Shown here piece by piece: positions 1-64,000 of a stretch of DNA of 64,000 nt (its first letter is position 1; the number at the start of each line of letters is the position of its first letter). Location: the NCBI GenBank assembly GCA_017470905.1, contig JAFUXL010000009.1:86706-150705 (forward strand), written 5' to 3'. The position numbers and the translations under genes are program-made. The stretch is from Ruminococcus sp. GTDB taxonomy: Bacteria > Bacillota > Clostridia > Oscillospirales > Ruminococcaceae. Below the pieces are notes generated by a model. That model saw nothing but the letters and a program-made list of their open reading frames with translations. It had not been told where the DNA came from and did no database searches.

Positions 1-484
1 CTGCGGCGATTATTAATTTCCTGCAATAAATTTCATCATCTGCCGAAGATACAACAAAGCCGTTTTCGGTCTGTCTCAGTGAATTTACATCGAAACCGCA
101 TACTTCACTGATATTCATTTCCTGAATTTTGAGCCTTAAAGCGTTCAGTACGGTCGAAGAGCTGTTGCTTGACGGATATATTCCGCCCTCTCTCCCCTCG
201 CTGCCCGTTACACATAATACACCGAGATTTTCGGTAAAAAATTCATAATAACCGGGAGCGTTGTTTATTATCTCCATAGCATTTACAGAGCCGTGGTAAT
301 TCCGTGGAGACAGGCTGATATTGCTCAGATTGCATTTGCCGTTGCCCGTGGCGATTATTTTCTTTCCGCACCGTGGGAGCTTTTCGAGTATTGAAACTTC
401 CGCAGACGGGCATGATTTCTTAGCCTCGATTGCGGCGGAAAGCCCCGATGCGCCGCCGCCTATCACGGCTATGTCCGTATTCAT
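1..484 (-). CDS. NAD(P)/FAD-dependent oxidoreductase, BaiN/YhiN (HI0933) family, 3' part missing
   Basis: The start codon is at 484 and translation opens with MNTDIAVIGGGASGLSAA, a Rossmann FAD-binding motif (GxGxxG type). It continues with GKKIIATGNGKCNLSN, which is typical of HI0933-like flavoproteins. About 161 codons are present and the rest lies beyond the left edge. The ATG directly follows the TGA stop of the metallophosphoesterase gene (485-487), so the two are probably co-transcribed and translationally coupled. The family is seen; the substrate is not known. Some relatives reduce bile-acid intermediates, but that cannot be claimed here. Confidence 0.85.
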   Translation of the reverse strand, partial: MNTDIAVIGGGASGLSAAIEAKKSCPSAEVSILEKLPRCGKKIIATGNGKCNLSNISLSPRNYHGSVNAMEIINNAPGYYEFFTENLGVLCVTGSEGREGGIYPSSNSSSTVLNALRLKIQEMNISEVCGFDVNSLRQTENGFVVSSADDEIYCRKLIIAA

Positions 485-1345
485 TCAATCACCTGCCTTT
501 ATATCAATTACTGCGACTTCGGGGCGGTTGTTGAACCTTATGGGTGCAGGAGAGTCGCCTATGCCCGAAGTTATGAACATTGCACCGCCCTTATATTCAA
601 ACCAGCCCTTGTCGTATATATTTTTATATCCCTTTAATTCGGGGAAATAAATCCCCGAATACGGGTCGTATACAGTACCGCCCCCGAAAGGAAGCTGTAT
701 CATTCCGCCGTGGGTATCGGCGCACAATGTCAAATCCGCACCGAAAAGCGAAAATTTTTCATAATTCGGTATATGCGCCATGAGGATATTATAACAGCTG
801 CCGTCCGTCTGAAATTCGTTTCGCAGGTCAAATGTCGGGCTGTAGTATGCGTTGTCAATGCCAATTATGTTGAAAACATTATTTCTGATTGTGATATATT
901 CGTTTCTGTAGCACAGGACATGAACGCCCGTTTCGGATAGCTTATTCATATAATCCTTGCCGTTGTCATGCTCTCCGGGGACGAAAAATGTCGGATAGCC
1001 CGAAGCGATGAGCATATCGGCGAGGTCAAGGGGTATCTGTATAATATCATCGCTGCTGCCCCTTGAATACATATCGCCGAGGATAAAAACCATGTCGGGA
1101 TTTGCGCCGTTTATTTTCCTGAAAACCGTTTCACTGCCCATGCCGTTTCTGTGGGCGTGCATATCGGCTATGACGGCTATTCTCACATCAGAAGATATTT
1201 TACTTGAATAAACCGAAGATTTGTTTAATTTCAGCGTATAATTATTAAAATACCATACAAAAAACAATACGATACAAAAAATTATAAAACCTGCCGTCTG
1301 CCTTCTCTTTTTCTTTATGGCTCTTATATTTTTCTTTTCTGCCAT
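485..1345 (-). CDS. Membrane-anchored metallophosphoesterase (calcineurin-like, YaeI type)
   Basis: This is a 286-residue protein with one N-terminal membrane segment (about residues 18-33) after a Lys/Arg-rich start, so the catalytic domain probably faces outward. Metal-binding motifs appear in order: DMHAH at 61-65, GD at 90-91, GEHD at 124-127 in place of the usual GNHD, a histidine at 190 and DTHGG at 209-213. The spacing fits the YaeI/YkuE subgroup of the calcineurin superfamily. The Asn-to-Glu change in the third motif is unusual because that Asn normally binds a metal. The gene sits between the MscS channel gene and the flavoprotein gene on the same strand. The substrate is unknown; lipid or nucleotide phosphoesters are possible. 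Confidence 0.88.
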   Translation of the reverse strand: MAEKKNIRAIKKKRRQTAGFIIFCIVLFFVWYFNNYTLKLNKSSVYSSKISSDVRIAVIADMHAHRNGMGSETVFRKINGANPDMVFILGDMYSRGSSDDIIQIPLDLADMLIASGYPTFFVPGEHDNGKDYMNKLSETGVHVLCYRNEYITIRNNVFNIIGIDNAYYSPTFDLRNEFQTDGSCYNILMAHIPNYEKFSLFGADLTLCADTHGGMIQLPFGGGTVYDPYSGIYFPELKGYKNIYDKGWFEYKGGAMFITSGIGDSPAPIRFNNRPEVAVIDIKAGD

Positions 1346-1359
1346 GTAAATCCTCTTAA

Positions 1360-2220
1360 TTATTTCATATGTACATCGAGCTGACTGAAGGGTATTTCGA
1401 TATTATTCCCGTCAAATCCTGATTTTACGGCTTCTGTTATATCATATCTCACGCTGTAATAATCATCATTGAGAACCCATACAAGCACATCAATTGCAAC
1501 GGAGCTTTCCTTATGTGCGCTCATTCTGACGACGGGAGCAGGACTTTTCAGGACTTTCTTGTTTTCGTCAATCAGTTCAAGAATAATTCCCCTTACCTTT
1601 TCGTAGTCTGCGCTGTATGATATGTCGAAACAAAGGTCAATTCTCCTTGTGGGGCTTTCGGTATAGTTTATGATTTTTGCATCGGAAACTTTACCGTTCG
1701 GGATAAATACCGTCTTGTTGTCAAGGGTGCATATTTTTGTGTATAAAATTCCGATAGCCTCAACCTTTCCGACAGTGCCGTCAAATTCAATCATATCGCC
1801 TGCGGAGAAAAGCTTTGAAAACAAGAGAATAAATCCTCCGCATATATTTGAAAGACAGTTCTGGAGCGCAAGGCTTACCGCAAGACCTGCCGCACCGAAT
1901 ATTGTTATTATTGACGACATGGGGACATTTATAACGGAAAGTGCCATGATTATCACTATCACATACAGGAATATCCTCACAAGTGACACAAGGAAATTTT
2001 TCGCCGTGCCGTCAATACTGGCATTTTTGAGAGTTCTTGCGAAAATTTTTGATATGAGCTTTGAGAGGAATATTCCGATTATAAGCATAATTACCGCAAT
2101 TATGAAAAGCGGCAGCGCACGGCTGATATAATCGCCCATTTTATCGACAAAACCCGAAGCCTTGTCAACCTGCTCCTGAATGGCTTCAACGGCGGCATAT
2201 GTAACTTCTGTGGTTTCCAT
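1360..2220 (-). CDS. mscS: Small-conductance mechanosensitive channel, MscS family
   Basis: This 286-residue protein has three predicted membrane segments (about 36-54, 79-98 and 104-130). The third has the Gly/Ala-rich pore-lining pattern of MscS (GAAGLAVSLALQNCLSNICGG split over 109-129). It is followed by the beta-domain sequence GDMIEFDGTVGKVEAIG and then PNGKVSDAKIINYT, both standard for the family. The length equals that of E. coli MscS. The channel opens under membrane tension to release solutes during hypo-osmotic shock. It is 14 bases upstream of the metallophosphoesterase gene and may share its transcript. Confidence 0.93.
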   Translation of the reverse strand: METTEVTYAAVEAIQEQVDKASGFVDKMGDYISRALPLFIIAVIMLIIGIFLSKLISKIFARTLKNASIDGTAKNFLVSLVRIFLYVIVIIMALSVINVPMSSIITIFGAAGLAVSLALQNCLSNICGGFILLFSKLFSAGDMIEFDGTVGKVEAIGILYTKICTLDNKTVFIPNGKVSDAKIINYTESPTRRIDLCFDISYSADYEKVRGIILELIDENKKVLKSPAPVVRMSAHKESSVAIDVLVWVLNDDYYSVRYDITEAVKSGFDGNNIEIPFSQLDVHMK

Positions 2221-2380
2221 GTCCTCTCCTTTCTGAATGGGGTTCGCCTTTTAAAATTATTATTTATTCATTATTCTTTAATGTATTTTGGTTTTCCCCC
2301 AGCCGCAGGCGGCAGGGGAATGCATTTTTATCATTTATTCACTATTCTTTAATTATGAATTGTGAATCATGCATTATGAA
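2221..2380. repeat. Spacer with GC palindrome and AATTATGAATT-type repeats
   Basis: This gap between carB and the MscS gene holds an imperfect GC-rich palindrome (around 2297-2318, core CAGCCGCAGGCGGCAG). It also holds AT-rich repeats of the AATTATGAATT type (2347-2383). Both belong to families found in many spacers of the window. No gene is seen. Confidence 0.6.
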
Positions 2381-5300
2381 TTAAATCTTGGTTATGTCGA
2401 TGAGTTCAACATCGTTTATGGTTCTTCCCGACTCAAGCACCTTGACGAGGGATTTAGCCGTATCTATCGCAGTAAGACTGCAAATTGAACGCTCTATTGA
2501 TTTTCTCCTCATTTTAACGCTGTCACGTTCGGGAAGTCTGCCCTTTGCGGAGGTTGAAATTACATAGTGAATTTTTCCGCTTTCAAGCAAGGTGACAACA
2601 TTCGGCTCGCCGTCCGAAATTTTCCTGACAAGATTTGATGCTATCATGTTTCTTGTAAGGACGCTCTGCGTGCCTGATGTTGCATAGAGGTCAAATCCCA
2701 TCTGCTCGAATTTGTCGGCGATTGGCAGAACCTCTCTCTTGTCGCTGTCACGGACGGATATAAGCACGCCGCCCTCATGCTTAAGGTCAAAGCCTGCCGC
2801 AATAAGTCCCTTTAAAAGCGCATCTTCGAGATTTCTTCCGATACCGAGACATTCGCCCGTTGATTTCATTTCAGGGCCGAGCATTGTGTCAACATCGGTT
2901 AATTTTTCAAAGCTGAAAACGGGGACTTTTACTGCAACATAATCGCCTGCCGGGTAAAGACCGCTTTCGTAGCCCATATCCCTGAGCTTCGCACCGAACA
3001 TAATTTTTGTAGCTATATCCACCATGGGAATGCCCGTTACCTTGCTGATATAGGGAACAGTTCTCGATGAACGTGGATTTACCTCGATGACGAATACCTC
3101 ATGGTTGTACACAACATACTGAATATTCACAAGACCGACAACGTTCAGTTCCTTTGAGAGCTTTTTCGTATATTCAACGATAATTCTCTTTATTCTTTCG
3201 GAGAGGTGCTGTGCAGGATAGATAGATATTGAGTCGCCCGAATGAACGCCTGCACGCTCGATATGCTCCATGATACCGGGGATAAGAAAATCCTCGCCGT
3301 CACATATAGCATCAACCTCAACCTCCGTACCCATCATATACTTGTCAATAAGCACGGGATTTTCAATCATATGGCTTGTGATTATTCCCATATATTCAAT
3401 TACATCTGATTTTGAGTGGGCGATTATCATATTCTGACCGCCCAGAACATAAGACGGTCTCAGAAGCACAGGATAGCCCAGATTTTCGGCGGCTTCAACG
3501 GCTTCCTCCGTAGTCATTACGGTATGACCTGCCGGACGTGGTATTCCGCATTTTTCGAGTATCTCGTCAAAGCGTTCCCTGTCCTCGGCAGCATCTATCA
3601 TATCCGAAGATGTACCGAGAATATTTACTCCCATATCCGAAAGGTGACGGGTCAGCTTTATGGCGGTCTGTCCGCCGAACTGCACTACTACACCGTAGGG
3701 CTTTTCGGTTTCGATGATAGCCTCAACGTCCTCTTTGGTGAGAGGGTCGAAATAGAGCCTGTCGCCCGTATCAAAATCCGTCGAAACGGTTTCGGGGTTA
3801 TTGTTGCAGATAACAGCCTCATATCCAAGTTCTTTCAATGTCCATACGCAGTGTACGGAGCAGTAGTCAAATTCTATGCCCTGACCTATTCTTATGGGAC
3901 CCGAACCGAACACTATGACTTTCTTCTTGCCGCTGTCATGATTTTCGATAAATTCCGCAGCCTCGTTCTCTTCATCAAAGGTCGAATAGAAATAGGGTGT
4001 TTCGGCATTAAATTCTCCTGCACAGGTATCTACCATTTTAAAGACGGCTCTTTTTCTTGCAGGACATTTCTGACCCGAAATTCTTTCGATAGTGCTGTCG
4101 AGATAGCCGTACTGCTTTGCGATATTGTATTTCTCTTCGGTCAGTTCCCCGTTAGCAAGCCATTTTTCAAGCTCCGCAAGGTTAAGCAATTTGTATAAGA
4201 ACCAGTTGTCTATCATGGTAATATCATGAATTTCTTCGGGAGTTATGCCTCGTTTGAGAGCCTCAAATATTACGAAAGAACGTTCATCGTCCACGTCATG
4301 CAGCTTATTTCTAAGCTCTTCGTCCGTAAACTCCGAGAATTTCTTCATATTCATGCTGTCCACGCCGAGTTCCGTTGAGCGCACGGCTTTCATGATAGCC
4401 TGTTCAAAGCTTGTGCCGATTGCCATAACCTCGCCCGTGGCTTTCATCTGCGTGCCGAGAGTACGTTTTGCATAGACGAATTTATCAAAAGCCCATTTCG
4501 GGAATTTTATCACAACATAATCGAGCGCAGGCTCAAAGCAGGCATATGTCTTGCCCGTAACCTGGTTTATAATTTCGTCAAGCGTATAGCCTATGGCGAT
4601 TTTTGCGGCGGTTTTGGCTATGGGATAGCCCGTAGCCTTTGATGCAAGTGCGGAAGAACGTGACACACGGGGATTTACTTCTATTACGGCATATTCAAAG
4701 CTTGTCGGGTGGAGTGCAAACTGACAGTTGCAGCCGCCCTCGACCTTTAATTCCTTGATTATGTTTATAGCGGCAGTTCTTAACATCTGATATTCCCTGT
4801 CCGAGAGAGTTACCGCAGGTGCGATAACTATGCTGTCGCCCGTATGAACTCCCACGGGGTCGAAATTTTCCATTGAGCATACGGTAATTACATTGCCCTT
4901 TGCATCACGGATAACCTCAAATTCTATCTCTTTCCAGCCGCTTATGCATTTTTCAACGAGTATCTGTGTTATGGGGGAAAGTCTTAAACCGTTGGTTGCG
5001 ATTTCGTGGAGTGCTTCGGGAGTATCTGCGATACCGCCGCCCGTTCCGCCGAGAGTGAATGCAGGGCGGACTATTACGGGATAGCCTATGACCTGTGCAA
5101 ATTCCATTGCGTCCTCAATATTTTCAACGACTTTGGACGGAATACAGGGCTGACCGATTTTTTCCATAGTGTCCTTAAATGCCTGTCTGTCCTCTGCCTT
5201 ATGGATAGTGAGGGGGTCTGCTCCGAGGAGCTTTACATTGTGCGACTCCAAAAATCCCTCCTCCGCAAGCTGCATTGACAGGGTAAGACCCGTCTGACCG

Positions 5301-5572
5301 CCGAGCGTGGACAAAAGGCTGTCGGGCTTTTCCGTTTCGATTATACGCTTTACGACATCGAGAGTAAGCGGTTCGATGTATACCTTGTCCGCCATAGCCT
5401 TGTCGGTCATGATAGTTGCAGGATTTGAATTTATCAGGACTACTTCAAGACCCTCCTGCTTCAATGCACGGCAAGCCTGAGTGCCTGCATAGTCAAATTC
5501 GGCAGCCTGACCTATTACAATGGGTCCGGAGCCTATAACGAGGACTTTTTTAATATCTTTTCTCAGCGGCAT
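2381..5572 (-). CDS. carB: Carbamoyl-phosphate synthase large subunit
   Basis: CarB makes carbamoyl phosphate from bicarbonate, two ATP and ammonia channelled from CarA, feeding pyrimidine and arginine synthesis. The protein (1,063 residues) has the usual duplicated ATP-grasp layout. The first half opens with VLVIGSGPIVIGQAAEFDYA and the second with VIVFGSGPIRIGQGIEFDYC. The C-terminal MGS-like regulatory domain includes YATSGTQSVL. I chose ATG at 5572 (MPLRKDIKK) because GGGAG lies 10 bases upstream and E. coli CarB starts the same way. A GTG at 5581 is also in frame but sits on top of that site. The carA stop (5574-5576) lies immediately upstream. Confidence 0.97.
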   Translation of the reverse strand: MPLRKDIKKVLVIGSGPIVIGQAAEFDYAGTQACRALKQEGLEVVLINSNPATIMTDKAMADKVYIEPLTLDVVKRIIETEKPDSLLSTLGGQTGLTLSMQLAEEGFLESHNVKLLGADPLTIHKAEDRQAFKDTMEKIGQPCIPSKVVENIEDAMEFAQVIGYPVIVRPAFTLGGTGGGIADTPEALHEIATNGLRLSPITQILVEKCISGWKEIEFEVIRDAKGNVITVCSMENFDPVGVHTGDSIVIAPAVTLSDREYQMLRTAAINIIKELKVEGGCNCQFALHPTSFEYAVIEVNPRVSRSSALASKATGYPIAKTAAKIAIGYTLDEIINQVTGKTYACFEPALDYVVIKFPKWAFDKFVYAKRTLGTQMKATGEVMAIGTSFEQAIMKAVRSTELGVDSMNMKKFSEFTDEELRNKLHDVDDERSFVIFEALKRGITPEEIHDITMIDNWFLYKLLNLAELEKWLANGELTEEKYNIAKQYGYLDSTIERISGQKCPARKRAVFKMVDTCAGEFNAETPYFYSTFDEENEAAEFIENHDSGKKKVIVFGSGPIRIGQGIEFDYCSVHCVWTLKELGYEAVICNNNPETVSTDFDTGDRLYFDPLTKEDVEAIIETEKPYGVVVQFGGQTAIKLTRHLSDMGVNILGTSSDMIDAAEDRERFDEILEKCGIPRPAGHTVMTTEEAVEAAENLGYPVLLRPSYVLGGQNMIIAHSKSDVIEYMGIITSHMIENPVLIDKYMMGTEVEVDAICDGEDFLIPGIMEHIERAGVHSGDSISIYPAQHLSERIKRIIVEYTKKLSKELNVVGLVNIQYVVYNHEVFVIEVNPRSSRTVPYISKVTGIPMVDIATKIMFGAKLRDMGYESGLYPAGDYVAVKVPVFSFEKLTDVDTMLGPEMKSTGECLGIGRNLEDALLKGLIAAGFDLKHEGGVLISVRDSDKREVLPIADKFEQMGFDLYATSGTQSVLTRNMIASNLVRKISDGEPNVVTLLESGKIHYVISTSAKGRLPERDSVKMRRKSIERSICSLTAIDTAKSLVKVLESGRTINDVELIDITKI

Positions 5573-5573
5573 A

Positions 5574-6680
5574 TCAGTCACGCTCCCTTTTCATAGTTTC
5601 AACAAATTCATCAAAAAGATAAGAGGTATCGAGGGGGCCGCCGTGCGCTTCGGGGTGAAACTGCACTGTCCTTGCATTAAAGGCGGTATAGCGTATGCCC
5701 TCGCAGGTCTTGTCGTTTGCGTTTATATGTGAAACGTGACCGATTTTTTCGTCAAGGCTTTCGCCTATAACAGCATAGCCGTGGTTCTGGCTGGTTACAT
5801 AGGTAAGACCGCTTTCGAGGTCGATAACGGGCTGATTTGCACCTCTGTGACCGTATTTTAATTTTTCCGTCCTTGCGCCGTTTGCAAGAGCCATGAGCTG
5901 ATGACCGAGACATATTCCGAATATCGGGATATTAAGCTTCTGAATTTCCCTTATATTCTCTATAATTTCGGTATTTTCGGCCGGGTCTCCCGGACCGTTA
6001 GAGAACATTATGCCGTCGGGATTGGAATTTTTTATGAATGAGGCTTTAGTATTTGCCGGAACGACTATTACCTCACAGCCTCGCTTTATAAGCTCACGGC
6101 GGATATTTTTCTTATATCCGAAATCGAAAAGCACAACACGGTATTCGACTTTATCGCCCTTGTATGTGTATATTTTATCGCCCGTGACAGACTTTACAGC
6201 GTTCTTAACGGAAAAAGCCTTTATTTTTTCCATAAGCTCATCCTTTTTTTCATAGATATTATCCGTTGTGATAACGCCGTTCATAACGCCCGTTTCACGG
6301 ATAATTCTTGTAAGCTGTCTTGTATCGATATTGCATATTCCTATGACATTATTTTCCTTAAGGAAATTATCTGTATTTCCCTCACTTCTGAAATTTGACG
6401 GGGAGCTGCACCATTCTCTGACGATATAGCCGCTCAGACTGCATTTTTCTGACTCGCTGTCCGAGGAATTTACGCCGTAGTTTCCGATAAGCGGAAAAGT
6501 CTGCGTGACTATCTGTCCGTAATAGCTGGGGTCTGTAAGGGTTTCCTGATAGCCCGTAACGCCCGTGGTGAATACCACCTCGCCGATAACAGTACCCTTT
6601 GCGCCGAAGCTCCTGCCCTCAAATATCTTACCGTTTTCGAGCATGAGATAAGCTTTTTCGCCGATGTTAAACCAAGACAT
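5574..6680 (-). CDS. carA: Carbamoyl-phosphate synthase small (glutaminase) subunit
   Basis: CarA hydrolyses glutamine and passes ammonia to CarB. The 368-residue protein has the N-terminal CPSase_sm domain (AYLMLENGKIFEGRSFG) and a C-terminal class I glutamine amidotransferase. The latter has the nucleophile elbow GICLGHQLM and the His/Glu pair in QFHPEAHGG. An upstream in-frame ATG at 6737 exists. The ATG at 6680 (MSWFNIGEK) has AAAGGA about 9 bases ahead and gives the usual family N-terminus, so I use it. It directly precedes carB in a pyrC-pyrF-carA-carB operon. Confidence 0.96.
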   Translation of the reverse strand: MSWFNIGEKAYLMLENGKIFEGRSFGAKGTVIGEVVFTTGVTGYQETLTDPSYYGQIVTQTFPLIGNYGVNSSDSESEKCSLSGYIVREWCSSPSNFRSEGNTDNFLKENNVIGICNIDTRQLTRIIRETGVMNGVITTDNIYEKKDELMEKIKAFSVKNAVKSVTGDKIYTYKGDKVEYRVVLFDFGYKKNIRRELIKRGCEVIVVPANTKASFIKNSNPDGIMFSNGPGDPAENTEIIENIREIQKLNIPIFGICLGHQLMALANGARTEKLKYGHRGANQPVIDLESGLTYVTSQNHGYAVIGESLDEKIGHVSHINANDKTCEGIRYTAFNARTVQFHPEAHGGPLDTSYLFDEFVETMKRERD

Positions 6681-6801
6681 TTTACCAGTCCTTTCAGTTG
6701 CCGCAGGGGTATCCCTGCACATTATGTATATTATCATCGTATATTCACGCCATTGTGAATATACGGAACTACCCTGAATGAATTATGAATTAATAAAGAG
6801 T
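6681..6801 (-). promoter_or_regulatory. pyrF-carA gap with two inverted repeats
   Basis: The gap contains a perfect 11-bp inverted repeat, CGTATATTCAC at 6738-6748 and its complement at 6755-6765, separated by six bases. A shorter hairpin, GCAGGG-GTAT-CCCTGC, lies near 6703-6718 just ahead of the carA ribosome-binding site. Neither is followed by a clear U-run on the minus strand. They could tune carA expression or stabilise or process the mRNA. No PyrR-type anti-terminator was recognised. Confidence 0.5.
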
Positions 6802-7728
6802 TTATTTAAGATTTATATACTGTGTGATGTCGTCTCTCATGCGGATAACCTCACGCCTTGCAGCCTTTGCGAAATCCCTCTCGTCACAGCCCTCTTTCTT
6901 GTATGCGCACATTACGGCTCTCGAAGAGTTCACAATTGCGCCGAGACCGTTTTCATCGAAACCGCCTTTAAGACCCTCTGCGCCGCCGCCCTGTGCGCCG
7001 TAGCCGGGGACGAGGAACATAGTGTGCGGAAGTCTCTTTCTGAGCTCCGTGAGCATTTCGGGATATGTGGCACCTACTACCGCACCAACTGCGGAATAGC
7101 CGTATCTGCCGATTGTATCTGCGCCCCATTTTTCGCACATATCGCCCATAGCCTCATAGATTGTGCGTCCGTCCTCAAGCTTCATATCCTGAAGTTCGCC
7201 GCTGGAGGGGTTGGAGGTCTTTACAAGAACATATATTCCCTTATCACGCTCACGGCATACTTTGAGCAGCGGTTCAATGCCGTCAGTGCCGAGATAGCCG
7301 TTGACCGTGAGAGCGTCTGCATTGAAAGGGGAGACTTTATTTCCGATTATATCAACGCTGCCGAGGTGGGCATTTGTATAAGCCTCCATGGTTGCGCCTA
7401 TATCGTTTCTTTTGCCGTCCGTTATTACGAACATGCCGTTAATCTGCGCATAGCGGATGGTTTTTGCAAGAGCCTTTATGCCCGAATGACCGTACATTTC
7501 GTAATATGCCGCCTGCGGCTTTATTGCCGGAACAATGTCGTGGATTTCGTCAATGATAGCCTTATTGAAGTCGAATATGGCTTTTGCGGCAGCCTTGATA
7601 GTACCGCCGTCATCATCGGTATATTTTTTCTGTATAAATTCAGGGACATATTCAAGCTTCGGGTCAAGTCCGACAACGGTCGGGTTTTTGAGTTCGATTA
7701 TTCTTTCGATGAGTCTGTCGAATGACAT
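6802..7728 (-). CDS. pyrF: Orotidine 5'-phosphate decarboxylase, type 2
   Basis: PyrF decarboxylates OMP to UMP, the last step of de novo UMP synthesis. At 308 residues it is longer than the E. coli enzyme and matches the group 2 subfamily. It carries the catalytic DGKRNDIG motif at about 104-111, an early VVGLDPKLEYVP segment, and FLVPGYGAQGGGAEGL near the phosphate site. It lies four bases downstream of pyrC. A long open frame on the opposite strand (6778-7725) is a shadow. Confidence 0.96.
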   Translation of the reverse strand: MSFDRLIERIIELKNPTVVGLDPKLEYVPEFIQKKYTDDDGGTIKAAAKAIFDFNKAIIDEIHDIVPAIKPQAAYYEMYGHSGIKALAKTIRYAQINGMFVITDGKRNDIGATMEAYTNAHLGSVDIIGNKVSPFNADALTVNGYLGTDGIEPLLKVCRERDKGIYVLVKTSNPSSGELQDMKLEDGRTIYEAMGDMCEKWGADTIGRYGYSAVGAVVGATYPEMLTELRKRLPHTMFLVPGYGAQGGGAEGLKGGFDENGLGAIVNSSRAVMCAYKKEGCDERDFAKAARREVIRMRDDITQYINLK

Positions 7729-7732
7729 AGCA

Positions 7733-9004
7733 TTACTTCCTTTCGTCGTATCTTATGATACCTTTTGATATGGTTACAAGGTTTCTGCCCGTGAGGGTCA
7801 TACCCTTGAATACGGTGTTGTGCGATTTGGAGTGAAGCTTTTCGGGGTCTACAGTCCATTTTCTGTTTATGTCGGCTATTATTAAATCTGCTGTTTTTCC
7901 GACCTGAACTGCCGGGATTTCAAGACCGAGTATTCTTCTGGGGTTCACGCACATGAGTTCGATTATTCTTTTTAGCGGAATTTCTCCCGTGTGGTAAAGT
8001 GCCGTGAGTGCGGCGGCAAGAGATGTTTCAAGTCCGACAACGCCGTTGGGGGCTTTTTCAAAATCGGCTTTCTGCTCCGCCGTGTGGGGCGCATGGTCGG
8101 TGATGATACAGTCGATAGTGCCGTCCTTTATGCCGTCAATAATCGCCCTTACATCTTCGGGAGTTCTCAGCGGCGGATTCATTCTGTAGTCTGCGTCACG
8201 CTTTTCGAGCAGCTTATCCGTGAGCATGAAATAATGCGGAGCAGTTTCGCAGGTTACTTTTATGCCCCTTGATTTCGCAAATCTTACAATCGCAGTACTG
8301 CCCTCCGTGCTTACATGACAGATATGTATTCTCGAATTGACGGACGATGCAAGAATTATCTCCCTTGCGGTTATATAATCCTCCGAGGCTCTGTCCATGC
8401 CCTTTACTCCGAGTTTTGCGGAGGTTTCGCCCTTGTTGATTATGCCGCCGCTTATTATATTCAAATCCTCGCAGTGCGATGCAACGAGCAGACCGTTTTC
8501 GTTTGAGAGTTCAAGGGCTTTTCTCATCATTTCGGCATTTTCAACGGGTCGTCCGTCATCAGAAATGCAGATACAGCCTGCCTTTTTAAGTTCATCGTAA
8601 TCGCAGAGGGCTTCGCCCTTCATGCCCTTTGTGATACAGCCGACAGGATATACATCAACTCCCGTACCCTCGGCTTTCTTCCTGATATATTCAATAATTC
8701 CGGGATTATCGCAGGGGGGCTTTGTATTCGGCATGGCAAGCACACCCGTCACACCTCCGGCAAGGGCAGCGGCGCAGCCCGTGAGAATATCCTCTTTTTC
8801 GGTCTGTCCGGGGTCACGGAAATGGACGTGCATATCGAAAAGTGACGGCATGAGTACGAGGTCTGTACCGTCAATGAGTTCGTCCGCACCGCTGTGTATA
8901 TTGGTTCCCACCTCGGCGATTACGCCGTTATCTATGAAAACATCAGTAAGCACATCATTTCTTGTATCCACCGCACGGATATTTTTTATTAAAATTGATG
9001 ACAT
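7733..9004 (-). CDS. pyrC: Dihydroorotase
   Basis: This is a zinc amidohydrolase that cyclises carbamoyl-aspartate to dihydroorotate. The 423-residue protein has metal-binding DMHVHFRDPG at 57-66, a histidine in VASHCED, another in HICHVST, and TDHAPH near the active-site Asp. This is the type I pattern of Gram-positive enzymes. It is the first gene of the pyrC-pyrF-carA-carB unit. The 218-base leader upstream holds spacer repeats and no obvious attenuator. Confidence 0.96.
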   Translation of the reverse strand: MSSILIKNIRAVDTRNDVLTDVFIDNGVIAEVGTNIHSGADELIDGTDLVLMPSLFDMHVHFRDPGQTEKEDILTGCAAALAGGVTGVLAMPNTKPPCDNPGIIEYIRKKAEGTGVDVYPVGCITKGMKGEALCDYDELKKAGCICISDDGRPVENAEMMRKALELSNENGLLVASHCEDLNIISGGIINKGETSAKLGVKGMDRASEDYITAREIILASSVNSRIHICHVSTEGSTAIVRFAKSRGIKVTCETAPHYFMLTDKLLEKRDADYRMNPPLRTPEDVRAIIDGIKDGTIDCIITDHAPHTAEQKADFEKAPNGVVGLETSLAAALTALYHTGEIPLKRIIELMCVNPRRILGLEIPAVQVGKTADLIIADINRKWTVDPEKLHSKSHNTVFKGMTLTGRNLVTISKGIIRYDERK

Positions 9005-9222
9005 AAAAACCTCCTGTTTAATTCATAATTCATAATGCGTAATTCATAATTAGTAATGCTTTCGGCATTACTGAAATATAAAGAGGCATTTTTAAATAAT
9101 ATACAAAAATTTTTGTATTTTGTCTTGGTTTCTCCGCCTGCGGCGGAGAAATCATGTTTTTATACATTATCACTGATGATTTTAAATTCGTTCAATCACA
9201 AATTTGAAATCAAGAAATATTT
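9005..9222. repeat. Spacer upstream of pyrC with two repeat types
   Basis: Bases 9015-9068 hold AATTCATAATT repeats ending in a small hairpin (TAATGCTTTCGGCATTA). Bases 9085-9180 hold one copy of the GC-palindrome repeat (core TCTCCGCCTGCGGCGGAGA at about 9132-9150) inside its AT-rich frame (TATACAAAAATTTTTGTAT before, TTTTTATACATTATCA after). Confidence 0.65.
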
Positions 9223-10911
9223 TCAGACTACAAAATACTGATAATTGTTCAGACGCTTTTCAAATTCCTCCGCAGGCAGAGGCTTGTCAAAATAAAATCC
9301 CTGAACAACGTTGCAGCGGTCTGTTTTGAGGAGTTCAACCTGTTCCTTTGTCTCGACACCCTCTGCGACACATTCAAGCCCTATTTCCTGGGCGATAGCG
9401 ACAACGTGCCTGAGCATTATTTTCTTTTTGAGGTCATATTTTTCGCCTGCCTCGGGGAGAAAGCTTTTGTCTATTTTCAGAACGTCCCATGATATATCCT
9501 TTATGAGCGTGAGAGAGGAATATCCCACACCAAAATCATCTACGGAGGTAGAAATTCCGGCAGCCTGCAATCCGCTTATGAGTTCCTTGAGAACATGAAA
9601 TTCAACGTCCGTTGTTGTCTCGGTCAGTTCAAGTTCTATGTATTCATGCGGAACGTTGTTCCTGTCGATGGTTTCAAGAATATCCTGAAGAAGAGAAACA
9701 TTTGAAAGATGACGGCGTGAGAGATTGACGGAAATTTTTACTGCTTTCTTTCCCATATCGAGCCATCTCCTTATATCTCTGCAAACGTGGTCGAGCATAT
9801 AGAAATCAAGGCGGCATATTTCCATACCCCTTTCGAGTACGGGAATGAAATCCGAGGGCGGAACGAGCTTGCCCTCGTGTTTCCACCTGCAAAGAGCCTC
9901 CGCACCGCATATCCTGTACTCCTCCATTGATACCTTCGGCTGATAGTAGACAAGAAATTCCTCGTCATTCATTGCATTTCTGAACACGGAGCTTATATGC
10001 AGCTCCCTGCGGCTGCGCTCCATCATAATTTCGTCAAAATACGCAACATTATGTTTTGTACGGCTTTTTGCCGCATTGAAAGCTATGCTTATTCTGTCCA
10101 TTATGTCCGTGGGAGCGTGGAGGGGGATTTTTCCGTCTATTTCGTATATTCCGGCAGTTGCGGAGATATAAATCCTGTCGCCCGATATGTCGTCATAGGT
10201 AATTGTTGTGCCGTTAATAGCCTCAACGACTGCCGGGAGATTATCGTTTCTTACGAGGAGTGCAAAATTATCGCCTCCTATTCTTGCGGTAATTTCGTTT
10301 TCGTCTTGCATAAGAGAGCTTATGTAATCTATATAGCGTTTCATTACGAGAGTGCCGTTCTCTCTGCCTATCTGGAGATTTACAACGGAAAATCTTTTAA
10401 GATTTAAATAAACGGCTGTATATTCAAATATCTTGCCTGACGCAAGCAGTTCCCCCGCCTTTTTCATGAATGACTTATGGTTATATATATTCATATCATT
10501 GTCATAGAAATTAAGGCGGCAGCTCAGTTCCATAAGCTTGCTTCTGCCGTTGAATACAAAAAGCATGGTTATGATAAGCTTTATACAGTCCTTTTCATCA
10601 TTATCCCATGCGGTATTGTTTTTACTTCCGAATACGGTATATATGACGACATTTGAAGTATCCGTCACACGGCGTTCGGTAATAAAATTATCGGCATTGA
10701 AGTCGGCGGACTGATAGAGAATTTTTCTTTTGCAGCTGCCTGTCTTTTCCTTTTCGGGGCTGTCATAAAAGCAGACTTCTATTTTTCCTATGCGAAGCTT
10801 TGCACAGATTTTTGAGAGAGCCTCCCCGACACCTGCGGAAAAGGTATCCGGCATTGCTTCCATTTTTATCAGAAAATCCTTTAAATCGCCGTAGCTTACA
10901 TTTTCGGACAT
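9223..10911 (-). CDS. GGDEF/EAL cyclic-di-GMP protein, probable phosphodiesterase
   Basis: This 562-residue cytoplasmic protein has an N-terminal GAF-like region (about 1-125), a GGDEF domain (about 130-295) and an EAL domain (about 310-555). The GGDEF site reads GGDNF (about 212-216), so diguanylate cyclase activity is doubtful. The EAL side looks intact: GAEALCRW (about 336-343), a later N in SVNLSRRHL, ELELTETT, DDFGVGYSSL, KIDKSFL and ECVAEGVET. It probably hydrolyses c-di-GMP, with the degenerate GGDEF domain perhaps regulatory. I chose the ATG at 10911 because GGGAGG lies seven bases upstream. Confidence 0.9.
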   Translation of the reverse strand: MSENVSYGDLKDFLIKMEAMPDTFSAGVGEALSKICAKLRIGKIEVCFYDSPEKEKTGSCKRKILYQSADFNADNFITERRVTDTSNVVIYTVFGSKNNTAWDNDEKDCIKLIITMLFVFNGRSKLMELSCRLNFYDNDMNIYNHKSFMKKAGELLASGKIFEYTAVYLNLKRFSVVNLQIGRENGTLVMKRYIDYISSLMQDENEITARIGGDNFALLVRNDNLPAVVEAINGTTITYDDISGDRIYISATAGIYEIDGKIPLHAPTDIMDRISIAFNAAKSRTKHNVAYFDEIMMERSRRELHISSVFRNAMNDEEFLVYYQPKVSMEEYRICGAEALCRWKHEGKLVPPSDFIPVLERGMEICRLDFYMLDHVCRDIRRWLDMGKKAVKISVNLSRRHLSNVSLLQDILETIDRNNVPHEYIELELTETTTDVEFHVLKELISGLQAAGISTSVDDFGVGYSSLTLIKDISWDVLKIDKSFLPEAGEKYDLKKKIMLRHVVAIAQEIGLECVAEGVETKEQVELLKTDRCNVVQGFYFDKPLPAEEFEKRLNNYQYFVV

Positions 10912-11386
10912 ATAAAAACCTCCCATGAAAAATTTTATACCTGTTTATCTAATTATAACATAAACCGTCATCTTAATAAAGAGAAAAAATAAAATTTGTA
11001 GAAATACACAAAAGATATGTATGTTATCTATTTAAAAAGATAAAAATATATCTTAAAACGGGCTGAAAAATAATATTCATGGCTTAACGGATTTAAAATT
11101 CTTCGTGATAATACACAAAAAAATATAATAAAAAGCATGGCTTTCCCGACTGCGGCAGTGAAAGCTACAAAATATAGAAATTTTTATTTATAATTTTAAT
11201 AAAATAAAGCCGATTCCTCCGTACGCCCGAATATTATACTTGACAAATTTCGGAAATATGTGCTATACTACTATTGGCATAATGAAACACCCTGCATTTT
11301 TACGATATTTGTCCGTTGAAAATCATTTATTCTGTTTCTGCACACTGCGGGGAATAAAACGGAAAATAAACACTGGAGGACTTAAT
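10912..11386. promoter_or_regulatory. 475-base AT-rich divergent spacer with a lipoprotein promoter
   Basis: A near-consensus sigma-A promoter points right: TTGACA at 11240-11245 and TATACT at 11264-11269, with an 18-base spacer. A weak GC palindrome of the dispersed family (core CCGACTGCGGCAG) sits near 11146-11162. The long gap between the -10 box and the GTG at 11387 leaves a 5' leader of about 110 bases. No gene is seen. Confidence 0.6.
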
Positions 11387-12463
11387 GTGAAAAAATTCAG
11401 AATATTATCATTGACTGCGGCACTTCTCTCTCTCTGCACGGCTTTCGGCTGTCAGCAGTCGGGCGAAGAAGAGGAAACCGCCGAAGAGACTGTTAAAATC
11501 TCACCCCGAAGCATTGTCTTTGACTGGCAGTATGTCTATAATTCAAAGCTTACGGAATTTATGCAAAGCTCGGAATATTCCTCGGAGCAGGGAAACGAGT
11601 CGATGTTTGAACTGTACGATATAACAAACGACGGCAACCCTGAGCTTATTATTTCCCCTGATGCCGGCAGGACTACAAAATGTGATGTGTATACCTCATA
11701 CAACGGCTCCGTCCACAGCCTCGGCTCATACGGAAACAACGGCGAAATGGGATATATCCCCGATATGGCGATAGTATGCGATGAATTTCAGGGAAGCGGA
11801 TTTGTGATAGGCAAATTTTTAAGCTTTGTCAATTCGGAATTTTCCGAGGTAATGACCTATTACGACAATACCGCATCAGCCGCAAACGGCGCAGTAATAA
11901 CCCACAAAATCAACGATGAGGACGTTTCGCTCCCCAAATACGATGCAGCCCTTAAAGAATACAGAGACAAATACACCGAACAGCTCGGCAGAAAATATAC
12001 CTTCGGCTCGGAAACCATCGACTATGCAATACAGTGTTCCGAAAGCTGGGGCGCAGTACTTAATTCCGAACAGAAGGAAAGCTGCAAAACGCTCCTTGCC
12101 TCTGCGATTACCAATTCCGATGACAAAGAACTTCAGCCTGCCTTTGAGCTTTGCGATTTGAATAATGACGAAATCCCGGAGCTTGTCGTATCGGAGGGTA
12201 CTTCCGAAAATGCATCGTGCCGTATATATTATTTCTCCGAAAATCAGCTGAAACAGCTTGACGGCGCATACAGGGGCGGCGGCATTATATGGTTCGATAT
12301 AGAAAACAATGTGTTCTATGCCTCAACCGAAGAGGGAAATACCTACTGGAGCCTTGCATCGTCCGACTTTTCCGCCGATAATTACGAAAATTCGGGAAAT
12401 GTAATGCAGTTCGGCAGAAAATATCTCCTCACGGAAGAAAATATCATAAAGGCTTTTAAATAA
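11387..12463 (+). CDS. Putative lipoprotein with two Asp/Asn-rich repeats
   Basis: The protein is about 358 residues and begins at a GTG preceded by GGAGG (seven-base spacing). Earlier in-frame ATGs lie in the leader and give no signal peptide. The N-terminus (KKFRILSLTAALLSLCTAFGC) is a lipoprotein signal with a plausible lipobox before Cys. Two copies of a short motif, FELYDITNDGNPELII and FELCDLNNDEIPELVV, resemble calcium-binding VCBS/EF-hand-like loops in extracellular proteins. The function is unknown. It ends one base before radA and may share its transcript. Confidence 0.75.
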   Translation: MKKFRILSLTAALLSLCTAFGCQQSGEEEETAEETVKISPRSIVFDWQYVYNSKLTEFMQSSEYSSEQGNESMFELYDITNDGNPELIISPDAGRTTKCDVYTSYNGSVHSLGSYGNNGEMGYIPDMAIVCDEFQGSGFVIGKFLSFVNSEFSEVMTYYDNTASAANGAVITHKINDEDVSLPKYDAALKEYRDKYTEQLGRKYTFGSETIDYAIQCSESWGAVLNSEQKESCKTLLASAITNSDDKELQPAFELCDLNNDEIPELVVSEGTSENASCRIYYFSENQLKQLDGAYRGGGIIWFDIENNVFYASTEEGNTYWSLASSDFSADNYENSGNVMQFGRKYLLTEENIIKAFK

Positions 12464-12464
12464 T

Positions 12465-13835
12465 ATGGCTAAATCGAAATATATCTATATCTGCAATCAG
12501 TGCGGCTACGAAAGCTCAAAATGGAACGGCAGATGCCCCTCCTGCGGCGCATGGAACAGCTTTGAGGAGGAAATCGCCGAAAAACCCTCCCCGTCAAAGG
12601 GCATTTCTTCGGGTTCTGTCCCCGACCTCTCCGAAAATATCCTTGAGCTTGAAAATATAGGTGCAGAAGATGATGTAAGATACGATACGGGTCTCGGAGA
12701 GCTTAACCGTGTACTCGGCGGAGGACTTGTCAAAGGCTCTCTCGTACTCCTCGGCGGCGAACCCGGTATCGGAAAGAGTACGCTCCTTTTGCAGATATGT
12801 CAGTTTCTCGGCGAGGAACATTCCGTTCTGTATATATCGGGCGAGGAGTCCGCAAGACAGATAAAATTAAGGGCAAAAAGGCTCGGTGTCGATACAGAAA
12901 ATTTATATATACTGACCGCAACGGACGCAGAAGCAATCGCCTCCACTCTCTCGGAGAGTTCGCCCGACATCGCCATAATAGACTCTATCCAGACCATGTG
13001 CATAAAAGGCATATCGTCAAGCCCCGGAAGTCTTACTCAGGTCAGGGAATGTACTAATTTATTCATGCATACCGCAAAAGACCGTGAAATTCCCGTTATA
13101 ATAGTCGGTCATGTCAATAAGGACGGCGCAATTGCAGGTCCCAAGGTCATGGAGCATATAGTTGATGCGGTACTGCATTTCGAGGGCGAAAGACACCAGA
13201 GCTACAGAATACTGCGTGCCGTAAAGAACCGTTTCGGCTCGACAAACGAAATAGGCGTTTTTGAGATGATAGACAAGGGGCTTGCGGAGGTTTCCAATCC
13301 GTCACAAATGCTCCTTTCGGGCAGACCGCACAACGTTTCGGGAACCTGCGTTGCCTGCGTAATGGAGGGTACAAGACCCATTCTTGCGGAGGTTCAGGCT
13401 CTTGCGGCAAAGACAAGCTATTCCGCCCCACGGAGAATGGCGACGGGCTTTGATTATAACAGGCTTTATATAATAATTGCCGTGCTTGAAAAAAGGCTTG
13501 GAATATTTCTCGGTTCGCTTGATGTATACCTCAACATAGTCGGAGGATTTCACCTCGATGAACCTGCGGGTGACCTGCCCGTGGCTATGGCTCTTTACTC
13601 TGCGATAATGGACAGGCAGATTGACGAACAGCTTGTGGCATTCGGGGAGATAGGTCTTGGCGGAGAGATACGCTCGGTATCGCATATAACTCAGCGTTTG
13701 CGTGAGGCTGAAAGAATGGGCTTTACGAAATGCATAATCCCGAAGCAGTCCGCAGCATCAATAAATCCCAACGAATACGAAATAGAGATAATCCCTGCAT
13801 CTACACTGAAACAGGCATTTTCAACTATAAAATAA
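12465..13835 (+). CDS. radA: DNA repair ATPase RadA (Sms)
   Basis: RadA is a RecA-like branch-migration ATPase acting in recombinational repair. The 456 residues include the N-terminal zinc finger with Cys 10, 13, 24 and 27, Walker A GEPGIGKST (about 98-106), the RadA-specific KNRFG motif, and a Lon-like C-terminal domain (FHLDEPAGDLPVAMAL). Length and order match the family. The start lies one base after the lipoprotein stop. Confidence 0.97.
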   Translation: MAKSKYIYICNQCGYESSKWNGRCPSCGAWNSFEEEIAEKPSPSKGISSGSVPDLSENILELENIGAEDDVRYDTGLGELNRVLGGGLVKGSLVLLGGEPGIGKSTLLLQICQFLGEEHSVLYISGEESARQIKLRAKRLGVDTENLYILTATDAEAIASTLSESSPDIAIIDSIQTMCIKGISSSPGSLTQVRECTNLFMHTAKDREIPVIIVGHVNKDGAIAGPKVMEHIVDAVLHFEGERHQSYRILRAVKNRFGSTNEIGVFEMIDKGLAEVSNPSQMLLSGRPHNVSGTCVACVMEGTRPILAEVQALAAKTSYSAPRRMATGFDYNRLYIIIAVLEKRLGIFLGSLDVYLNIVGGFHLDEPAGDLPVAMALYSAIMDRQIDEQLVAFGEIGLGGEIRSVSHITQRLREAERMGFTKCIIPKQSAASINPNEYEIEIIPASTLKQAFSTIK

Positions 13836-14007
13836 TCTTTCCACCGCCTGCGGCGGAGGGGAAACAAGTATGAGGAAATTTTCGCCCTTGTGCTGGGAGT
13901 GAACGGAGCGTAGCGAAGTGAACGAAATCACAAGGTTCAGAAGGCGAAATCCCCCAAGGGGACTTCCTTCGGGCGATTGACGAATTTAAATAAAAGAGGT
14001 GATATAA
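13836..14007. repeat. Spacer with GC palindrome and one copy of the TTCGCCC/GTGAACG repeat
   Basis: A GC palindrome (CCACCGCCTGCGGCGGAGG, about 13841-13859) is followed by a repeat of about 110 bases (13871-13983). It contains TTTTCGCCCTTGTGCTGGGA, GTGAACGGAGCGTAGCGAAG, ATCACAAGG and GGCGAAATCCCCCAAGG. Related copies lie at 27601-27790, 29865-30045 and 32335-32520. Confidence 0.65.
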
Positions 14008-15606
14008 CTGGATAGTAAAACTCCAAAAATTTTAAAGAATAAATATTATCTGTATCTGACAGAATTTTTTTCGGGAATGTCCGTTATGGCGGTCGAACTC
14101 GGAGCAAGCCGCCTATTAGCCCCGTATTTCAGCTCCTCGCAGATAGTGTGGACTATAATCATCGGCACTATTATGATTGCTATGGCTCTGGGCAATATCT
14201 ACGGCGGAAAAAGCGCAGACAAAAATCCCAATCCCGACAAGCTATATTTCAGAATACTGGTTGCGGCGGTCTGGACGGCGGCAATTCCCTTTGCAGGTAA
14301 ATTCGTAATACTCGGAATTTCCGCACTGCTTGTCGTTACCGTAAGCACGAATTTCCTCATATGGGCAGCGTTCATAACCTGTATGGTTGTGTTTGTCTAT
14401 CCGCTGTTTCTCCTCGGAACGGTAACGCCCTCTCTCGTAAAATATACCGTTGACAGCCTTGACGACAGCGGAAAAACAGTCGGAACTCTGGGCGCATTCA
14501 ATACTATAGGCAGCATAATCGGTACTTTCGTCCCCACATTCATATCAATACCAGCCGTGGGAACTTCCGCAACGTTTCTGATATTTTCGGGAATACTTCT
14601 CCTGCTCGGAATTGTATATTTCATAAGTGCAAAAAGAAATGCTGTGAAAACGACTGTAACATCGGCTTTGTTTGCCATGTTCTGTTTTCTTTCGCAGTCC
14701 GTGGGATTTGCATTCTGGCAGAATGATTTGGCATACGAGGGAGAGTCTGTATATAATTATCTTCAGGTTTCGGACAACGAAAAAATGACTGCACTTTCAA
14801 CGAATGTACTTTTCGGTGTGCAGTCGGTATATATGAAATCGGGAGAACTTACGGGACTTTATTATGATTATGCAATGGCAGCACCGCTCATGGCAGGCTA
14901 TGACGGGAACGGCACGGATATTCTCATACTCGGCATGGGTACGGGTACTTATGCGAAACAGTGCAAATCGTATTTTGAAAATGTTTCGGCGGAGGGCGTT
15001 GAAATCGATGAAAAAATAACCGGCCTTGCGCATGAATATTTTGAACTCCCGAAAGATATTCCCGTTACAACCTATGACGGACGGGCTTTTCTGAATGTAT
15101 GCGACAAAAAATACGATGTCATAATGGTTGACGCATATCAGGATATAACCATCCCCTTTCAGATGTCATCGAGGGAATTTTTCTCCCTTGTGCATGAACA
15201 TCTTAAAGAAAACGGAGTAATGGTCGTGAACATGAATATGCGTTCGGAAAAATCTGACGGCATAAACGCATGGCTTTCCGATACAATCGCAAGTCAGTTT
15301 GAAAATGTATACACGGCGGACGTTTCGGGTTCAACGAACAGGGAGCTTTTCGCCTCGGACAATCCCGATATGATAAATATATTCCGTGAAAAAGCCGAAC
15401 AAATATCGGACGGGAATTTATACACTATAATGAGCCGTGTAAATGACAGACTTGAAAGATATACCGGCGGAGAAAATATCTTCACGGATGACAAAGCCCC
15501 CGTTGAGCTTCTCGGAATGAGTGTCATAGATGATTTGATACAGGAGGAGCTTGTATATTACAGGAAAGTATTCAGGGAAGAGGGAATACAGGGACTTCTT
15601 AAATAA
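14008..15606 (+). CDS. Membrane-bound spermidine-synthase-like (fused MFS/methyltransferase-fold) protein
   Basis: The N-terminal half has about six membrane helices and the C-terminal half a Rossmann methyltransferase/spermidine-synthase fold. The latter shows DILILGMGTGTYAKQ as the nucleotide-binding loop, VEIDEKI, and VMVDAYQD at the usual acidic active-site position. The first ATG in frame (14077) falls inside the first helix, after LYLTEFFSG. A CTG at 14008 follows GAGGTG by seven bases and comes right after an in-frame stop. No ATG, GTG or TTG lies between, so I infer a CTG start (532 residues). Polyamine synthesis itself is not shown. Confidence 0.8.
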   Translation: MDSKTPKILKNKYYLYLTEFFSGMSVMAVELGASRLLAPYFSSSQIVWTIIIGTIMIAMALGNIYGGKSADKNPNPDKLYFRILVAAVWTAAIPFAGKFVILGISALLVVTVSTNFLIWAAFITCMVVFVYPLFLLGTVTPSLVKYTVDSLDDSGKTVGTLGAFNTIGSIIGTFVPTFISIPAVGTSATFLIFSGILLLLGIVYFISAKRNAVKTTVTSALFAMFCFLSQSVGFAFWQNDLAYEGESVYNYLQVSDNEKMTALSTNVLFGVQSVYMKSGELTGLYYDYAMAAPLMAGYDGNGTDILILGMGTGTYAKQCKSYFENVSAEGVEIDEKITGLAHEYFELPKDIPVTTYDGRAFLNVCDKKYDVIMVDAYQDITIPFQMSSREFFSLVHEHLKENGVMVVNMNMRSEKSDGINAWLSDTIASQFENVYTADVSGSTNRELFASDNPDMINIFREKAEQISDGNLYTIMSRVNDRLERYTGGENIFTDDKAPVELLGMSVIDDLIQEELVYYRKVFREEGIQGLLK

Positions 15607-15607
15607 A

Positions 15608-15631
15608 AAAATGCCCCGAAAAGGGGCATTT
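15608..15631. terminator. Bidirectional terminator hairpin
   Basis: The hairpin ATGCCCC-GAAA-GGGGCAT is flanked by A and T runs. It lies between the converging spermidine-synthase-like gene and tRNA-Arg. Confidence 0.8.
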
Positions 15632-15634
15632 AAG

Positions 15635-15708
15635 CGTTCCGAAGAGGATTTGAACCTCCGGCCTACCGCTTAGGAGGCGGTCGCTCTATCCAACTGAGCT
15701 ATCGGAAC
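15635..15708 (-). tRNA. tRNA-Arg (anticodon CCT)
   Basis: Read on the minus strand, a seven-base acceptor stem (GTTCCGA with TCGGAAC) encloses D, anticodon and T arms. The anticodon loop is CTCCTAA, giving CCT, which reads AGG. The T loop is GTTCAAATC. CCA is not encoded. Confidence 0.95.
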
Positions 15709-15987
15709 ATCGAATATATTATATCATACTTTTCAGAGAAATGCAATACAAATAATATATTTTATATATTTAATTATAACATTGCAAAAATTATTATATT
15801 TTTTCTTTGTTCCCCCCGCCTACGGCGGGGGGAACATTGCTTTTTATTATATATTATCACAAAAAATTTTATATTTTCTCTAAGTTTTCCACCTCGCCGC
15901 AGGCGAGGAAAACAGTGTTTTTTATATCTCCGCTGTCGGCGGAGATATTTTTAAATCCGCAGTGCCGCAGGCATTGCCAATTATGAA
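15709..15987. repeat. Cluster of GC-palindrome repeats
   Basis: Three palindromes of the dispersed family occur in tandem: CCCCCCGCCTACGGCGGGGG near 15812-15831, CCTCGCCGCAGGCGAGG near 15892-15908, and TCTCCGCTGTCGGCGGAGA near 15927-15945. AT-rich frame sequence (TTTTTATTATATATTATCA) separates the first two. A partial GC hairpin and AATTATGAATT repeats close the spacer at 15960-16003. Confidence 0.7.
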
Positions 15988-17034
15988 TTATGAATTATGA
16001 ATTAGCTTAAAGAGCTGTTTTTTGTTTGTGGGGGAGAATTTGCTTAAAGATATTCTTCCGTGTGATATTTCGATGACTTTTCCATTTTTATCCCCGACAG
16101 GCGAAAGCGTATAAAGCCCGTCACGGCGGTGCGCAAGATTGAAACTGGTTTTTACCACATTCAGCTTTGACGAGGGGAAAGGATTTACCCCGTGAAATTC
16201 AACGCCCTTCTGTGTGACCTTTAGCGAAAGAGGAGTCTGGTTTATCCTGCATTCAAGACCCGTGACGACAATATCCCCATGCTGCGCCCTTGTCTGCATA
16301 TCGGAATAAAATCGCATGAGCAGGCTTGCAGTCACGATTTCGGTATGATAAAGCCTTGCGCATATCTCCTTTACGGGGTCTGACAGAAATTCGGACGTTT
16401 CGCCCGAAACCTTGCCCGAAATTTTATTTATTGCCTTTTCAAAGCCCGAATGTGAAGAAAAAATATCGGGCAGTGAGCTTATTTTCTGTTCCGCAAGAAA
16501 TTCGGGATAATATACTTCCGCAAAATTTTCATAAGCCTTGTGTATCTTTCTTTTTGAGGAATAGTATGTCATTTTTGTGGCATGGGGCAGACAGCACATA
16601 TCGCATATCATATGCACGGCTCTTCCGAGGTTCTCGGCGCACTGACGGCTGAAGCCGGCATATCCGAAAGCGAGTGCCATTGTAAAATTTTCCTCGAACA
16701 TCGTCCTTGCACTCCTCGAAAAATCCCCGATACCATTGGCATAATAACCGCCCCTCATGGGATATTTCCTGCCCGACGCATCGGAGGCGCAGTAATAATG
16801 CAGACCCATGCCGTTTTCGTAATCGCCCTTATTGTCGGGCTTTATTACGGTCTGCATCATGGTTCTGAGCATGGGTGCAAAGAACATCTCCGTTTCGGGA
16901 TTTATGTATTTAAGCAGCATCAAAGCCCTTGCGAGGAGTGTCTGGTGGACGTTTCTTATTTCGGCGGTGCGTTCGGAACTATATCTTTCTGTTTGTGCAA
17001 GAAGAATTTTTCTTGCGCTGTTCCATTTTCCCAT
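15988..17034 (-). CDS. Zinc-dependent phospholipase C-like protein
   Basis: The protein has 348 residues and no signal peptide. Histidine and Asp spacing resembles the zinc phospholipase C/S1-P1 nuclease fold: GLHYYCA, then AVHMICDMCCLPHATKM and a downstream IHKAYENFAE. These match the family's HxxxD...PHA...HxxYE arrangement. The function could be phospholipid or phosphate-ester cleavage, but the absence of an export signal is odd for a secreted phospholipase. The start has GGGAGG seven bases upstream. It is monocistronic, with repeat-rich sequence behind it. Confidence 0.6.
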   Translation of the reverse strand: MGKWNSARKILLAQTERYSSERTAEIRNVHQTLLARALMLLKYINPETEMFFAPMLRTMMQTVIKPDNKGDYENGMGLHYYCASDASGRKYPMRGGYYANGIGDFSRSARTMFEENFTMALAFGYAGFSRQCAENLGRAVHMICDMCCLPHATKMTYYSSKRKIHKAYENFAEVYYPEFLAEQKISSLPDIFSSHSGFEKAINKISGKVSGETSEFLSDPVKEICARLYHTEIVTASLLMRFYSDMQTRAQHGDIVVTGLECRINQTPLSLKVTQKGVEFHGVNPFPSSKLNVVKTSFNLAHRRDGLYTLSPVGDKNGKVIEISHGRISLSKFSPTNKKQLFKLIHNS

Positions 17035-17292
17035 AGATACCTCCCTGTATTTCTTTTGTTCTTTCTTATTTTTCTGTATTTTCCCGTAAAAGGGAGAAAA
17101 TACCGCTCCTATATTATATTATACAGCATTGTCGAAAAAAATCAATAGTTTTTTTGACGGTAATATAATATTTTTTATTTTATAAAAACTGTATAAAATT
17201 CCATTGATTATTTTTCTTATATATGTTATAATAATTATAGCCGCATCTGTCTGTATGCGGAATAAAAATATAAAACAAAGGAGTGTGAAAAA

Positions 17293-18393
17293 TTGAAGAA
17301 ATATATAATTCCGCTTGCCATAACGCTGGTTTCTTTCGGGCTTGCCGTGATTGCAAGATTTTCAAAATCGTTTTCGGATTTCTATACAAACAAAATCTTT
17401 CATTACATATCTGAGCCGTTTGCATTCATAACGGGGCTTGTGCCGTTTTCTGTCGGCGAAATACTGATAATAATCGGCATACTGTGCGTAGTAATCGGCA
17501 TACCGCTTATGATAATATTATTGATAGCAAAGAAAAATTCGAGGGGAAAAATCGCATCTTTTTCTGTATGCTTTGCGCTGTGGGTACTTAGCTTTGTAAG
17601 CGTCACGGAAAGCCTCAACTGTTTCATAATGTACGGCTGCACGACATTTTCGGAGCGTTATTTCGAGTCAAAGGAACACCCGAAGGAGGAGCTGGTTTCG
17701 CTTTATGCTCTCCTGATTGACAAAACAAACGAACTCTCCGTTCAGGTTCCCCGTGATGAGGACAACCGCTTTGAACTAACGATAAATCCGCAGAAAGAGA
17801 GCATAAAGGCCATGAAAAAAGCCGCAGAAAAATATCCGCAGCTTTCGGGATATTATCCCGATGCAAAGCCTATAAGCTTTTCGTATTTCATGAGCCAGTC
17901 CAACCTCCTCGGAATGTATTTCCCTTTCTCAATGGAGGCAAATTACAACGATGATATGGTAAGGACAAATCTCCCCGAAGTACTCTGTCACGAATACGCT
18001 CATCTCAAAGGATTTATTCAGGAGGACGAGGCTAATTTCATATCATTCATAGCGACCTGCGGAAGCGATGACCCGCAGGTGCAGTACAGCGGTTATCTTG
18101 AAGCTCTTGAATATGTACATAATCAGATATACAAGAATAAAATATCTTCGGGCTATGAGCTTACGGATAAAATTTCCGAAAACGTGCGAAATGACTGGTT
18201 CAAATTTCTGCCCGAAAATTACTGGGAGGAGAACGAGAAGAAAGAGATAATAAAAACCGAAACCGTAAACTCCGTATCGACTGCCGCCTCCGATGCAAGC
18301 CTTAAAATAAACGGCGTTGAGGACGGTATCGAGAGCTATTCAAGAATGGTTAATCTCCTGCTCGATTATTACTATCCGCCCGAAAATCAGTGA
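17293..18393 (+). CDS. DUF3810 family membrane protein with HExxH motif
   Basis: The 366-residue protein starts at TTG with GGAG nine bases ahead. Three membrane helices fill the first 110 residues. The soluble domain contains HEYAH at 233-237, followed by a Glu-rich helix (QEDEANF at 242-248). This looks like a zincin-type metallopeptidase site with a downstream Glu ligand. The whole matches DUF3810. It converges with and nearly touches the TetR gene (stops at 18391-18393 and 18387-18389). Confidence 0.85.
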   Translation: MKKYIIPLAITLVSFGLAVIARFSKSFSDFYTNKIFHYISEPFAFITGLVPFSVGEILIIIGILCVVIGIPLMIILLIAKKNSRGKIASFSVCFALWVLSFVSVTESLNCFIMYGCTTFSERYFESKEHPKEELVSLYALLIDKTNELSVQVPRDEDNRFELTINPQKESIKAMKKAAEKYPQLSGYYPDAKPISFSYFMSQSNLLGMYFPFSMEANYNDDMVRTNLPEVLCHEYAHLKGFIQEDEANFISFIATCGSDDPQVQYSGYLEALEYVHNQIYKNKISSGYELTDKISENVRNDWFKFLPENYWEENEKKEIIKTETVNSVSTAASDASLKINGVEDGIESYSRMVNLLLDYYYPPENQ

Positions 18394-18935
18394 CCCGTGA
18401 AGTAAAGCCCCCCGAAAAGACGGAACATTATATTTTCGAGGAATTTTTCGTCCGCATTGCAGCCCGAAAGAACATAGTTCTTTGCAATGCTGTTCATTCC
18501 CCCCGTTATAAAATCCACAAGATAAACCCTGCTCTCTTCGTCAAGGTCTTTTATGAAATAATTGCACTTCATAAGACTATGATACTGTACATCATAGAGA
18601 TAATGCATCATATCGTTCCTGACGAGTATTTCAAGAATATTTCTCTTACGTATTATATATCCGCTGTAGTCACGGCAGAATTGCCTGAAGGCTGCGGATT
18701 TGCAGACATTTTCCCCGTCCTCGGGAGTAAAGCAGCAGTTATTTTTAAGCTCGTATATTATGACATTTTCCTTTGAGCCGAAAGCGGAGTAGAAGGTCTG
18801 TCTTGAAACATCGGCTTTTTTGCAAAGCTCGCTTATGCTTATATCGGCGATAAGCCTGTCCCTGAGCATTTCAAGCATGGCTTCGGCTATCATTTTCTGC
18901 GACATGAGAGCAGTCTTGTTTTTTCCCTGATACAT
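18387..18935 (-). CDS. TetR-family transcriptional regulator
   Basis: The protein has 182 residues. An N-terminal helix-turn-helix (ISISELCKKADVSRQTFYSAF) is typical of TetR proteins. The C-terminal half fits the TetR_C_33-type ligand domain used by Dha-type regulators, but the ligand is unknown. The ATG at 18935 has GAGGT nine bases ahead; a TTG at 18941 is less well placed. It is divergent from the DUF1858 gene across a compact double promoter with a palindrome, so it probably regulates itself and that gene. Confidence 0.85.
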   Translation of the reverse strand: MYQGKNKTALMSQKMIAEAMLEMLRDRLIADISISELCKKADVSRQTFYSAFGSKENVIIYELKNNCCFTPEDGENVCKSAAFRQFCRDYSGYIIRKRNILEILVRNDMMHYLYDVQYHSLMKCNYFIKDLDEESRVYLVDFITGGMNSIAKNYVLSGCNADEKFLENIMFRLFGGLYFTGH

Positions 18936-18939
18936 TGAC

Positions 18940-19059
18940 AAAATACCTCGTTTTGTAAAAGTTTATAATATGCTATTGACAAATCAAATAAGCTGTGTTA
19001 TTATTATATCATAAACCTTGACAAATGTCAAGTAAATACTTTCACGGAGGAAAAAAACA
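18940..19059. promoter_or_regulatory. Divergent promoters and palindromic operator, tetR / DUF1858 gene
   Basis: Rightward, TTGACA at 18976-18981 and TATTAT at 18999-19004 are 17 bases apart. Leftward, TTGACA and TATAAT on the minus strand are also 17 apart and overlap the rightward -10 region. A perfect palindrome CTTGACA-AA-TGTCAAG (19017-19032) covers the leftward -35 box and the rightward start region, placing it to repress both genes at once. Confidence 0.75.
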
Positions 19060-19266
19060 ATGGCACAGATAACAAAGGAAACTAAAATCGGCGAACTCCT
19101 CGAAATCAACATGGACGTTGCCCCCATTCTTCTCAGCATAGGTATGCACTGTCTCGGCTGTCCCGCATCTCAGGGAGAGTCAATCGAAGAGGCTGCCATG
19201 GTACACGGCGTTGATGCCGACGAGCTTGTAAAGGTTATCAACGAAAAGCTTGCAGAGGCTAAGTAA
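19060..19266 (+). CDS. DUF1858 domain protein
   Basis: This 68-residue protein is a complete DUF1858 domain: [20 protein letters not shown] followed by [14 protein letters not shown]. The Cys-x-x-Cys pair is characteristic and may bind a metal or cluster, or sense redox or NO as proposed for ScdA/Ric N-termini. GGAGG lies about ten bases upstream. A strong terminator follows. Its only close partner is the divergent TetR gene. Confidence 0.9.
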
Positions 19267-19277
19267 AACCGCATAAC

Positions 19278-19318
19278 AAAGGGCTGCATTACCTCACGGT
19301 TTGCAGCCCTTTTTTTAT
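19278..19318 (+). terminator. Terminator of the DUF1858 gene
   Basis: An eight-base stem GGGCTGCA / TGCAGCCC (19281-19288 and 19302-19309) is followed by eight T residues. Confidence 0.9.
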
Positions 19319-19385
19319 TTCGTGATAATATATAATAAAAAACGTTTCCCCCACCGTAGGTGGGGGAAACAAAAGATTTTTCTGA
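19319..19385. repeat. GC-palindrome repeat copy
   Basis: The core CCCCCACCGTAGGTGGGGG (about 19350-19368) follows AT-rich frame sequence (TAATATATAATAAAAAACG). Confidence 0.6.
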
Positions 19386-20720
19386 TTATTTTTCGGAATT
19401 TATGAACATATCATATATTCTGCGTATAGCCTCGGGGAGGTCGTGTTCGCTTACGCCTATGATTACATTCAATTCGCTCGAACCCTGGTCTATCATTTTT
19501 ACGTTTATTCTTGCGTGAGCCATTGATGCGAAAATCCTCGCAACAGTACCCCTTGTATTCTTCATTCTGCGTCCGACAACGGCAAGGAGGGCGATATTGT
19601 CCTCAATCTCGATATGGTCGGGATTTACTTCCCTGCGTATGCCTGAAATTACCTTTTCACGGACAGGCTCAAGCTCGGAGCTGTCAACGGTTATGCTCAT
19701 AGTATCAATACCGGAGGGCATATGCTCAAAGGATACACCGTTATCATAGAGTACTCTGAGAACCTTCATGCCGAAGCCTTTTTCGCTGTTCATCATAGCT
19801 TTTTCGATATTTATGGTACTGAAACCCTTTCTTCCTGCTATGCCCGTGATTGTGTGCTTCATGCTCTCACGGCTGAAATTATAATCGTCCGAAACAATCA
19901 TAGTGCCGTCATCTTCGGGGCGGTTTGTATTTCTTATATTTATCGGTATGCCTGCGGAGCGAACGGGGAAAATGGCATCTTCATGGAGTACCGATGCGCC
20001 CATATATGCAAGCTCACGCAGTTCCCTGTATGTTATGACGCTTATGACATCGGGGTTTTCGACAATTCTGGGGTCGGCAACGAGAAATCCCGAAACGTCT
20101 GTCCAGTTTTCATATATATCCGCTCTCACGGCATTTGCAACGATAGAACCGGTAACGTCCGAACCGCCTCTTGAAAAGGTCTTTACAATTCCCTCCGTGG
20201 TTCTTCCGTAAAATCCGGGGATAACGGCATTTTCGAGGTTTCTGACCCTTGCCCTTACTGCCTTTACGGTATCGTCAAGCATGAGAGAACCCTTTGTATC
20301 GAAAATTATAACCTCTGCTGCGTCAATGAAATTAAATCCGAGATATTCCGCAAGCACCTTTCCGTTGAGATATTCTCCACGGCTTGCGGCATAATCCTTA
20401 GCGGGGCGGGCTTTAAGTTCGCTTACAATCTTATCAAATTCATCGTCAAGGCTCATATCAATTCCGAGCTGTGAGATTATATCGTTATATCTGTCTCTGA
20501 TAAGCTGAAAATCCTCGGAGAAGTCTATTCCTCCGCCTGCCTTTTCGCAGCATTTATAGAGCATATCGGTGACTTTTATATCATCGGAAAATCTTTTGCC
20601 CGGTGCGGAGGGTACGACAAATCTGCGGTTTTCATCGCTTTTTATTATAGCGGCTACCTTTCTGAACTGGTTTGCATCAGCGAGACTGCTGCCGCCGAAT
20701 TTAACAACTTTAATGCTCAT
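19386..20720 (-). CDS. lysC: Aspartate kinase
   Basis: This enzyme phosphorylates aspartate, the entry step to lysine, threonine and methionine. The 444-residue protein opens with SIKVVKFGGSSLADA, the kinase motif. It has SRGGSDVTGSI at the substrate region and two C-terminal ACT-type segments (ITGIAGRKGFSTINIEKA and LLAVVGRRMKNTRGTVARI) that bind feedback effectors. I chose the ATG at 20718-20720 because AAAAGGA precedes it; an upstream ATG at 20804 gives a non-conserved extension. Which effector inhibits it cannot be read from sequence. Confidence 0.94.
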   Translation of the reverse strand: MSIKVVKFGGSSLADANQFRKVAAIIKSDENRRFVVPSAPGKRFSDDIKVTDMLYKCCEKAGGGIDFSEDFQLIRDRYNDIISQLGIDMSLDDEFDKIVSELKARPAKDYAASRGEYLNGKVLAEYLGFNFIDAAEVIIFDTKGSLMLDDTVKAVRARVRNLENAVIPGFYGRTTEGIVKTFSRGGSDVTGSIVANAVRADIYENWTDVSGFLVADPRIVENPDVISVITYRELRELAYMGASVLHEDAIFPVRSAGIPINIRNTNRPEDDGTMIVSDDYNFSRESMKHTITGIAGRKGFSTINIEKAMMNSEKGFGMKVLRVLYDNGVSFEHMPSGIDTMSITVDSSELEPVREKVISGIRREVNPDHIEIEDNIALLAVVGRRMKNTRGTVARIFASMAHARINVKMIDQGSSELNVIIGVSEHDLPEAIRRIYDMFINSEK

Positions 20721-20876
20721 TATATCATTCCTTTTATTGTTATTATTGTGACAATACTTATTATATTCCAATTTTCGGGAAAAATCAATTGTTAGAAAGT
20801 CCAAATCTTGAGTTTTTAGAAATGTATTTTTGGTAAATACGCTTGTACGTCACAGGCGGACAGTAATTTCATAAAT

Positions 20877-21323
20877 CTATTTCCAGAAGTTATAATCAAG
20901 ACTGTCAATATATTCGGGTGTAAGTATATCTTTCCCTTTTGTATCCACTGCCCTCAGGAATGACGGCTGGTTCATCAAATCCGAACCGATATAATAATCC
21001 ATGAGATAATTATTTTCGCTGTCGCCTTTAAGAGTGTATACTCTTATGTCAGTATCGTTTTCGTCCTCCTGAACGATATAGCCTATGCATATATCAATAT
21101 CTTTTTCGCTGATATTTCCGCCGGCTGTTCCATACGGCATATATATCCTGCCGTTATACTCGATAGTCGCATACATGGCATCATCATCATTTTTGTCGGT
21201 ATATTCGCCCATTTCAAAGACAATTGCATTTTCGGGCAAATCGGGATACTGAACTTTGCCGCAGTCCGCAAAAGCCGCAGCAGGTATAATACATGACAAA
21301 ATCAGTGCAATTTTTTTAATCAT
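20877..21323 (-). CDS. Small secreted protein of unknown function
   Basis: The protein has 148 residues with a clear Sec signal (MIKKIALILSCIIPAAAFA) and a likely cleavage before DCGKVQYP. A lipobox is not convincing because Asp precedes the Cys. The mature part is acidic and rich in Tyr and Asp, without a domain I recognise. It stands alone between aspartokinase and the GIY-YIG gene. Confidence 0.65.
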   Translation of the reverse strand: MIKKIALILSCIIPAAAFADCGKVQYPDLPENAIVFEMGEYTDKNDDDAMYATIEYNGRIYMPYGTAGGNISEKDIDICIGYIVQEDENDTDIRVYTLKGDSENNYLMDYYIGSDLMNQPSFLRAVDTKGKDILTPEYIDSLDYNFWK

Positions 21324-21359
21324 ATGTTTTCCTCACCATAAAGTCAAAAATTCATACAC

Positions 21360-21392
21360 AAAAAAAGCGGTGCAGTATTTCTGCTGCACCAT
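21360..21392 (-). terminator. Terminator downstream of tex / GIY-YIG genes
   Basis: On the minus strand the stem GGTGCAG / CTGCACC (21369-21375 and 21384-21390) is followed by CGCTTTTTTTG. Confidence 0.8.
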
Positions 21393-21434
21393 AAACAAAA
21401 CATATGTCAGAGAGTATCGGAACTTTCTGATATA

Positions 21435-21755
21435 TTATATGCATGAAAATTCAGAAATATTCATTCTATTATAAATTTTTTCATCTTTTTTCAGATATTC
21501 CGAAAAAAGACTGTTGTCGGATATCAACAACATTTTTTTATTTCTTGCAAGTCTTTTAATCCTGCATTCAAGGACGGAAGCAAGACTTCTGTCCTGAGCC
21601 GTCCATACAGCCTCGATATTTTTAAATCCGTGGGAGCGTGTATATTTCGCTCCCTTTCCGTCTTTATGCTGTTTCATGCGTCTTTGAATATCCGTAGTTA
21701 TCCCCGTATAGAGTGTATCATCAAGACAGCGTATGATATATATATAATATATCAC
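21435..21755 (-). CDS. GIY-YIG nuclease superfamily protein (UPF0213/YhbQ type)
   Basis: This 106-residue single-domain protein has [20 protein letters not shown] (the GIY-YIG motif written Y-IYI...YTG). It continues with [19 protein letters not shown], the conserved Arg-His region. The length is typical of the UPF0213 group, whose role is thought to be in DNA processing or repair. Its start overlaps the tex stop by four bases (ATGA type), so it is coupled to tex. Confidence 0.9.
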
Positions 21756-24004
21756 TTCTGTTTAATGCGGAAACTGCTGTTATGGATTTTATTGAGGTCG
21801 AAGCCCTTGGGTTTTCTGTCCTTTTTATCTTTTCTTGTATTCTGTTTTTTCTTGTCGCCGAGGAGCATGGTAAGGGATATTCTGCTGCGCTTGACATCTA
21901 CATCGAGAACCTTTACCTTTACCACCTGTCCTACCTTTATCGCATCGAGGGGGTGCTTTATGAATTTATCGGTTATCTGTGAAATATGCACAAGTCCGTC
22001 CTCATGAACGCCTATATCGACAAATGCGCCGAAATCAATTATATTGCGCACAGTGCCGACAAGCTCCATGCCGGGCTTCAAATCCTTTATTTCCATAATA
22101 TCTCCGCTTCTCACGAGGGGGGGAGGGAGTTCGTCACGGAGGTCACGTCCGGGCTTTTTAAGCTCGCTGATTATATCGGTAAGTGTCGGAACACCTATGC
22201 CGATAGTGCCGCTTATTTTCTCTATGCCTATTTTGTCGGCTTTTTCGGATATTCCCGCTGCGCCGCCGGCCGAAACGTCCGCAAGGGTAAATCCGCATTC
22301 GCTCAGGAGAGACGCCGCCGCCGCATAGCTTTCGGGGTGAACGGCGGTATTGTCAAGCGGATTGTCTCCGTCACGAACCCTTAAAAATCCTGCGCACTGT
22401 TCAAAGGCTTTTTTGCCGAGCTTGGGTACTTTCATAAGCTGTTTCCTGTTGGTGAACCTGCCGTTTTCCTCACGGTAAGCGACAATATTTTTTGCAACGG
22501 CGGAATTTATTCCCGAAACATATGAAAGTAGCGAATAAGATGCGGTATTCAAATCCACTCCCACGGAGTTTACGCAGTCCTCGACAACTCCCGAAAGTGC
22601 ATCATTCATTCTTGCCTGCGGCATATCGTGCTGATACTGTCCGACTCCTATAGCTTTCGGTTCGATTTTTACGAGTTCGGCAAGGGGATCCTGAAGTCTC
22701 CTTGCGATTGATATGGCACCCCTGACAGAAACGTCATATTCGGGAAATTCCTCTGCGGCAAGCTTTGATGCGGAATACACGGACGCTCCTGCCTCACTTA
22801 CAACGACATATCCGACCTTTCGGGAGACTTCCTTTATGACCTCTGCGGCAAAGGTTTCCGTTTCCCTCGATGCAGTGCCGTTTCCTATGGATATAACGTC
22901 AATATCGTATTTTTCAATAAACTGCTTTACTTTATTCTTTGCGGCTTCGTAAGCACCCTTTGAAGTGGTGATATATATTATGTCATGGTCGAGGACTTTT
23001 CCTGTCGGGTCGATTACGGCAGTCTTGCAGCCGTGGAGATAGCCTGGGTCAAGACCAAGCACAACGCTGTTCTTGATAGGTGCCTGCAAAAGAAGCTGAC
23101 GGAGATTTGATGCGAATACTTTTATTGAGTCCTCTGCGGCTTTTGCGGAAAGTTCGGAGCGTATCTCCCTTTCAACGGACGGGAATATAAGTCTTTTATA
23201 GCTGTCCTCTGCGGCGGTGCGGACGAGTTCTCCGCAGGAATTATTAGCCTTTATATATTTTCCATATATAATATCCGATGCGAGTGTCTCATCGAGAGAA
23301 AGGGATACCTTGAGAAAGCCCTCCTTTTCGCCCCTGTCCATTGCAAGAATACGGTGATTTGCGGCTTTTCCGACAGGCTCGGAATAGTCGTAATATGTCT
23401 GATATACGCTTTCCGCCTCGGGGTCTGATGCCTTTGAGAGCAGCTTTCCCTCAGAGCCTGCAAGCGCACGGAGCTTCTTTCTTATGTCGGCATCGTCTGA
23501 TATATCCTCGGCGATAATATCCATAGCACCCTGCAAGGCTGATTTTATGTCGGGAACTTTCTTTTCGGCATCTATGAAATTTTCGGCTTCTTTTTCGGGG
23601 TCTGTGTTATTATCCTGCTCCATGATGATAACGGCAAGAGGTTCAAGACCGCTTTCTCTTGCATTGCTTGCCCTTGTCTTTCTCTTGGGCTTGAACGGAC
23701 GGTAAATATCCTCGACTTCAACGAGAGTAAGGGCGGCGGCTATAGCATTTTCGATTTCGGGGGTCATTTTTTCCTGCTCGGTGATAGCGTTTGAAATTTC
23801 CTCCTTGCGCTTTTCGAGGTTTCGCAGATATGTCAGCCTGTCCGAAAGCTCACGGAGCGTCTGGTCATCGAGAGAGCCTGTTACCTCTTTACGGTAACGT
23901 GCGATAAAGGGGATAGTCATATCCTCGTCAATAAGCTGTACGGTGTTGTCAACCTGTTCTTTTCTGAGATTAAATTCGTCTGCAAGTTTTTTATTAATGT
24001 CCAT
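21752..24004 (-). CDS. tex: Tex-type S1 RNA-binding transcription accessory protein
   Basis: The 750-residue protein has the Tex architecture. The N-terminal helical core includes [19 protein letters not shown] YqgF/RNase H-like domain follows ([19 protein letters not shown]), then tandem helix-hairpin-helix segments ([19 protein letters not shown]), and a C-terminal S1 domain ([20 protein letters not shown]). It binds RNA and is linked to transcription and stress in other bacteria. It overlaps the hydrolase gene upstream by 11 bases and the GIY-YIG gene downstream by four, so the three form a tight operon. Confidence 0.96.
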
Positions 24005-24956
24005 AATTATTATCCTTTCTGTTATTCCTCCACGAAATTAACTTATCCGCCGTATCCTGCCATACAACATCCTTATTTTTTTCGTTAAGCACCTCATGGC
24101 GCATATCCTTGTATAATTTATGCGATACATTCGGGAAACCCTGATGTTCGAGGAAACGCACAGCCTCGAAAAATTTATTCTCCGAAAACATACAGGGGTC
24201 GTCCTTTCCCGAAATGAAATGTATAGGAAGATTTTTGTTTTTTATATTTCCCTTTTTCCATTCGTCCTCGGAGTATGTTCTTTTCATGAGATTGAGAAGT
24301 GCCTCGTAGCCGCTTAATGCATAATCGAAATTGCAAAGCGGGTCGCTCCTGAATTTCATAACGACAACAGGGTCGCTACATATCCACGAATGCGGAGACT
24401 CCCCGAAGCCCGCATTCAGAAAGGTATCGGAGAGACTGCATATGCTCCTGCTCCTGAAATCGTGACCGAGAGTGCTTTCAAGACCGCTTTCGACCATTCT
24501 CACAAACGGCGAAAATCTGCTGTAGCACGGACAGCCCGAAAGTATAACTCCGTCAACCAGCTCGTTTCCGTTTTGCAGAAAGCACCTCGCCGAAAGCGAA
24601 CCCATGCTGTGCGCAAGCATAAAATGCGGTATATCGGGATATTTCTCACGGATAAAGGAATTTATCCTGTAAATATCCCCCACAGCCCTTTCGTCAGGCA
24701 GGTCGTACATATCGCCGAGGTCATCGGGGGAGATGACGCTCTTTCCGTGACCCCTGACATCGTTTATAATGCAGGCAAAGCCCTTTTCCGCAAGGTATTC
24801 CATAAACGGATAATATCTCTCCTTGTGTTCGCTCATTCCGTGGACGATTTGCAGGCAGGCGGACGGCGCACTGTCCTTGGGGGAGATAACCGCAGTATGC
24901 AGCCGCAGCGGTGCAGGCTCAGAGCATATATAAAATTCTTCTCTTGAAATATCCAT
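23994..24956 (-). CDS. Alpha/beta hydrolase, lysophospholipase/monoacylglycerol lipase type
   Basis: The 320-residue protein has the serine hydrolase fold of the Hydrolase_4 family. QIVHGMSEHKERYYPF forms the oxyanion-hole region, INDVRGHGKS follows, the nucleophile elbow is AHSMGSLSA, Asp lies in SGKDDPC, and His in DMRHEVLNE. No signal peptide is seen, so it acts in the cytoplasm on lipid esters. The ATG at 24956 is preceded by GGAGG with seven-base spacing. It heads the hydrolase-tex-GIY-YIG unit. Confidence 0.9.
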   Translation of the reverse strand: MDISREEFYICSEPAPLRLHTAVISPKDSAPSACLQIVHGMSEHKERYYPFMEYLAEKGFACIINDVRGHGKSVISPDDLGDMYDLPDERAVGDIYRINSFIREKYPDIPHFMLAHSMGSLSARCFLQNGNELVDGVILSGCPCYSRFSPFVRMVESGLESTLGHDFRSRSICSLSDTFLNAGFGESPHSWICSDPVVVMKFRSDPLCNFDYALSGYEALLNLMKRTYSEDEWKKGNIKNKNLPIHFISGKDDPCMFSENKFFEAVRFLEHQGFPNVSHKLYKDMRHEVLNEKNKDVVWQDTADKLISWRNNRKDNNYGH

Positions 24957-25227
24957 AATAAATCCCTCCGCATATATCATTATATCACAAGGAATATTAT
25001 ACCACATATATTAATAAAAATCAAGCGTTAATTAATTTACTGTGATTTGGCAAATTCAAAAGCACTGTCCTCCTGCCTCTGACGTGGAAAAATTATAATA
25101 AAAAGCTACGTTTCCTCCGCCGCAGTCTGGGAAAACAAAAACCAAAATTTTTTGCATCATTTTAAAATACCTGTTTATAGCATAATAATTTATCAGGCGG
25201 CATATTTTTATTTCAGGAGGCGATAAT

Positions 25228-26076
25228 ATGGACAATAAGGATATAAATGCGCAGGCTGAAAAATACAGGCTCGAAATGATGAAGCTCTACGGCAGACGCT
25301 GTGAGGATAAAGAGGATAAAGAAAATAAAAACGAGGAAATCTATGAAACAGACCCGAAAGAGGGCGAAAATTTTCCGCAGGGCGCAAATCCCGATATTGA
25401 AGAGGAGGAATACACTCCCCCCGATGAGGATATGACGGAAATTCCCCCCGAAAACGCTCCGCTGCCCGACAATGACAATCTGCCCGAGGATACGGCTTTT
25501 TCGCCGTATATTGAAGAAGATGCCGAAAACAGCAAGGATATTGAGGAGAATTTCAATTCACGCTATCCCGACCCCGAGCTTTCCTCGCTCGATACCGATT
25601 ACGGAACATCTGAGGAGGAAAATATCACTCCGCCCGAATATGTATCCGAAGAAAGCCTCGGCAGCAAGAAAGGCTACATAGTCGTAAACGTCCGCACGGG
25701 CGATGAGTCCTCCGCAGTGGCAGGTGCAACAGTCCTCGTCACGGCAATTGTTGACGGAAACAGAATGATACTCGCAAACGGTCTTACAAATCAGAACGGC
25801 ACTACACCCGTATTTGAAGTACCCGTACCCGACCTTGAGCTTTCGCAGTCGCCGTATCCGAACCAGAGACCCTACAATCTGTATGATGTATCGGTTACGG
25901 CGGAGGGATATTTCAATGCAAGGAGCGTGGACGTACCCGTATTTGAGAGCATAACCTCGGTGCAGAATTTCAACATGATACCCGTGCCGTCAATGATGAG
26001 AGAAAATGACGAAACACTGACATATTTTAATCAGGAGCCTGAATTTCCGAATAAACCTGATGAGAACGGAGTGTGA
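25228..26076 (+). CDS. Acidic protein with carboxypeptidase-regulatory-like beta domain
   Basis: The protein has 282 residues. The first 150 are highly acidic and Pro/Glu/Asp-rich, probably disordered. Residues about 150-260 (KKGYIVVNVRTGDESSAVAG, then VPVFESITSVQNFNMIPVP) look like a CarboxypepD_reg/SpaA-like beta sandwich. There is no signal peptide or anchor. It ends three bases before the SpoIID-like gene, so the two are an operon. A role in spore or cell-wall assembly is inferred from that neighbour only. Confidence 0.65.
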   Translation: MDNKDINAQAEKYRLEMMKLYGRRCEDKEDKENKNEEIYETDPKEGENFPQGANPDIEEEEYTPPDEDMTEIPPENAPLPDNDNLPEDTAFSPYIEEDAENSKDIEENFNSRYPDPELSSLDTDYGTSEEENITPPEYVSEESLGSKKGYIVVNVRTGDESSAVAGATVLVTAIVDGNRMILANGLTNQNGTTPVFEVPVPDLELSQSPYPNQRPYNLYDVSVTAEGYFNARSVDVPVFESITSVQNFNMIPVPSMMRENDETLTYFNQEPEFPNKPDENGV

Positions 26077-26079
26077 AAA

Positions 26080-27471
26080 ATGCTTACAGGAACGCCGTAT
26101 ATCCCCGAAGTGATAACCGTACATCTCGGTACTCCCGACTCCGATGCGCCGAATGTAACGGTTGACTTTGCCTCATACATAAAAAATGTCGCATCGAGCG
26201 AAATTTTCCCGACATGGCCTGAAAGTGCGCTGAGGGCGAATATATATGCAATAGTCAGCTTTGCCCTCAACAGAATATATACCGAATGGTACAGGTCAAG
26301 GGGGTATGATTTTGATATAACCGCAACGACACAGTATGACCAGAAATTCATAAACGGCAGGGAGTATTTTCAGAATATCAGCTATCTTGTCGATGAATTA
26401 TTCAACGACTATGTGCGCAGACAGGGAAGCATTGAACCGCTGTTCACGGCATTCTGCAACGGTACGACAGTAACCTGCGAGGGGCTTTCGCAGTGGGGAA
26501 CGGTATCCCTTGCAAATCAGGGCTTTACTCCCTACGAGATATTACAGTATTACTACGGAGATGATATAGAGATTGTGAAAAATGCACCCGTAAAAAGCAC
26601 CATGCCGTCATTTCCCGGAATTGACCTTGAATTTGGCTCGGCAGGAAATGACGTGCGCTCAATGCAGATATTTCTCAACAGGATATCGGGCAATTATCCC
26701 GCTATCCCGAAAATCCCCGCCGCAGACGGAATATTCGATGCCGCAACTCAGGAAGCCGTCAGAACCTTTCAGGAGGTATTCGGCTTAAGACCAACGGGAA
26801 TTATCGACCAGTCAACATGGTACAGGATAACTTATATTTACACGAGCGTCAAGAGAATTGCGGAGCTTGACTCGGAGGGCGTGCGCCTCGAAGAAGTATC
26901 TCCCGCATTCACGGAGGATTTGAAAATAGGTATGCAGAGCATGGAAGTGAGTATGCTGCAATATTATCTTGCGGTAATAGGAGCATATTACGAGGCTGTC
27001 GAGCCTGTGGAGATAACGGGATATTTCGGAGAAATGACCGAAAAATCCGTGAAATCCTTTCAGAGAGTTTTCGGACTTCCCCAGACGGGAGAGGTTGACC
27101 GTGCGACAAGAAACGACCTCTACAGGGCTTACAGAGGCATAGCCGAAACGGTAAAGCCCGAATATACCGATGTTGCACTCTATCCCGGAACGGTACTGCG
27201 TGAGGGCGACTCGGGCGAGTCCGTGCGCATAATTCAGGAATATCTTTCGCTTATACACAACACATACAATAATATTCCTGCGGTGAATAATACGGGATAT
27301 TTCGGACCCCTTACAAGACAGTCAGTCACGGCATTTCAAAGACAGTTCGGCATAAACCCCACGGGAATTGTCGGGGCTGTCACATGGGACGCAATAGCAG
27401 GGGTATATTCGGATTTGAAATACGGTTTCGACAAACGTCCCTACCAGAACCCCGGCTACACGATAAGTTAA
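26080..27471 (+). CDS. SpoIID-like domain protein with three peptidoglycan-binding domains
   Basis: The protein has 463 residues. The N-terminal 170 residues end in TCEGLSQWGTVSLANQGFTP and YEILQYYYGDDIEI, which closely resemble the end of SpoIID/amidase-enhancer domains. Three PG_binding_1 repeats follow (about 185-250, 280-350 and 375-450). Each has the GxxVxxxQxxL...F...VxxFQ...GLxxTGxVxxxTW pattern, for example VRTFQEVFGLRPTGIIDQST. No signal peptide is visible. It probably binds or remodels peptidoglycan, perhaps in sporulation. It shares its operon with the acidic protein upstream. Confidence 0.8.
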   Translation: MLTGTPYIPEVITVHLGTPDSDAPNVTVDFASYIKNVASSEIFPTWPESALRANIYAIVSFALNRIYTEWYRSRGYDFDITATTQYDQKFINGREYFQNISYLVDELFNDYVRRQGSIEPLFTAFCNGTTVTCEGLSQWGTVSLANQGFTPYEILQYYYGDDIEIVKNAPVKSTMPSFPGIDLEFGSAGNDVRSMQIFLNRISGNYPAIPKIPAADGIFDAATQEAVRTFQEVFGLRPTGIIDQSTWYRITYIYTSVKRIAELDSEGVRLEEVSPAFTEDLKIGMQSMEVSMLQYYLAVIGAYYEAVEPVEITGYFGEMTEKSVKSFQRVFGLPQTGEVDRATRNDLYRAYRGIAETVKPEYTDVALYPGTVLREGDSGESVRIIQEYLSLIHNTYNNIPAVNNTGYFGPLTRQSVTAFQRQFGINPTGIVGAVTWDAIAGVYSDLKYGFDKRPYQNPGYTIS

Positions 27472-27795
27472 TGCATAATGCATAATTCATAATGCAGAAT
27501 TATAATCTGCCCTCCGCCTGCGGTAAGGGTACAGAGAAAAATAATTGTCCTTAATGATATACAACAGAAAACGTTTTTCCTCCGCCTGCGGCGGAGGAAA
27601 AACGAAAAAACCAGATTAAATGGGCGAAATCCCCCAAGGTGACTTCCTTCGGTCGTTATGAATTAAGAATTATGAATTAATTTAATACAGAAGAAATTTT
27701 CGCCCTTGTGCTGAAAGCGAACGGAGCGCAGCGCAGTGAACGAAAGCACAAGATTAAAGGGGCAAAAATTGACGATTTTAGATAAGGAGTGTTTT
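27472..27795. repeat. Repeat-filled spacer of 324 bases
   Basis: In order it contains AATTCATAATGC repeats, a decayed then an intact GC palindrome (CCTCCGCCTGCGGCGGAGG near 27579-27597), a GGCGAAATCCCCCAAGG piece (27621 onward), and more AATTATGAATT repeats. It ends with a copy of the TTCGCCC/GTGAACG repeat (27696-27780). The false upstream start of the next gene lies inside that last repeat. Confidence 0.65.
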
Positions 27796-28317
27796 ATGGC
27801 ATATACAAATATTCAGAAAAAACAGCATATTTATGAATTGCAGACTTATCTTCATGCAATAGCACTTATGAATGACAAAATACCCGTAATAATCCCGGAC
27901 GGCATATACGGCAAGGAAACCTCCCTCGCCGTCATGGCTTTTCAGCGTGAATACGGTCTTAATGACACGGGCAGCACCGACCCCGCAACATGGAATAAAA
28001 TCGTAAGCGTTTACCGCAGCTATCTTGTCGGAAAACCCCAGCCCTATGCGGTATTCCCCTCCCCCGACTACGTTGCCAAAAACGGCGACAGCGGTCAGCT
28101 CGTCTATATAATTCAGGCTATGCTCAACGATATAGGCAAATGCTATGACAATGCCCCCGATGTGGACGTATGCGGAGAATACAACGAAATTACCGCCTCC
28201 GCAGTAAGACGTTTCCAGCAGTGGAGCGGCATTCCCCAGAACGGAAGAGTTGACAGCGGAACATGGAATATGCTTGTTCACTGTTGTGAACACATATTAA
28301 GAATGCATAATTCATAA
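27796..28317 (+). CDS. Protein with two peptidoglycan-binding domains
   Basis: The protein is 173 residues, starting at the ATG preceded by AAGGAG; the 20-codon upstream extension is translated repeat DNA. Two PG_binding_1 units follow one another. The first carries IPDGIYGKETSLAVMAFQRE and NDTGSTDPATW, the second CGEYNEITASAVRRFQQWSG and NGRVDSGTW. It resembles the repeats of the upstream SpoIID-like protein and has no export signal or catalytic domain. It may be a wall-binding partner of that protein. Confidence 0.8.
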   Translation: MAYTNIQKKQHIYELQTYLHAIALMNDKIPVIIPDGIYGKETSLAVMAFQREYGLNDTGSTDPATWNKIVSVYRSYLVGKPQPYAVFPSPDYVAKNGDSGQLVYIIQAMLNDIGKCYDNAPDVDVCGEYNEITASAVRRFQQWSGIPQNGRVDSGTWNMLVHCCEHILRMHNS

Positions 28318-28369
28318 TGCATAATTAGTAATGCCTTCGGCATTACCAATTACAAAATATGATAAAAAT

Positions 28370-28399
28370 ATTCCCGTCGACAAGGACGGGAATTATTTT
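28370..28399. terminator. Bidirectional terminator
   Basis: The hairpin ATTCCCGTC-GACAAG-GACGGGAAT is followed by a T run on the plus strand and an A-rich flank on the other side. It lies between converging genes. Confidence 0.8.
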
Positions 28400-29839
28400 T
28401 TAATAATTAAACGACTCGGCAAGAAGTCTCGATTTGAGTTCCCATAAACGGTGGGAAAGGTCTACATAATAATCGTGCGGATTTTCAAAACGTCTTACCT
28501 CGTCCCATATTGTCGAGAGCTGTTCCTTGCAGTAAGCCTTTATTTCCTCAATATCGGGGGATTTATAGATGCATTTTCCCTTATCGAATATCTGAACCTG
28601 CAATTTTTTTGCTGTGAAGTTTATAAGCGTCATTCTCTTATATGTCTGCTGAGGGTCAAATATAGTATAGGGCTTTGTATCGTCAATTACCTCTCCTGCA
28701 AGGGTAATGACATCGGCGACAGCCTTTCCCGTGTCGTTGTCGAATAATCTCCATACCTCTTTGTACGATGGATTGGTTATTTTGGTTACATTTTCGGATA
28801 TTTTTATCTTCGGGATAATACTGCCCTTTTCCTCCACGGCGACAAGCTTGTAAACCCCGCCGAATACAGGTTCTGACTTTGATGTGACAAGCCTCTCCCC
28901 TACTCCGAATATATCCACCTCTGCGCCCTGCATTATCAAATCCCTGATTATAAATTCATCGAGGGAATTTGATGCGACTATCTTAATATAATCAAGCCCC
29001 GCATCGTCAAGCATTTTTCTTGTCTTTTTGGAGAGATAGGCAATATCTCCGCTGTCAATTCTCACTCCTGCGCCTTTGTATCCCTTTTCTTCGAGTTCCT
29101 TGAAAACGGTTATCGCATTAGGAACTCCCGACCGCAGAACGCTGTATGTATCTATAAGAAGTGTACAGCTTTCGGGATATACCTTTGCATAAGCCCTGAA
29201 AGCCTCCAGTTCGCTCGGAAACAACTGCACCCAGCTGTGCGCCATAGTTCCCATAGCCTTAACTCCGAAATCCCTGTCGGAAATAGTACAAGCCGTACCT
29301 GCACAGCCGCCGATATATGCCGCCCTTGCGCCGTATACAGCCCCGTCATAGCCCTGCGCCCTGCGTGAGCCAAATTCCATGACGGGGCGACCCTGCGCCG
29401 CCTCTGTAATTCTGTGGGCTTTTGTGGCGATGAGCGACTGATGATTTATCGTAAGCAGCACCATGGTTTCGATAAACTGCGCCTGAATGGCAGAACCTCT
29501 GACAGTTATAAGCGGTTCGTTCGGGAATATGGGAGTACCCTCGGGTATCGCCCATACGTCACATTCAAATTTAAAATTCTTAAGATATTCAAGAAATTCC
29601 TCGCAGAAAATATTCTTATTCCTGAGATATTCTATATCTTTATCGGTAAACTCAAGATTTTCGAGGTATTCTATAAGCTGTTCAACGCCTGCCATTACCG
29701 CATAGCCTGCATTGTCGGGTACTTTTCGGAAGAACATATCAAAATATGCTGTTTCCTGTCCTCTGCCGTTTTCAAAAAATCCGTTTGCCATAGTAAGCTC
29801 ATAAAAATCAACCAGCATTGTAAGATTTCTCTTATCCAT
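28400..29839 (-). CDS. pncB: Nicotinate phosphoribosyltransferase
   Basis: The enzyme converts nicotinate and PRPP to nicotinate mononucleotide in NAD salvage. The 479-residue protein begins MDKRNLTMLVDFYELTMANG, the standard N-terminus of Gram-positive NAPRTases. It contains EFGSRRAQGYDGA, GTMAHSWVQLFPSE (with the catalytic His) and VRIDSGDIAYLSK. AAGGAG lies ahead of this ATG. The 58-codon open extension upstream reads through repeat DNA and is not real. Confidence 0.95.
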   Translation of the reverse strand: MDKRNLTMLVDFYELTMANGFFENGRGQETAYFDMFFRKVPDNAGYAVMAGVEQLIEYLENLEFTDKDIEYLRNKNIFCEEFLEYLKNFKFECDVWAIPEGTPIFPNEPLITVRGSAIQAQFIETMVLLTINHQSLIATKAHRITEAAQGRPVMEFGSRRAQGYDGAVYGARAAYIGGCAGTACTISDRDFGVKAMGTMAHSWVQLFPSELEAFRAYAKVYPESCTLLIDTYSVLRSGVPNAITVFKELEEKGYKGAGVRIDSGDIAYLSKKTRKMLDDAGLDYIKIVASNSLDEFIIRDLIMQGAEVDIFGVGERLVTSKSEPVFGGVYKLVAVEEKGSIIPKIKISENVTKITNPSYKEVWRLFDNDTGKAVADVITLAGEVIDDTKPYTIFDPQQTYKRMTLINFTAKKLQVQIFDKGKCIYKSPDIEEIKAYCKEQLSTIWDEVRRFENPHDYYVDLSHRLWELKSRLLAESFNY

Positions 29840-30114
29840 TTTTATCTCCTTATTTAAAATCGTCAGTTTTCGCCTCTTTAATCTTGTGCTTTCGTTCACT
29901 GCGCTGCGCTCCGTTCTCTCCCAGCACAAGGGCGCAATTTTCCTATATTTAAAATCGTCAATCTTCGCCCCTTTAATCTTGCCACTTCGTTCACTTGGCA
30001 CAGCTACGTTCACTTTCGTGGCAAGGGCGAAAATTTCCTCTTAATAATCCCAAATTTAATTATGAATTATGCATTATGAATTATGCATTAATTATGCATT
30101 GACAACAGTTTTTG
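29840..30114. repeat. Two tandem copies of the TTCGCCC/GTGAACG repeat
   Basis: Copies at about 29860-29950 and 29951-30045 are in the opposite orientation to those at 13.9 kb and 27.7 kb. Each runs AAAATCGTCA...TTCGCC...TTAATCTTG...CGTTCACT...GGCAAGGGCGAAAATTT. AATTATGCATTA repeats follow (30058-30095). Confidence 0.65.
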
Positions 30115-30918
30115 TCAATAATAACCATATTCAGACCATTCGTCATAATAACCGTAATTATAACGGTTTTCATCGGGGTCGTATGGCTGTGCCTCATTTA
30201 TGTGATAATTTTCGGGAACGGTTGAAAAATCGGGAGCTTTCTGCCATGAGTCGTCATATTCGACACCCTCCGAATTGAAATGCTCCTGTAATTGTGATAT
30301 AATATCCTCTGCGCTCTGCGTTTTTACATATTTGCTTATCATCGGGAAATACATCTGCACATCGGAATTTTCCGAAAGATACGGGCAATAAAAATCTATC
30401 GCCGCACATTCCGAATAAACCAGCGGGGGATTTGCGATATTATCCGCACTTTCTATCTTAGGCACGGAAGAAACCGCTTCGGCGGCTTTATTCACAACGC
30501 TTTCTATATCATCATAGGTATTGTACATCACGGTAAATCTGACGGAATTTACCGTATCGCCCTCGCTCCATGAGGGTATCATATCCATACCGGAAAGAGC
30601 CTGATAATATTCGGGGTGCGCTTTCAGATACATTACCTGATAATCCTCCGTGATACGATAGGATATTTCGCTTTCTTCGGTACTTGACGGAACGTTTGTC
30701 GCTTCAACAAAAAAATGGCACTGCACGCCGTCCTCGTCCGTAAAGATATAGCATATATCGCTGTCATTTTCGGAGGTTTCCGCAAGGCTGAAATTTCTGT
30801 CGTACAGCTGTCCGAGGTAATCTGCGGCTTCCTCCTGACTGATTTTATCCTGCTCCGCACAGCCGCACGAAATTAAAGCAAGCACGGCTGAAACCATAAA
30901 TAATCCTGATTTTTTCAT
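30115..30918 (-). CDS. Lipoprotein of unknown function
   Basis: The 267-residue protein has a lipoprotein signal (MKKSGLFMVSAVLALISCGC) with Cys at 18 or 20. The mature part alternates Tyr, Asp and Ser-rich segments and ends in a Tyr/Asp-rich tail (DPDENRYNYGYYDEWSEYG). I recognise no domain. It lies alone between repeat-rich spacers. Confidence 0.7.
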   Translation of the reverse strand: MKKSGLFMVSAVLALISCGCAEQDKISQEEAADYLGQLYDRNFSLAETSENDSDICYIFTDEDGVQCHFFVEATNVPSSTEESEISYRITEDYQVMYLKAHPEYYQALSGMDMIPSWSEGDTVNSVRFTVMYNTYDDIESVVNKAAEAVSSVPKIESADNIANPPLVYSECAAIDFYCPYLSENSDVQMYFPMISKYVKTQSAEDIISQLQEHFNSEGVEYDDSWQKAPDFSTVPENYHINEAQPYDPDENRYNYGYYDEWSEYGYY

Positions 30919-31171
30919 ACATCATCCGCTTCCCGATTTTTTATACTTTAATTTTACACTATTTTGCCGAAAACGTCAAGACCCTTTTTTAATTCATAAT
31001 TCATAATTAAGAATTAAGAATTATGAATTAAGAATTAACTATAAGACGGCACTTTAAAATAACGCACAAAAAATTTTATATCTTGTCTGTTTTCCCCGTC
31101 CTTAAACAGACGAGGAAAATATTATTAAAAATTATTAATTTACGGCAATAAATTCAATTATGAATTATGCA
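30919..31171. repeat. Spacer with decayed palindrome repeat
   Basis: AATTATGAATT repeats (30992-31040) precede a degenerate member of the palindrome family. In this copy the stem is replaced by GTCCTTAAACAGAC, while the AT-rich frame (CACAAAAAATTTTATATCTTG) is kept. Confidence 0.5.
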
Positions 31172-32320
31172 TTATTTATATCTTGCGTATCCGTCTGCGC
31201 CTGTATTTATGGCAAGCTCTGCCTGCCGTTCGATTATATCGGGGTTGTCTATCCATTCGCCCTCGCCTGCCTCTCCTGCCCATTCATCGCCCTTTCCGAC
31301 CTTGTACTCGGCAAGTCCAACAATGAGAGATACTCCGCTGCCTGCGGTTATCTCCTCCCATTCATAAAGGGTACTCTCAAAGGGGCATATCTCGTTTTCA
31401 AAGCCGAAATATATCTGCGGAACGATATAATCACAATATCCCCTCTGTCCGCCCCATAGCCTCACATCTGCATACTGCGACTCATAATCGGCATTGATAT
31501 TCCCCTGCGGACTTATCCCGAAAACCACATCATTTCCGTATGTCCTGACCGTATCATAAAGGGCTTTGACAAATGCAGTACAGTTTTCGGTTCTCCATTC
31601 GGCTAAATCATATGCGCCGCTGTTTTCAAATTCCGTATCGTCAAATTCCTCAAAGCTTGTCGGGTAGAAATAATCGTCAATATGAATGCCGTCAACGTTA
31701 TAATTTTCTATTATCTCCTCGGCACATCTGCATATCAAATCCCTGACCTCTTCGTAAGAGGGGTCGAGATACCACCTGCCGTTGACGATTTTTGCAAACC
31801 TGCAATCGGGGTCGTCAGCCCATTGCTTAATTATAAAGCTGTCGTCAAGATATTTCATCTCCTCAACGCTCTGACATCTGAGCGGATTAATCCACGCATG
31901 GGCGGATATTTTCAGCGCATGAGCCTCCTGTGTCATTATTTCAAGCGGGTCATAATCGCCGTCAAGCATTGCGCCTTTCGGGAATATTTCAGAATTATAA
32001 TATGCATCCGCAAAAGGATGCGCATGGATATAAAGCGTATTCACCCCCTCATCACGGGCGGCTGAAAATTCTTCCTTTACAATCTCCCTGAACTCGTCCT
32101 CGGATTTGCCGTGCATATATTCCTCATATCTTATATACGGTATCCAGAGGGCATTCTGATTTTTATAATTTATCCTGCCGCTGATTGCCTGTATATCGCT
32201 CTGTGAGGGAGGTATGTCCTCGACAAGAGAGGTTTCGGGCTGTACGTCATTATCGGGGATTTGCGGAACTGTACACGACACAAGGGCAAGCATCGGAATT
32301 AATAAAATTAATTTTTTCAT
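31172..32320 (-). CDS. Lipoprotein with glycoside hydrolase-like GHL10 domain
   Basis: The protein has 382 residues with a lipoprotein signal (MKKLILLIPMLALVSC). The mature domain follows the YngK/GHL10 (DUF187) pattern: ALWIPYIRYEEYM, then VNTLYIHAHPFADAYY, WYLDPSYEEVRDL, the catalytic-region GIHIDDYFYP, and VVFGISPQGN. It is a TIM-barrel hydrolase presumed to act on polysaccharide or peptidoglycan sugars at the cell surface. The substrate is unknown. Confidence 0.88.
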   Translation of the reverse strand: MKKLILLIPMLALVSCTVPQIPDNDVQPETSLVEDIPPSQSDIQAISGRINYKNQNALWIPYIRYEEYMHGKSEDEFREIVKEEFSAARDEGVNTLYIHAHPFADAYYNSEIFPKGAMLDGDYDPLEIMTQEAHALKISAHAWINPLRCQSVEEMKYLDDSFIIKQWADDPDCRFAKIVNGRWYLDPSYEEVRDLICRCAEEIIENYNVDGIHIDDYFYPTSFEEFDDTEFENSGAYDLAEWRTENCTAFVKALYDTVRTYGNDVVFGISPQGNINADYESQYADVRLWGGQRGYCDYIVPQIYFGFENEICPFESTLYEWEEITAGSGVSLIVGLAEYKVGKGDEWAGEAGEGEWIDNPDIIERQAELAINTGADGYARYK

Positions 32321-32691
32321 AATCTTCTCCTATTTATAGTCGTCAATTTTTGTCTGTTAATACTTGCCATTTCGTTCACTTCACTTTGTTGCGTTCACTA
32401 TCATGGCAAGGACAAAAATTTCCTCTTAAAATCGTAAATTTTCGCCTTCTAAACCTTGTGTCTTTGTTCACTTCGCTATGCTTCATTCACTCCCGACACA
32501 AGGGCGAAAATTTCCTCTGACAAAAATTTTTATATTTGTTCTTGTTCCCACCGCCTACGGCGGAGGGAACATGGTATAAATTTTTTCTTACATGATATTA
32601 TATGAATAAGGATTTAAGATTATTTCAATCTATTTGTGATATTATTCAATAAGTAATTATGAATTATGCATTAACACCGGGAGATGATTAA
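32321..32691. repeat. 371-base spacer with tandem long repeats and a GC palindrome
   Basis: Two copies of the TTCGCCC/GTGAACG repeat (about 32337-32430 and 32431-32520, the second more intact) are followed by a GC palindrome (CCACCGCCTACGGCGGAGGG near 32550-32569). AATTATGCATTA then precedes the metallo-hydrolase gene. Confidence 0.65.
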
Positions 32692-33564
32692 ATGAAAAAA
32701 ATTGCACTTGCAGCAGCTATGATTTTAATGACTTTCACACTGACATCATGCATGGACAAGGGCGAAAAAATAACGGTTGAAGAAACTTCCGAAATTCAGC
32801 AGGAAACAGTCGATTTCGGCAAGCTTGACCTGACGGTTTTCGATGTCGGAAAAGCCGACAGCATGATATTGACTTCCGAAAACAGCACCGTAATAATAGA
32901 CTGCGGAGAAAAGGGCGATGGCAAGGAAATTATAAACTGTCTCGAAGAAAAAAATATCTCCTCCGTTGATTATCTCATAATAACCCATTACGACAAAGAC
33001 CACGTTGGCGGTGCGGCCAAGGTTATAAACAATATCGAAGTAAAAAACGTCCTTGCCCCTGATTATGAGGAGGAAAGCGAGGAAATGGAAAAATATAACA
33101 AAGCCTTGAATGAATCAGGCATAACCCCTCAGCTTTTAACGAGTGATATTTCTTTCACGCTCGGCAATGCGGATTATACGATATATGCACCGAAGCAGAC
33201 CTATTACGGCGATGACGATGACAACGACTTTTCGCTGGTTATGAAAGTAACTCACGGGAATAATGTTCTTCTTTTCACGGGCGATGCAATGGAGCAGAGA
33301 CTTGAGGAAATTATGGACATAGGCGACTGCGATTTTCTGAAAGTCCCCTATCACGGACGGCATCTCGATAATTTAAGTCAGTTTCTCGATGCGGTAACTC
33401 CCGAAGTCGCCGTTGTATGCACATCAAAAAGCGAATTTTCAGCTGACACACAGAACGAGCTTATAAACAGGAATATTGAATACTATGCCACCTGTTTCAA
33501 CGGACAAATAAAATTATCAAGCGACGGAAACAATATAACCGTATCAGCCGAAAAAGGCGCATAA
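32692..33564 (+). CDS. Lipoprotein with metallo-beta-lactamase fold (ComEC-like hydrolase domain)
   Basis: The 290-residue protein has a lipoprotein signal (MKKIALAAAMILMTFTLTSC). It carries the metallo-hydrolase motif THYDKDHVGG at about 99-108, LLFTGDAMEQ with a metal-ligand Asp, and VPYHGRHLDN. The early FDVGKADSMIL segment is the hallmark of ComEC C-terminal nucleases and their stand-alone relatives. It probably acts outside the membrane, perhaps on nucleic acid. It is monocistronic with its own terminator. Confidence 0.88.
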   Translation: MKKIALAAAMILMTFTLTSCMDKGEKITVEETSEIQQETVDFGKLDLTVFDVGKADSMILTSENSTVIIDCGEKGDGKEIINCLEEKNISSVDYLIITHYDKDHVGGAAKVINNIEVKNVLAPDYEEESEEMEKYNKALNESGITPQLLTSDISFTLGNADYTIYAPKQTYYGDDDDNDFSLVMKVTHGNNVLLFTGDAMEQRLEEIMDIGDCDFLKVPYHGRHLDNLSQFLDAVTPEVAVVCTSKSEFSADTQNELINRNIEYYATCFNGQIKLSSDGNNITVSAEKGA

Positions 33565-33580
33565 CTGCCATACAAAATTT

Positions 33581-33610
33581 TTGCCCTGAAATGATTTCAG
33601 GGCAATTTAT
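33581..33610 (+). terminator. Terminator after the metallo-hydrolase gene
   Basis: The stem TGCCCTGAAA / TTTCAGGGCA is followed by ATTTATTATTATTT. Confidence 0.75.
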
Positions 33611-33637
33611 TATTATTTAGTTATAAGAAGTCAGAAT

Positions 33638-34063
33638 TTATTCAAGATAATAAACCCCTACATAAGCAAGCTGATTATTTTCTATTATAAAACCAATAGA
33701 TTCGCCCCAGTCGCCCTCGCCCTCAACTATATATCTGATTGATTCTTTTTTTTCGGGTGTTTCCACATAAACTGTATTGAACCAGCAGTATTCCAGAATA
33801 TCAACCACATTTTTAAGTTCAGGCAATTTAAATTCTTCATTAATACCGCCTTTTTTTGCATATCTTATTATTCCCTCGCAAATCTCATTTATTAATGAAC
33901 TTGGTAAGTTATTAAATGATTCGACACATTTTTCAGCATAATCAGCAAGTGAAGATTTTTCAATATAAATCGTCATTTCCGGCAGATTCTCCTCATTATG
34001 AAAAAAACTGCTTCTGAATATACCTTCCCAGCTTGCATCCTGTTTATTTATCCATTCAATCAT
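33638..34063 (-). CDS. Hypothetical protein, DUF6985/immunity-like
   Basis: The 141-residue acidic cytoplasmic protein has a C-terminal VEGEGDWGESIGFIIENNQ followed by LAYVGVYYLE. That recalls DUF6985 and other small proteins often found as immunity or calcium-binding-like modules. The match is from memory of the pattern and is tentative. No toxin gene is beside it. Confidence 0.55.
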   Translation of the reverse strand: MIEWINKQDASWEGIFRSSFFHNEENLPEMTIYIEKSSLADYAEKCVESFNNLPSSLINEICEGIIRYAKKGGINEEFKLPELKNVVDILEYCWFNTVYVETPEKKESIRYIVEGEGDWGESIGFIIENNQLAYVGVYYLE

Positions 34064-34097
34064 TAGTTTTACCTCCTGAAATTATGATTTATTATAA

Positions 34098-34146
34098 TAA
34101 AAAAGTCATAGTATTTCCGACAGGAATATCAGAAATACCATGACTC
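34098..34146 (-). terminator. Terminator of the aldolase gene
   Basis: A 13-base imperfect stem, GTCATGGTATTTC / GAAATACTATGAC as read on the minus strand, is followed by TTTTTT. Confidence 0.85.
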
Positions 34147-34192
34147 AATACTTCATATCATAAGCGTACTTTTATGTCAGTTATTTAACTGA

Positions 34193-35056
34193 TTAAGCCT
34201 TGTCTACGCTGCCGAAAAGCTCCATTTTCTCCTTGACTTTAGCCTTGATAGCCTCAAATCCGGGAGCGAGGAGTTTTCTGGGGTCAAAGCCCTTGCCCTG
34301 CTGGTCTTTTCCTGCCTCGATATAGCCTCTTGTAGCCTCTGCGAATACGAGCTGGCACTCTGTATTTACGTTAATCTTTGCAACGCCGAGAGAGATAGCC
34401 TTTGTAATCTGGTCATCGGGGATACCTGTGCCGCCGTGGAGAACGAGGGGAACATCGCCTACTGTATTCTTGATAGCCTCAAGAGTTTCAAAGCTGAGAC
34501 CCTCCCAGTTTGCAGGGTATACACCGTGGATATTTCCGATACCTGCTGCAAGGAAATCAACACCGAGGTCAGCAATCTGCTTGCATTCGTTGGGGTCTGC
34601 ACATTCGCCCTTGCCGATAACGCCGTCCTCTTCGCCGCCGATTGCGCCTACTTCAGCCTCGATTGAAAGACCGAGATGATGAGCGGCATTTACAAGCTCT
34701 GTGGTCTTTGCAACGTTTTCCTCAATCGGGAAGTGTGAGCCGTCAAACATGATTGAAGTAAAGCCTGCCTTGATACACTTGTAGCAGCCCTCATATGAGC
34801 CGTGGTCAAGGTGAAGTGCAACAGGAACGGTAATTCCGAGGGACTCGTCCATAGCCTTTACCATAGCGGCAACTGTCTCGAAGCCTGTCATGTACTTTCC
34901 TGCGCCCTCTGACACACCGAGGATAACGGGAGAGTTAAGCTCCTGTGCTGTGAGGAGAATAGCCTTTGTCCATTCGAGGTTGTTGATATTGAACTGACCT
35001 ACTGCGTACTTGCCTTCTCTTGCCTTTGTGAGCATTTCTGTAGCTGAAACTAACAT
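34193..35056 (-). CDS. fba: Fructose-bisphosphate aldolase, class II
   Basis: This zinc aldolase cleaves fructose 1,6-bisphosphate in glycolysis. The 287-residue protein has GQFNINNLEW near the start and the zinc/catalytic region PVALHLDHGSYEGC. SIMFDGSHFPIEENV, LVLHGGTGIPD and INVNTECQLVF follow. It is monocistronic with a good terminator. Tagatose-bisphosphate aldolase is a close relative, but the sequence fits Fba of Clostridia. Confidence 0.95.
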   Translation of the reverse strand: MLVSATEMLTKAREGKYAVGQFNINNLEWTKAILLTAQELNSPVILGVSEGAGKYMTGFETVAAMVKAMDESLGITVPVALHLDHGSYEGCYKCIKAGFTSIMFDGSHFPIEENVAKTTELVNAAHHLGLSIEAEVGAIGGEEDGVIGKGECADPNECKQIADLGVDFLAAGIGNIHGVYPANWEGLSFETLEAIKNTVGDVPLVLHGGTGIPDDQITKAISLGVAKINVNTECQLVFAEATRGYIEAGKDQQGKGFDPRKLLAPGFEAIKAKVKEKMELFGSVDKA

Positions 35057-35180
35057 GATTTTATTTCCTCCTGAAATTCAATGTCGGAGCATTTTATGCC
35101 CCATTGTTATTATTGTATCATATCTTTATGAAAATTGCAAGGGGTTACAGAAAATTTTAGAAATATTTAATATTTATAAG

Positions 35181-35828
35181 TTAATCCGCTTTTTCTATCC
35201 AGAGGTTGAACATACCAAAATCGCCTGCCCATTTACTGCCCACTATTTTCATCTGTTGTGCGCCTGTAAGGTCTATCGTATGATGTGTCGGAAGAGCTTC
35301 GGGGTCGAGGTCAAGCTGCCACACAACCTTTCCGTCAAGGTATATGTACAATGTTTCTTCTGTCGCAACTCCACGTTCGTCAATATTTCCAATATCAAAG
35401 GAAAAATTTTTATAGCCCTGCGAAAGATTGAACAGGGCATATCCCTCGCCGCCCCAGTTTCCCGTACCGCCTATGCTTATGCCTGATGCATATTTATTTC
35501 CCGCAATGGCAAGATTTGTCCATTCTTCATAGCGGTCTGTCTGGTAAGGCGGACAAAGCTCCAACAAATCTCCCTCTTTTATTTCTATTACTCCGGGAAC
35601 ATCTTCCGCCGCATTTTCAACGACCTCCGGAGAAGAGCCGTTGTTTTCGGCAATATTATCGACAACACTGCTGTCGGGAACTTCCTGAACAATCACAACA
35701 GAGCTTTCCGTTCCTTTTCTGTTGCTGTTTATTTCGCTCAGATTGGCGACTATACCCGTAACTATACCTATTACGCTGAGAACACCGACAATGGTTATAG
35801 TACCCTTTTTCTTGTTACTGAGAGCCAT
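35181..35828 (-). CDS. Membrane-anchored protein with NPCBM-like domain
   Basis: The protein is 215 residues from the ATG at 35828 (GGAG nine bases ahead). One membrane segment near 10-28 (TITIVGVLSVIGIVTGIVAN) is followed by a Ser/Val/Glu-rich linker. A C-terminal domain of about 120 residues (GDLLELCPPYQTDRY, then GISIGGTGNWGGEGYALFN) is like NPCBM/NPCBM-associated beta sandwiches that bind glycans. It probably displays that domain outside the cell. Its upstream region is interrupted by the IS element at 35928. Confidence 0.65.
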   Translation of the reverse strand: MALSNKKKGTITIVGVLSVIGIVTGIVANLSEINSNRKGTESSVVIVQEVPDSSVVDNIAENNGSSPEVVENAAEDVPGVIEIKEGDLLELCPPYQTDRYEEWTNLAIAGNKYASGISIGGTGNWGGEGYALFNLSQGYKNFSFDIGNIDERGVATEETLYIYLDGKVVWQLDLDPEALPTHHTIDLTGAQQMKIVGSKWAGDFGMFNLWIEKAD

Positions 35829-35902
35829 ACATAAAATCTCCTTTTGCTGTTTAAATTCGATATGATACAATTCTATCATACTTTTTCGCAAATTGCAAGG
35901 AT

Positions 35903-35927
35903 TTACGGAAATTTTCAGAAAGTTTTA
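35903..35927. repeat. 25-bp direct repeat, left flank of IS
   Basis: TTACGGAAATTTTCAGAAAG plus TTTTA is repeated exactly at 37021-37045 on the other side of the IS element. It is the presumed target-site duplication. Confidence 0.8.
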
Positions 35928-37020
35928 TGTAGGATTACAATAGATGTGAGACAATTAACAAAAAAAGGTAGCGGAGCAGCATAGACCTGTGTTACAATTA
36001 AGTTGCGAGAAATAAAAGCAACAGGAGGTAAGCTGATCCGCCATGAATACTATAGCACAAATTACCCATCATCGTCAAGCCGCGGTTGAATATGCAAAGA
36101 AAAAAGGAGCAACAGCAGCTGCAAGGAGATATAATATGAGCAGAGCAACGATATATCGCTGGCTAAAACGATATGACGGAACATTAGACTCACTGAAAGA
36201 CCGCTCACATCGTCCCCATAGTCACCCCAAACAGCACACTTACGAAGAAATAGCTTTGATAAAGCGTATGCGTAAGAAGAACAAGCACACAGGTTTAGTA
36301 GTGTTCTGGGTAAAGCTTCGACAGAAAGGCTATACACGCTCTATCACAAGCTTATGGAGAATGCTCAGAAAACTTGAATTACAGCCTGTTAAGCCACCAA
36401 ATCCGAAGTATATACCCAAGCCGTATGAGAAGATGCAGTATCCGGGACAAAGAGTTCAGATAGACGTTAAGTACGTTCCTGATGCCTGCATAGTCGGTGA
36501 CGCTAAGTCCGAGGAGCGTAAGTTCTATCAGTATACAGCCATAGATGAATACTCTCGCTTCCGATATTTGGAGGCCTTTGAGGAACATAGCTCTCACAGT
36601 TCAAAGCTATTCCTTTAACATATGCTCAAGGCTTTCAAATTCAAGGTTGAATGCGTTCAGACCGATAACGGTCCTGAATTCACAAAGCGTCTTTGCAGCG
36701 GAGAAAATCCAACACTTACTTCATTTGAGAAAAAGCTTGCAGAACTTGGCATAAAACACAAACTCATAAAACCATACACACCTCGTCATAACGGCAAAGT
36801 TGAGCGTTCTCACCGCAAGGATAACGAGTATTTCTATGCTACACATACTTTCTATTCCTTCAACGATTTCAAGAAGCAATTAGCTGTTCACAGCAGAAAA
36901 TACAATATTTTCCCTATGCGCCCTCTCAACTGGAAGTCTCCTTCTGATTACATCAAGGACTTCCTCAAAAACGGTCAAGTTTTTTGATTTAATTTGTCTC
37001 ATATCATTGACAAACCAACA
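35928..37020 (+). mobile_element. IS481-type insertion sequence (1,093 bp)
   Basis: The ends are inverted repeats beginning TGT: left TGTAGGATTACAATAG and inner GATGTGAGACAA; right, as complement, TGTTGGTTTGTCAATG and inner ATATGAGACAAA. One transposase frame fills the interior but has an in-frame stop. Flanking 25-bp direct repeats suggest recent insertion. The right end sits four bases upstream of the -35 box of the XRE gene. Confidence 0.85.
36043..36987 (+). pseudogene. IS481-family transposase with in-frame ochre stop
   Basis: One 315-codon frame encodes an N-terminal helix-turn-helix (AAARRYNMSRATIYRWLKRY) and an rve/DDE integrase core. Asp lies in VQIDVKYVPD, Asp in VQTDNGPEF, and Glu in NGKVERSHRKD. 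TAA at 36616-36618 splits it between SKLFL and HMLKAF. The same frame is open on both sides, and relatives usually have a residue such as Gln here, so CAA-to-TAA is likely. ATG at 36622 could restart translation but would lack the first catalytic Asp. The catalytic triad is otherwise intact. Confidence 0.85.
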
Positions 37021-37045
37021 TTACGGAAATTTTCAGAAAGTTTTA
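37021..37045. repeat. 25-bp direct repeat, right flank of IS
   Basis: This is an exact copy of 35903-35927. The next bases lead into the XRE promoter. Confidence 0.8.
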
Positions 37046-37049
37046 TATA

Positions 37050-37079
37050 TTGACAGGGGCTGTAATCTCATGATATAAT
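37050..37079 (+). promoter_or_regulatory. Promoter of the XRE gene
   Basis: TTGACA at 37050-37055 and TATAAT at 37074-37079 with an 18-base spacer; the IS ends just upstream. Confidence 0.75.
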
Positions 37080-37096
37080 TCTGTCGGGGTGATTTT

Positions 37097-37315
37097 GTGT
37101 ATTATTTACAAAGATTAAAAGATTTGCGTGAGGATATTGACTTACAGCAGTCCGACATTGCAAAAATTCTCAGAACAACCCAGCCGCAGTATTCACGCTA
37201 TGAAACGGGTGAACGTGAACTTCCTGTGCGTCATCTTGTGACGCTTGCGGATTTCTATAATGTGTCGGCTGACTATATACTCAGCAGGACTAACAGAAAA
37301 AATTTCATAGAATAA
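37097..37315 (+). CDS. XRE-family transcriptional regulator
   Basis: This 72-residue protein is a bare HTH_3 domain (LKDLREDIDLQQSDIAKIL, then TTQPQYSRYETGERELPVRH). It starts at GTG with GGGGTG six bases ahead. Small regulators of this type often control a neighbour. The gene downstream is the GNAT acetyltransferase, which has its own promoter. Confidence 0.9.
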   Translation: MYYLQRLKDLREDIDLQQSDIAKILRTTQPQYSRYETGERELPVRHLVTLADFYNVSADYILSRTNRKNFIE

Positions 37316-37325
37316 AATTTACCCC

Positions 37326-37492
37326 TTGACATAATACAGAAAATATATTATAATATTCCCATAATCTTATTTAAAAGGAGAAAGCTGTTTGAAATTCAAC
37401 AACAGAAAAGAGATAGTATCGTAAACGGGAGGTTTGCGAATATCTCAACACAAGCCTCCCTTGCCCGTTCAGCACTTTCAGGAGGAAAAACA
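37326..37492 (+). promoter_or_regulatory. Promoter, leader peptide and hairpin ahead of the GNAT gene
   Basis: TTGACA (37326-37331) and TATAAT (37349-37354) are 17 bases apart. AAAAGGAG (37373-37380) then precedes an 11-codon frame starting at TTG (37389-37424, MKFNNRKEIVS). Right after its stop comes a ten-pair stem, GGGAGGTTTG (37427-37436) with CAAGCCTCCC (37451-37460). AACGGG (37424-37429) can alternatively pair with CCCGTT (37464-37469). The GNAT ribosome-binding site follows at about 37481. The layout suggests translation-dependent attenuation, but no function is shown. Confidence 0.5.
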
Positions 37493-38167
37493 ATGAATAA
37501 ATTGAATGAAATCAATAAATCGGATTACATAATCCGCAGAGAAACAGAAAAGGATTACCGTGAGGTCGAAAATCTTGCCCGTGAAGCTTTCTGGAATTTG
37601 AGTGTCATGGGCTGTACTGAACATTATTTCGTTCATGTACTCAGACAGCACGAGGCTTTTATCCCCGAACTTGACTTCGTAATCGAAAAGGACGGAAAAA
37701 TTATCGGCAGTATCATGTATTCCGAAAGCGTACTGACAGACGAAAAAGGAAACGAAAAAACCGTACTCACAATGGGTCCTGTCTGCATACACTCCGACTT
37801 TCAGCGCAGAGGATATGGCAAGGCTCTCCTTGAATATACTTTCGGAAAAGCCGTTGAAATGGGATATGATGCCGTTATAAACTTCGGAAATCCCGACAAC
37901 TATGTCGCCCGTGGCTACAAAAGCTGCAAAAAGTACAACATCTGTCTTGACGGAGATATATTCCCTGCCGCACTTCTCGTAAAAGAGCTTAAAGCAGATG
38001 TTTTCGACGGAAGAAAATGGTACTATCATCAGAATGATGCGGACAAGCCCTGTGACGACGAAAAGGCTGCCGAAGAGTTCGATGCTCTCTTCCCGCCCAA
38101 AGTCAAAGCATGGCAGCCAAGTCAGGAGGAATTTTACATTCACAGTCATTCGGCAATAATGTGGTAA
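37493..38167 (+). CDS. GNAT-family N-acetyltransferase
   Basis: This 224-residue acetyltransferase has the acetyl-CoA loop VCIHSDFQRRGYGKALLEY and an N-terminal YIIRRETEKDYREVENLARE typical of the yhbS-like group. AFWNLSVMGCTEHYFVHVLR suggests a small-molecule or antibiotic-like substrate rather than a ribosomal protein. Its preceding leader region is unusual. A strong terminator separates it from tRNA-Leu. Confidence 0.9.
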   Translation: MNKLNEINKSDYIIRRETEKDYREVENLAREAFWNLSVMGCTEHYFVHVLRQHEAFIPELDFVIEKDGKIIGSIMYSESVLTDEKGNEKTVLTMGPVCIHSDFQRRGYGKALLEYTFGKAVEMGYDAVINFGNPDNYVARGYKSCKKYNICLDGDIFPAALLVKELKADVFDGRKWYYHQNDADKPCDDEKAAEEFDALFPPKVKAWQPSQEEFYIHSHSAIMW

Positions 38168-38177
38168 AAAGATTTTT

Positions 38178-38211
38178 CAGTCGCAGACCTCGGCTCTGCG
38201 GCTGTTTTTTT
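38178..38211 (+). terminator. Terminator of the GNAT gene
   Basis: The stem CAG-TCGCAG / CTGCG-GCTG (imperfect) is followed by seven T residues. Confidence 0.85.
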
Positions 38212-38231
38212 GAAAAATTTTGAAAATCCCC

Positions 38232-38260
38232 TTGACAAATCCGAAAATATATGATATAAT
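38232..38260 (+). promoter_or_regulatory. tRNA-Leu promoter
   Basis: TTGACA at 38232-38237 and TATAAT at 38255-38260, 17-base spacer, perfect consensus. Confidence 0.85.
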
Positions 38261-38276
38261 AATTAGGTTGATTGAT

Positions 38277-38363
38277 GCGGATATGGCGGAATTGGCAGAC
38301 GCGCATGGTTCAGGTCCATGTGAACGCAAGTTCATGCAGGTTCAAGTCCTGTTATCCGCACCA
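38277..38363 (+). tRNA. tRNA-Leu (anticodon CAG), CCA encoded
   Basis: This is a class II tRNA of 87 bases. The acceptor stem is GCGGATA with TATCCGC, the anticodon loop TTCAGGT reads CUG, there is a long variable arm (TGAACGCAAGTTCA), and the T loop is GTTCAAGTC. It ends in CCA. Confidence 0.96.
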
Positions 38364-38370
38364 TTCTGTT

Positions 38371-38393
38371 CCTCCCGAAAGGGAGGATTTTTG
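38371..38393 (+). terminator. tRNA-Leu terminator
   Basis: The stem CCTCCC-GAAA-GGGAGG is followed by ATTTTTG, 15 bases before the TraX-like gene. Confidence 0.8.
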
Positions 38394-38407
38394 TTACGGA
38401 GTGAAAT

Positions 38408-39124
38408 ATGGAGGAAAATAAAAGAAAAATACTTTCGGGAAGTGCCTTGAAATGCATAGCCCTGATTACCATGATAACAGACCATATCGCCGCACATATC
38501 CTAATCAATATGAAAGATATGACAGATGCTCTGATAGTCGTAGCAGGATATAAAATCTCCGTGTATCTTATCATGAGAATTATAGGAAGGCTTGCATTTC
38601 CGATTTACTGCTTTCTGCTGACGGAGGGATTTATCCACACTCACGACCGAACGAAATACGGGATAAATCTTTTCTTTTTTGCGCTCGTATCCGAAATACC
38701 GTGGGATTTGGAGCATAAGGGGCAGTGCTTTTACATAAAGTCGCAGAATGTGTTCTTCACGCTGTTTTTGGGCTATCTTGCCCTGTGCATATACGAAAAA
38801 TACAAGGACAGTCACAAAGAGCTTACCATAAGTATTATGACAATATTTTTCATCTCGATGTTTCTGAAAGCGGACTACGGTACATTCGGAGTGGCATTTA
38901 TTTTGATAATGTATTTTCTGCGTGACAATAAAATCATACGTGCGGTTGTGGGCAGCAGTATACTTTCGCTGCCCTTTGCTGTGATATTCTCTTTCTGGCT
39001 TATAAATATGTACAGCGGCGAAAGGGGCTTCATAAAGGGAAAAATCGCAAAATATGCATTCTATGCGATATACCCCGTGCATATATTTATAATATATTTA
39101 ATAAAGAAAGAATTGCTGTCCTGA
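38408..39124 (+). CDS. TraX-family membrane protein
   Basis: The 238-residue protein has about seven hydrophobic segments. The N-terminus SGSALKCIALITMITDHIAA matches TraX proteins, which acetylate F pilin and have many chromosomal relatives of unknown role. IIGRLAFPIYCFLLTEG and ALVSEIPWDL are further family features. The chromosomal copy here probably acylates a surface component; this is inference. Confidence 0.88.
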   Translation: MEENKRKILSGSALKCIALITMITDHIAAHILINMKDMTDALIVVAGYKISVYLIMRIIGRLAFPIYCFLLTEGFIHTHDRTKYGINLFFFALVSEIPWDLEHKGQCFYIKSQNVFFTLFLGYLALCIYEKYKDSHKELTISIMTIFFISMFLKADYGTFGVAFILIMYFLRDNKIIRAVVGSSILSLPFAVIFSFWLINMYSGERGFIKGKIAKYAFYAIYPVHIFIIYLIKKELLS

Positions 39125-39130
39125 TTAAAA

Positions 39131-39160
39131 AATTCCCCTGTGTATGCAGGGGATTTTTCA
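39131..39160 (+). terminator. Terminator of the TraX-like gene
   Basis: The stem AATTCCCCTG / CAGGGGATT with loop TGTATG is followed by TTTCA. Confidence 0.8.
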
Positions 39161-39338
39161 TTAATTTAATTAATTTGAGTATACGGCTTGACAAATATTT
39201 CCGTATAATATATAATTAATTTATATTAATGCGATTGAGCAAATTTAAAACCATTCGTAATAATATACAAAAACACTGTTTCCCCCGCCCACGGTGGGGA
39301 AATGCTTATTTGTAGTATTAAACAAAAGAGGTGTTACG
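39161..39338. repeat. Spacer with GC palindrome repeat
   Basis: A copy of the palindrome family (core CCCCCGCCCACGGTGGGG near 39282-39299) lies in its AT-rich frame just ahead of the lipoprotein gene. AAGAGGTG ribosome-binding site follows. Confidence 0.55.
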
Positions 39339-40352
39339 ATGAAAAAATATGCCCTTGTTGCCGCACTTGCCCTCATGCTCACGGGCTGCGGAGAACAGAC
39401 AGCACTTGACTTTGATGCCGAAACCGTAACGGAAGAAGAAGCTGCTCCCGAAATTATGGAGGAAGTTCCTGCTCCCGAAGCTGCGGAAGAAGTTACAGTT
39501 TCCGAAGATGAAGAGACAAAAACCGAAACAGTCTCAAAAACCACCGAAACAGAAAAAGAACCCCCTTGCTCCGAAAAAAACCAAATATCCATCGAAACCA
39601 ACCTCGAAACAGAGGGCGCAAGCTTTGTAATCGGAAATACGGACGGATATTTTGAAAGATTTAACGACTATACGGGCGAAATGAAATACAGCTTTGAAAT
39701 TGATACCGTAACGGTAGACGAGACATTATATGCATATCTTGAAAACAGCAACCTAAGCTTATCATGCTCAGGCAAAAAGCTGTATGACTGTCTCGGAGAT
39801 GATGTCCCCCGTCGGGTTGCCGTTGTCATGGATATAAAGGACAGTGACGGAAATATAATAGAAAGTAAGGAAATGTGGACGGAAGATGTTAAAACAGGCG
39901 AAGAATTTGACGAATTTTATATACCCTCTTACTTTAATTTCACAGTTAAGCCCGAACAGTATACAATCGATATTCATGCAAAATCAAGCGATACTGTAGT
40001 CCGTGCGGAGGGCAGCGAATATCTCAATCCCGAAAGATGGTATACGGCAGCAATAATAAAAAAACAGCTCGAAGAAGATGCAGAGCTGCCGTTCGATACC
40101 TCGGAGCAGTGGCTCGCAGACTATTCAGTGAAAGAAATATATATCGACGAAAATCTCATGCTGCACGGTCTTTTCCCCGAACCATACGACCTGCACAACG
40201 CAAAATTTGATGAAGGCAGCGAAACGCAGAGCGAAGTTCTGCTTTCAGATTTGCAGTACGGAAAAACCGTTTACTATGATATAGAAGAACCCGAAAAATA
40301 TCTCAAAGACATACCCGAAGAAGCCATACCCGTGCAATACGCATTTCAGTAA
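39339..40352 (+). CDS. Lipoprotein, probably frameshifted near its C-terminus
   Basis: The 337-residue lipoprotein starts at the ATG preceded by GAGGTG and has a clear lipobox (LALMLTGC). A Glu/Thr-rich linker (about 30-90) leads to a beta-rich domain (YFERFNDYTGEMKYSFEI). The frame ends with IPVQYAFQ at 40350-40352. A shifted frame continues for 70 codons to 40558 with matching composition, and one extra T in the TTT at 40344-40346 would join them. The full protein would then be about 408 residues. The function is unknown. Confidence 0.7.
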   Translation: MKKYALVAALALMLTGCGEQTALDFDAETVTEEEAAPEIMEEVPAPEAAEEVTVSEDEETKTETVSKTTETEKEPPCSEKNQISIETNLETEGASFVIGNTDGYFERFNDYTGEMKYSFEIDTVTVDETLYAYLENSNLSLSCSGKKLYDCLGDDVPRRVAVVMDIKDSDGNIIESKEMWTEDVKTGEEFDEFYIPSYFNFTVKPEQYTIDIHAKSSDTVVRAEGSEYLNPERWYTAAIIKKQLEEDAELPFDTSEQWLADYSVKEIYIDENLMLHGLFPEPYDLHNAKFDEGSETQSEVLLSDLQYGKTVYYDIEEPEKYLKDIPEEAIPVQYAFQ

Positions 40353-40558
40353 GTGAGGACGGAAATATACTCTTCGGCGAAAGACCCGGAATGTATGTAT
40401 TTTTCAACTACCGCCACAATCCCGGTGACAAACAAAGCTATGTCTCCCTCGGTTTTGAGTCGCACCCCGGTTCGGCAATCACAACGGAGGAATGGGAAAA
40501 GGTTCTCTCCTTTGCGGAAGAAGCCGGATTATCCCCCGCCGACCTTGAAAAAAGATAA
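40346..40558 (+). pseudogene. Out-of-frame C-terminal tail of the preceding lipoprotein
   Basis: Read from 40346, 70 codons with no start codon encode SVSEDGNILFGERPGMYVFF, then NYRHNPGD and EEWEKVLSFAEEAGLSPADL, stopping at TAA 40556-40558. This is protein-like sequence that only makes sense joined to the lipoprotein by a one-base shift. A sequencing error is equally possible. Confidence 0.65.
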
Positions 40559-40563
40559 TGAAA

Positions 40564-40600
40564 AAGGCTGTCCGTCCAATGCGGACAGTCCTTTTATTTA
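40564..40600. terminator. Bidirectional terminator
   Basis: The stem GGCTGTCCG / CGGACAGTCC with A and T runs lies between converging genes. Confidence 0.8.
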
Positions 40601-41943
40601 CCTCTTATATTTGATATATCCTCCATACTTCCTCCGCCGTCATCATCGGGCGCACGGAATTTTCCCCTCTCGACAAGTCTTAAAAAGGCATCGACAACAT
40701 CGCTTGCAAGCTGTGTACCCGAAACGTCCTTTATAATACTGACAACACGTTCAAAATTCATGCGGTTTCTGTAGGGTCTGTTTGAATACATTGCGTCAAA
40801 TGCGTCCGCAACGGCGATTATCTGGGCAACTCTGGGGATTTCATCGCCTTTAAGCCCCTTTGGATAGCCTTTTCCGTCAGGTCTTTCGTGGTGTGCGACA
40901 GCACCTATCGCAAGCTCGGGCATAAGGCTTATATTTTTGAGAGCCTCATATCCACGGACGGTATGCGATTTGATAATCTGAAATTCTTCATCACTCAATT
41001 TTCCAGCCTTATTCAGAACATCATCGGGAATGCCGATTTTTCCTATGTCGTGCATAAGGGCGATATTATAATACTGTTCAACGGTTTCCTTGTCATAGCC
41101 GAGTTCTTCCGTGAGCATTGCGGTATATTCCGCAACACGGGTGGAATGACCGTTGGTGTATTCGTCCTTAAGGTCGATAACCTTTGCGAACGACTCAACA
41201 ATTTCCTTTATGAGCAGCTTGTCACGTCTCTGCTGTTCAAGAAGTGCCTCCATGTCGTTCGTTCTGTGATAGCCGACAAACATACGTATGCCTATGACAA
41301 GGACTATAATAAGGAAAATCGCCGATATGATTACTATTTTTGTCATCAGGGTTCTGATGTACTGGTAAATATCCATCATGGAGACATCTGCGCCGGCATA
41401 TGCGACACATTCCCCCGAAGAATTATAAATCGGTTCATAGACTGTCAGAAGCCAGCCGTAGGAGTCATCGCTTTCAATCGGGTCTATCGTTCTGCCTGCA
41501 AGCAAATCGGGAACAAGCGTCAGAAAGGACTTGTCGAAATCAACCAATGCCCCAAGCTCCTCGCCTGCAAGTGAGTCGCTGTCCATATCAAAGATGACAT
41601 GACAGCCGTCCTCCCTTATCTGATATGCATACAGATATTTAAGTTCGGGGGAATTGTCGAGTATACTTTTCAGAGTTTTTTCGGTTCTTTCATAATCTCT
41701 GTCCGCACCGTTTTCGAGCCATCCATTAATTTTATCGGCATTTATCATATCGGCAGCCATTTTAGCCGTACCCTCCGCCGTGCGTATTCGCATTTCCTTT
41801 GTCTTTACGGTATATACATTGATACTTACAATAGTCATAATAACGGCAAGCAGTATGGTAAGTACTGTGATAGCCGTGAAAAATTTAACATGTCTTGCAT
41901 CGTTCTCGAATTTTCTTTTAATTTTTTCTCTTCTGTTTTCCAT
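40594..41943 (-). CDS. Membrane sensor with HD-GYP domain, probable c-di-GMP phosphodiesterase
   Basis: The 449-residue protein has two membrane helices (about 20-42 and 203-227) flanking an extracellular Cache-like sensor. The sensor contains LKYLYAYQIREDGCHVIFDM and YAGADVSMMDIYQYI. The cytoplasmic HD-GYP domain has IALMHDIGKIGIPD, IGAVAHHERPDGKGYPKGL and ADAFDAMYSNRPYR, all standard. It probably breaks down c-di-GMP in response to an outside ligand. Together with the EAL protein at 9.2 kb, it shows that this strain uses c-di-GMP. Confidence 0.93.
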   Translation of the reverse strand: MENRREKIKRKFENDARHVKFFTAITVLTILLAVIMTIVSINVYTVKTKEMRIRTAEGTAKMAADMINADKINGWLENGADRDYERTEKTLKSILDNSPELKYLYAYQIREDGCHVIFDMDSDSLAGEELGALVDFDKSFLTLVPDLLAGRTIDPIESDDSYGWLLTVYEPIYNSSGECVAYAGADVSMMDIYQYIRTLMTKIVIISAIFLIIVLVIGIRMFVGYHRTNDMEALLEQQRRDKLLIKEIVESFAKVIDLKDEYTNGHSTRVAEYTAMLTEELGYDKETVEQYYNIALMHDIGKIGIPDDVLNKAGKLSDEEFQIIKSHTVRGYEALKNISLMPELAIGAVAHHERPDGKGYPKGLKGDEIPRVAQIIAVADAFDAMYSNRPYRNRMNFERVVSIIKDVSGTQLASDVVDAFLRLVERGKFRAPDDDGGGSMEDISNIRGK

Positions 41944-42130
41944 AACTTCCCACCTTTTGGTATGTACTATAAACGAGCATTTTAAAATAATGCAGAAAAA
42001 TTTTTATATTTTTTCCTGGTTTCCCTACCTGCGGCGGAGGAAACAGTGCTTTTACAGTCTTATTATAGCATAACAGGGCGGATAAGTCAACAGGCGAATT
42101 TCTATTTTTTTGCACAAAAATTACGCACAG
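41944..42130. repeat. Spacer with GC palindrome repeat
   Basis: One copy of the palindrome (CCCTACCTGCGGCGGAGG near 42026-42043) has its frame sequence on both sides (GCAGAAAAATTTTTATATT before, AAACAGTGCTTTTACAG after). Confidence 0.6.
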
Positions 42131-42166
42131 AAAAGGGGCAGACCGCCTGTCATGCAGTCTGCCCCG
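42131..42166 (-). terminator. Terminator of the htrA-like gene
   Basis: The stem GGGGCAGAC / GTCTGCCCC is followed by TTTTC on the minus strand. Confidence 0.85.
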
Positions 42167-42186
42167 TGTATGAAGAAGAGAATTGG

Positions 42187-43527
42187 TCAGCTTTCTGATT
42201 TTACTTCGTCAAGGACAACCTTTACGGTATTTTCCCTGCCGTTTCTGATGTAGGTGATTTCAACGCTTTCTCCTGCTTTGTGGAGATTTTTCTTTGCCGT
42301 GAGTTCCTCGGAGGTCTTTACGGTTTCGCCGTCAACAGCGGTAATTACGTCGCCCGACTGCAAGCCTGCCTTTTCTGCCGCACCGCCGTCCGCTACATTG
42401 GTAACATAAATGCCAACGGGGATATTATACATATTCGAGATAGTATCCGTAACGTCCTGACAGCTTATGCCGAGCTGGGGCTTGCCTGTAACGTAGCCGT
42501 ATTTCATGAGGTCGTCAACGATTGCAGAAACTTCATTTGACGGGATTGCAAAGCCTATGCCCTCAATAGATGCACCGCTTGAATATGACGAGGACATCTT
42601 TGAGGAATTTATTCCGACTACCTGTCCGTATTTATTGATGAGAGGACCGCCCGAATTTCCCGAATTGATAGCGGCATCTGTCTGAATGAGCGTCATAGCC
42701 TTGTCGTTGATTGTTATGCTCCTGTTAAGACCCGAAATCATGCCGCCCGTTACGGTGTCCATAAGCTCAAAGCCGAGGGGATTTCCGATAGCTATTACGG
42801 ACTCTCCGAGATGGAGTTCGTCGCTGTTGCCAAATTCTGCGGCTGTAAGACCGTCTGCATTTATTTTAAGTACTGCAAGGTCGCAGTCCGTATCATAGCC
42901 GACAACCTCTGCATCATAGCTCTTGTCATCGTTGAGGAGTACCGAAATGCTGTCGGCAAGTCCTGCGCCGTATTCGCTGTCGTAGATAACGTGTGCATTT
43001 GTAACGACATAGCCGTTTTCCGTTATGACAACGCCCGTACCGGTGGCAGTAGCCTGTGATGTTGAGGGCATCTGATTTTCAAATCCGCCGAAGCCGAAGA
43101 AGTATCCGCTGTTAGACTGTGAGGTTACTGTAAACTGCGACTCTATGCCTACTACCGAGGGGAGGAGTTTTTCAACTATTTCCTCTGTGGAAAGCTCTGT
43201 TCCTGCCGTGTCATCGGTTTTTATAAGGCTTACCGACTGTGCGGCGAGAGACCTTGCGGAGTCCTTTTCGCTGACCTCTTCGGAAACGGCTGTTACGCCG
43301 TTCTGATAGGAGGGTTCTATCTGTCTGTAGACTGCGATTGAACCTGCGGAAACCATAACCATTGCCATGAGTGTTGCGGCAATTTTGAGACCCCTGCGCT
43401 TCCTGGGGGGCTTGGGGGAGTTATGACCGTCTGTGCAGAACTCGTTCTTCTCTGTCATGTTGTTTTCCTCATTTATCTCATTAATATCGAAATTGTACTC
43501 TTTCATATAATTCACGTTCCTTTTCAT
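42187..43527 (-). CDS. htrA: HtrA/DegP-family serine protease
   Basis: This 446-residue membrane-tethered protease carries out quality control of exported proteins. A membrane helix lies near 47-66. The catalytic triad is His179 (VVTNAHV), Asp216 (TDCDLAVLK) and Ser292 (NSGNSGGPL). A C-terminal PDZ domain contains GIYVTNVADGGAAEKAGLQ. The start could also be ATG at 43506 (MKEYNF), which has AAAGGA 11 bases upstream. It is monocistronic with its own terminator. Confidence 0.94.
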   Translation of the reverse strand: MKRNVNYMKEYNFDINEINEENNMTEKNEFCTDGHNSPKPPRKRRGLKIAATLMAMVMVSAGSIAVYRQIEPSYQNGVTAVSEEVSEKDSARSLAAQSVSLIKTDDTAGTELSTEEIVEKLLPSVVGIESQFTVTSQSNSGYFFGFGGFENQMPSTSQATATGTGVVITENGYVVTNAHVIYDSEYGAGLADSISVLLNDDKSYDAEVVGYDTDCDLAVLKINADGLTAAEFGNSDELHLGESVIAIGNPLGFELMDTVTGGMISGLNRSITINDKAMTLIQTDAAINSGNSGGPLINKYGQVVGINSSKMSSSYSSGASIEGIGFAIPSNEVSAIVDDLMKYGYVTGKPQLGISCQDVTDTISNMYNIPVGIYVTNVADGGAAEKAGLQSGDVITAVDGETVKTSEELTAKKNLHKAGESVEITYIRNGRENTVKVVLDEVKSES

Positions 43528-43916
43528 ATATTCCCACTTGCGGGTTATTTTCGTGAGGTCTTATCCTCAAGCTGTGATTATATTATATTAGCCCTATGTG
43601 ATATTAATTTGGGGTAAGTGTATTTTTTTCGGGAAGTTTCTGTGGTATTTTTTTCACACAGATGATATATTTGTGAAATTATGTATCTGCAATCCGTCAC
43701 ATATTACGATATTTTTTCACACAGATACCGTAATATTCTTGTTCCCACCGCCTGCGGCGGAAGGGAAAATGTTTTTTATTATATTCCTCCGCCTGTAATG
43801 AGGAAAAAAATGTTTTTTATTATATTTTTTGTGCATTATCTATAATATACTCTTGACATAACTCAAAAAAAATGTTATCATAATAAAAATGATGTTAAGG
43901 GAAAGAAGGGGGATTT
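43528..43916. promoter_or_regulatory. 389-base divergent spacer: repeats and dockerin promoter
   Basis: It contains a GC palindrome (CCACCGCCTGCGGCGGAAGG near 43744-43763) and a decayed copy (CTCCGCCTGTAATGAGG). The rightward promoter is TTGACA at 43853-43858 with TATCAT at 43876-43881, 17-base spacer. No gene is seen. Confidence 0.6.
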
Positions 43917-45092
43917 ATGAAAAAATTTTTCGGAATATTATTTTCTCTCACATTATCGGCTTTTTCAATATTCAATTCAATGGCATTCACGGCATATGCA
44001 GACATAACGAGGGGGCTTTCCGAAGAAGAAATTCTAAACTCCTCCGTAAAGCCCGTCATTACCGTGACGAAAAAAGTCCTGAAGCCCGATGAAATCACTT
44101 ATCCGTGCGAGGTGACAATCTCCGTATTCGTGAACGGTGCGGACGGAAAATATGCCTCAACAGGCATACATCTGTTCTATGACAAGAGACTTTCCCCCAA
44201 AAGAAACAATAACGGCAAAATCGCCTTAGTCAAGGGAAAGGGCGCACAGTACCTCAATATGATGTTCGATGAGGACAATACCAGAATCTCCGAGGGCATG
44301 AACGGAATATTCGCCGCAACCTCCGCAGATGACAATGACGGCATGGACGGCGAATTTTTCAGCTTTGACGCAACACTTCCCGAAGATGCCGAAAAGGGCG
44401 ATGTTTTCCCCATAGATATAGTATATATGGAATATGAATATGCAACGGACGTATTCATAGATGTCTACAAAAGAAATATCCCCATGCAGGCATACCTCTT
44501 TACAAGGGGAATTTACAATGCCGACAACCCTGTTTCAAATTCCTGGGAATATGCAAATGATGTGAAAAAATGCGCCGCACTTGCAGATATTGATACTTCA
44601 TGTGACGGATATATCGCCGTTGCCGATTATAATTTCGATGACAGCCCTCTCCCCTCTCTCGTCCCCACGGAAATTACAATGAAAAGCGGTGACAAAAACA
44701 ATATTATCGTACTCAATTCCGGCGCAAAGGAAATCAGATGGACAAGCAGCAACACAACCGCCGCTGTAGTCGAAAACGGAACGGTAACTGCCGTAAATCC
44801 CGGAACTGCCGTGATATATGCCGTGTGCGGAGATTATGTAATGCAGTGTACGGTCAATGTCATAAGCGGCGAATACCTCGCAGGAGATGCGAACCTCGAT
44901 GAAAAAGTAACCATATCCGATGCCGTAAGGATTTTGCAGTATGTCTCAAACAGCGAAAAATACCCCCTCTCCCGTCAGGCTGCCGAAAACGCAGATGTTT
45001 TCGGAAATTCAGACGGAGTAACCGCAAGAGACGCTCTCTCTGTCCAGAAATATGATGCAGGTATCATAGACAGCCTGCCCGAAAAACAGTAA
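43917..45092 (+). CDS. Dockerin protein with cohesin-like and Ig-like (Big_2) domains
   Basis: The 391-residue secreted protein has a signal peptide (about 1-28). A beta-rich domain (about 45-190; VTISVFVNGADGKYASTGIH, later EDAEKGDVFPIDIVY) resembles cohesins. A Big_2 domain carries IRWTSSNTTAAVVENGTVTA. The C-terminal type I dockerin has two calcium loops (GDANLDEKVTISDAVRILQY and NSDGVTARDALSVQKYDAG). The dockerin would dock it to a scaffoldin, but no scaffoldin is in the window. The cohesin-like assignment is tentative. The next gene is another dockerin protein. Confidence 0.85.
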   Translation: MKKFFGILFSLTLSAFSIFNSMAFTAYADITRGLSEEEILNSSVKPVITVTKKVLKPDEITYPCEVTISVFVNGADGKYASTGIHLFYDKRLSPKRNNNGKIALVKGKGAQYLNMMFDEDNTRISEGMNGIFAATSADDNDGMDGEFFSFDATLPEDAEKGDVFPIDIVYMEYEYATDVFIDVYKRNIPMQAYLFTRGIYNADNPVSNSWEYANDVKKCAALADIDTSCDGYIAVADYNFDDSPLPSLVPTEITMKSGDKNNIIVLNSGAKEIRWTSSNTTAAVVENGTVTAVNPGTAVIYAVCGDYVMQCTVNVISGEYLAGDANLDEKVTISDAVRILQYVSNSEKYPLSRQAAENADVFGNSDGVTARDALSVQKYDAGIIDSLPEKQ

Positions 45093-45168
45093 GCCGGACG
45101 GATTTTAATCTCATATCCCCTGCCCTCTGCAAAGGAATATGAAAATATTATATAAAGGAGAAATAAAA

Positions 45169-46005
45169 ATGAAAACAACAAGAATTATTTCAGCCCTCAT
45201 CTCAGCCGCAGTCTCCGTTTCGTCAGTATCTGCAATGCTCTGCCATGCGGAGGACGAGGAAATTTACCGCTGCCGTGAAAGAGAAATTGAATACTATGAG
45301 TCCGAGCATTCCCTCAGCACCAACAACGACGGCGTATCCCTCAGAAGAAATATCTACAATATATGGGGCAGTCTCGATTATAATAATTTCGTTGAGGATA
45401 TAGAGTACGACAATGTTATAATAGACCATATCGCAGTTGATTTTACTGTAAGCGGAATAGGCAGCGACTCCGAGCTTGTAAAAGATGACGGCACTGTTGA
45501 GCCTTTCTGTGCATGGCTCTGCGGCTCTGTGGGTACAAATTCCCTCTGGAAACTCGAAGAGGCAGGAGACGGTGCGGCAAGAATAACGGGTGACGGCGAT
45601 TATACCGTTGTGTGGAATATTGACGATGCCTCGGAGTCCGTTGAATGTCTCATTTTGCAGACAAATATAAACTATTTCGCATATCTTCCCGAAGATACCC
45701 CCAATGATGAGAAAATTCCGCAGAACGGCAGCGCACAGATTACTGTAAATTCCATAAGAACACTCTCCGAGGGCGAAATTCTCCCCGGCGATGTAAACCT
45801 CGATGCCTCCGTGAGCATTTCCGATGCCGTGAGAATACTCCAGTATATCGCAAACCCCGAAAAATATAACCTCTCCGCAGCAGCTAAAAAAGCCGCAGAT
45901 GTGAACGGATACGATGACGGAATTACCGGTCAGGACGCTTTGTCAATCCAGAAATACGATGCCGGAATTATTGATGTTCTCCCCGAACCTAAAGAAATAG
46001 AATAA
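45169..46005 (+). CDS. Secreted dockerin protein
   Basis: The protein is 278 residues from the ATG with GGAG eight bases ahead. A signal peptide (about 1-27, ending SAMLCHAEDEE) is followed by a beta-rich domain of about 180 residues (YNIWGSLDYNNFVEDIEYDN, then VEPFCAWLCGSVGTN). A type I dockerin follows (GDVNLDASVSISDAVRILQY, then DDGITGQDALSIQKYDAG). The dockerin is nearly identical in layout to that of the preceding gene, so both probably attach to the same cohesin. I see no catalytic motif; the N-terminal domain could bind carbohydrate. Confidence 0.85.
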   Translation: MKTTRIISALISAAVSVSSVSAMLCHAEDEEIYRCREREIEYYESEHSLSTNNDGVSLRRNIYNIWGSLDYNNFVEDIEYDNVIIDHIAVDFTVSGIGSDSELVKDDGTVEPFCAWLCGSVGTNSLWKLEEAGDGAARITGDGDYTVVWNIDDASESVECLILQTNINYFAYLPEDTPNDEKIPQNGSAQITVNSIRTLSEGEILPGDVNLDASVSISDAVRILQYIANPEKYNLSAAAKKAADVNGYDDGITGQDALSIQKYDAGIIDVLPEPKEIE

Positions 46006-46102
46006 AAACAGTAACTGCGGACAGCAGGGTTTCCCCACCAAAAGTAATGAAAAACGTTGTGAGAAGTACATATGGCTAAGAAAATGATTGTTATTGAAAT
46101 GG

Positions 46103-46140
46103 GGTCAACCTTAACCCACCGTCTAAAGCCGGTGGGCGTT
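46103..46140. repeat. Hairpin at left edge of adhesin fragment, IS200/IS605-end-like
   Basis: GGGGTCAACCTTAA precedes a stem CCCACCG (46115-46121) / CGGTGGG (46130-46136) with an eight-base loop, then CGTTTTGCTGC. It resembles end hairpins of IS200/IS605-type elements, but no tnpA or tnpB is present. The bases just before it (46072-46105) encode a short unrelated frame. Confidence 0.4.
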
Positions 46141-46889
46141 TTGCTGCATACTGTTGATTTGATGAAGGTCAGCTCCAAAAAAGACGAAAACGGTGATTAC
46201 CACAGACTGTCAGGTGCAACGTTTTCAGTGTACTATCTCGATGGAAAGGTTGTAAAGGCTTCCTTTAATGTGTATAACGGCATGGCGGCACAGACCGCAG
46301 CACTGCACGTTTATAAGGTCGACTCGGACGAAAACAAGGTCGATACGATCGCTGACACCCCTGTGAATCTGGTGAACGTTGGCAGCGGAAGCTATTCCTA
46401 CAATGAAACGGCAGAAAATCAGACCACAGAAGTTGTACAGAGCGATACAGGACTCTTTACAATCATCGATCCGGAGGCAGGCACATACTTTATCGGCACA
46501 AGTAATGCAGATAAGGACGGTTATTATTTCTCCGTTGCAGACAACAGCAGCATTTCGTTCTATTCTCTGAAAAAGACGAACTATAAGAGCGACAATGTAA
46601 AATATAAGGCATATATTCAGACCGGCATTGCTGTTTCAGCAGAAGACCCGAGATGCTATTTTACAAGGGATGCTTACGGAACCTGGACGGCGACAGCTTC
46701 TCCCGACAATACATCTTGAGACAGCGAATGCGGAGTTTTATAAGACAGACGCTAACGGCAAGGGTATCTATGAGGACAAAGCGATAGACGATGCGGTTTA
46801 CCGGATTTATCGTGTAGATGACGACGGCTCTGCTGTTCCGGTATGGTTCCGCTATGATGAAAAAAACAAGGTATATATCTGTGAAATCC
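46141..46889 (+). pseudogene. Fragment of a large Cna-B/SpaA-type surface adhesin
   Basis: The frame reads VDLMKVSSKKDENGDYHRLS then GATFSVYYLDGKVVKASF. This is the start of a prealbumin-like (SpaA/Cna-B) domain, continuing to NGGTWTATA-like sequence near 46710. A one-base shift then leads to LETANAEFYKTDANGKGIYE and FRYDEKNKVYICEI, where a second hairpin cuts it. There is no start codon, signal peptide or anchor of its own. Base use is less biased than in the dockerin genes, suggesting transfer. Confidence 0.65.
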
Positions 46890-46916
46890 TCCCCCGCCTA
46901 AGAGGCGGGGTTTTCT
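46890..46916. repeat. Hairpin at right edge of adhesin fragment
   Basis: The stem CCCCGCCT (46892-46899) / AGGCGGGG (46903-46910) with loop AAG is followed by TTTTC. It could be a terminator or an IS200/IS605-type end. Confidence 0.45.
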
Positions 46917-47049
46917 TGCTAATCTTTGATAAAATATCGCCCTAAACCGCAAAATCATCAGTGGTTTTTGCAGAAGTGTGACACCGGGCGTGACATGGTG
47001 AAAAGTATGATTTTCCTTTTTGCTTCCGCATTAAATCGCTAAAGTATAT

Positions 47050-47096
47050 CCTGCAAAAATATACAGGCTTGCTCGGTAGAAACCAGGCAAGCCTGT
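47050..47096 (-). terminator. Terminator of the giant surface-protein gene
   Basis: On the minus strand the stem CAGGCTTGC / GCAAGCCTG (47087-47095 and 47064-47072) is followed by TATATTTTTGC. Confidence 0.8.
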
Positions 47097-47131
47097 TGCA
47101 CATTTTGCAGTGTATTTTTACTAATTAAAAG

Positions 47132-50100
47132 CTAATTAGCTATCCATTTAGCCGTAAATGGCTGCTTATCTGTGTAATTGGTGTCAATTTGAGTCACAAA
47201 TATTCCATCGGCATTAATGACCTTGGTATTACCTCTGTACCATCCGTCAAAGGTATAACCTTCTCGTAAAGGTATCATATCATTGCTATAGATACCTTTT
47301 CGTCTGTCATTATATTCACCGGCTGGCACTACTCCAGTATAATAGATTTGCTCGTCCTTTGATGACGTTCCGTCAGAGAATGTACCACCATTAGCGTTAA
47401 ATCGATATACGTAGAATCTTGACCACATTGCATAAAGCGTTATGGAATCTCCCTCAGTAATTTTAGAAACAGAACTGTTTGCCGCATACATTGTGCCAGT
47501 ACCGTCAGGTGATGTATTCCATACAACAAACATCATATTGTTATTACTACTTGTAAATCCATTTGCTCTAAGTGTAATGCTGTTTTCTCTCAAAGTGCTT
47601 TGGCTTGTAGTGGAACCAGAGATAGTAACCCCTGGTGCGTACTCTCCGTTGGCAACATAATTAATGGTATACCAGTCCTCTTCCCATTGAGCATAAAGTG
47701 TCAATGTTGTATCACCATAATCTGAATAATTTACTATGTCACCAGTATTAAACGATACTCCGCTGTCGTCCTGCCAACCCATGAATTTATAGTTGGTTTT
47801 CTTAAAAGCGTTATCACGAACAGTTAGCATTGTAGTTGAAAGTCCGTCTGCTGTCATTTCACCAGTACCACCATTCGCATTGTACACAATCTTCATGCCG
47901 ACTTCTGTCCACACCGCAAACAGCTGCAAATCCTCATTAAGATTAATCTCCGTGCCGGGTGCATATCTTGTTTCAACATCTCCGTCTCCACTTGCAGACC
48001 AGCCCATGAACTTATAGCCGTCACGAGTAAAGCCGTTTTCTGCAATTGTCACCTTTCCGCCTGTGGTCTCACTGTCATTCATATCTCCTGTACCGCCGTT
48101 TGCATCGTAGGAAACCTTGTACTTGACTTCGTTCCACACTGCGTAAAGTGTTGCATACTTGCTGCCGTCCGTTTCTGTCCATGTGAGATCGGAAAGTGTG
48201 ATTGTTTCATCCGGCTGATACTTTGCTGTGCCGTCTGCCGATACTGCCCAGCCTGCGAACGTGTAGCCCGTGCGTAAATAGCTGTTATCGGGTGCAGTAA
48301 CTGTGGTTTCGTCCAGATTAGCTGTTGCCAGCACAATTCGGTCACCGCTGCCGCTGTTTCCGTCAAATGTCACTTCGTAATGCGGCGTTGCAATCCACTT
48401 CGGAACGATGATAACTGCTCCGCTTCCGTCGCTCGTGTATTCGGTAATTACTTCGTCTGCTCCGGAAATCACCCAGCCGCCGAATGTGTAGCCAGCCTTT
48501 GTATACGGACAGGTCGTGGGGAGAGTGTAGGTCTCGCCGGGCATTAAAAATACTGTTTCCGGAGAAGTACCTGTGCCGCCGGCTGCGTTGAATGTCAGCA
48601 TTGTGCCGGTGGAGTAGACTTTTATATTGTCCACTTCAACATAGCCGGAATTAGTTCCACGTCCTACCAATGCATTGATACCATAAATCGGGTCTCCGCT
48701 AAAGGTATGCGTATAAACCTCGTCTCCGATGTAGGATATAGCAGTATTTCCAGTAACAACAACCATTATGTTAGTCCAATCACCAGTATCGACTGTATCA
48801 GTTCCTTCATTGATTGTGCTTAAAGTGGAATTCTTTGTATTACCTGTCACAAGCCTTACAAGATAGTCGCCACTAATGGTTGATATACCGCTTGCATTCG
48901 ATGTTGCCAATTGAAATGTTTGAGCTCTGTCACTATTAGCAACATTCATCTTCACGCTAAATTCGATGACATAAGATGGCTGATAATTAAAATCAGGTAT
49001 CTTTTTGAAAGCTACATCCGCAAATCTGACATCACCACCGCTTTTTGTTCTGAGGTCAAGATATTGGCTATCATCTGTGAAAATCGACCGTTGTACATCA
49101 TCATGCAAAGTCACAACTGTACTTTCACTCTCGCTCTCAAAGTTTTCTGCATAGTAATACCACTGCGCATAAAGCGTTTTTTCATCATAGAAAGAAATCG
49201 TGTCGCCAATTTTGTATATCTGCGCTGTGCTATCTTTCCACGGATTTGGTTTATCCGACCAGCCAAGCAGGACTTTATTACCGTTTGTAAAAGTCTTCGT
49301 ACCCTCTGCTGTACCGGTATTGTCCGGAATTTGCAGCTTTCCATATTGATTGGTTTTCAGCGTGTAGACATCGCCGCTGCCGCCCTGTGCAGTATTCGGG
49401 TCGAATGTGATGTCCTGCTGCTTTGCCCATACTGCATACAGTACAACAGAGTCCGGCTTCATATCCTGAATGCCGTAAATTTGCCGCAGTTCCTTTATCA
49501 CATCCGTATAGGCAATGGTACTGCCGTCTGCTGCAAACGGCTCTTCACCTGCCTGCAATTCCTGCGATGTCAAAGACCATCCTACCAGTACATAGCCGTC
49601 TTTATGGAAACCCTGTGCGGGCGACATTGTATTCAGAACTTCCTGTGTTTTCAGCGTCAGTTTGCCGCCGCTTTCGGTCGTGATACGCTCCTGCGTGATA
49701 TTGCCTGCGCCGCCGTTCGGGTGGAAGTAAACAGGAATGTCGATTTTTTCCCAGACGGCATAAAGCGTTCTGCCCATATAGCTGCTATCATAAATCGAAA
49801 CACTAAGAATACCAGTTTCATTATCAATAATTGTAGACGTAGAGGTTGTGCCTTCTCTTCTCCACCCGGCAAAGGCATATCCATCTTTTGCAGGTACTTT
49901 ATAAACACCCACTCTTTCGCTTTCGCTGGTCAGCCTTGTTGGTGCATTGTTGGCGTAGAACACCTGATTGGTTGTCACATCTTCCTTTTCAAAGTAACCG
50001 CCATTTGCATCAAACATGATGGATTGTGAACTCCACATCGCATACAGTGTCAGAACCTTTTTGGATTTGCCATCTATTTCTTTTCGCACGAGATTACGAT

Positions 50101-53100
50101 CTGTCTCAGAAACTGTTTTTCCTGAAGTATACCAATCACCAGTACCGTCCGGCTTTGTATTCCAGCCGATATAAGCCATATTTCCATAAGTGTAGCCTTG
50201 GTTTTCAGGGCGGTTTACTTTGTCCCCAAATTTGTTGACCTCCAACGGCGCTCCGGCATTCGCTCCGGCTGTGTAAATGATTTGTTCATAATCCGCTTGC
50301 GCTACCAGTTTTACATAGTTATTCGGGTCAGTATCAGGGAGATTTTTCTTGAACTCTACGATAAAATTGCTCTGTTCCCAGTTTGCCCACAGCCATACTT
50401 CATTCTTGTTGTTCTTCATTGCAACTATGTCACTAAAAGCTTTTACTTTTTTGCCACCGGAAGCACTGTTTCCGTTGCTCGTAGCAGTCCACTCAGTGAA
50501 ATCATAGCCGTATCGGGTGAAAACACAGTTAGGAATCGATGTGTTATCGGTTTTTACTGTGTTATCATACATACTGCCAATACCACCATTAGCCATAAAA
50601 TGTATCGTGATCGCAGCTGTTGTGTTTGTCCAGATCGGACGTACATATATTTTGTGCAGGCTATCTACATTCATATTGGATATCATGCAGTACTTGTGAT
50701 TATCTGTTCTGCCAAGCTTAAAATCACCGTTATTACTGATTGCTGAGAAATTATTTCCTCTAATAAACCCGGAAGAAATCTCACCTGAAATAATATCAAA
50801 GTGATTTAAGGTTGCATAAGTACTTTGTGAAAGAGTTGCAATTTTGCTCGTCAGATATTCATTTTCTCCGGAATCTTGCGCATATGTTCTCCAACCGTCA
50901 AAACGGTATCCGCTAACGGTTGGTAGCATATAGCTTTTGCCGCGCTCAAGTGCAGCTGTTCCTGCTTTTTGAGCATAATTGTTTGTGTAACCCCTATCGA
51001 ATGTCTGCTGCTCGGAAATTCTTGGATCAAAGTGGTTATTCATAAAATGGTCTTCAAATGAAGCAAAATCAAGATTTATGTTATTTCCAATACTATCATT
51101 CACTCCAAAATAGTCAAACTGAACTGTAGAATTGTGGTAACTTAAATTATTTGTTGTGACTGTTTTTTTAGAATGTATTGTAACGGCAGGTCGAATGTAT
51201 CCATATAGTGTTACCTCATATTGTTTCACAGCACCATTTTCTGTCACAATATGCACCTTGTCGCCAAGTGCCTGCACATCAATTGTTAAAGTAGACCCAT
51301 CATATACTGTCTCTTTCATAAATGCGTAGTAACGCTCTATTTTTGCTTTGTCTTCCGCACTAAGCTGTTCGTAACTCTTATCCTTTGTCTGCACATTATG
51401 TTCCAAATTAGTTGTATCAGCAACAGGATATTTATAAGCATAGAGTGCCTCTTCAATATCCAAATACTCTGGTTCTGCTCTGCCTCCATCCTCGTACTGC
51501 ACAATACCATTTCGCTTGGTATTGTATTTAAGAACGAGTGCTGGGTCAGCGGACACATCCGCATCTGCATCTGAATCCACACGCAAATTGGAATCTGTTG
51601 TCCAGAATTCAATATAGGGTACTTTGGCGATTGGCAAAGGTGAAAGGCGATTTGGAAATGTGTATGTTCCTTCTGTAATATCTTTGTCATCTTCATCCTT
51701 TTTGGAAGTAATGGTATAATTGGGATCCTTATATGTTGCCGTGTAGTTAAACAACGGCTCCATGTACTTCTGATCGGCATATTCACCGTCTGTCCGCAAT
51801 ACATGACGATTCAAGCTGTAATCCCAGCGGTATGTTAGCTTATTGATATAACCGCCATTCTCAAACTTCGACTGAATATACTGTGTATCAAATGTAATCA
51901 CCAAATCAGGAATTTCCCACTGTGCCTCCACGACAATATTACCGATGGAACGCTTTGACAGCAGCTTCATCAGCTCCTCATAGCTGTACACCGGGTCATC
52001 TTCCGGGGTATTCGCCCCCTGTGTTGTCAGCAGGTCTACAGGCGGATTATAGATGATATTATTTTCGTCGTCCTCACCCGCTTTATAGGAATGGAAACTT
52101 CTTCTGTCAAACTTATAGAATGCAGTCGGATCATTGTCCTCCACCCAGCAGTTGATGCCGTACACATAATCATTGTCATCAATACTAATGACATTACCAT
52201 CATTGTCCTTACGTTCCTTGAAGTTATAGTTGGTATATTCATCTGTTTCCGGGTCGTAATGGTCGTCAGATACGATTTTCCAGCCCTTGAACACGTACTG
52301 AATACCGTTCTGGTTTACCCAATGCAAATCAGGAAATACCTGTCCGTGCAGAACGTTATAGCTGCCGGTATAGTTTTTAGTAAAATTGCTCCCGGCGGTA
52401 TCATTTGCCTTGGAAGTATTGTCCGGGTAAATTGCCATAGCATTCAACGCTGAATCAGTCTTGATAAACTCGGGATGTCCCAGTGCATTGGGCATGAAGT
52501 CATAGTTCAGGTCAAATGTGATACGATAATCAATCGGCTCATACTCATAGTAAAATTCGAGCGTTTCTTCCCCCTGTGTGTATGTCTGCGCACCGCCGTA
52601 TGCAGTGCCTTTCTCATTTAAGCCGAGGGCGGCGTCTGTCACCGATGAGCCAATCATTCTTGGATATGTCAGCGGAATATTTTTCATCCCGTTAAAAATA
52701 TTGTCATAGGTTTTCTGCGCATTGATGAACTGGCAGGTTTCCGCACCGTCCACAATTTTATTATCATTCACATCATAATGATACGCATTCAAAAAGAATC
52801 CATTCGGCACAGAATGACCCGATGCTATTTCGTTATCTGTCGGCACATAGCCGTCATAAAAATTGGTGTAAAACTTTTCCCCTTGATACATAGGGAAATG
52901 CGTGGTATCGAAGACGAGTGTCTTGTCAACGTTTTTCCCGTTTTCTTCAACCTGATAATTTATTCTGTGATAAATCGTATCCTGCACCGGTTCAGCTGTC
53001 GTGAAGGTGTTGTCCCTCGATTTTGAGCCGGTGAAATAGGCGAAAATTACACCGACCAAAGAGCAGATGACAAACACACTCAGTGCTGAAAGCACAAAAC

Positions 53101-53119
53101 GTGTATGTTGTCTTTTCAT
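47132..53119 (-). CDS. Giant (1,995-residue) InlB-B-repeat surface protein with SipW-type signal
   Basis: The N-terminus (KRQHTRFVLSALSVFVICSL, then VGVIFAYFTGSKSRDNTFT) matches signal peptides cut by SipW, with the AYF...NTFT pattern of TasA-like proteins. More than ten Listeria-Bacteroides (InlB B/Flg_new) repeats follow, each with a YDANGGTG...GYKFMGW...LYAVW pattern. A LamG/concanavalin-like insertion lies at about 1370-1510. The C-terminus ends FTAKWIAN with no LPxTG motif or membrane anchor. GAGGTG precedes the ATG. It lies 14 bases after the TasA-like gene. It is probably an extracellular adhesive or fibre protein. Confidence 0.88.
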   Translation of the reverse strand: MKRQHTRFVLSALSVFVICSLVGVIFAYFTGSKSRDNTFTTAEPVQDTIYHRINYQVEENGKNVDKTLVFDTTHFPMYQGEKFYTNFYDGYVPTDNEIASGHSVPNGFFLNAYHYDVNDNKIVDGAETCQFINAQKTYDNIFNGMKNIPLTYPRMIGSSVTDAALGLNEKGTAYGGAQTYTQGEETLEFYYEYEPIDYRITFDLNYDFMPNALGHPEFIKTDSALNAMAIYPDNTSKANDTAGSNFTKNYTGSYNVLHGQVFPDLHWVNQNGIQYVFKGWKIVSDDHYDPETDEYTNYNFKERKDNDGNVISIDDNDYVYGINCWVEDNDPTAFYKFDRRSFHSYKAGEDDENNIIYNPPVDLLTTQGANTPEDDPVYSYEELMKLLSKRSIGNIVVEAQWEIPDLVITFDTQYIQSKFENGGYINKLTYRWDYSLNRHVLRTDGEYADQKYMEPLFNYTATYKDPNYTITSKKDEDDKDITEGTYTFPNRLSPLPIAKVPYIEFWTTDSNLRVDSDADADVSADPALVLKYNTKRNGIVQYEDGGRAEPEYLDIEEALYAYKYPVADTTNLEHNVQTKDKSYEQLSAEDKAKIERYYAFMKETVYDGSTLTIDVQALGDKVHIVTENGAVKQYEVTLYGYIRPAVTIHSKKTVTTNNLSYHNSTVQFDYFGVNDSIGNNINLDFASFEDHFMNNHFDPRISEQQTFDRGYTNNYAQKAGTAALERGKSYMLPTVSGYRFDGWRTYAQDSGENEYLTSKIATLSQSTYATLNHFDIISGEISSGFIRGNNFSAISNNGDFKLGRTDNHKYCMISNMNVDSLHKIYVRPIWTNTTAAITIHFMANGGIGSMYDNTVKTDNTSIPNCVFTRYGYDFTEWTATSNGNSASGGKKVKAFSDIVAMKNNKNEVWLWANWEQSNFIVEFKKNLPDTDPNNYVKLVAQADYEQIIYTAGANAGAPLEVNKFGDKVNRPENQGYTYGNMAYIGWNTKPDGTGDWYTSGKTVSETDRNLVRKEIDGKSKKVLTLYAMWSSQSIMFDANGGYFEKEDVTTNQVFYANNAPTRLTSESERVGVYKVPAKDGYAFAGWRREGTTSTSTIIDNETGILSVSIYDSSYMGRTLYAVWEKIDIPVYFHPNGGAGNITQERITTESGGKLTLKTQEVLNTMSPAQGFHKDGYVLVGWSLTSQELQAGEEPFAADGSTIAYTDVIKELRQIYGIQDMKPDSVVLYAVWAKQQDITFDPNTAQGGSGDVYTLKTNQYGKLQIPDNTGTAEGTKTFTNGNKVLLGWSDKPNPWKDSTAQIYKIGDTISFYDEKTLYAQWYYYAENFESESESTVVTLHDDVQRSIFTDDSQYLDLRTKSGGDVRFADVAFKKIPDFNYQPSYVIEFSVKMNVANSDRAQTFQLATSNASGISTISGDYLVRLVTGNTKNSTLSTINEGTDTVDTGDWTNIMVVVTGNTAISYIGDEVYTHTFSGDPIYGINALVGRGTNSGYVEVDNIKVYSTGTMLTFNAAGGTGTSPETVFLMPGETYTLPTTCPYTKAGYTFGGWVISGADEVITEYTSDGSGAVIIVPKWIATPHYEVTFDGNSGSGDRIVLATANLDETTVTAPDNSYLRTGYTFAGWAVSADGTAKYQPDETITLSDLTWTETDGSKYATLYAVWNEVKYKVSYDANGGTGDMNDSETTGGKVTIAENGFTRDGYKFMGWSASGDGDVETRYAPGTEINLNEDLQLFAVWTEVGMKIVYNANGGTGEMTADGLSTTMLTVRDNAFKKTNYKFMGWQDDSGVSFNTGDIVNYSDYGDTTLTLYAQWEEDWYTINYVANGEYAPGVTISGSTTSQSTLRENSITLRANGFTSSNNNMMFVVWNTSPDGTGTMYAANSSVSKITEGDSITLYAMWSRFYVYRFNANGGTFSDGTSSKDEQIYYTGVVPAGEYNDRRKGIYSNDMIPLREGYTFDGWYRGNTKVINADGIFVTQIDTNYTDKQPFTAKWIAN

Positions 53120-53133
53120 GTCATCACCTCATT

Positions 53134-53970
53134 CTATAGCGTTTGCAGAAATTTCCACATGGTTTTCGGAGTCTTATCTGCGACTTCAATCTCTCTGCAC
53201 TGCACGGCAAAAGCATCCACCTGAATATGCAGTGTGTCGTTCTGGATATACTGCCCTTCAATTTTGGGGACTTTCTTTGCCAGCTTTTCAAATTTATCTC
53301 TGTCAACGTCTGCCGTCTCTGTGAGCCATGCCTGATGACTCTTCCAATAGGCATTCTTGTCATCTTCTTCTGTCAGCAGACTGTACTCATACGCATAACG
53401 GTCGAGAATTTCATCGTCCTTCCATGCATACAGATTGTCGATAAATTTCAGATGGTCAAAGAGAACTTCCGTTGATTCGCCCACAGCCAACTCTGCCATT
53501 TCTGTCTCATTACCGCCCATATAAGCAAACAGATAGGTGTGGTCGCCGAGATCCACATCGCTTACAGGTATCCATTTACTTGTATTTGTACCAACAGTGC
53601 TGTTGTAGATCAACTGATACAGCTCTTGATTTTCCTTGATTTCATAGAAAACCTTATCGGTTTTTTTAATTTCTTTGGTATCTTTCAGAACCCTGACATC
53701 AGCAGCCGGGATAGTCACACGCAAAAAAACATAGGCAGGATTTTTGCCGGTGTTTTTCACAAGAGGGTCTTTGTCCGCCGATGCTCCCGGATTCAGTTTT
53801 CTGTCAGCATCGGTTTTTGTATCATATACAGCCTCGATCAGCTCAATGTCCACACTTCCCCCTGTAAAGGAATTTGTTATGACATCGGTACTCGTAAAAT
53901 ACGCCGCAGTACCACTTATAATGCCAATGACACCTATTGCGGCGACAGTAAGCCATCTGTTCACTCTCAT
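53134..53970 (-). CDS. TasA/camelysin-like, SipW-dependent secreted protein
   Basis: The protein is 278 residues from the ATG preceded by GGGAG. Its signal (RVNRWLTVAAIGVIGIISGT, then AAYFTSTDVITNSFTGGSVD) and LVKNTGKNPAYVFLRVTIP are typical of TasA/camelysin proteins that form extracellular fibres. The gene lies between the sipW-type gene and the giant repeat protein, the same order logic as tapA-sipW-tasA of Bacillus. The C-terminal 100 residues are charged and lack a known domain. Confidence 0.85.
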   Translation of the reverse strand: MRVNRWLTVAAIGVIGIISGTAAYFTSTDVITNSFTGGSVDIELIEAVYDTKTDADRKLNPGASADKDPLVKNTGKNPAYVFLRVTIPAADVRVLKDTKEIKKTDKVFYEIKENQELYQLIYNSTVGTNTSKWIPVSDVDLGDHTYLFAYMGGNETEMAELAVGESTEVLFDHLKFIDNLYAWKDDEILDRYAYEYSLLTEEDDKNAYWKSHQAWLTETADVDRDKFEKLAKKVPKIEGQYIQNDTLHIQVDAFAVQCREIEVADKTPKTMWKFLQTL

Positions 53971-54104
53971 AATCGCACTCCCTTTCTGCTCAAAATATAC
54001 TTTTCCCATTATAATTATAGCATATTTAACCGAAAATTTCAACCATTTGCAGAACTTTTTCACTGTTTTTTCACACAAAAAAGCAGACTAAAAAACATCG
54101 GCTG

Positions 54105-54626
54105 CTATTTCTGACTTTCCTGCAAATTATCGTCTTTAGGTTCGTTACTGTCAAGCAGAATATCCACAAAAATAAGAAATATCACAAATGTGACAAGCAT
54201 CACAATCCCCGGCACTGATTTTAACCGCATAATCCAAATACCGAGATTCGGAATCCAATACACAGTCTTGCCGATGAAATTCCCTGCTGTCACAGGTATG
54301 CCGTCCTCGGTATTGTTGTTGTCGCCTTTTGTAATGATGCCGTCGGGGGAGATTTTCACCGCACGGTGCGTCACCATTGTTCCGCCGCCGAGTTCAAATG
54401 CGATAATGTCATTTTCCTGTATTTCTTCAAATTTTGTGTTATGATTGACAAAGCACACACTGCCCGTCATGATGGTCGGTTCCATTGAGCCGGAACGGAC
54501 GATATAGGGGCGGATGCCGATGAGCCACAGGACAATGGCGGTCAGTGCTATGCCAATCAGTGTGAACTGTACCATGTGGTTGATGATTTTCAGGATGTTG
54601 ATGATGACTCTTTTCATCCGCTTCAC
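54105..54626 (-). CDS. sipW: Signal peptidase I, SipW (ER) type
   Basis: The 173-residue membrane protein has catalytic Ser47 in RSGSMEPTI and His87 in MVTHRAV. The His replaces the Lys of ordinary bacterial signal peptidases, which marks the SipW/archaeal-ER subgroup. Helices lie near 20-38 and 145-163. KGDNNNTEDG is the conserved Box E region. SipW enzymes process TasA-like proteins, and the next gene (135 bases downstream) encodes one. Confidence 0.92.
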   Translation of the reverse strand: MKRMKRVIINILKIINHMVQFTLIGIALTAIVLWLIGIRPYIVRSGSMEPTIMTGSVCFVNHNTKFEEIQENDIIAFELGGGTMVTHRAVKISPDGIITKGDNNNTEDGIPVTAGNFIGKTVYWIPNLGIWIMRLKSVPGIVMLVTFVIFLIFVDILLDSNEPKDDNLQESQK

Positions 54627-54679
54627 CTCGCTTTTCTCTATCTATATTATACTGGATTTCGTGGGAAATTGCAAGTAAG

Positions 54680-54726
54680 AAAAATTCCCTCCCGACACAT
54701 CGCTGCGTGGGAGGGAATGCCTTTTT
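54680..54726. terminator. Strong hairpin upstream of sipW
   Basis: The stem ATTCCCTCCC / GGGAGGGAAT (54684-54693 and 54709-54718) is flanked by T runs on both strands. It separates sipW from the IS1-like remnant. Confidence 0.7.
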
Positions 54727-54781
54727 GTTTGCATAGAAACACTCAAAGCTGAGGGGATAACTGTTGTCTTTTTTGTTAAAT

Positions 54782-54961
54782 CTATTCTCTGTAGAATTCA
54801 TTCCGTTTGGTGTATCTATGTTTCCTCATCGGTGTGTTGGTTCTGTGTTCGACAGCCCGCCATACCCATACCTGATGTTTCTTATAATGATAAAAACTCC
54901 ACATTTCGTCCGTTTCCACAATAGTTTCCCTACAACCGGGTTTAAATGCATTTTTTGCCAT
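54782..54961 (-). pseudogene. IS1-type transposase fragment
   Basis: A 59-codon frame begins MAKNAFKPGCRETIVETDEM and contains DEMWSFYHYKKHQVWVWRAV. This matches the DEMWS(F)...K..Q.W.W.A core of IS1 InsB transposases. It then diverges (HRTNTPMRKHRYTKRN) and stops early. GAGGTG lies ahead of the ATG. It is a truncated remnant. Confidence 0.6.
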
Positions 54962-54969
54962 ATTTCACA

Positions 54970-55359
54970 CCTCGTTTTTATTTTATTATAACACATCTCT
55001 TCATATCAACTCTTTTGAGGCACCGCCGTAAAAACACAAGAATTTCTGTGAATTATTTCAAAATGCTCATTTATGCTTTAAAGCTTTGTGCGATAATATA
55101 AATAGTTAAATATAAAATAAATATAATATTAAATAAAATTATATTGACTTCAATGCCGCAAAATGGTATAATGTATACAGTCATATTAACATTTATAACT
55201 GTGATTGGGCAGATTTTAATTTATCAGCAATAATGTGTAAAAAATTATGAAAGCCGTATCTCTCCGCCGCCGACGAGGATATGAAAATAAAACTGATTTT
55301 ATGCATTATTCAAAAATGCTCATTTATAGTATATAAAATCAAAGGAGGTAATATCTTTT
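54970..55359. promoter_or_regulatory. 390-base AT-rich spacer with aquaporin promoter
   Basis: TTGACT at 55144-55149 and TATAAT at 55167-55172, 17-base spacer, point right and leave a leader of about 180 bases. CAAAATGCTCATTTAT occurs at about 55061 and nearly repeats at about 55312 (AAAAATGCTCATTTATAG). No gene is seen. Confidence 0.6.
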
Positions 55360-56283
55360 ATGTCAATCTCAAAAAAATATGCTGCCGAATTTATCGGCAC
55401 TATGGTTCTGGTTCTGCTCGGCTGCGGAACTGCCATGCTCGTGGGCTGTGACTCAAAAAACGGCGGCGGCTATATCCTCACCGCACTTGCTTTTGGTCTT
55501 GTCATTGTCGGTATGGCTTACAGTATCGGAAATATATCCGGCTGTCACATAAATCCTGCCGTTTCCCTCGCTGTTTTCCTTACGGGCGGTATCTCCTCAA
55601 CGGAGCTTATCGGCTATATAATAGCCCAGTGTCTCGGCTCTTTCGCAGGCTCGGGACTCCTCGCCGCTATTTTTATCCTCGGCGATATTCCCGACCAAAC
55701 AGGCGGCTTCGGCTCGAACGGTCTCGCAGGTGTCGGAAACAGTGCAATCGCAGGTCTGCTCGTTGAAGTACTGCTTACATTTATATTTATTATAACTATC
55801 CTCGGCGTTACTTCCAAAAAAGCCAATCACGGCTCTTTCGCAGGCCTTGTCATAGGTCTTACGCTCACACTCGTACACATCTTCGGAATAGGTCTTACAG
55901 GTACTTCCGTAAACCCCGCAAGAAGTATGGGACCTGCCGTTGCATCCGCAATAAACGGAAACGCAGCTCCCCTTGCATCTCTCTGGGTGTTCGTTGCTGG
56001 TCCTCTCATAGGCGCATTCATCGCAGCCGTTACCTATAAGGTTCTCGAAGGTCCCTCGAAGGCTGCTCCCGCACCCGTAAAAAAACCTGCTCCCAAGGCT
56101 AAACCTGCCGCTCCCGTTCAGACTGCTCCCCAGAAACCAAAGGCTGAACCGGCTCCCGAAAAAGCTGAGGAAAAGCCTGCTCCCAAAATCGAAATTCCGA
56201 TTATAGATGACGATGAAGACCCCGAAAAGGCTTCATCAGACCTCATGAAAGAAATAAATCAGGCTTTCAATAAAGAACAATAA
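55360..56283 (+). CDS. Aquaporin (MIP family, AqpZ type) with long Pro/Ala/Lys tail
   Basis: The protein has 307 residues with six membrane helices and both NPA boxes (GCHINPAVSLA and GTSVNPARSMGPA). The second-box Arg and the surrounding residues fit water-selective AqpZ rather than GlpF. A tail of about 80 residues (APAPVKKPAPKAKPAAPVQ, ending IPIIDDDEDPEKASSDLMKE) is unusual. It is low-complexity with an acidic end and could bind a partner or the wall. The gene has its own promoter and terminator. Confidence 0.92.
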   Translation: MSISKKYAAEFIGTMVLVLLGCGTAMLVGCDSKNGGGYILTALAFGLVIVGMAYSIGNISGCHINPAVSLAVFLTGGISSTELIGYIIAQCLGSFAGSGLLAAIFILGDIPDQTGGFGSNGLAGVGNSAIAGLLVEVLLTFIFIITILGVTSKKANHGSFAGLVIGLTLTLVHIFGIGLTGTSVNPARSMGPAVASAINGNAAPLASLWVFVAGPLIGAFIAAVTYKVLEGPSKAAPAPVKKPAPKAKPAAPVQTAPQKPKAEPAPEKAEEKPAPKIEIPIIDDDEDPEKASSDLMKEINQAFNKEQ

Positions 56284-56287
56284 AAAA

Positions 56288-56320
56288 TTGCGGTTCTTCA
56301 TAACGAAGAGCCGCTTTTGT
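56288..56320 (+). terminator. Aquaporin terminator
   Basis: The stem GCGGTTCTT / AAGAGCCGC is followed by TTTTGTTT. Confidence 0.85.
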
Positions 56321-56346
56321 TTAATATAAAAATTATTTATTTCCTA

Positions 56347-56375
56347 TTGACAAATATATTCATATGATGTATAAT
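56347..56375 (+). promoter_or_regulatory. tRNA-Pro promoter
   Basis: TTGACA at 56347-56352 and TATAAT at 56370-56375 with 17-base spacing. Confidence 0.85.
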
Positions 56376-56386
56376 TAGATTGTTGT

Positions 56387-56463
56387 CGAGGTGTGGCTCA
56401 GTTTGGTAGAGTACTACGTTCGGGACGTAGGGGTCGCAGGTTCAAATCCTGTCACCTCGACCA
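56387..56463 (+). tRNA. tRNA-Pro (anticodon CGG), CCA encoded
   Basis: The 77-base tRNA has acceptor stem CGAGGTG with CACCTCG, anticodon loop TTCGGGA, T loop GTTCAAATC, and a 3' ACCA. Accessory genes begin right after it, so it may mark an integration hot spot, though no second attachment copy was found. Confidence 0.96.
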
Positions 56464-56671
56464 TACATAATCCCCCGATATTTCGGTTATTTGTCGATTT
56501 ATCGGGGATTTTTTGCGCCTGAAATTCTAAAATTTTTTATAGAGAATATAATATTTCAGAGTGTTTTTCCAATATTTTTGAATAAAATTAGACATGAAAT
56601 CCCCTGTCAGGCACGAAAAGGCAGAGATAATTTGTTAAATAATAAAAATATTTATTTTGTGTTTTTATCAC

Positions 56672-56701
56672 TTGACAAATTGTTGTTTTTTTGAGTATAA
56701 T
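56672..56701 (+). promoter_or_regulatory. Promoter of the Panacea-domain gene
   Basis: TTGACA at 56672-56677 and TATAAT at 56696-56701, 18-base spacer, 21 bases before the start codon. Confidence 0.75.
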
Positions 56702-56722
56702 ATAATAAGGGGGGTGAAAGCT

Positions 56723-57166
56723 ATGGCTGATATTTTTGATGCTGCAAAATATATCCTTGAAAAACACGGAGAAATGACTACAATGAAATTACAAAAGCTT
56801 TGCTATTACTCTCAGGCTTGGTCTTTGGTATGGGACGGAGTTCCGCTTTTTTCGGAAGATTTTCAGGCATGGGCAAACGGTCCCGTGTGTCCTGAATTAT
56901 TCAACTGGCACAGAAAAAAGTTTGTTATAAATGCAAACGATTTGCCGCAGCTTTCAGGAAGTCATAATTTAACCGCCGCTGAAAAAGAGAATATTGATAA
57001 TGTACTTGCTTATTACGGTGATAAAGAGGCACATTGGCTCAGCGAACTTACACATAAGGAACGTCCGTGGAAGGAAGCACGGAACAAGGCAAATGCCATG
57101 CCCGGAGATTTATGCAGTGAGATTATTACCAAAGAAAGTATGATGGATTATTATGCAGGGCTTTAG
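56723..57166 (+). CDS. Panacea-domain (SocA/DUF4065) antitoxin-like protein
   Basis: The protein is 147 residues from the ATG preceded by GGGGGG. It has the Panacea pattern: MTTMKLQKLCYYSQAWSL, then SEDFQAWANGPVCPELF and WLSELTHKERPWKEARNK. Panacea proteins (SocA, GepA) act as antitoxins for varied toxins and are encoded beside them. The next gene, 17 bases on, is a small protein of the right size for a toxin. The family call is firm; the pairing is inferred. Confidence 0.88.
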   Translation: MADIFDAAKYILEKHGEMTTMKLQKLCYYSQAWSLVWDGVPLFSEDFQAWANGPVCPELFNWHRKKFVINANDLPQLSGSHNLTAAEKENIDNVLAYYGDKEAHWLSELTHKERPWKEARNKANAMPGDLCSEIITKESMMDYYAGL

Positions 57167-57183
57167 GAACGGGTTGAAACAGA

Positions 57184-57630
57184 ATGGCTAAGTCAAAAAA
57201 ACGTGTAAAAATTGATGAGAATATTAAAATATCCGTTAAGCGACAGCCTAAGAGCCGTGAAAATCCCGATAGTTATTTTGATTATTATCCTTCGTGGAGC
57301 TTTTCAAAATGTGATTTTGAACATGAAAAATGGTCGCTGAAAAAATCGGATTTTTTGAATGAAATACTGGATAAGCTCATTTCGTTTGAACGCAGAAAAT
57401 GGTCGGATATTGTGAACGATGATAAACACAATCACTGGATTGACTGCAAGGACTTTTCAAAAGAAGCTAAGAAAAGATTAGAAGAACTTAATTTGCATTA
57501 CGACCAATTATTCTCACTTCGTTTAACGGGTACATTAAGACTTTTCGGCTATATTCAGGACGGTGTTTATTATGTAATCTGGTATGACCCAAATCATGAA
57601 ATATGTCCGTCATATAAAAAGCATACATAG
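57184..57630 (+). CDS. Small protein, putative toxin partner of the Panacea antitoxin
   Basis: The protein has 148 residues with a basic N-terminus and a conserved-looking C-terminal stretch, LRLTGTLRLFGYIQDGVYYV followed by IWYDPNHEICPSYKKH. This stretch resembles the end of RelE/ParE-like or related RNase folds (R-x-x-G...W-D-P-x-H). The start is 17 bases after the Panacea gene and a terminator follows, so they form a two-gene operon. The toxin role is inferred from context. Confidence 0.7.
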   Translation: MAKSKKRVKIDENIKISVKRQPKSRENPDSYFDYYPSWSFSKCDFEHEKWSLKKSDFLNEILDKLISFERRKWSDIVNDDKHNHWIDCKDFSKEAKKRLEELNLHYDQLFSLRLTGTLRLFGYIQDGVYYVIWYDPNHEICPSYKKHT

Positions 57631-57662
57631 ATGGCAATCATTGCGATTGCCATCTTTTGTTA
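57630..57662 (+). terminator. Terminator of the Panacea operon
   Basis: The stem GATGGCAATC / GATTGCCATC is followed by TTTTGTT. Confidence 0.85.
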
Positions 57663-57686
57663 AATAATAAAAATTTTTAAAACCTC

Positions 57687-57714
57687 TTGACTTTTTGTTG
57701 CACAGATATATAAT
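57687..57714 (+). promoter_or_regulatory. Promoter of the small ribbon-helix-helix gene
   Basis: TTGACT at 57687-57692 and TATAAT at 57709-57714, 16-base spacer. Confidence 0.6.
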
Positions 57715-57746
57715 ATTATTGTTGGTACAGAAAGTGAGGTGATAGT

Positions 57747-57926
57747 ATGTCACCCAAGACTATGGGAAGACCGCCAATAGAAAATCCCAAAAATTCAAGG
57801 ATTGCTTTCCGCATTGATAAAGAGACTTTGGCAAAACTTGAATTTTGCGTAAAAGAAAATAATTCTAATTTCAGTGAAATAATTCGTCAAGGGATTGAAA
57901 TAGTGTATGAAAAAACAAAAAAATAA
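57747..57926 (+). CDS. Small ribbon-helix-helix (CopG/Arc-like) protein
   Basis: This 59-residue protein has GAGGTG nine bases ahead of its ATG. MGRPPIENPKNSRIAFRIDK and ETLAKLEFCVKENNSNFSEI followed by IRQGIE fit the ribbon-helix-helix fold of CopG-type DNA-binding proteins and antitoxins. It is probably autoregulatory. The gene after it is decayed, so any partner may be lost. Confidence 0.75.
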   Translation: MSPKTMGRPPIENPKNSRIAFRIDKETLAKLEFCVKENNSNFSEIIRQGIEIVYEKTKK

Positions 57927-58020
57927 CAAAAAGACAGCGATATTCGCACCGTGCAAGTGAACCGAATACCGCTATCGAAAACATGACATGAAACGTCCTG
58001 TTAAATATGAGGTAACTACA

Positions 58021-58285
58021 ATGAATGAAATCGTAATCAACGACAGTAATGAAGAGTTTACCACCTTGAAGAGTTGATGGTTTTAGATGCTTGTATTGAA
58101 ATTGCTTTGGAAGAACTTCCATTGCATTTAGATGAATCTTTAAAGATAATAGATGTTTTTTTGAGAAGAAAAATCTTCCTTATTTGCAACATTGTGTTAC
58201 GGGTATGCTTATTAAACACTTTTTAGATTGTAAACCTCGTGAAAATGATGTTTATAGTTGGTTTAAGAATAATTACAAATCCATA
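58021..58285 (+). pseudogene. Decayed phage-like or HTH gene remnants
   Basis: A short frame at 58021 (MNEIVINDSNEEFTTLKS) stops after 18 codons; similar starts occur in phage antirepressor-type proteins. From about 58064, HLEELMVLDACIEIALEELP runs on. A shift near 58150 is needed to reach CFFEKKNLPYLQHCVTGMLI and DVYSWFKNNYKSIIGNE, ending at about 58285. I cannot name the family. Confidence 0.4.
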
Positions 58286-58299
58286 ATCGGTAATGAATG

Positions 58300-58555
58300 A
58301 AATTTAACGAAACGCAAAAACATTAAAGAACATATTCCAGACTTTTGGTTGACGAACTCCTCGAACGAGTTTGTCCCCGTTGAGTGCAAGCTCTATTCTT
58401 TCAATAAAGCAGCTTTGAATCAACTTAAAAGATATATGAAAGTATATAATTGCAATTTTGGAGTTGCTGTAGCCAATACTTTAGATGTTGAACTTCCAAA
58501 TAATATTAAATTTGTAGGATTTGATATAAACGACTTTACAAATTCCGTGAAATAA
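58300..58555 (+). pseudogene. C-terminal fragment of a PD-(D/E)XK-like protein
   Basis: The frame KNIKEHIPDFWLTNSSNEFV then PVECKLYSFNKAALNQLKRY has the D-x(n)-E-x-K pattern of PD-(D/E)XK nucleases (Asp in PDFW, Glu and Lys in VECK). It ends FVGFDINDFTNSVK. There is no good start and the N-terminal part is missing. It is probably what remains of a restriction- or phage-type gene. Confidence 0.5.
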
Positions 58556-58565
58556 TCAAATAAAA

Positions 58566-58603
58566 CAAAAATTCCCTTGTCAGAAAATTTGACAGGGGGA
58601 TTT
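58566..58603. terminator. Hairpin between remnants and TasA-like gene
   Basis: The stem CCCTTGTCA / TGACAGGGG is followed on the minus strand by AATTTTTG. It probably ends the minus-strand TasA-like operon. Confidence 0.6.
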
Positions 58604-58691
58604 AATTATATTTCACTTTGTTTACACATAACACCGTCATAAAAAACAGGCAGTGCCTCAAAAGAGTTAAAATATACAAAGAAACGTTACC

Positions 58692-59351
58692 TTAAAAATT
58701 TCTTTTTTCGATGACATCACCATATTGTTCAACGGAATCGGTGATAACATCAAGCCAAAAAGTACATTTCTCTGAAAGAGAGTATACTGTATCGGATATT
58801 TCCACACTTTGCAAAAGCGGATGTGTACTTGCATTGACAGGCAGAAGTTCTTTATAGTGAAAGCAGTTTTGTTCTGCATCATAATTCCAGTACTCTCTCC
58901 ATTTTCCATCCAGATTTAATGTAACAATCAGCTGATTATTCCTGTTTTTCAGGTACATTTTTTTTGCTTCCGTTTCAAAAACAGCAAAATCAGATAATTC
59001 ATTCAGCTGGCAGATATATCCATTTTTATCTCTCCATCCTGGTACAAGCATTACTTTGATATATTCATCATTTTTCGTACTTGTGATTACAATTTTTTTA
59101 TCAGCAATATAGGGAGAGTCTTCGTTATTTTCATATTCCTTTTTCCATGTCAGTTCGTTACTCTTTTCCGGCTCTGTATTGCTGTCATCATTTTCTTCCA
59201 CATGAATCTGTGCGCTGCCGACATTGAAAACATTTTTACGTTCATTACTAAGATACAATATTGCAAATGCAGTAAGCATACCCACTCCCGTGAGAACAAC
59301 CAGAGCCGTTATCAGCGCAGATGATTTTGATAATTTTCGTTTCTCAATCAT
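58692..59351 (-). CDS. Second TasA/camelysin-like secreted protein
   Basis: The protein has 219 residues. The N-terminus (KLSKSSALITALVVLTGVGM, then LTAFAILYLSNERKNVFNVG) resembles SipW-dependent signal peptides, and NVFNVGSAQIHVEEND matches the start of mature TasA-like proteins. The rest is beta-rich with no known domain. Its ATG overlaps the last stop of the broken pilin frame by four bases, so translation would normally be coupled to it. The sipW-type peptidase at 54.1 kb could process it. Confidence 0.7.
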   Translation of the reverse strand: MIEKRKLSKSSALITALVVLTGVGMLTAFAILYLSNERKNVFNVGSAQIHVEENDDSNTEPEKSNELTWKKEYENNEDSPYIADKKIVITSTKNDEYIKVMLVPGWRDKNGYICQLNELSDFAVFETEAKKMYLKNRNNQLIVTLNLDGKWREYWNYDAEQNCFHYKELLPVNASTHPLLQSVEISDTVYSLSEKCTFWLDVITDSVEQYGDVIEKRNF

Positions 59352-61716
59352 GAGTTATCCCCGTCCCTTGCAATTTTATTATCATAGTATGCACTCGAAC
59401 TAAAATAAGCAAATTCATTTTCTGCATTAGAAAAGCTTGCTGTAGGTCTTGTACCGTTTTTCACGGTTTCTTCATCTGTATATTTTTCTCATTCCAAATC
59501 TGAAACAGAGAACATGACAAAGTTGCATTTATCGTTTGCATCAATATATTCAGCATTATTACTGACTATATACCATTTCTTATCGTTCAAATTATAGGTC
59601 ATCTTATCCGAACAGCTTAAATCCACATAAAATACATTTGTCGGCTCTGCCGTACCGTTGATAGCTTCTTCTTTCTGGCTTTCCTCGAAACGCTCCACCT
59701 TGAACACAAAACGCTGTGCTGTGTCGCTGCTGTTACCATGAATATTTTTATCAAGATAAGCAATTTTCTCAATATCAAAGCAATATTCCAGTTCTGTTAC
59801 CTCGTTGACAGGTGTATATGCTGTTGTATTATTCTCTGTTGTCTTTTTGAGGGGAATAAACTGATACTCTGCTTTCGGGTTGGCTCTGCCGTCTCTGTCT
59901 TTTACGGATTTATAGACATATAAACCGTTTTTCGGTTCATATTTATTTGTAAAGCTCCTGACGCTGTTTGTAATCGTAACATTGGAATCGGCATTGTCCA
60001 GAATCCGTTCCCGTGCAGTGACTTTGACTGAATTTGCAGTTGGCGTATAAACTGACGGGTCATAGACTGCCTCTGTGATAGTATATTCCATTCCTGCCAC
60101 AGGGTCAATAAACATTGCCGTCTGTCCATGCTTCAGGGTAAATGTTCCCGATGTACCGGTAGAATAATATCCGCCCAGGGCATCGCCGCCAAAATCCTCA
60201 TTATCTGATGTGCGAAGATAATATTTCAGATTTGCAGGGTTTTCTTCATAATCCTTTATCTGGAAAGTGAACTCTTCCTCTATATTCAGCTCATCCTCTC
60301 CCGCTCCGATTATTTGCTTGCGGAATAGCAGGACGTTCGGAATATTTTTGAAATTATAGTTGGTTTTCGCTGATACAATTGCGCTTCCCTCCATGCAGAT
60401 ATCATGGTTTTTTCTTTTAATACTGTCAGTTTCTACAGCACTGTAATTCGGATACAGGACAGTATCGCCGTTTTTCAGAATTTCCCTGATAATGACCATA
60501 TCATTCTTGCCAAGACCATAGAATTCAATATGCTGGTTTGATTTGAGCGTGAATGTCTTATAATCATACGTACCGTCTGCATTTTTCGTACCCTGAAATT
60601 TCAGGCGGTTTTTCTGTTCTGTTTCTGATGATTTGTCGTTAAAAATCTGATACTGAATATCAGAAACATTAACTTCCTTGTCTTCATCATTCAGAAGCTG
60701 TATCTCGAAAGTAAATTCCGTATCCAGCAGATTTTCCGCCGTTTTGCTGCCAAAGAAATAGTAATCCTCATTTTTATAGACTTTTACCGTGTTATCCGGC
60801 TTATCAAAATAATTGATACAATCCACATATGTTGTACCGTCGTTATTGATTTCCGTGATATGCTCATCACCGTCGCCGAACCTGAAATCTTTCTGTGTAT
60901 ACTGCCCGTTATAATTGTTGTCCTCGGTATTGTTTCGGTTTTCCTGTAATTTTTGGAGATACGCTGCTGTTTCCTGCACCTAAATATACCTGTATTTGTC
61001 GCGCGGCTTCGGGAAAACGGCTCTTTCGCCGTCACGGAGCATAATTTCTCCTGTCGTGGTTGTTGTGAATTTATTGGTAAGGGGAATTGTAGTCAAATTC
61101 AATCCATGATTATAATTGATTTTCCCGACATAGTCTAAAGCGAGATAATCGGAAAGTTCTTTACTAGCATATTCTACCAAAATTTCATTATCTTTATATT
61201 CTTCAATCTTCTTTTTCGCATATGCTATAAAATCATCAGAAGAACCAAACGTTGAATTGTCAGTGTCAGTCACCGCCCGTACACCGTCAATATAGCAAAT
61301 ATATCCATCTGTCGCAGTCGGGCGGAACACATACACATGACTGTCGTCGTCCGTTCCGGTATAGTACTGACCATTGGCACTCTCTCTGATATAGGTTTCT
61401 CCGGCTACGGCGGTGAGAGCCGATTCTTTGGTTTCACCGCCGACCAGAATCAACTGAAATTCATCATCAGAAAGTGCGTTCCGGCTATAGAAGGCAGTAT
61501 CATCTGCATCCTTGCTTTCACGCATGGGTGCAGTGCTGTCCTCACGCCTGTAAATGTCCTTGCTGACGGTAATATCATGTGCTTTCTCATTGCCAAAATG
61601 CAGAGTAGGAGTATTATCATTGGTATCTGCCGCTACAACGCCGGAAAGCATCAGCGTGATGGAGATAATGCAGGTCATCAGCAGGGATATATATTTCAGG
61701 AATTTATTTTTTTCAT
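59348..61716 (-). pseudogene. Broken pilin/adhesin with Spy0128-type isopeptide domains
   Basis: One reading frame of about 790 codons spans this stretch except for three lesions. First, the ATG at 61714-61716 (AAAGGA nine bases ahead) runs through seven A residues; an eighth A would join it to the signal peptide KFLKYISLLMTCIISITLML. Second, TAG at 60980-60982 lies between DKYRYI and VQETAAYLQ. Third, TGA at 59489-59491 lies between SVSDLE and EKYTDEE. The body has Spy0128/DUF7601-like beta domains (GTFTLKHGQTAMFIDPVAGM; EYTITEAVYDPSVYTP). Its final stop overlaps the next gene's ATG, as expected of a once-intact gene. Confidence 0.8.
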
Positions 61717-62394
61717 TATCTCTCGTCCTTTCTTACTGATATTTCTTTCTTCTTCGTATGGTGTCAGATTTACCGGCATGATGTCAATCGGTGTGCTGTC
61801 AAGGGGACTTTGGCTGCGAACAGGCATAGGCGGACGAGGATAAGCTGTATTTTCAAGCTCCGGTGCGCCTGCCCTTTTTGCAGCATCCCATAAGATTTCT
61901 GTCACCTTATCGATTACAATGTCGTTTATGTCCGTACTTGTGCCAAATACAAGACCTGTCACATATGCCCTTACTGCGTCTTTGTTTGCGAACATTTTAT
62001 TTCCATTTGCGCCGTTGTTTCGCATATCGTCTTTGAAATATATTGTCACTGTTCTTTCTTTGGTTTGATTACCATCCTTGTATTCAAATTTATAGGTGTG
62101 GGTAGTTGTATTGATTTGGGTTTTCTCAGTACTTGACTTATCAGGGATTCCGAAACAAGCCTTGATTCTGTCCCATTCGGTTTCGTCAGTTCCGTCAATT
62201 TTTCTTTTTGCCGAGGCGGTGGACATTTCGGTAAAGATGATTGTAGAACAGTTGCTCAGAACATTATTTCTGCTGGCAGTATTATTAGCTCCCAAAAATT
62301 GTGTGTCGAACCCCGACATAGTAGAGCTTCTGATAATGTAGGTCTGCGGAGTGCCTCCAGTGTTTACGTTTACGGTGATATTGATCTCGCTCAT
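61696..62394 (-). CDS. Unknown protein, first gene of the second surface operon
   Basis: The protein is 232 residues from the ATG with AAAGGA seven to eight bases ahead. It opens SEINITVNVNTGGTPQTYII and is rich in Thr, Asn and Ser, with no signal peptide. The middle (TYKFEYKDGNQTKERTVTIY) looks beta-stranded and the end (AYPRPPMPVRSQSPLDSTPI) is Pro-rich. It ends inside the start of the broken pilin gene (IMKKINS), in a frame that the missing A of that gene may have altered. I do not recognise the family. Confidence 0.55.
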   Translation of the reverse strand: MSEINITVNVNTGGTPQTYIIRSSTMSGFDTQFLGANNTASRNNVLSNCSTIIFTEMSTASAKRKIDGTDETEWDRIKACFGIPDKSSTEKTQINTTTHTYKFEYKDGNQTKERTVTIYFKDDMRNNGANGNKMFANKDAVRAYVTGLVFGTSTDINDIVIDKVTEILWDAAKRAGAPELENTAYPRPPMPVRSQSPLDSTPIDIMPVNLTPYEEERNISKKGREIMKKINS

Positions 62395-62398
62395 GATC

Positions 62399-62418
62399 GT
62401 GTCCTTTCCGCAGGACAC
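62399..62418 (-). promoter_or_regulatory. Hairpin covering the operon's first ribosome-binding site
   Basis: On the minus strand GTGTCCT-GCGGAA-AGGACAC forms a perfect seven-pair stem, followed by GATC and the ATG at 62394. The Shine-Dalgarno AAAGGA is partly in the loop and partly in the stem, so the hairpin would hide it. Confidence 0.6.
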
Positions 62419-62851
62419 ATCGGCAGGGAATCTTCGGGCAGCCGTAAGCAGGGTGCAAACGGGCATAAAAATAGCCGGACGCACAGACAGAGGGCTGCCC
62501 ATACGACCATCTAACCGATGACAGAGGGTACAACCCCGTGTCAGTTTTCAGTCGTATGAACATCCGCTGCCGTATGCATCCGGCAATGAGATATTATTTG
62601 GATTCAGACAACGCTTGTCTTGCGTGTCTGTATGTATATCTTAGCACATCATGAACAATAACACCACGTCATCACTTGTCCAAAGAAAAAACAGGGCTAA
62701 AAAATCCACAAAAGCCCCATAAAATCGGCATTTTCTGACTTGCCATTTTCCACGTTCCGGACAAGTGTTGTCCAGAAAATGAGGGATAAAAATACTGATT
62801 TGTAGGATTGCACAAATTTCACAAGTCGTTTCAGACAGTTCGAATTTATAT

Positions 62852-62877
62852 AAAACGGCTATTTAAAGCCGTTTTAA
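62852..62877. terminator. AT-closed hairpin beside the operator array
   Basis: AAAACGGCT-ATTTAA-AGCCGTTTT is a perfect nine-pair stem, with T-rich sequence on one side only. It is a possible terminator between two operator blocks. Confidence 0.5.
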
Positions 62878-62979
62878 TAAAAATCATTGTGCGGGACACC
62901 TCTTGTCCACGGACATTCCTTGTCTCTCGGACAACCCTTGTCCCGAACACATCTTGTCTCCGAGCACCTCCTGTCCACC

Positions 62980-63021
62980 TTCCCGAAAAAACAAAAAATC
63001 CGCACCCTTTCGGATGCGGAT
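62980..63021 (-). terminator. Terminator of the XRE gene
   Basis: On the minus strand the stem ATCCGCA / TGCGGAT is followed by TTTTTTGTTTTTTCG. It lies between operator copies seven and eight. Confidence 0.8.
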
Positions 63022-63036
63022 CAGACAAGGCTTGTC

Positions 63037-63378
63037 CTATGCACTCAATTCCTTCACGCCCTGATTTCTCATCAGCACGTTGCTTTCTTCAATTGTATAT
63101 GCACCGGATAATACCAGCAGCTTTGTGTATGCCAGATCCTGCTTGGAGATACGCAGCTCATTCCCCGATTTTTTCATCAGTCTCATCGAGATTTCAAACG
63201 GCAGCTTAACGCCCATGCAGATACGCATAATAAGCTGCGGTGTGGGCTTCTGTGTTTCGCCTGAAAGCAGACGGCTGAGTGTCTTTGGAGTGATTTCTGA
63301 TTCCAGTGCAAATTCCTTTTCTGTCTTTTCCGTCCATGCGATAACATTCCGCAGCGCCTTCGGAAAGGACTCCGGCAT
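63037..63378 (-). CDS. XRE-type helix-turn-helix regulator
   Basis: The protein has 113 residues. The HTH lies at about 20-60 (EKEFALESEITPKTLSRLLS, then GETQKPTPQLIMRICMGVKL). A helical tail ends NQGVKELSA. It lacks a peptidase or LexA-type cleavage domain. Three bases separate its ATG from the stop of the broken upstream frame. It lies beside the operator array, whose last copy overlaps its stop codon, so binding to that array and control of the surface operon are likely but unproven. Confidence 0.8.
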   Translation of the reverse strand: MPESFPKALRNVIAWTEKTEKEFALESEITPKTLSRLLSGETQKPTPQLIMRICMGVKLPFEISMRLMKKSGNELRISKQDLAYTKLLVLSGAYTIEESNVLMRNQGVKELSA

Positions 63379-63381
63379 ATC

Positions 63382-63734
63382 TTACACGACCTCTCCTACA
63401 TCAGCATCTCTCACCTTAACAGCCGCCCCGATACGCTTGGCGGCGTCCTCGAATGTTTCGTTGTTTGCGCATAAAGCACATTCAAGGGGATACTCGATTC
63501 GACTGTTCTGTAGAGACCGCCGTCAGTGTTGTTCTGAGAATGAATGAACCCCTGATTCGGATAGACCAAAGCAACCTTCAAAGCACACTTTTCGAGGTGA
63601 TTTCTTGCCTCCTCCGTTAGCGTGCAGTCCTTGTTCACGAAGTCCGGGTAGTTGATGACAAAATGGTTCTCTACAAAACCCACCCTGCCCTTTGTAACCA
63701 TTCCGGACAGTTTCGGATTCTTTTCCATGAGCAT
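63382..63734 (-). pseudogene. Frameshifted, N-terminally truncated gene of unknown function
   Basis: One frame (63411-63734) reads NPKLSGMVTKGRVGFVENHF and NKDCTLTEEARNHLEKCALK. Near 63500 the sensible sequence shifts to another frame, NSRIEYPLECALCANNETFE then DAAKRIGAAVKVRDADVGEV, ending at TAA 63382-63384. The beginning is missing because the IS5-type element lies just upstream. It was probably co-transcribed with the XRE gene three bases downstream. Confidence 0.6.
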
Positions 63735-63752
63735 TTTTATTATGAAATTGAA

Positions 63753-64000
63753 TTGTTAGAACCTGTCCACATAGACTTAGCATCTGCGAAGAAGGGTATG
63801 GATATGCGAGATTATGCACATAGTTTCAGCATGAACGGCTTTAATCTCATAATCCTTAGAAAGGCGACGAGAGCCTTGAAACCACGACAATGTCCGCTCG
63901 ACTTTCCAGCGGAGCGGTTGAACTTCAAATGTATTTTTGATTCTTGGAGAAATATCAATACGGATATTATGGAAAGTCTCGAAAGTATTTTTGAAGGTTC
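63753..64000 (-). mobile_element. Right part of an IS5-type insertion sequence, cut by the window edge
   Basis: The element end appears to be TTAGAACCTGTCC (about 63755-63767). The transposase C-terminus lies inside it. The other end is outside the window. Confidence 0.65.
63777..64000 (-). CDS. IS5-family transposase, C-terminal part
   Basis: The last 74 codons read TFKNTFETFHNIRIDISPRI and PLRWKVERTLSWFQGSRRLS then KDYEIKAVHAETMC. The W.VERT.SW....RRLSKDYE block is the conserved C-terminal signature of IS5-group DDE transposases, with Glu in VERT as the last catalytic residue. The 5' part lies beyond the right edge. Confidence 0.88.
   Translation of the reverse strand, partial: TFKNTFETFHNIRIDISPRIKNTFEVQPLRWKVERTLSWFQGSRRLSKDYEIKAVHAETMCIISHIHTLLRRC

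Follow-up and report, generated by a model that had tools for sequence, protein, structure and literature searches.

A candidate operator array, probably derived from a prophage immunity region, beside a surface operon of Ruminococcus sp.

The window analysed here is a stretch of 64,000 nucleotides from a Ruminococcus sp. assembly (2.04 Mb, 73.75% complete), and its position 64000 is also the end of the contig (C6, position 150705). Near this end the reverse strand carries, in apparent order, a putative repressor gene (3′ part only), a terminator, a group of candidate operators, a predicted extended −10 early promoter, a rod-like leader and a surface operon.

The putative repressor gene (63037..63378, reverse strand) is an XRE-type HTH open reading frame of 113 amino acids, assigned by PHROGs and by profile as the C-terminal domain of a fusion between an M78-like peptidase and an HTH domain. 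It corresponded to residues 515–625 of the 626 residues of phrog_4031 (E 2.8e-13) and to positions 469–578 of a profile of the fusion (E 2.8e-19), while its score against Pfam HTH_3 was 20.2 bits, below the cut-off of 23. A further remnant of the fusion lies just N-terminal of the HTH in another frame (63411..63734, reverse strand); this matched residues 401–487 of the fusion of phage L085 by blastp (E 2e-7) and positions 351–442 of the fusion profile (E 1.4e-7), and its frame is interrupted. Only these two profile segments are left and the peptidase domain is not present in the window. An open frame running up to the contig end (63777..63998, reverse strand) appears to be a fragment of an insertion-sequence transposase (PF13586, DDE_Tnp_1_2; 21.8 bits, the cut-off in Pfam being 29.2). 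As the rest of the fusion is missing, its frame is interrupted and a transposase fragment extends to the end of the contig, the gene in the window is a remnant. The HTH frame is followed by an intrinsic terminator with a stem of 11 pairs and a T run (62997..63022, reverse strand).

Searches with the 113-amino-acid frame gave matches in two of 59 other genomes, in three of 393 genomes and in two phages, and the XRE protein had no match in collections of genome contigs and viral contigs. Several of these matches were to the C-terminal end of proteins of 575–630 amino acids with a peptidase-like front part, and the match in L084 was to a stand-alone protein of 180 amino acids. In four fusions the front part scored 16–19 bits against Pfam M78, below the cut-off of 22, and a Pfam M78 match was absent in the fusions of L085 and L241. 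An HExxH-type motif is present in the fusions of L199, L206, L207 and L208, and the PADLOC capP model matched four of the five fusions scanned (E 1.4e-5 to 3e-9). Two M78-like/HTH fusions that lack the leader RNA described below adjoin restriction enzymes, of Mrr type in L082 and of LlaJI type in phage L085.

A reading made earlier from the sequence alone (the sequence-only reading) had described eight 15-bp sites of the form GGACAA-N3-TTGTCC in about 430 bases, three of them perfect palindromes, with the last copy overlapping the XRE stop codon. All eight sites were recovered with up to three mismatches within 432 bp (62606–63037), where ∼0.17 would be expected by chance; the chance expectation over the whole window is 24.7, and a window-wide scan found at most three such sites per 450-bp stretch elsewhere. 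The central N3 was specific to the inverted arrangement, a gap of 3 giving eight sites and the other gaps from 0 to 15 giving none to two, whereas the everted arrangement of half-sites gave up to five, as expected from neighbours within the tandem block.

All of the sites are given here on the reverse strand. The copy nearest to the operon (62606..62620, two mismatches) is centred at +30 from the −10 element, the second (62667..62681, three mismatches) at −31, a position common to relatives, and the third (62759..62773, no mismatch) at −123. A tandem block follows, composed of 62894..62908 (one mismatch), 62911..62925 (two), 62929..62943 (none), 62945..62959 (three) and a degenerate ninth site at 62962..62976 (four). 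The outermost copy (63023..63037, one mismatch) has one base in common with the HTH stop codon, as had been noticed, and the three perfect palindromes are the copies with fully complementary arms at 62606, 62759 and 62929. The claim of five sites spaced 16–18 bp apart held for the spacing (start-to-start distances of 17, 18, 16 and 17 bp) but not for the membership, as the five are four of the eight sites plus the degenerate copy at 62962. Helical phasing of these five was wrong; the distances are ∼1.6 helical turns and not a multiple of the helical repeat, so that the sites are nearly abutting but out of phase.

To the extent that it was searched for elsewhere, the motif is local to the array region. 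The core GACANNNNTTGTC was found at 21 distinct places in the genome of the window, six of them in the array; 14 of the other 15 had a locus, and all 14 fell within open frames no shorter than 170 codons. With up to two mismatches there were 64 places, compared with 84 for a reversed control, hence no genome-wide enrichment. The density of the motif elsewhere in the genome had been named beforehand as a possible refutation, and the array came through this comparison, the motif being not above chance outside it. A host-wide regulon was rejected on the same lack of enrichment.

Comparable arrays were also sought in other collections. In viral contigs the array pattern matched 33 stretches, where no 450-bp span held three strong sites. 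In genome contigs it matched 19, of which 16 had one strong site, two had two and one had three; the last (L137) lies within an open frame of 679 amino acids. A triple-TTGTC pattern was present in 69 of 125 genus genomes and its reversed control likewise in many, and by eye the matches elsewhere resembled low-complexity coding repeats. No match to the array region was found in plasmids, and no comparable array was seen at the eight loci scanned around fusions without the RNA (six fusion relatives and two phages) or around four other surface operons.

The predicted promoter between the second and the first site consists of an extended −10 element, TGCTAAGAT (62638..62646, reverse strand), identified by pattern and TGNTATGAT-like in most relatives. 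It is followed by a conserved rod-like leader RNA of ∼125 nt (62459..62590, conserved from 62584, reverse strand), recognized by covariance model, fold and covariation. The leader scored 98.1 bits against the covariance model, the window being in the training set. The leader between the promoter and the first surface gene gave a fold z of −6.7 and the conserved element one of −6.35.

A blastn search with the leader at E 0.1 gave matches in 27 of 125 genus genomes, the majority of them short and weak. The clear set shared an element of ∼125 nt with a GCCGGATGCATACGGC start and, at its end, a complementary arm and then a T-rich run, and six members folded as one long rod (z −6.35 to −9.17). An alignment of 14 sequences showed two-sided changes in four of seven inner-helix pairs (13 cells), and 92.1% of cells paired compared with 20–43% when the arms were slid. 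None of 500 shuffles equalled this alignment in cells paired, two-sided cells or covariation score; the count of pairs with a two-sided change was equalled by 39 of 500 and that of further pair types by 283 of 500. When the fold was computed from 11 sequences, the outer stem alone was recovered and none of its pairs changed on both sides. The covariance model found 13 strong places (E below 1e-8) in 12 of the 125 genus genomes, eight of the 13 places being training sequences; reverse-strand matches of the near-palindromic model and weaker matches were excluded from this count. Eight of 11 viral loci fetched by the end sequences of the RNA carry the element on reading, so that its relatives beyond the window are at 20 places, 12 in 11 genus genomes and eight in viral contigs. 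Rfam 15 at gathering level gave only tRNAs in the window and no match in five relative loci, and a permissive Rfam scan of the leader region gave three low-scoring matches. The outer stem and U run look like a terminator or attenuator. A CsrA-type sponge RNA was considered and rejected, as by eye GGA is in two of seven loops.

The fusion or its HTH end was found 243–510 nt upstream of the RNA, on the same strand, in 14 of the 20 relatives (L239, L240, L241, L242, L243, L246, L248, L249, L250, L199, L204, L206, L207 and L208), with the HTH end only in L246 and L204, near a contig or locus end. It was not just upstream in the other six (L244, L245, L247, L198, L203 and L201); L198 has a weak HTH match 1.6 kb upstream of the RNA, and the L201 locus is cut off 307 nt upstream of it. 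Behind the RNA, the genes of L241 include those for DUF2800, DNA polymerase A, an ssDNA-binding protein of Enc34 type and a sigma-like protein, and on reading, frames similar to the L241 phage genes are present in seven of the eight viral contigs, the exception being L203. DUF2800, Enc34-type protein and DNA polymerase A behind the RNA identify a phage early region in the relatives. Such genes are absent behind the promoter in the window, where surface genes are found instead, and for this reason the region is termed here as derived from a prophage immunity region.

Palindrome families were searched for in the interval between the repressor stop and the RNA at 13 loci including the window, leaving out L199 and L208 as near-copies of L248/L249 and L207, respectively. 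Families, mostly differing in sequence, were found in seven of the 13 intervals, with three or fewer of 100 shuffles equal on members plus score. The family of the window had nine members (one chance-like copy included and 62962 left out), that of L204 five (GGAAGA-N3-TCTTCC), that of L243 four (CACCCC-N5-GGGGTG), those of L241 and L206 three each and those of L246 and L242 two each; on members alone the L246 and L242 families were equalled by 14 and 11 of 100 shuffles. No family was found in the intervals of L239, L240, L248, L249, L250 and L207.

When these families were placed relative to the −10 element, six of the seven sets had a palindrome centred at −31 (window, L204, L243, L246 and L241) or −32 (L242), and four had a second one at +30 (window) or +33 (L204, L241 and L206). 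The coincidence of six in seven within 2–4 bp was reached by none of 20,000 random placements, the L204 −10 being without the TG. The −10 element became the reference only after a first comparison, with the loci aligned at the RNA start, in which the coincidence was weak (908 of 20,000 placements as good). L206 has no listed copy at −31; a degenerate one seen by eye was not counted. L241 and L206 are close kin and the seven sets are therefore not independent. L243, L246, L241 and L206 have one more copy, with its centre at −173 or −174, that is absent from the window. The −31 site of the window is a weak copy, yet it is singled out by this geometry. In the relatives nothing corresponds in position to the −123 site, the tandem block or the 63023 copy, which are an expansion peculiar to the genome of the window. 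In L203, seven copies of GTACAAC, four of them 10 bp apart, lie 68–159 nt upstream of the RNA element at 1799 and occupy the place of the window's array.

The operon itself starts with an orphan gene (61696..62394, reverse strand), which neither Pfam nor NCBIfam assigned to a family within the limits applied. None of 125 genus genomes had a relative of it; 295 genomes of the order gave a single weak match (E 0.0045), and phages, plasmids and viral contigs gave none. In the start region of this gene (62394–62415) a GTGTCC…GGACAC hairpin, the arms of which resemble the operator half-site, is possible by eye around the probable ribosome-binding site. The next surface gene is divided by an in-frame TAG (60980–60982) into a front piece (60980..61678, reverse strand), which matches residues 14–113 of the L150 protein, and a rear piece with DUF7601 (59489..60979, reverse strand; 59.8 bits, cut-off 27), which matches residues 270–613 and 733–841; both pieces thus match one protein of the relatives in the same order. 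A SipW-dependent matrix-protein-like gene follows (58692..59351, reverse strand), weakly matched (TIGR04090, 17.2 bits, cut-off 60) and with relatives in four other genomes of 197. Farther off (53134–54626), beyond genes on the forward strand, are a SipW-like peptidase and a protein that carries a SipW-type signal.

Surface genes were also found near the control region in G060 and G028. The order in G060 is HTH end, two palindromes, promoter, RNA, a DUF7768 gene and then proteins with SipW-type matches, one above and one below the curated cut-off, with a SipW-like frame on the opposite strand. In G028 the RNA is followed by phage-like genes, then by a protein of 1807 amino acids, a DUF7601 protein and a TasA-like protein. 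The 1807-amino-acid frame (L151, 9422–14845) contains a piece of DUF2800 (profile positions 68–169 of 368), DUF7601 and leucine-rich repeats, and as judged from these domains is a junction of phage and surface genes. Seven queries gave no tblastn match at 1e-5 in the ten remaining genus places or in any of the eight viral contigs, where the downstream stretches were 1.5–10.5 kb, mostly shorter than the distance to the last surface gene in G028. These data suggest a link between the control region and surface genes in three species, that of the window included. The literature searched, which is weak evidence of absence, gave no description of this control region or of a tie of SipW genes to it.

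The position of an XRE gene beside a surface operon, as originally described, is correct as a layout, but the control region appears to be prophage-derived and the XRE gene is a remnant of a phage fusion. The evidence that the sites are candidate operators of the adjacent XRE-type protein is strong but indirect, because the frame is the HTH of a phage fusion and because in relatives the corresponding position near the promoter is taken by other palindrome families. Taken together, homology, gene order, operator geometry and RNA conservation, as they appear from sequence, make it probable that the array is the unusually enlarged operator set of a prophage-derived immunity (lysogeny) region that is now beside a surface operon. 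Against this reading stand the six intervals with no palindrome family, the eight fusion loci with no comparable array, the six relatives in which the fusion is not just upstream, the weakness of the −31 copy in the window, the sites that lack a counterpart, the weak coincidence on alignment at the RNA start, the kinship of L241 and L206, and the M78 scores below the Pfam threshold.

Immunity regions of the temperate phages lambda, 434, P22 and TP901-1 have an HTH repressor, several palindromic operators and an early promoter. The region described here is alike in these three respects and, in the relatives, in the early replication genes; it is unlike the lambda-type regions in having a single fused peptidase-HTH repressor, a rod-like leader RNA and up to nine sites with a tandem block, with repressor and operators in line on the same strand. 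CapH and CapP are regulators of CBASS. The capP model matches and the restriction enzymes near two of the fusions are reminiscent of this pair, whereas the proteins here are fused and have phage early genes behind them rather than CBASS. In ICEBs1 the peptidase ImmA is reported to cleave and inactivate the repressor ImmR (PMC6540685); the combination of an HTH repressor with a putative metallopeptidase is shared, but ICEBs1 has two proteins and the present system one fused protein with putative cleavage.

We infer binding, repression, cleavage, control of the surface genes and a function of the RNA as follows. The HTH would bind the GGACAA-N3-TTGTCC sites, and occupation of those at −31 and +30 would exclude RNA polymerase from the promoter. 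The contribution of the upstream block would be looping, cooperativity or an obstacle to read-through, and the fused peptidase of intact relatives would lift repression by cutting the repressor, as ImmA does to ImmR. The operon behind the RNA is mostly phage replication in the relatives and a surface operon in the window. As the repressor is broken in the window, the promoter would be either kept silent by the HTH fragment that is left or constitutively active.

A different use of the sites, as directional stoperator-like sites at which the repressor halts elongating RNA polymerase rather than acting at the promoter only, is unlikely, although it is the least unlikely of the alternatives. In eight of the nine sites, all of them oriented along transcription, the upstream half on the reverse strand (GGACAAG) is the better one (p = 0.039 by a two-sided sign test). 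Mycobacteriophage L5 (PMC9283540) has more than 20 asymmetric 13-mers that follow the direction of transcription, with repression lost on reversal. Many sites with an orientation bias are thus common to both; however, those described for L5 are spread genome-wide, while those of the window are nearly symmetric 15-mers clustered in one region with no spread over the host genome. The asymmetry is slight, three copies are fully symmetric, and most of the extra sites lie between the repressor's own terminator and the promoter.

The operator reading was also weighed against regulation of biofilm type, in which the XRE frame would be a host-evolved, SinR-like regulator of a SipW/TasA-type operon and the sites its operators. 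The sites do adjoin the surface operon and flank its promoter, and the HTH frame has its own ATG. Nevertheless, this frame and the piece before it belong to a phage fusion protein, the promoter-RNA unit drives phage genes in the relatives, and a similar XRE frame beside surface genes was found only in G060, which makes a SinR-like origin improbable. Still less probable is that the sites act like iterons in replication or partition, or serve as a decoy for titration. Five tandem copies at 16–18 bp, phage replication genes behind the equivalent region in relatives, and the GTACAAC copies in the equivalent interval of L203 would suit such a role; but isolated copies flank the promoter, and positions in relatives are tied to the −10 element. 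The iteron idea, raised by the sequence-only reading, also found no backing in the proteins near the array that were given to Pfam, none of which has a replication-initiator domain. Its idea of filament-like binding likewise gained no support, and for filaments as for titration the evidence points neither way. The least probable alternative is that the copies act as hairpins in a transcript, since although array RNA from either strand has a more stable fold than its shuffles (z −5.3 and −6.95), palindromes fold by construction, the block is behind a terminator, the centres vary and minimum-energy folds pair different copies rather than forming one hairpin per copy.

With an enlarged immunity operator set as the preferred reading, a wider proposal can be made, which we put forward tentatively and hold to be somewhat doubtful. 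The phrog_4031 family, matched by the HTH of the window and by the L241 fusion, may consist of single-chain immunity repressors with their own derepressing metallopeptidase, which would control the early promoter of the rod RNA, the switch being placed beside SipW-type or DUF7601 surface genes in three species. If this were true, surface display would be coupled to a prophage-type switch, possibly one sensing DNA damage. The family is listed as of unknown function, and its context suggests a role as a lysogeny repressor. Should the prophage promoter run the surface operon, surface display would answer to prophage-type signals. The differing operators at fixed geometry in the relatives make co-evolution of repressor and operator directly testable. 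The more surprising parts are the rod RNA, a conserved structured RNA without an Rfam match, and the three surface-gene neighbourhoods, each in a different species, where phage control modules adjoin surface genes.

Some minor features were recorded elsewhere in the window and genome. A possible integration site at 56387–57630 consists of a tRNA-Pro, then an antitoxin-like gene of SocA/Panacea type and a small frame. Seven-base repeats of the AATTATG/TAATTCA kind recur at 2351, 9019, 15979, 27469, 28296, 30058, 30990, 31156 and 32655, and a 95-bp tandem repeat in two copies is found at 29847–30039. The same 14-mer is present at the very ends of three contigs (G000 C4:55-68, C6:55-68 and C16:26-39), which suggests a repeated element that breaks the assembly.
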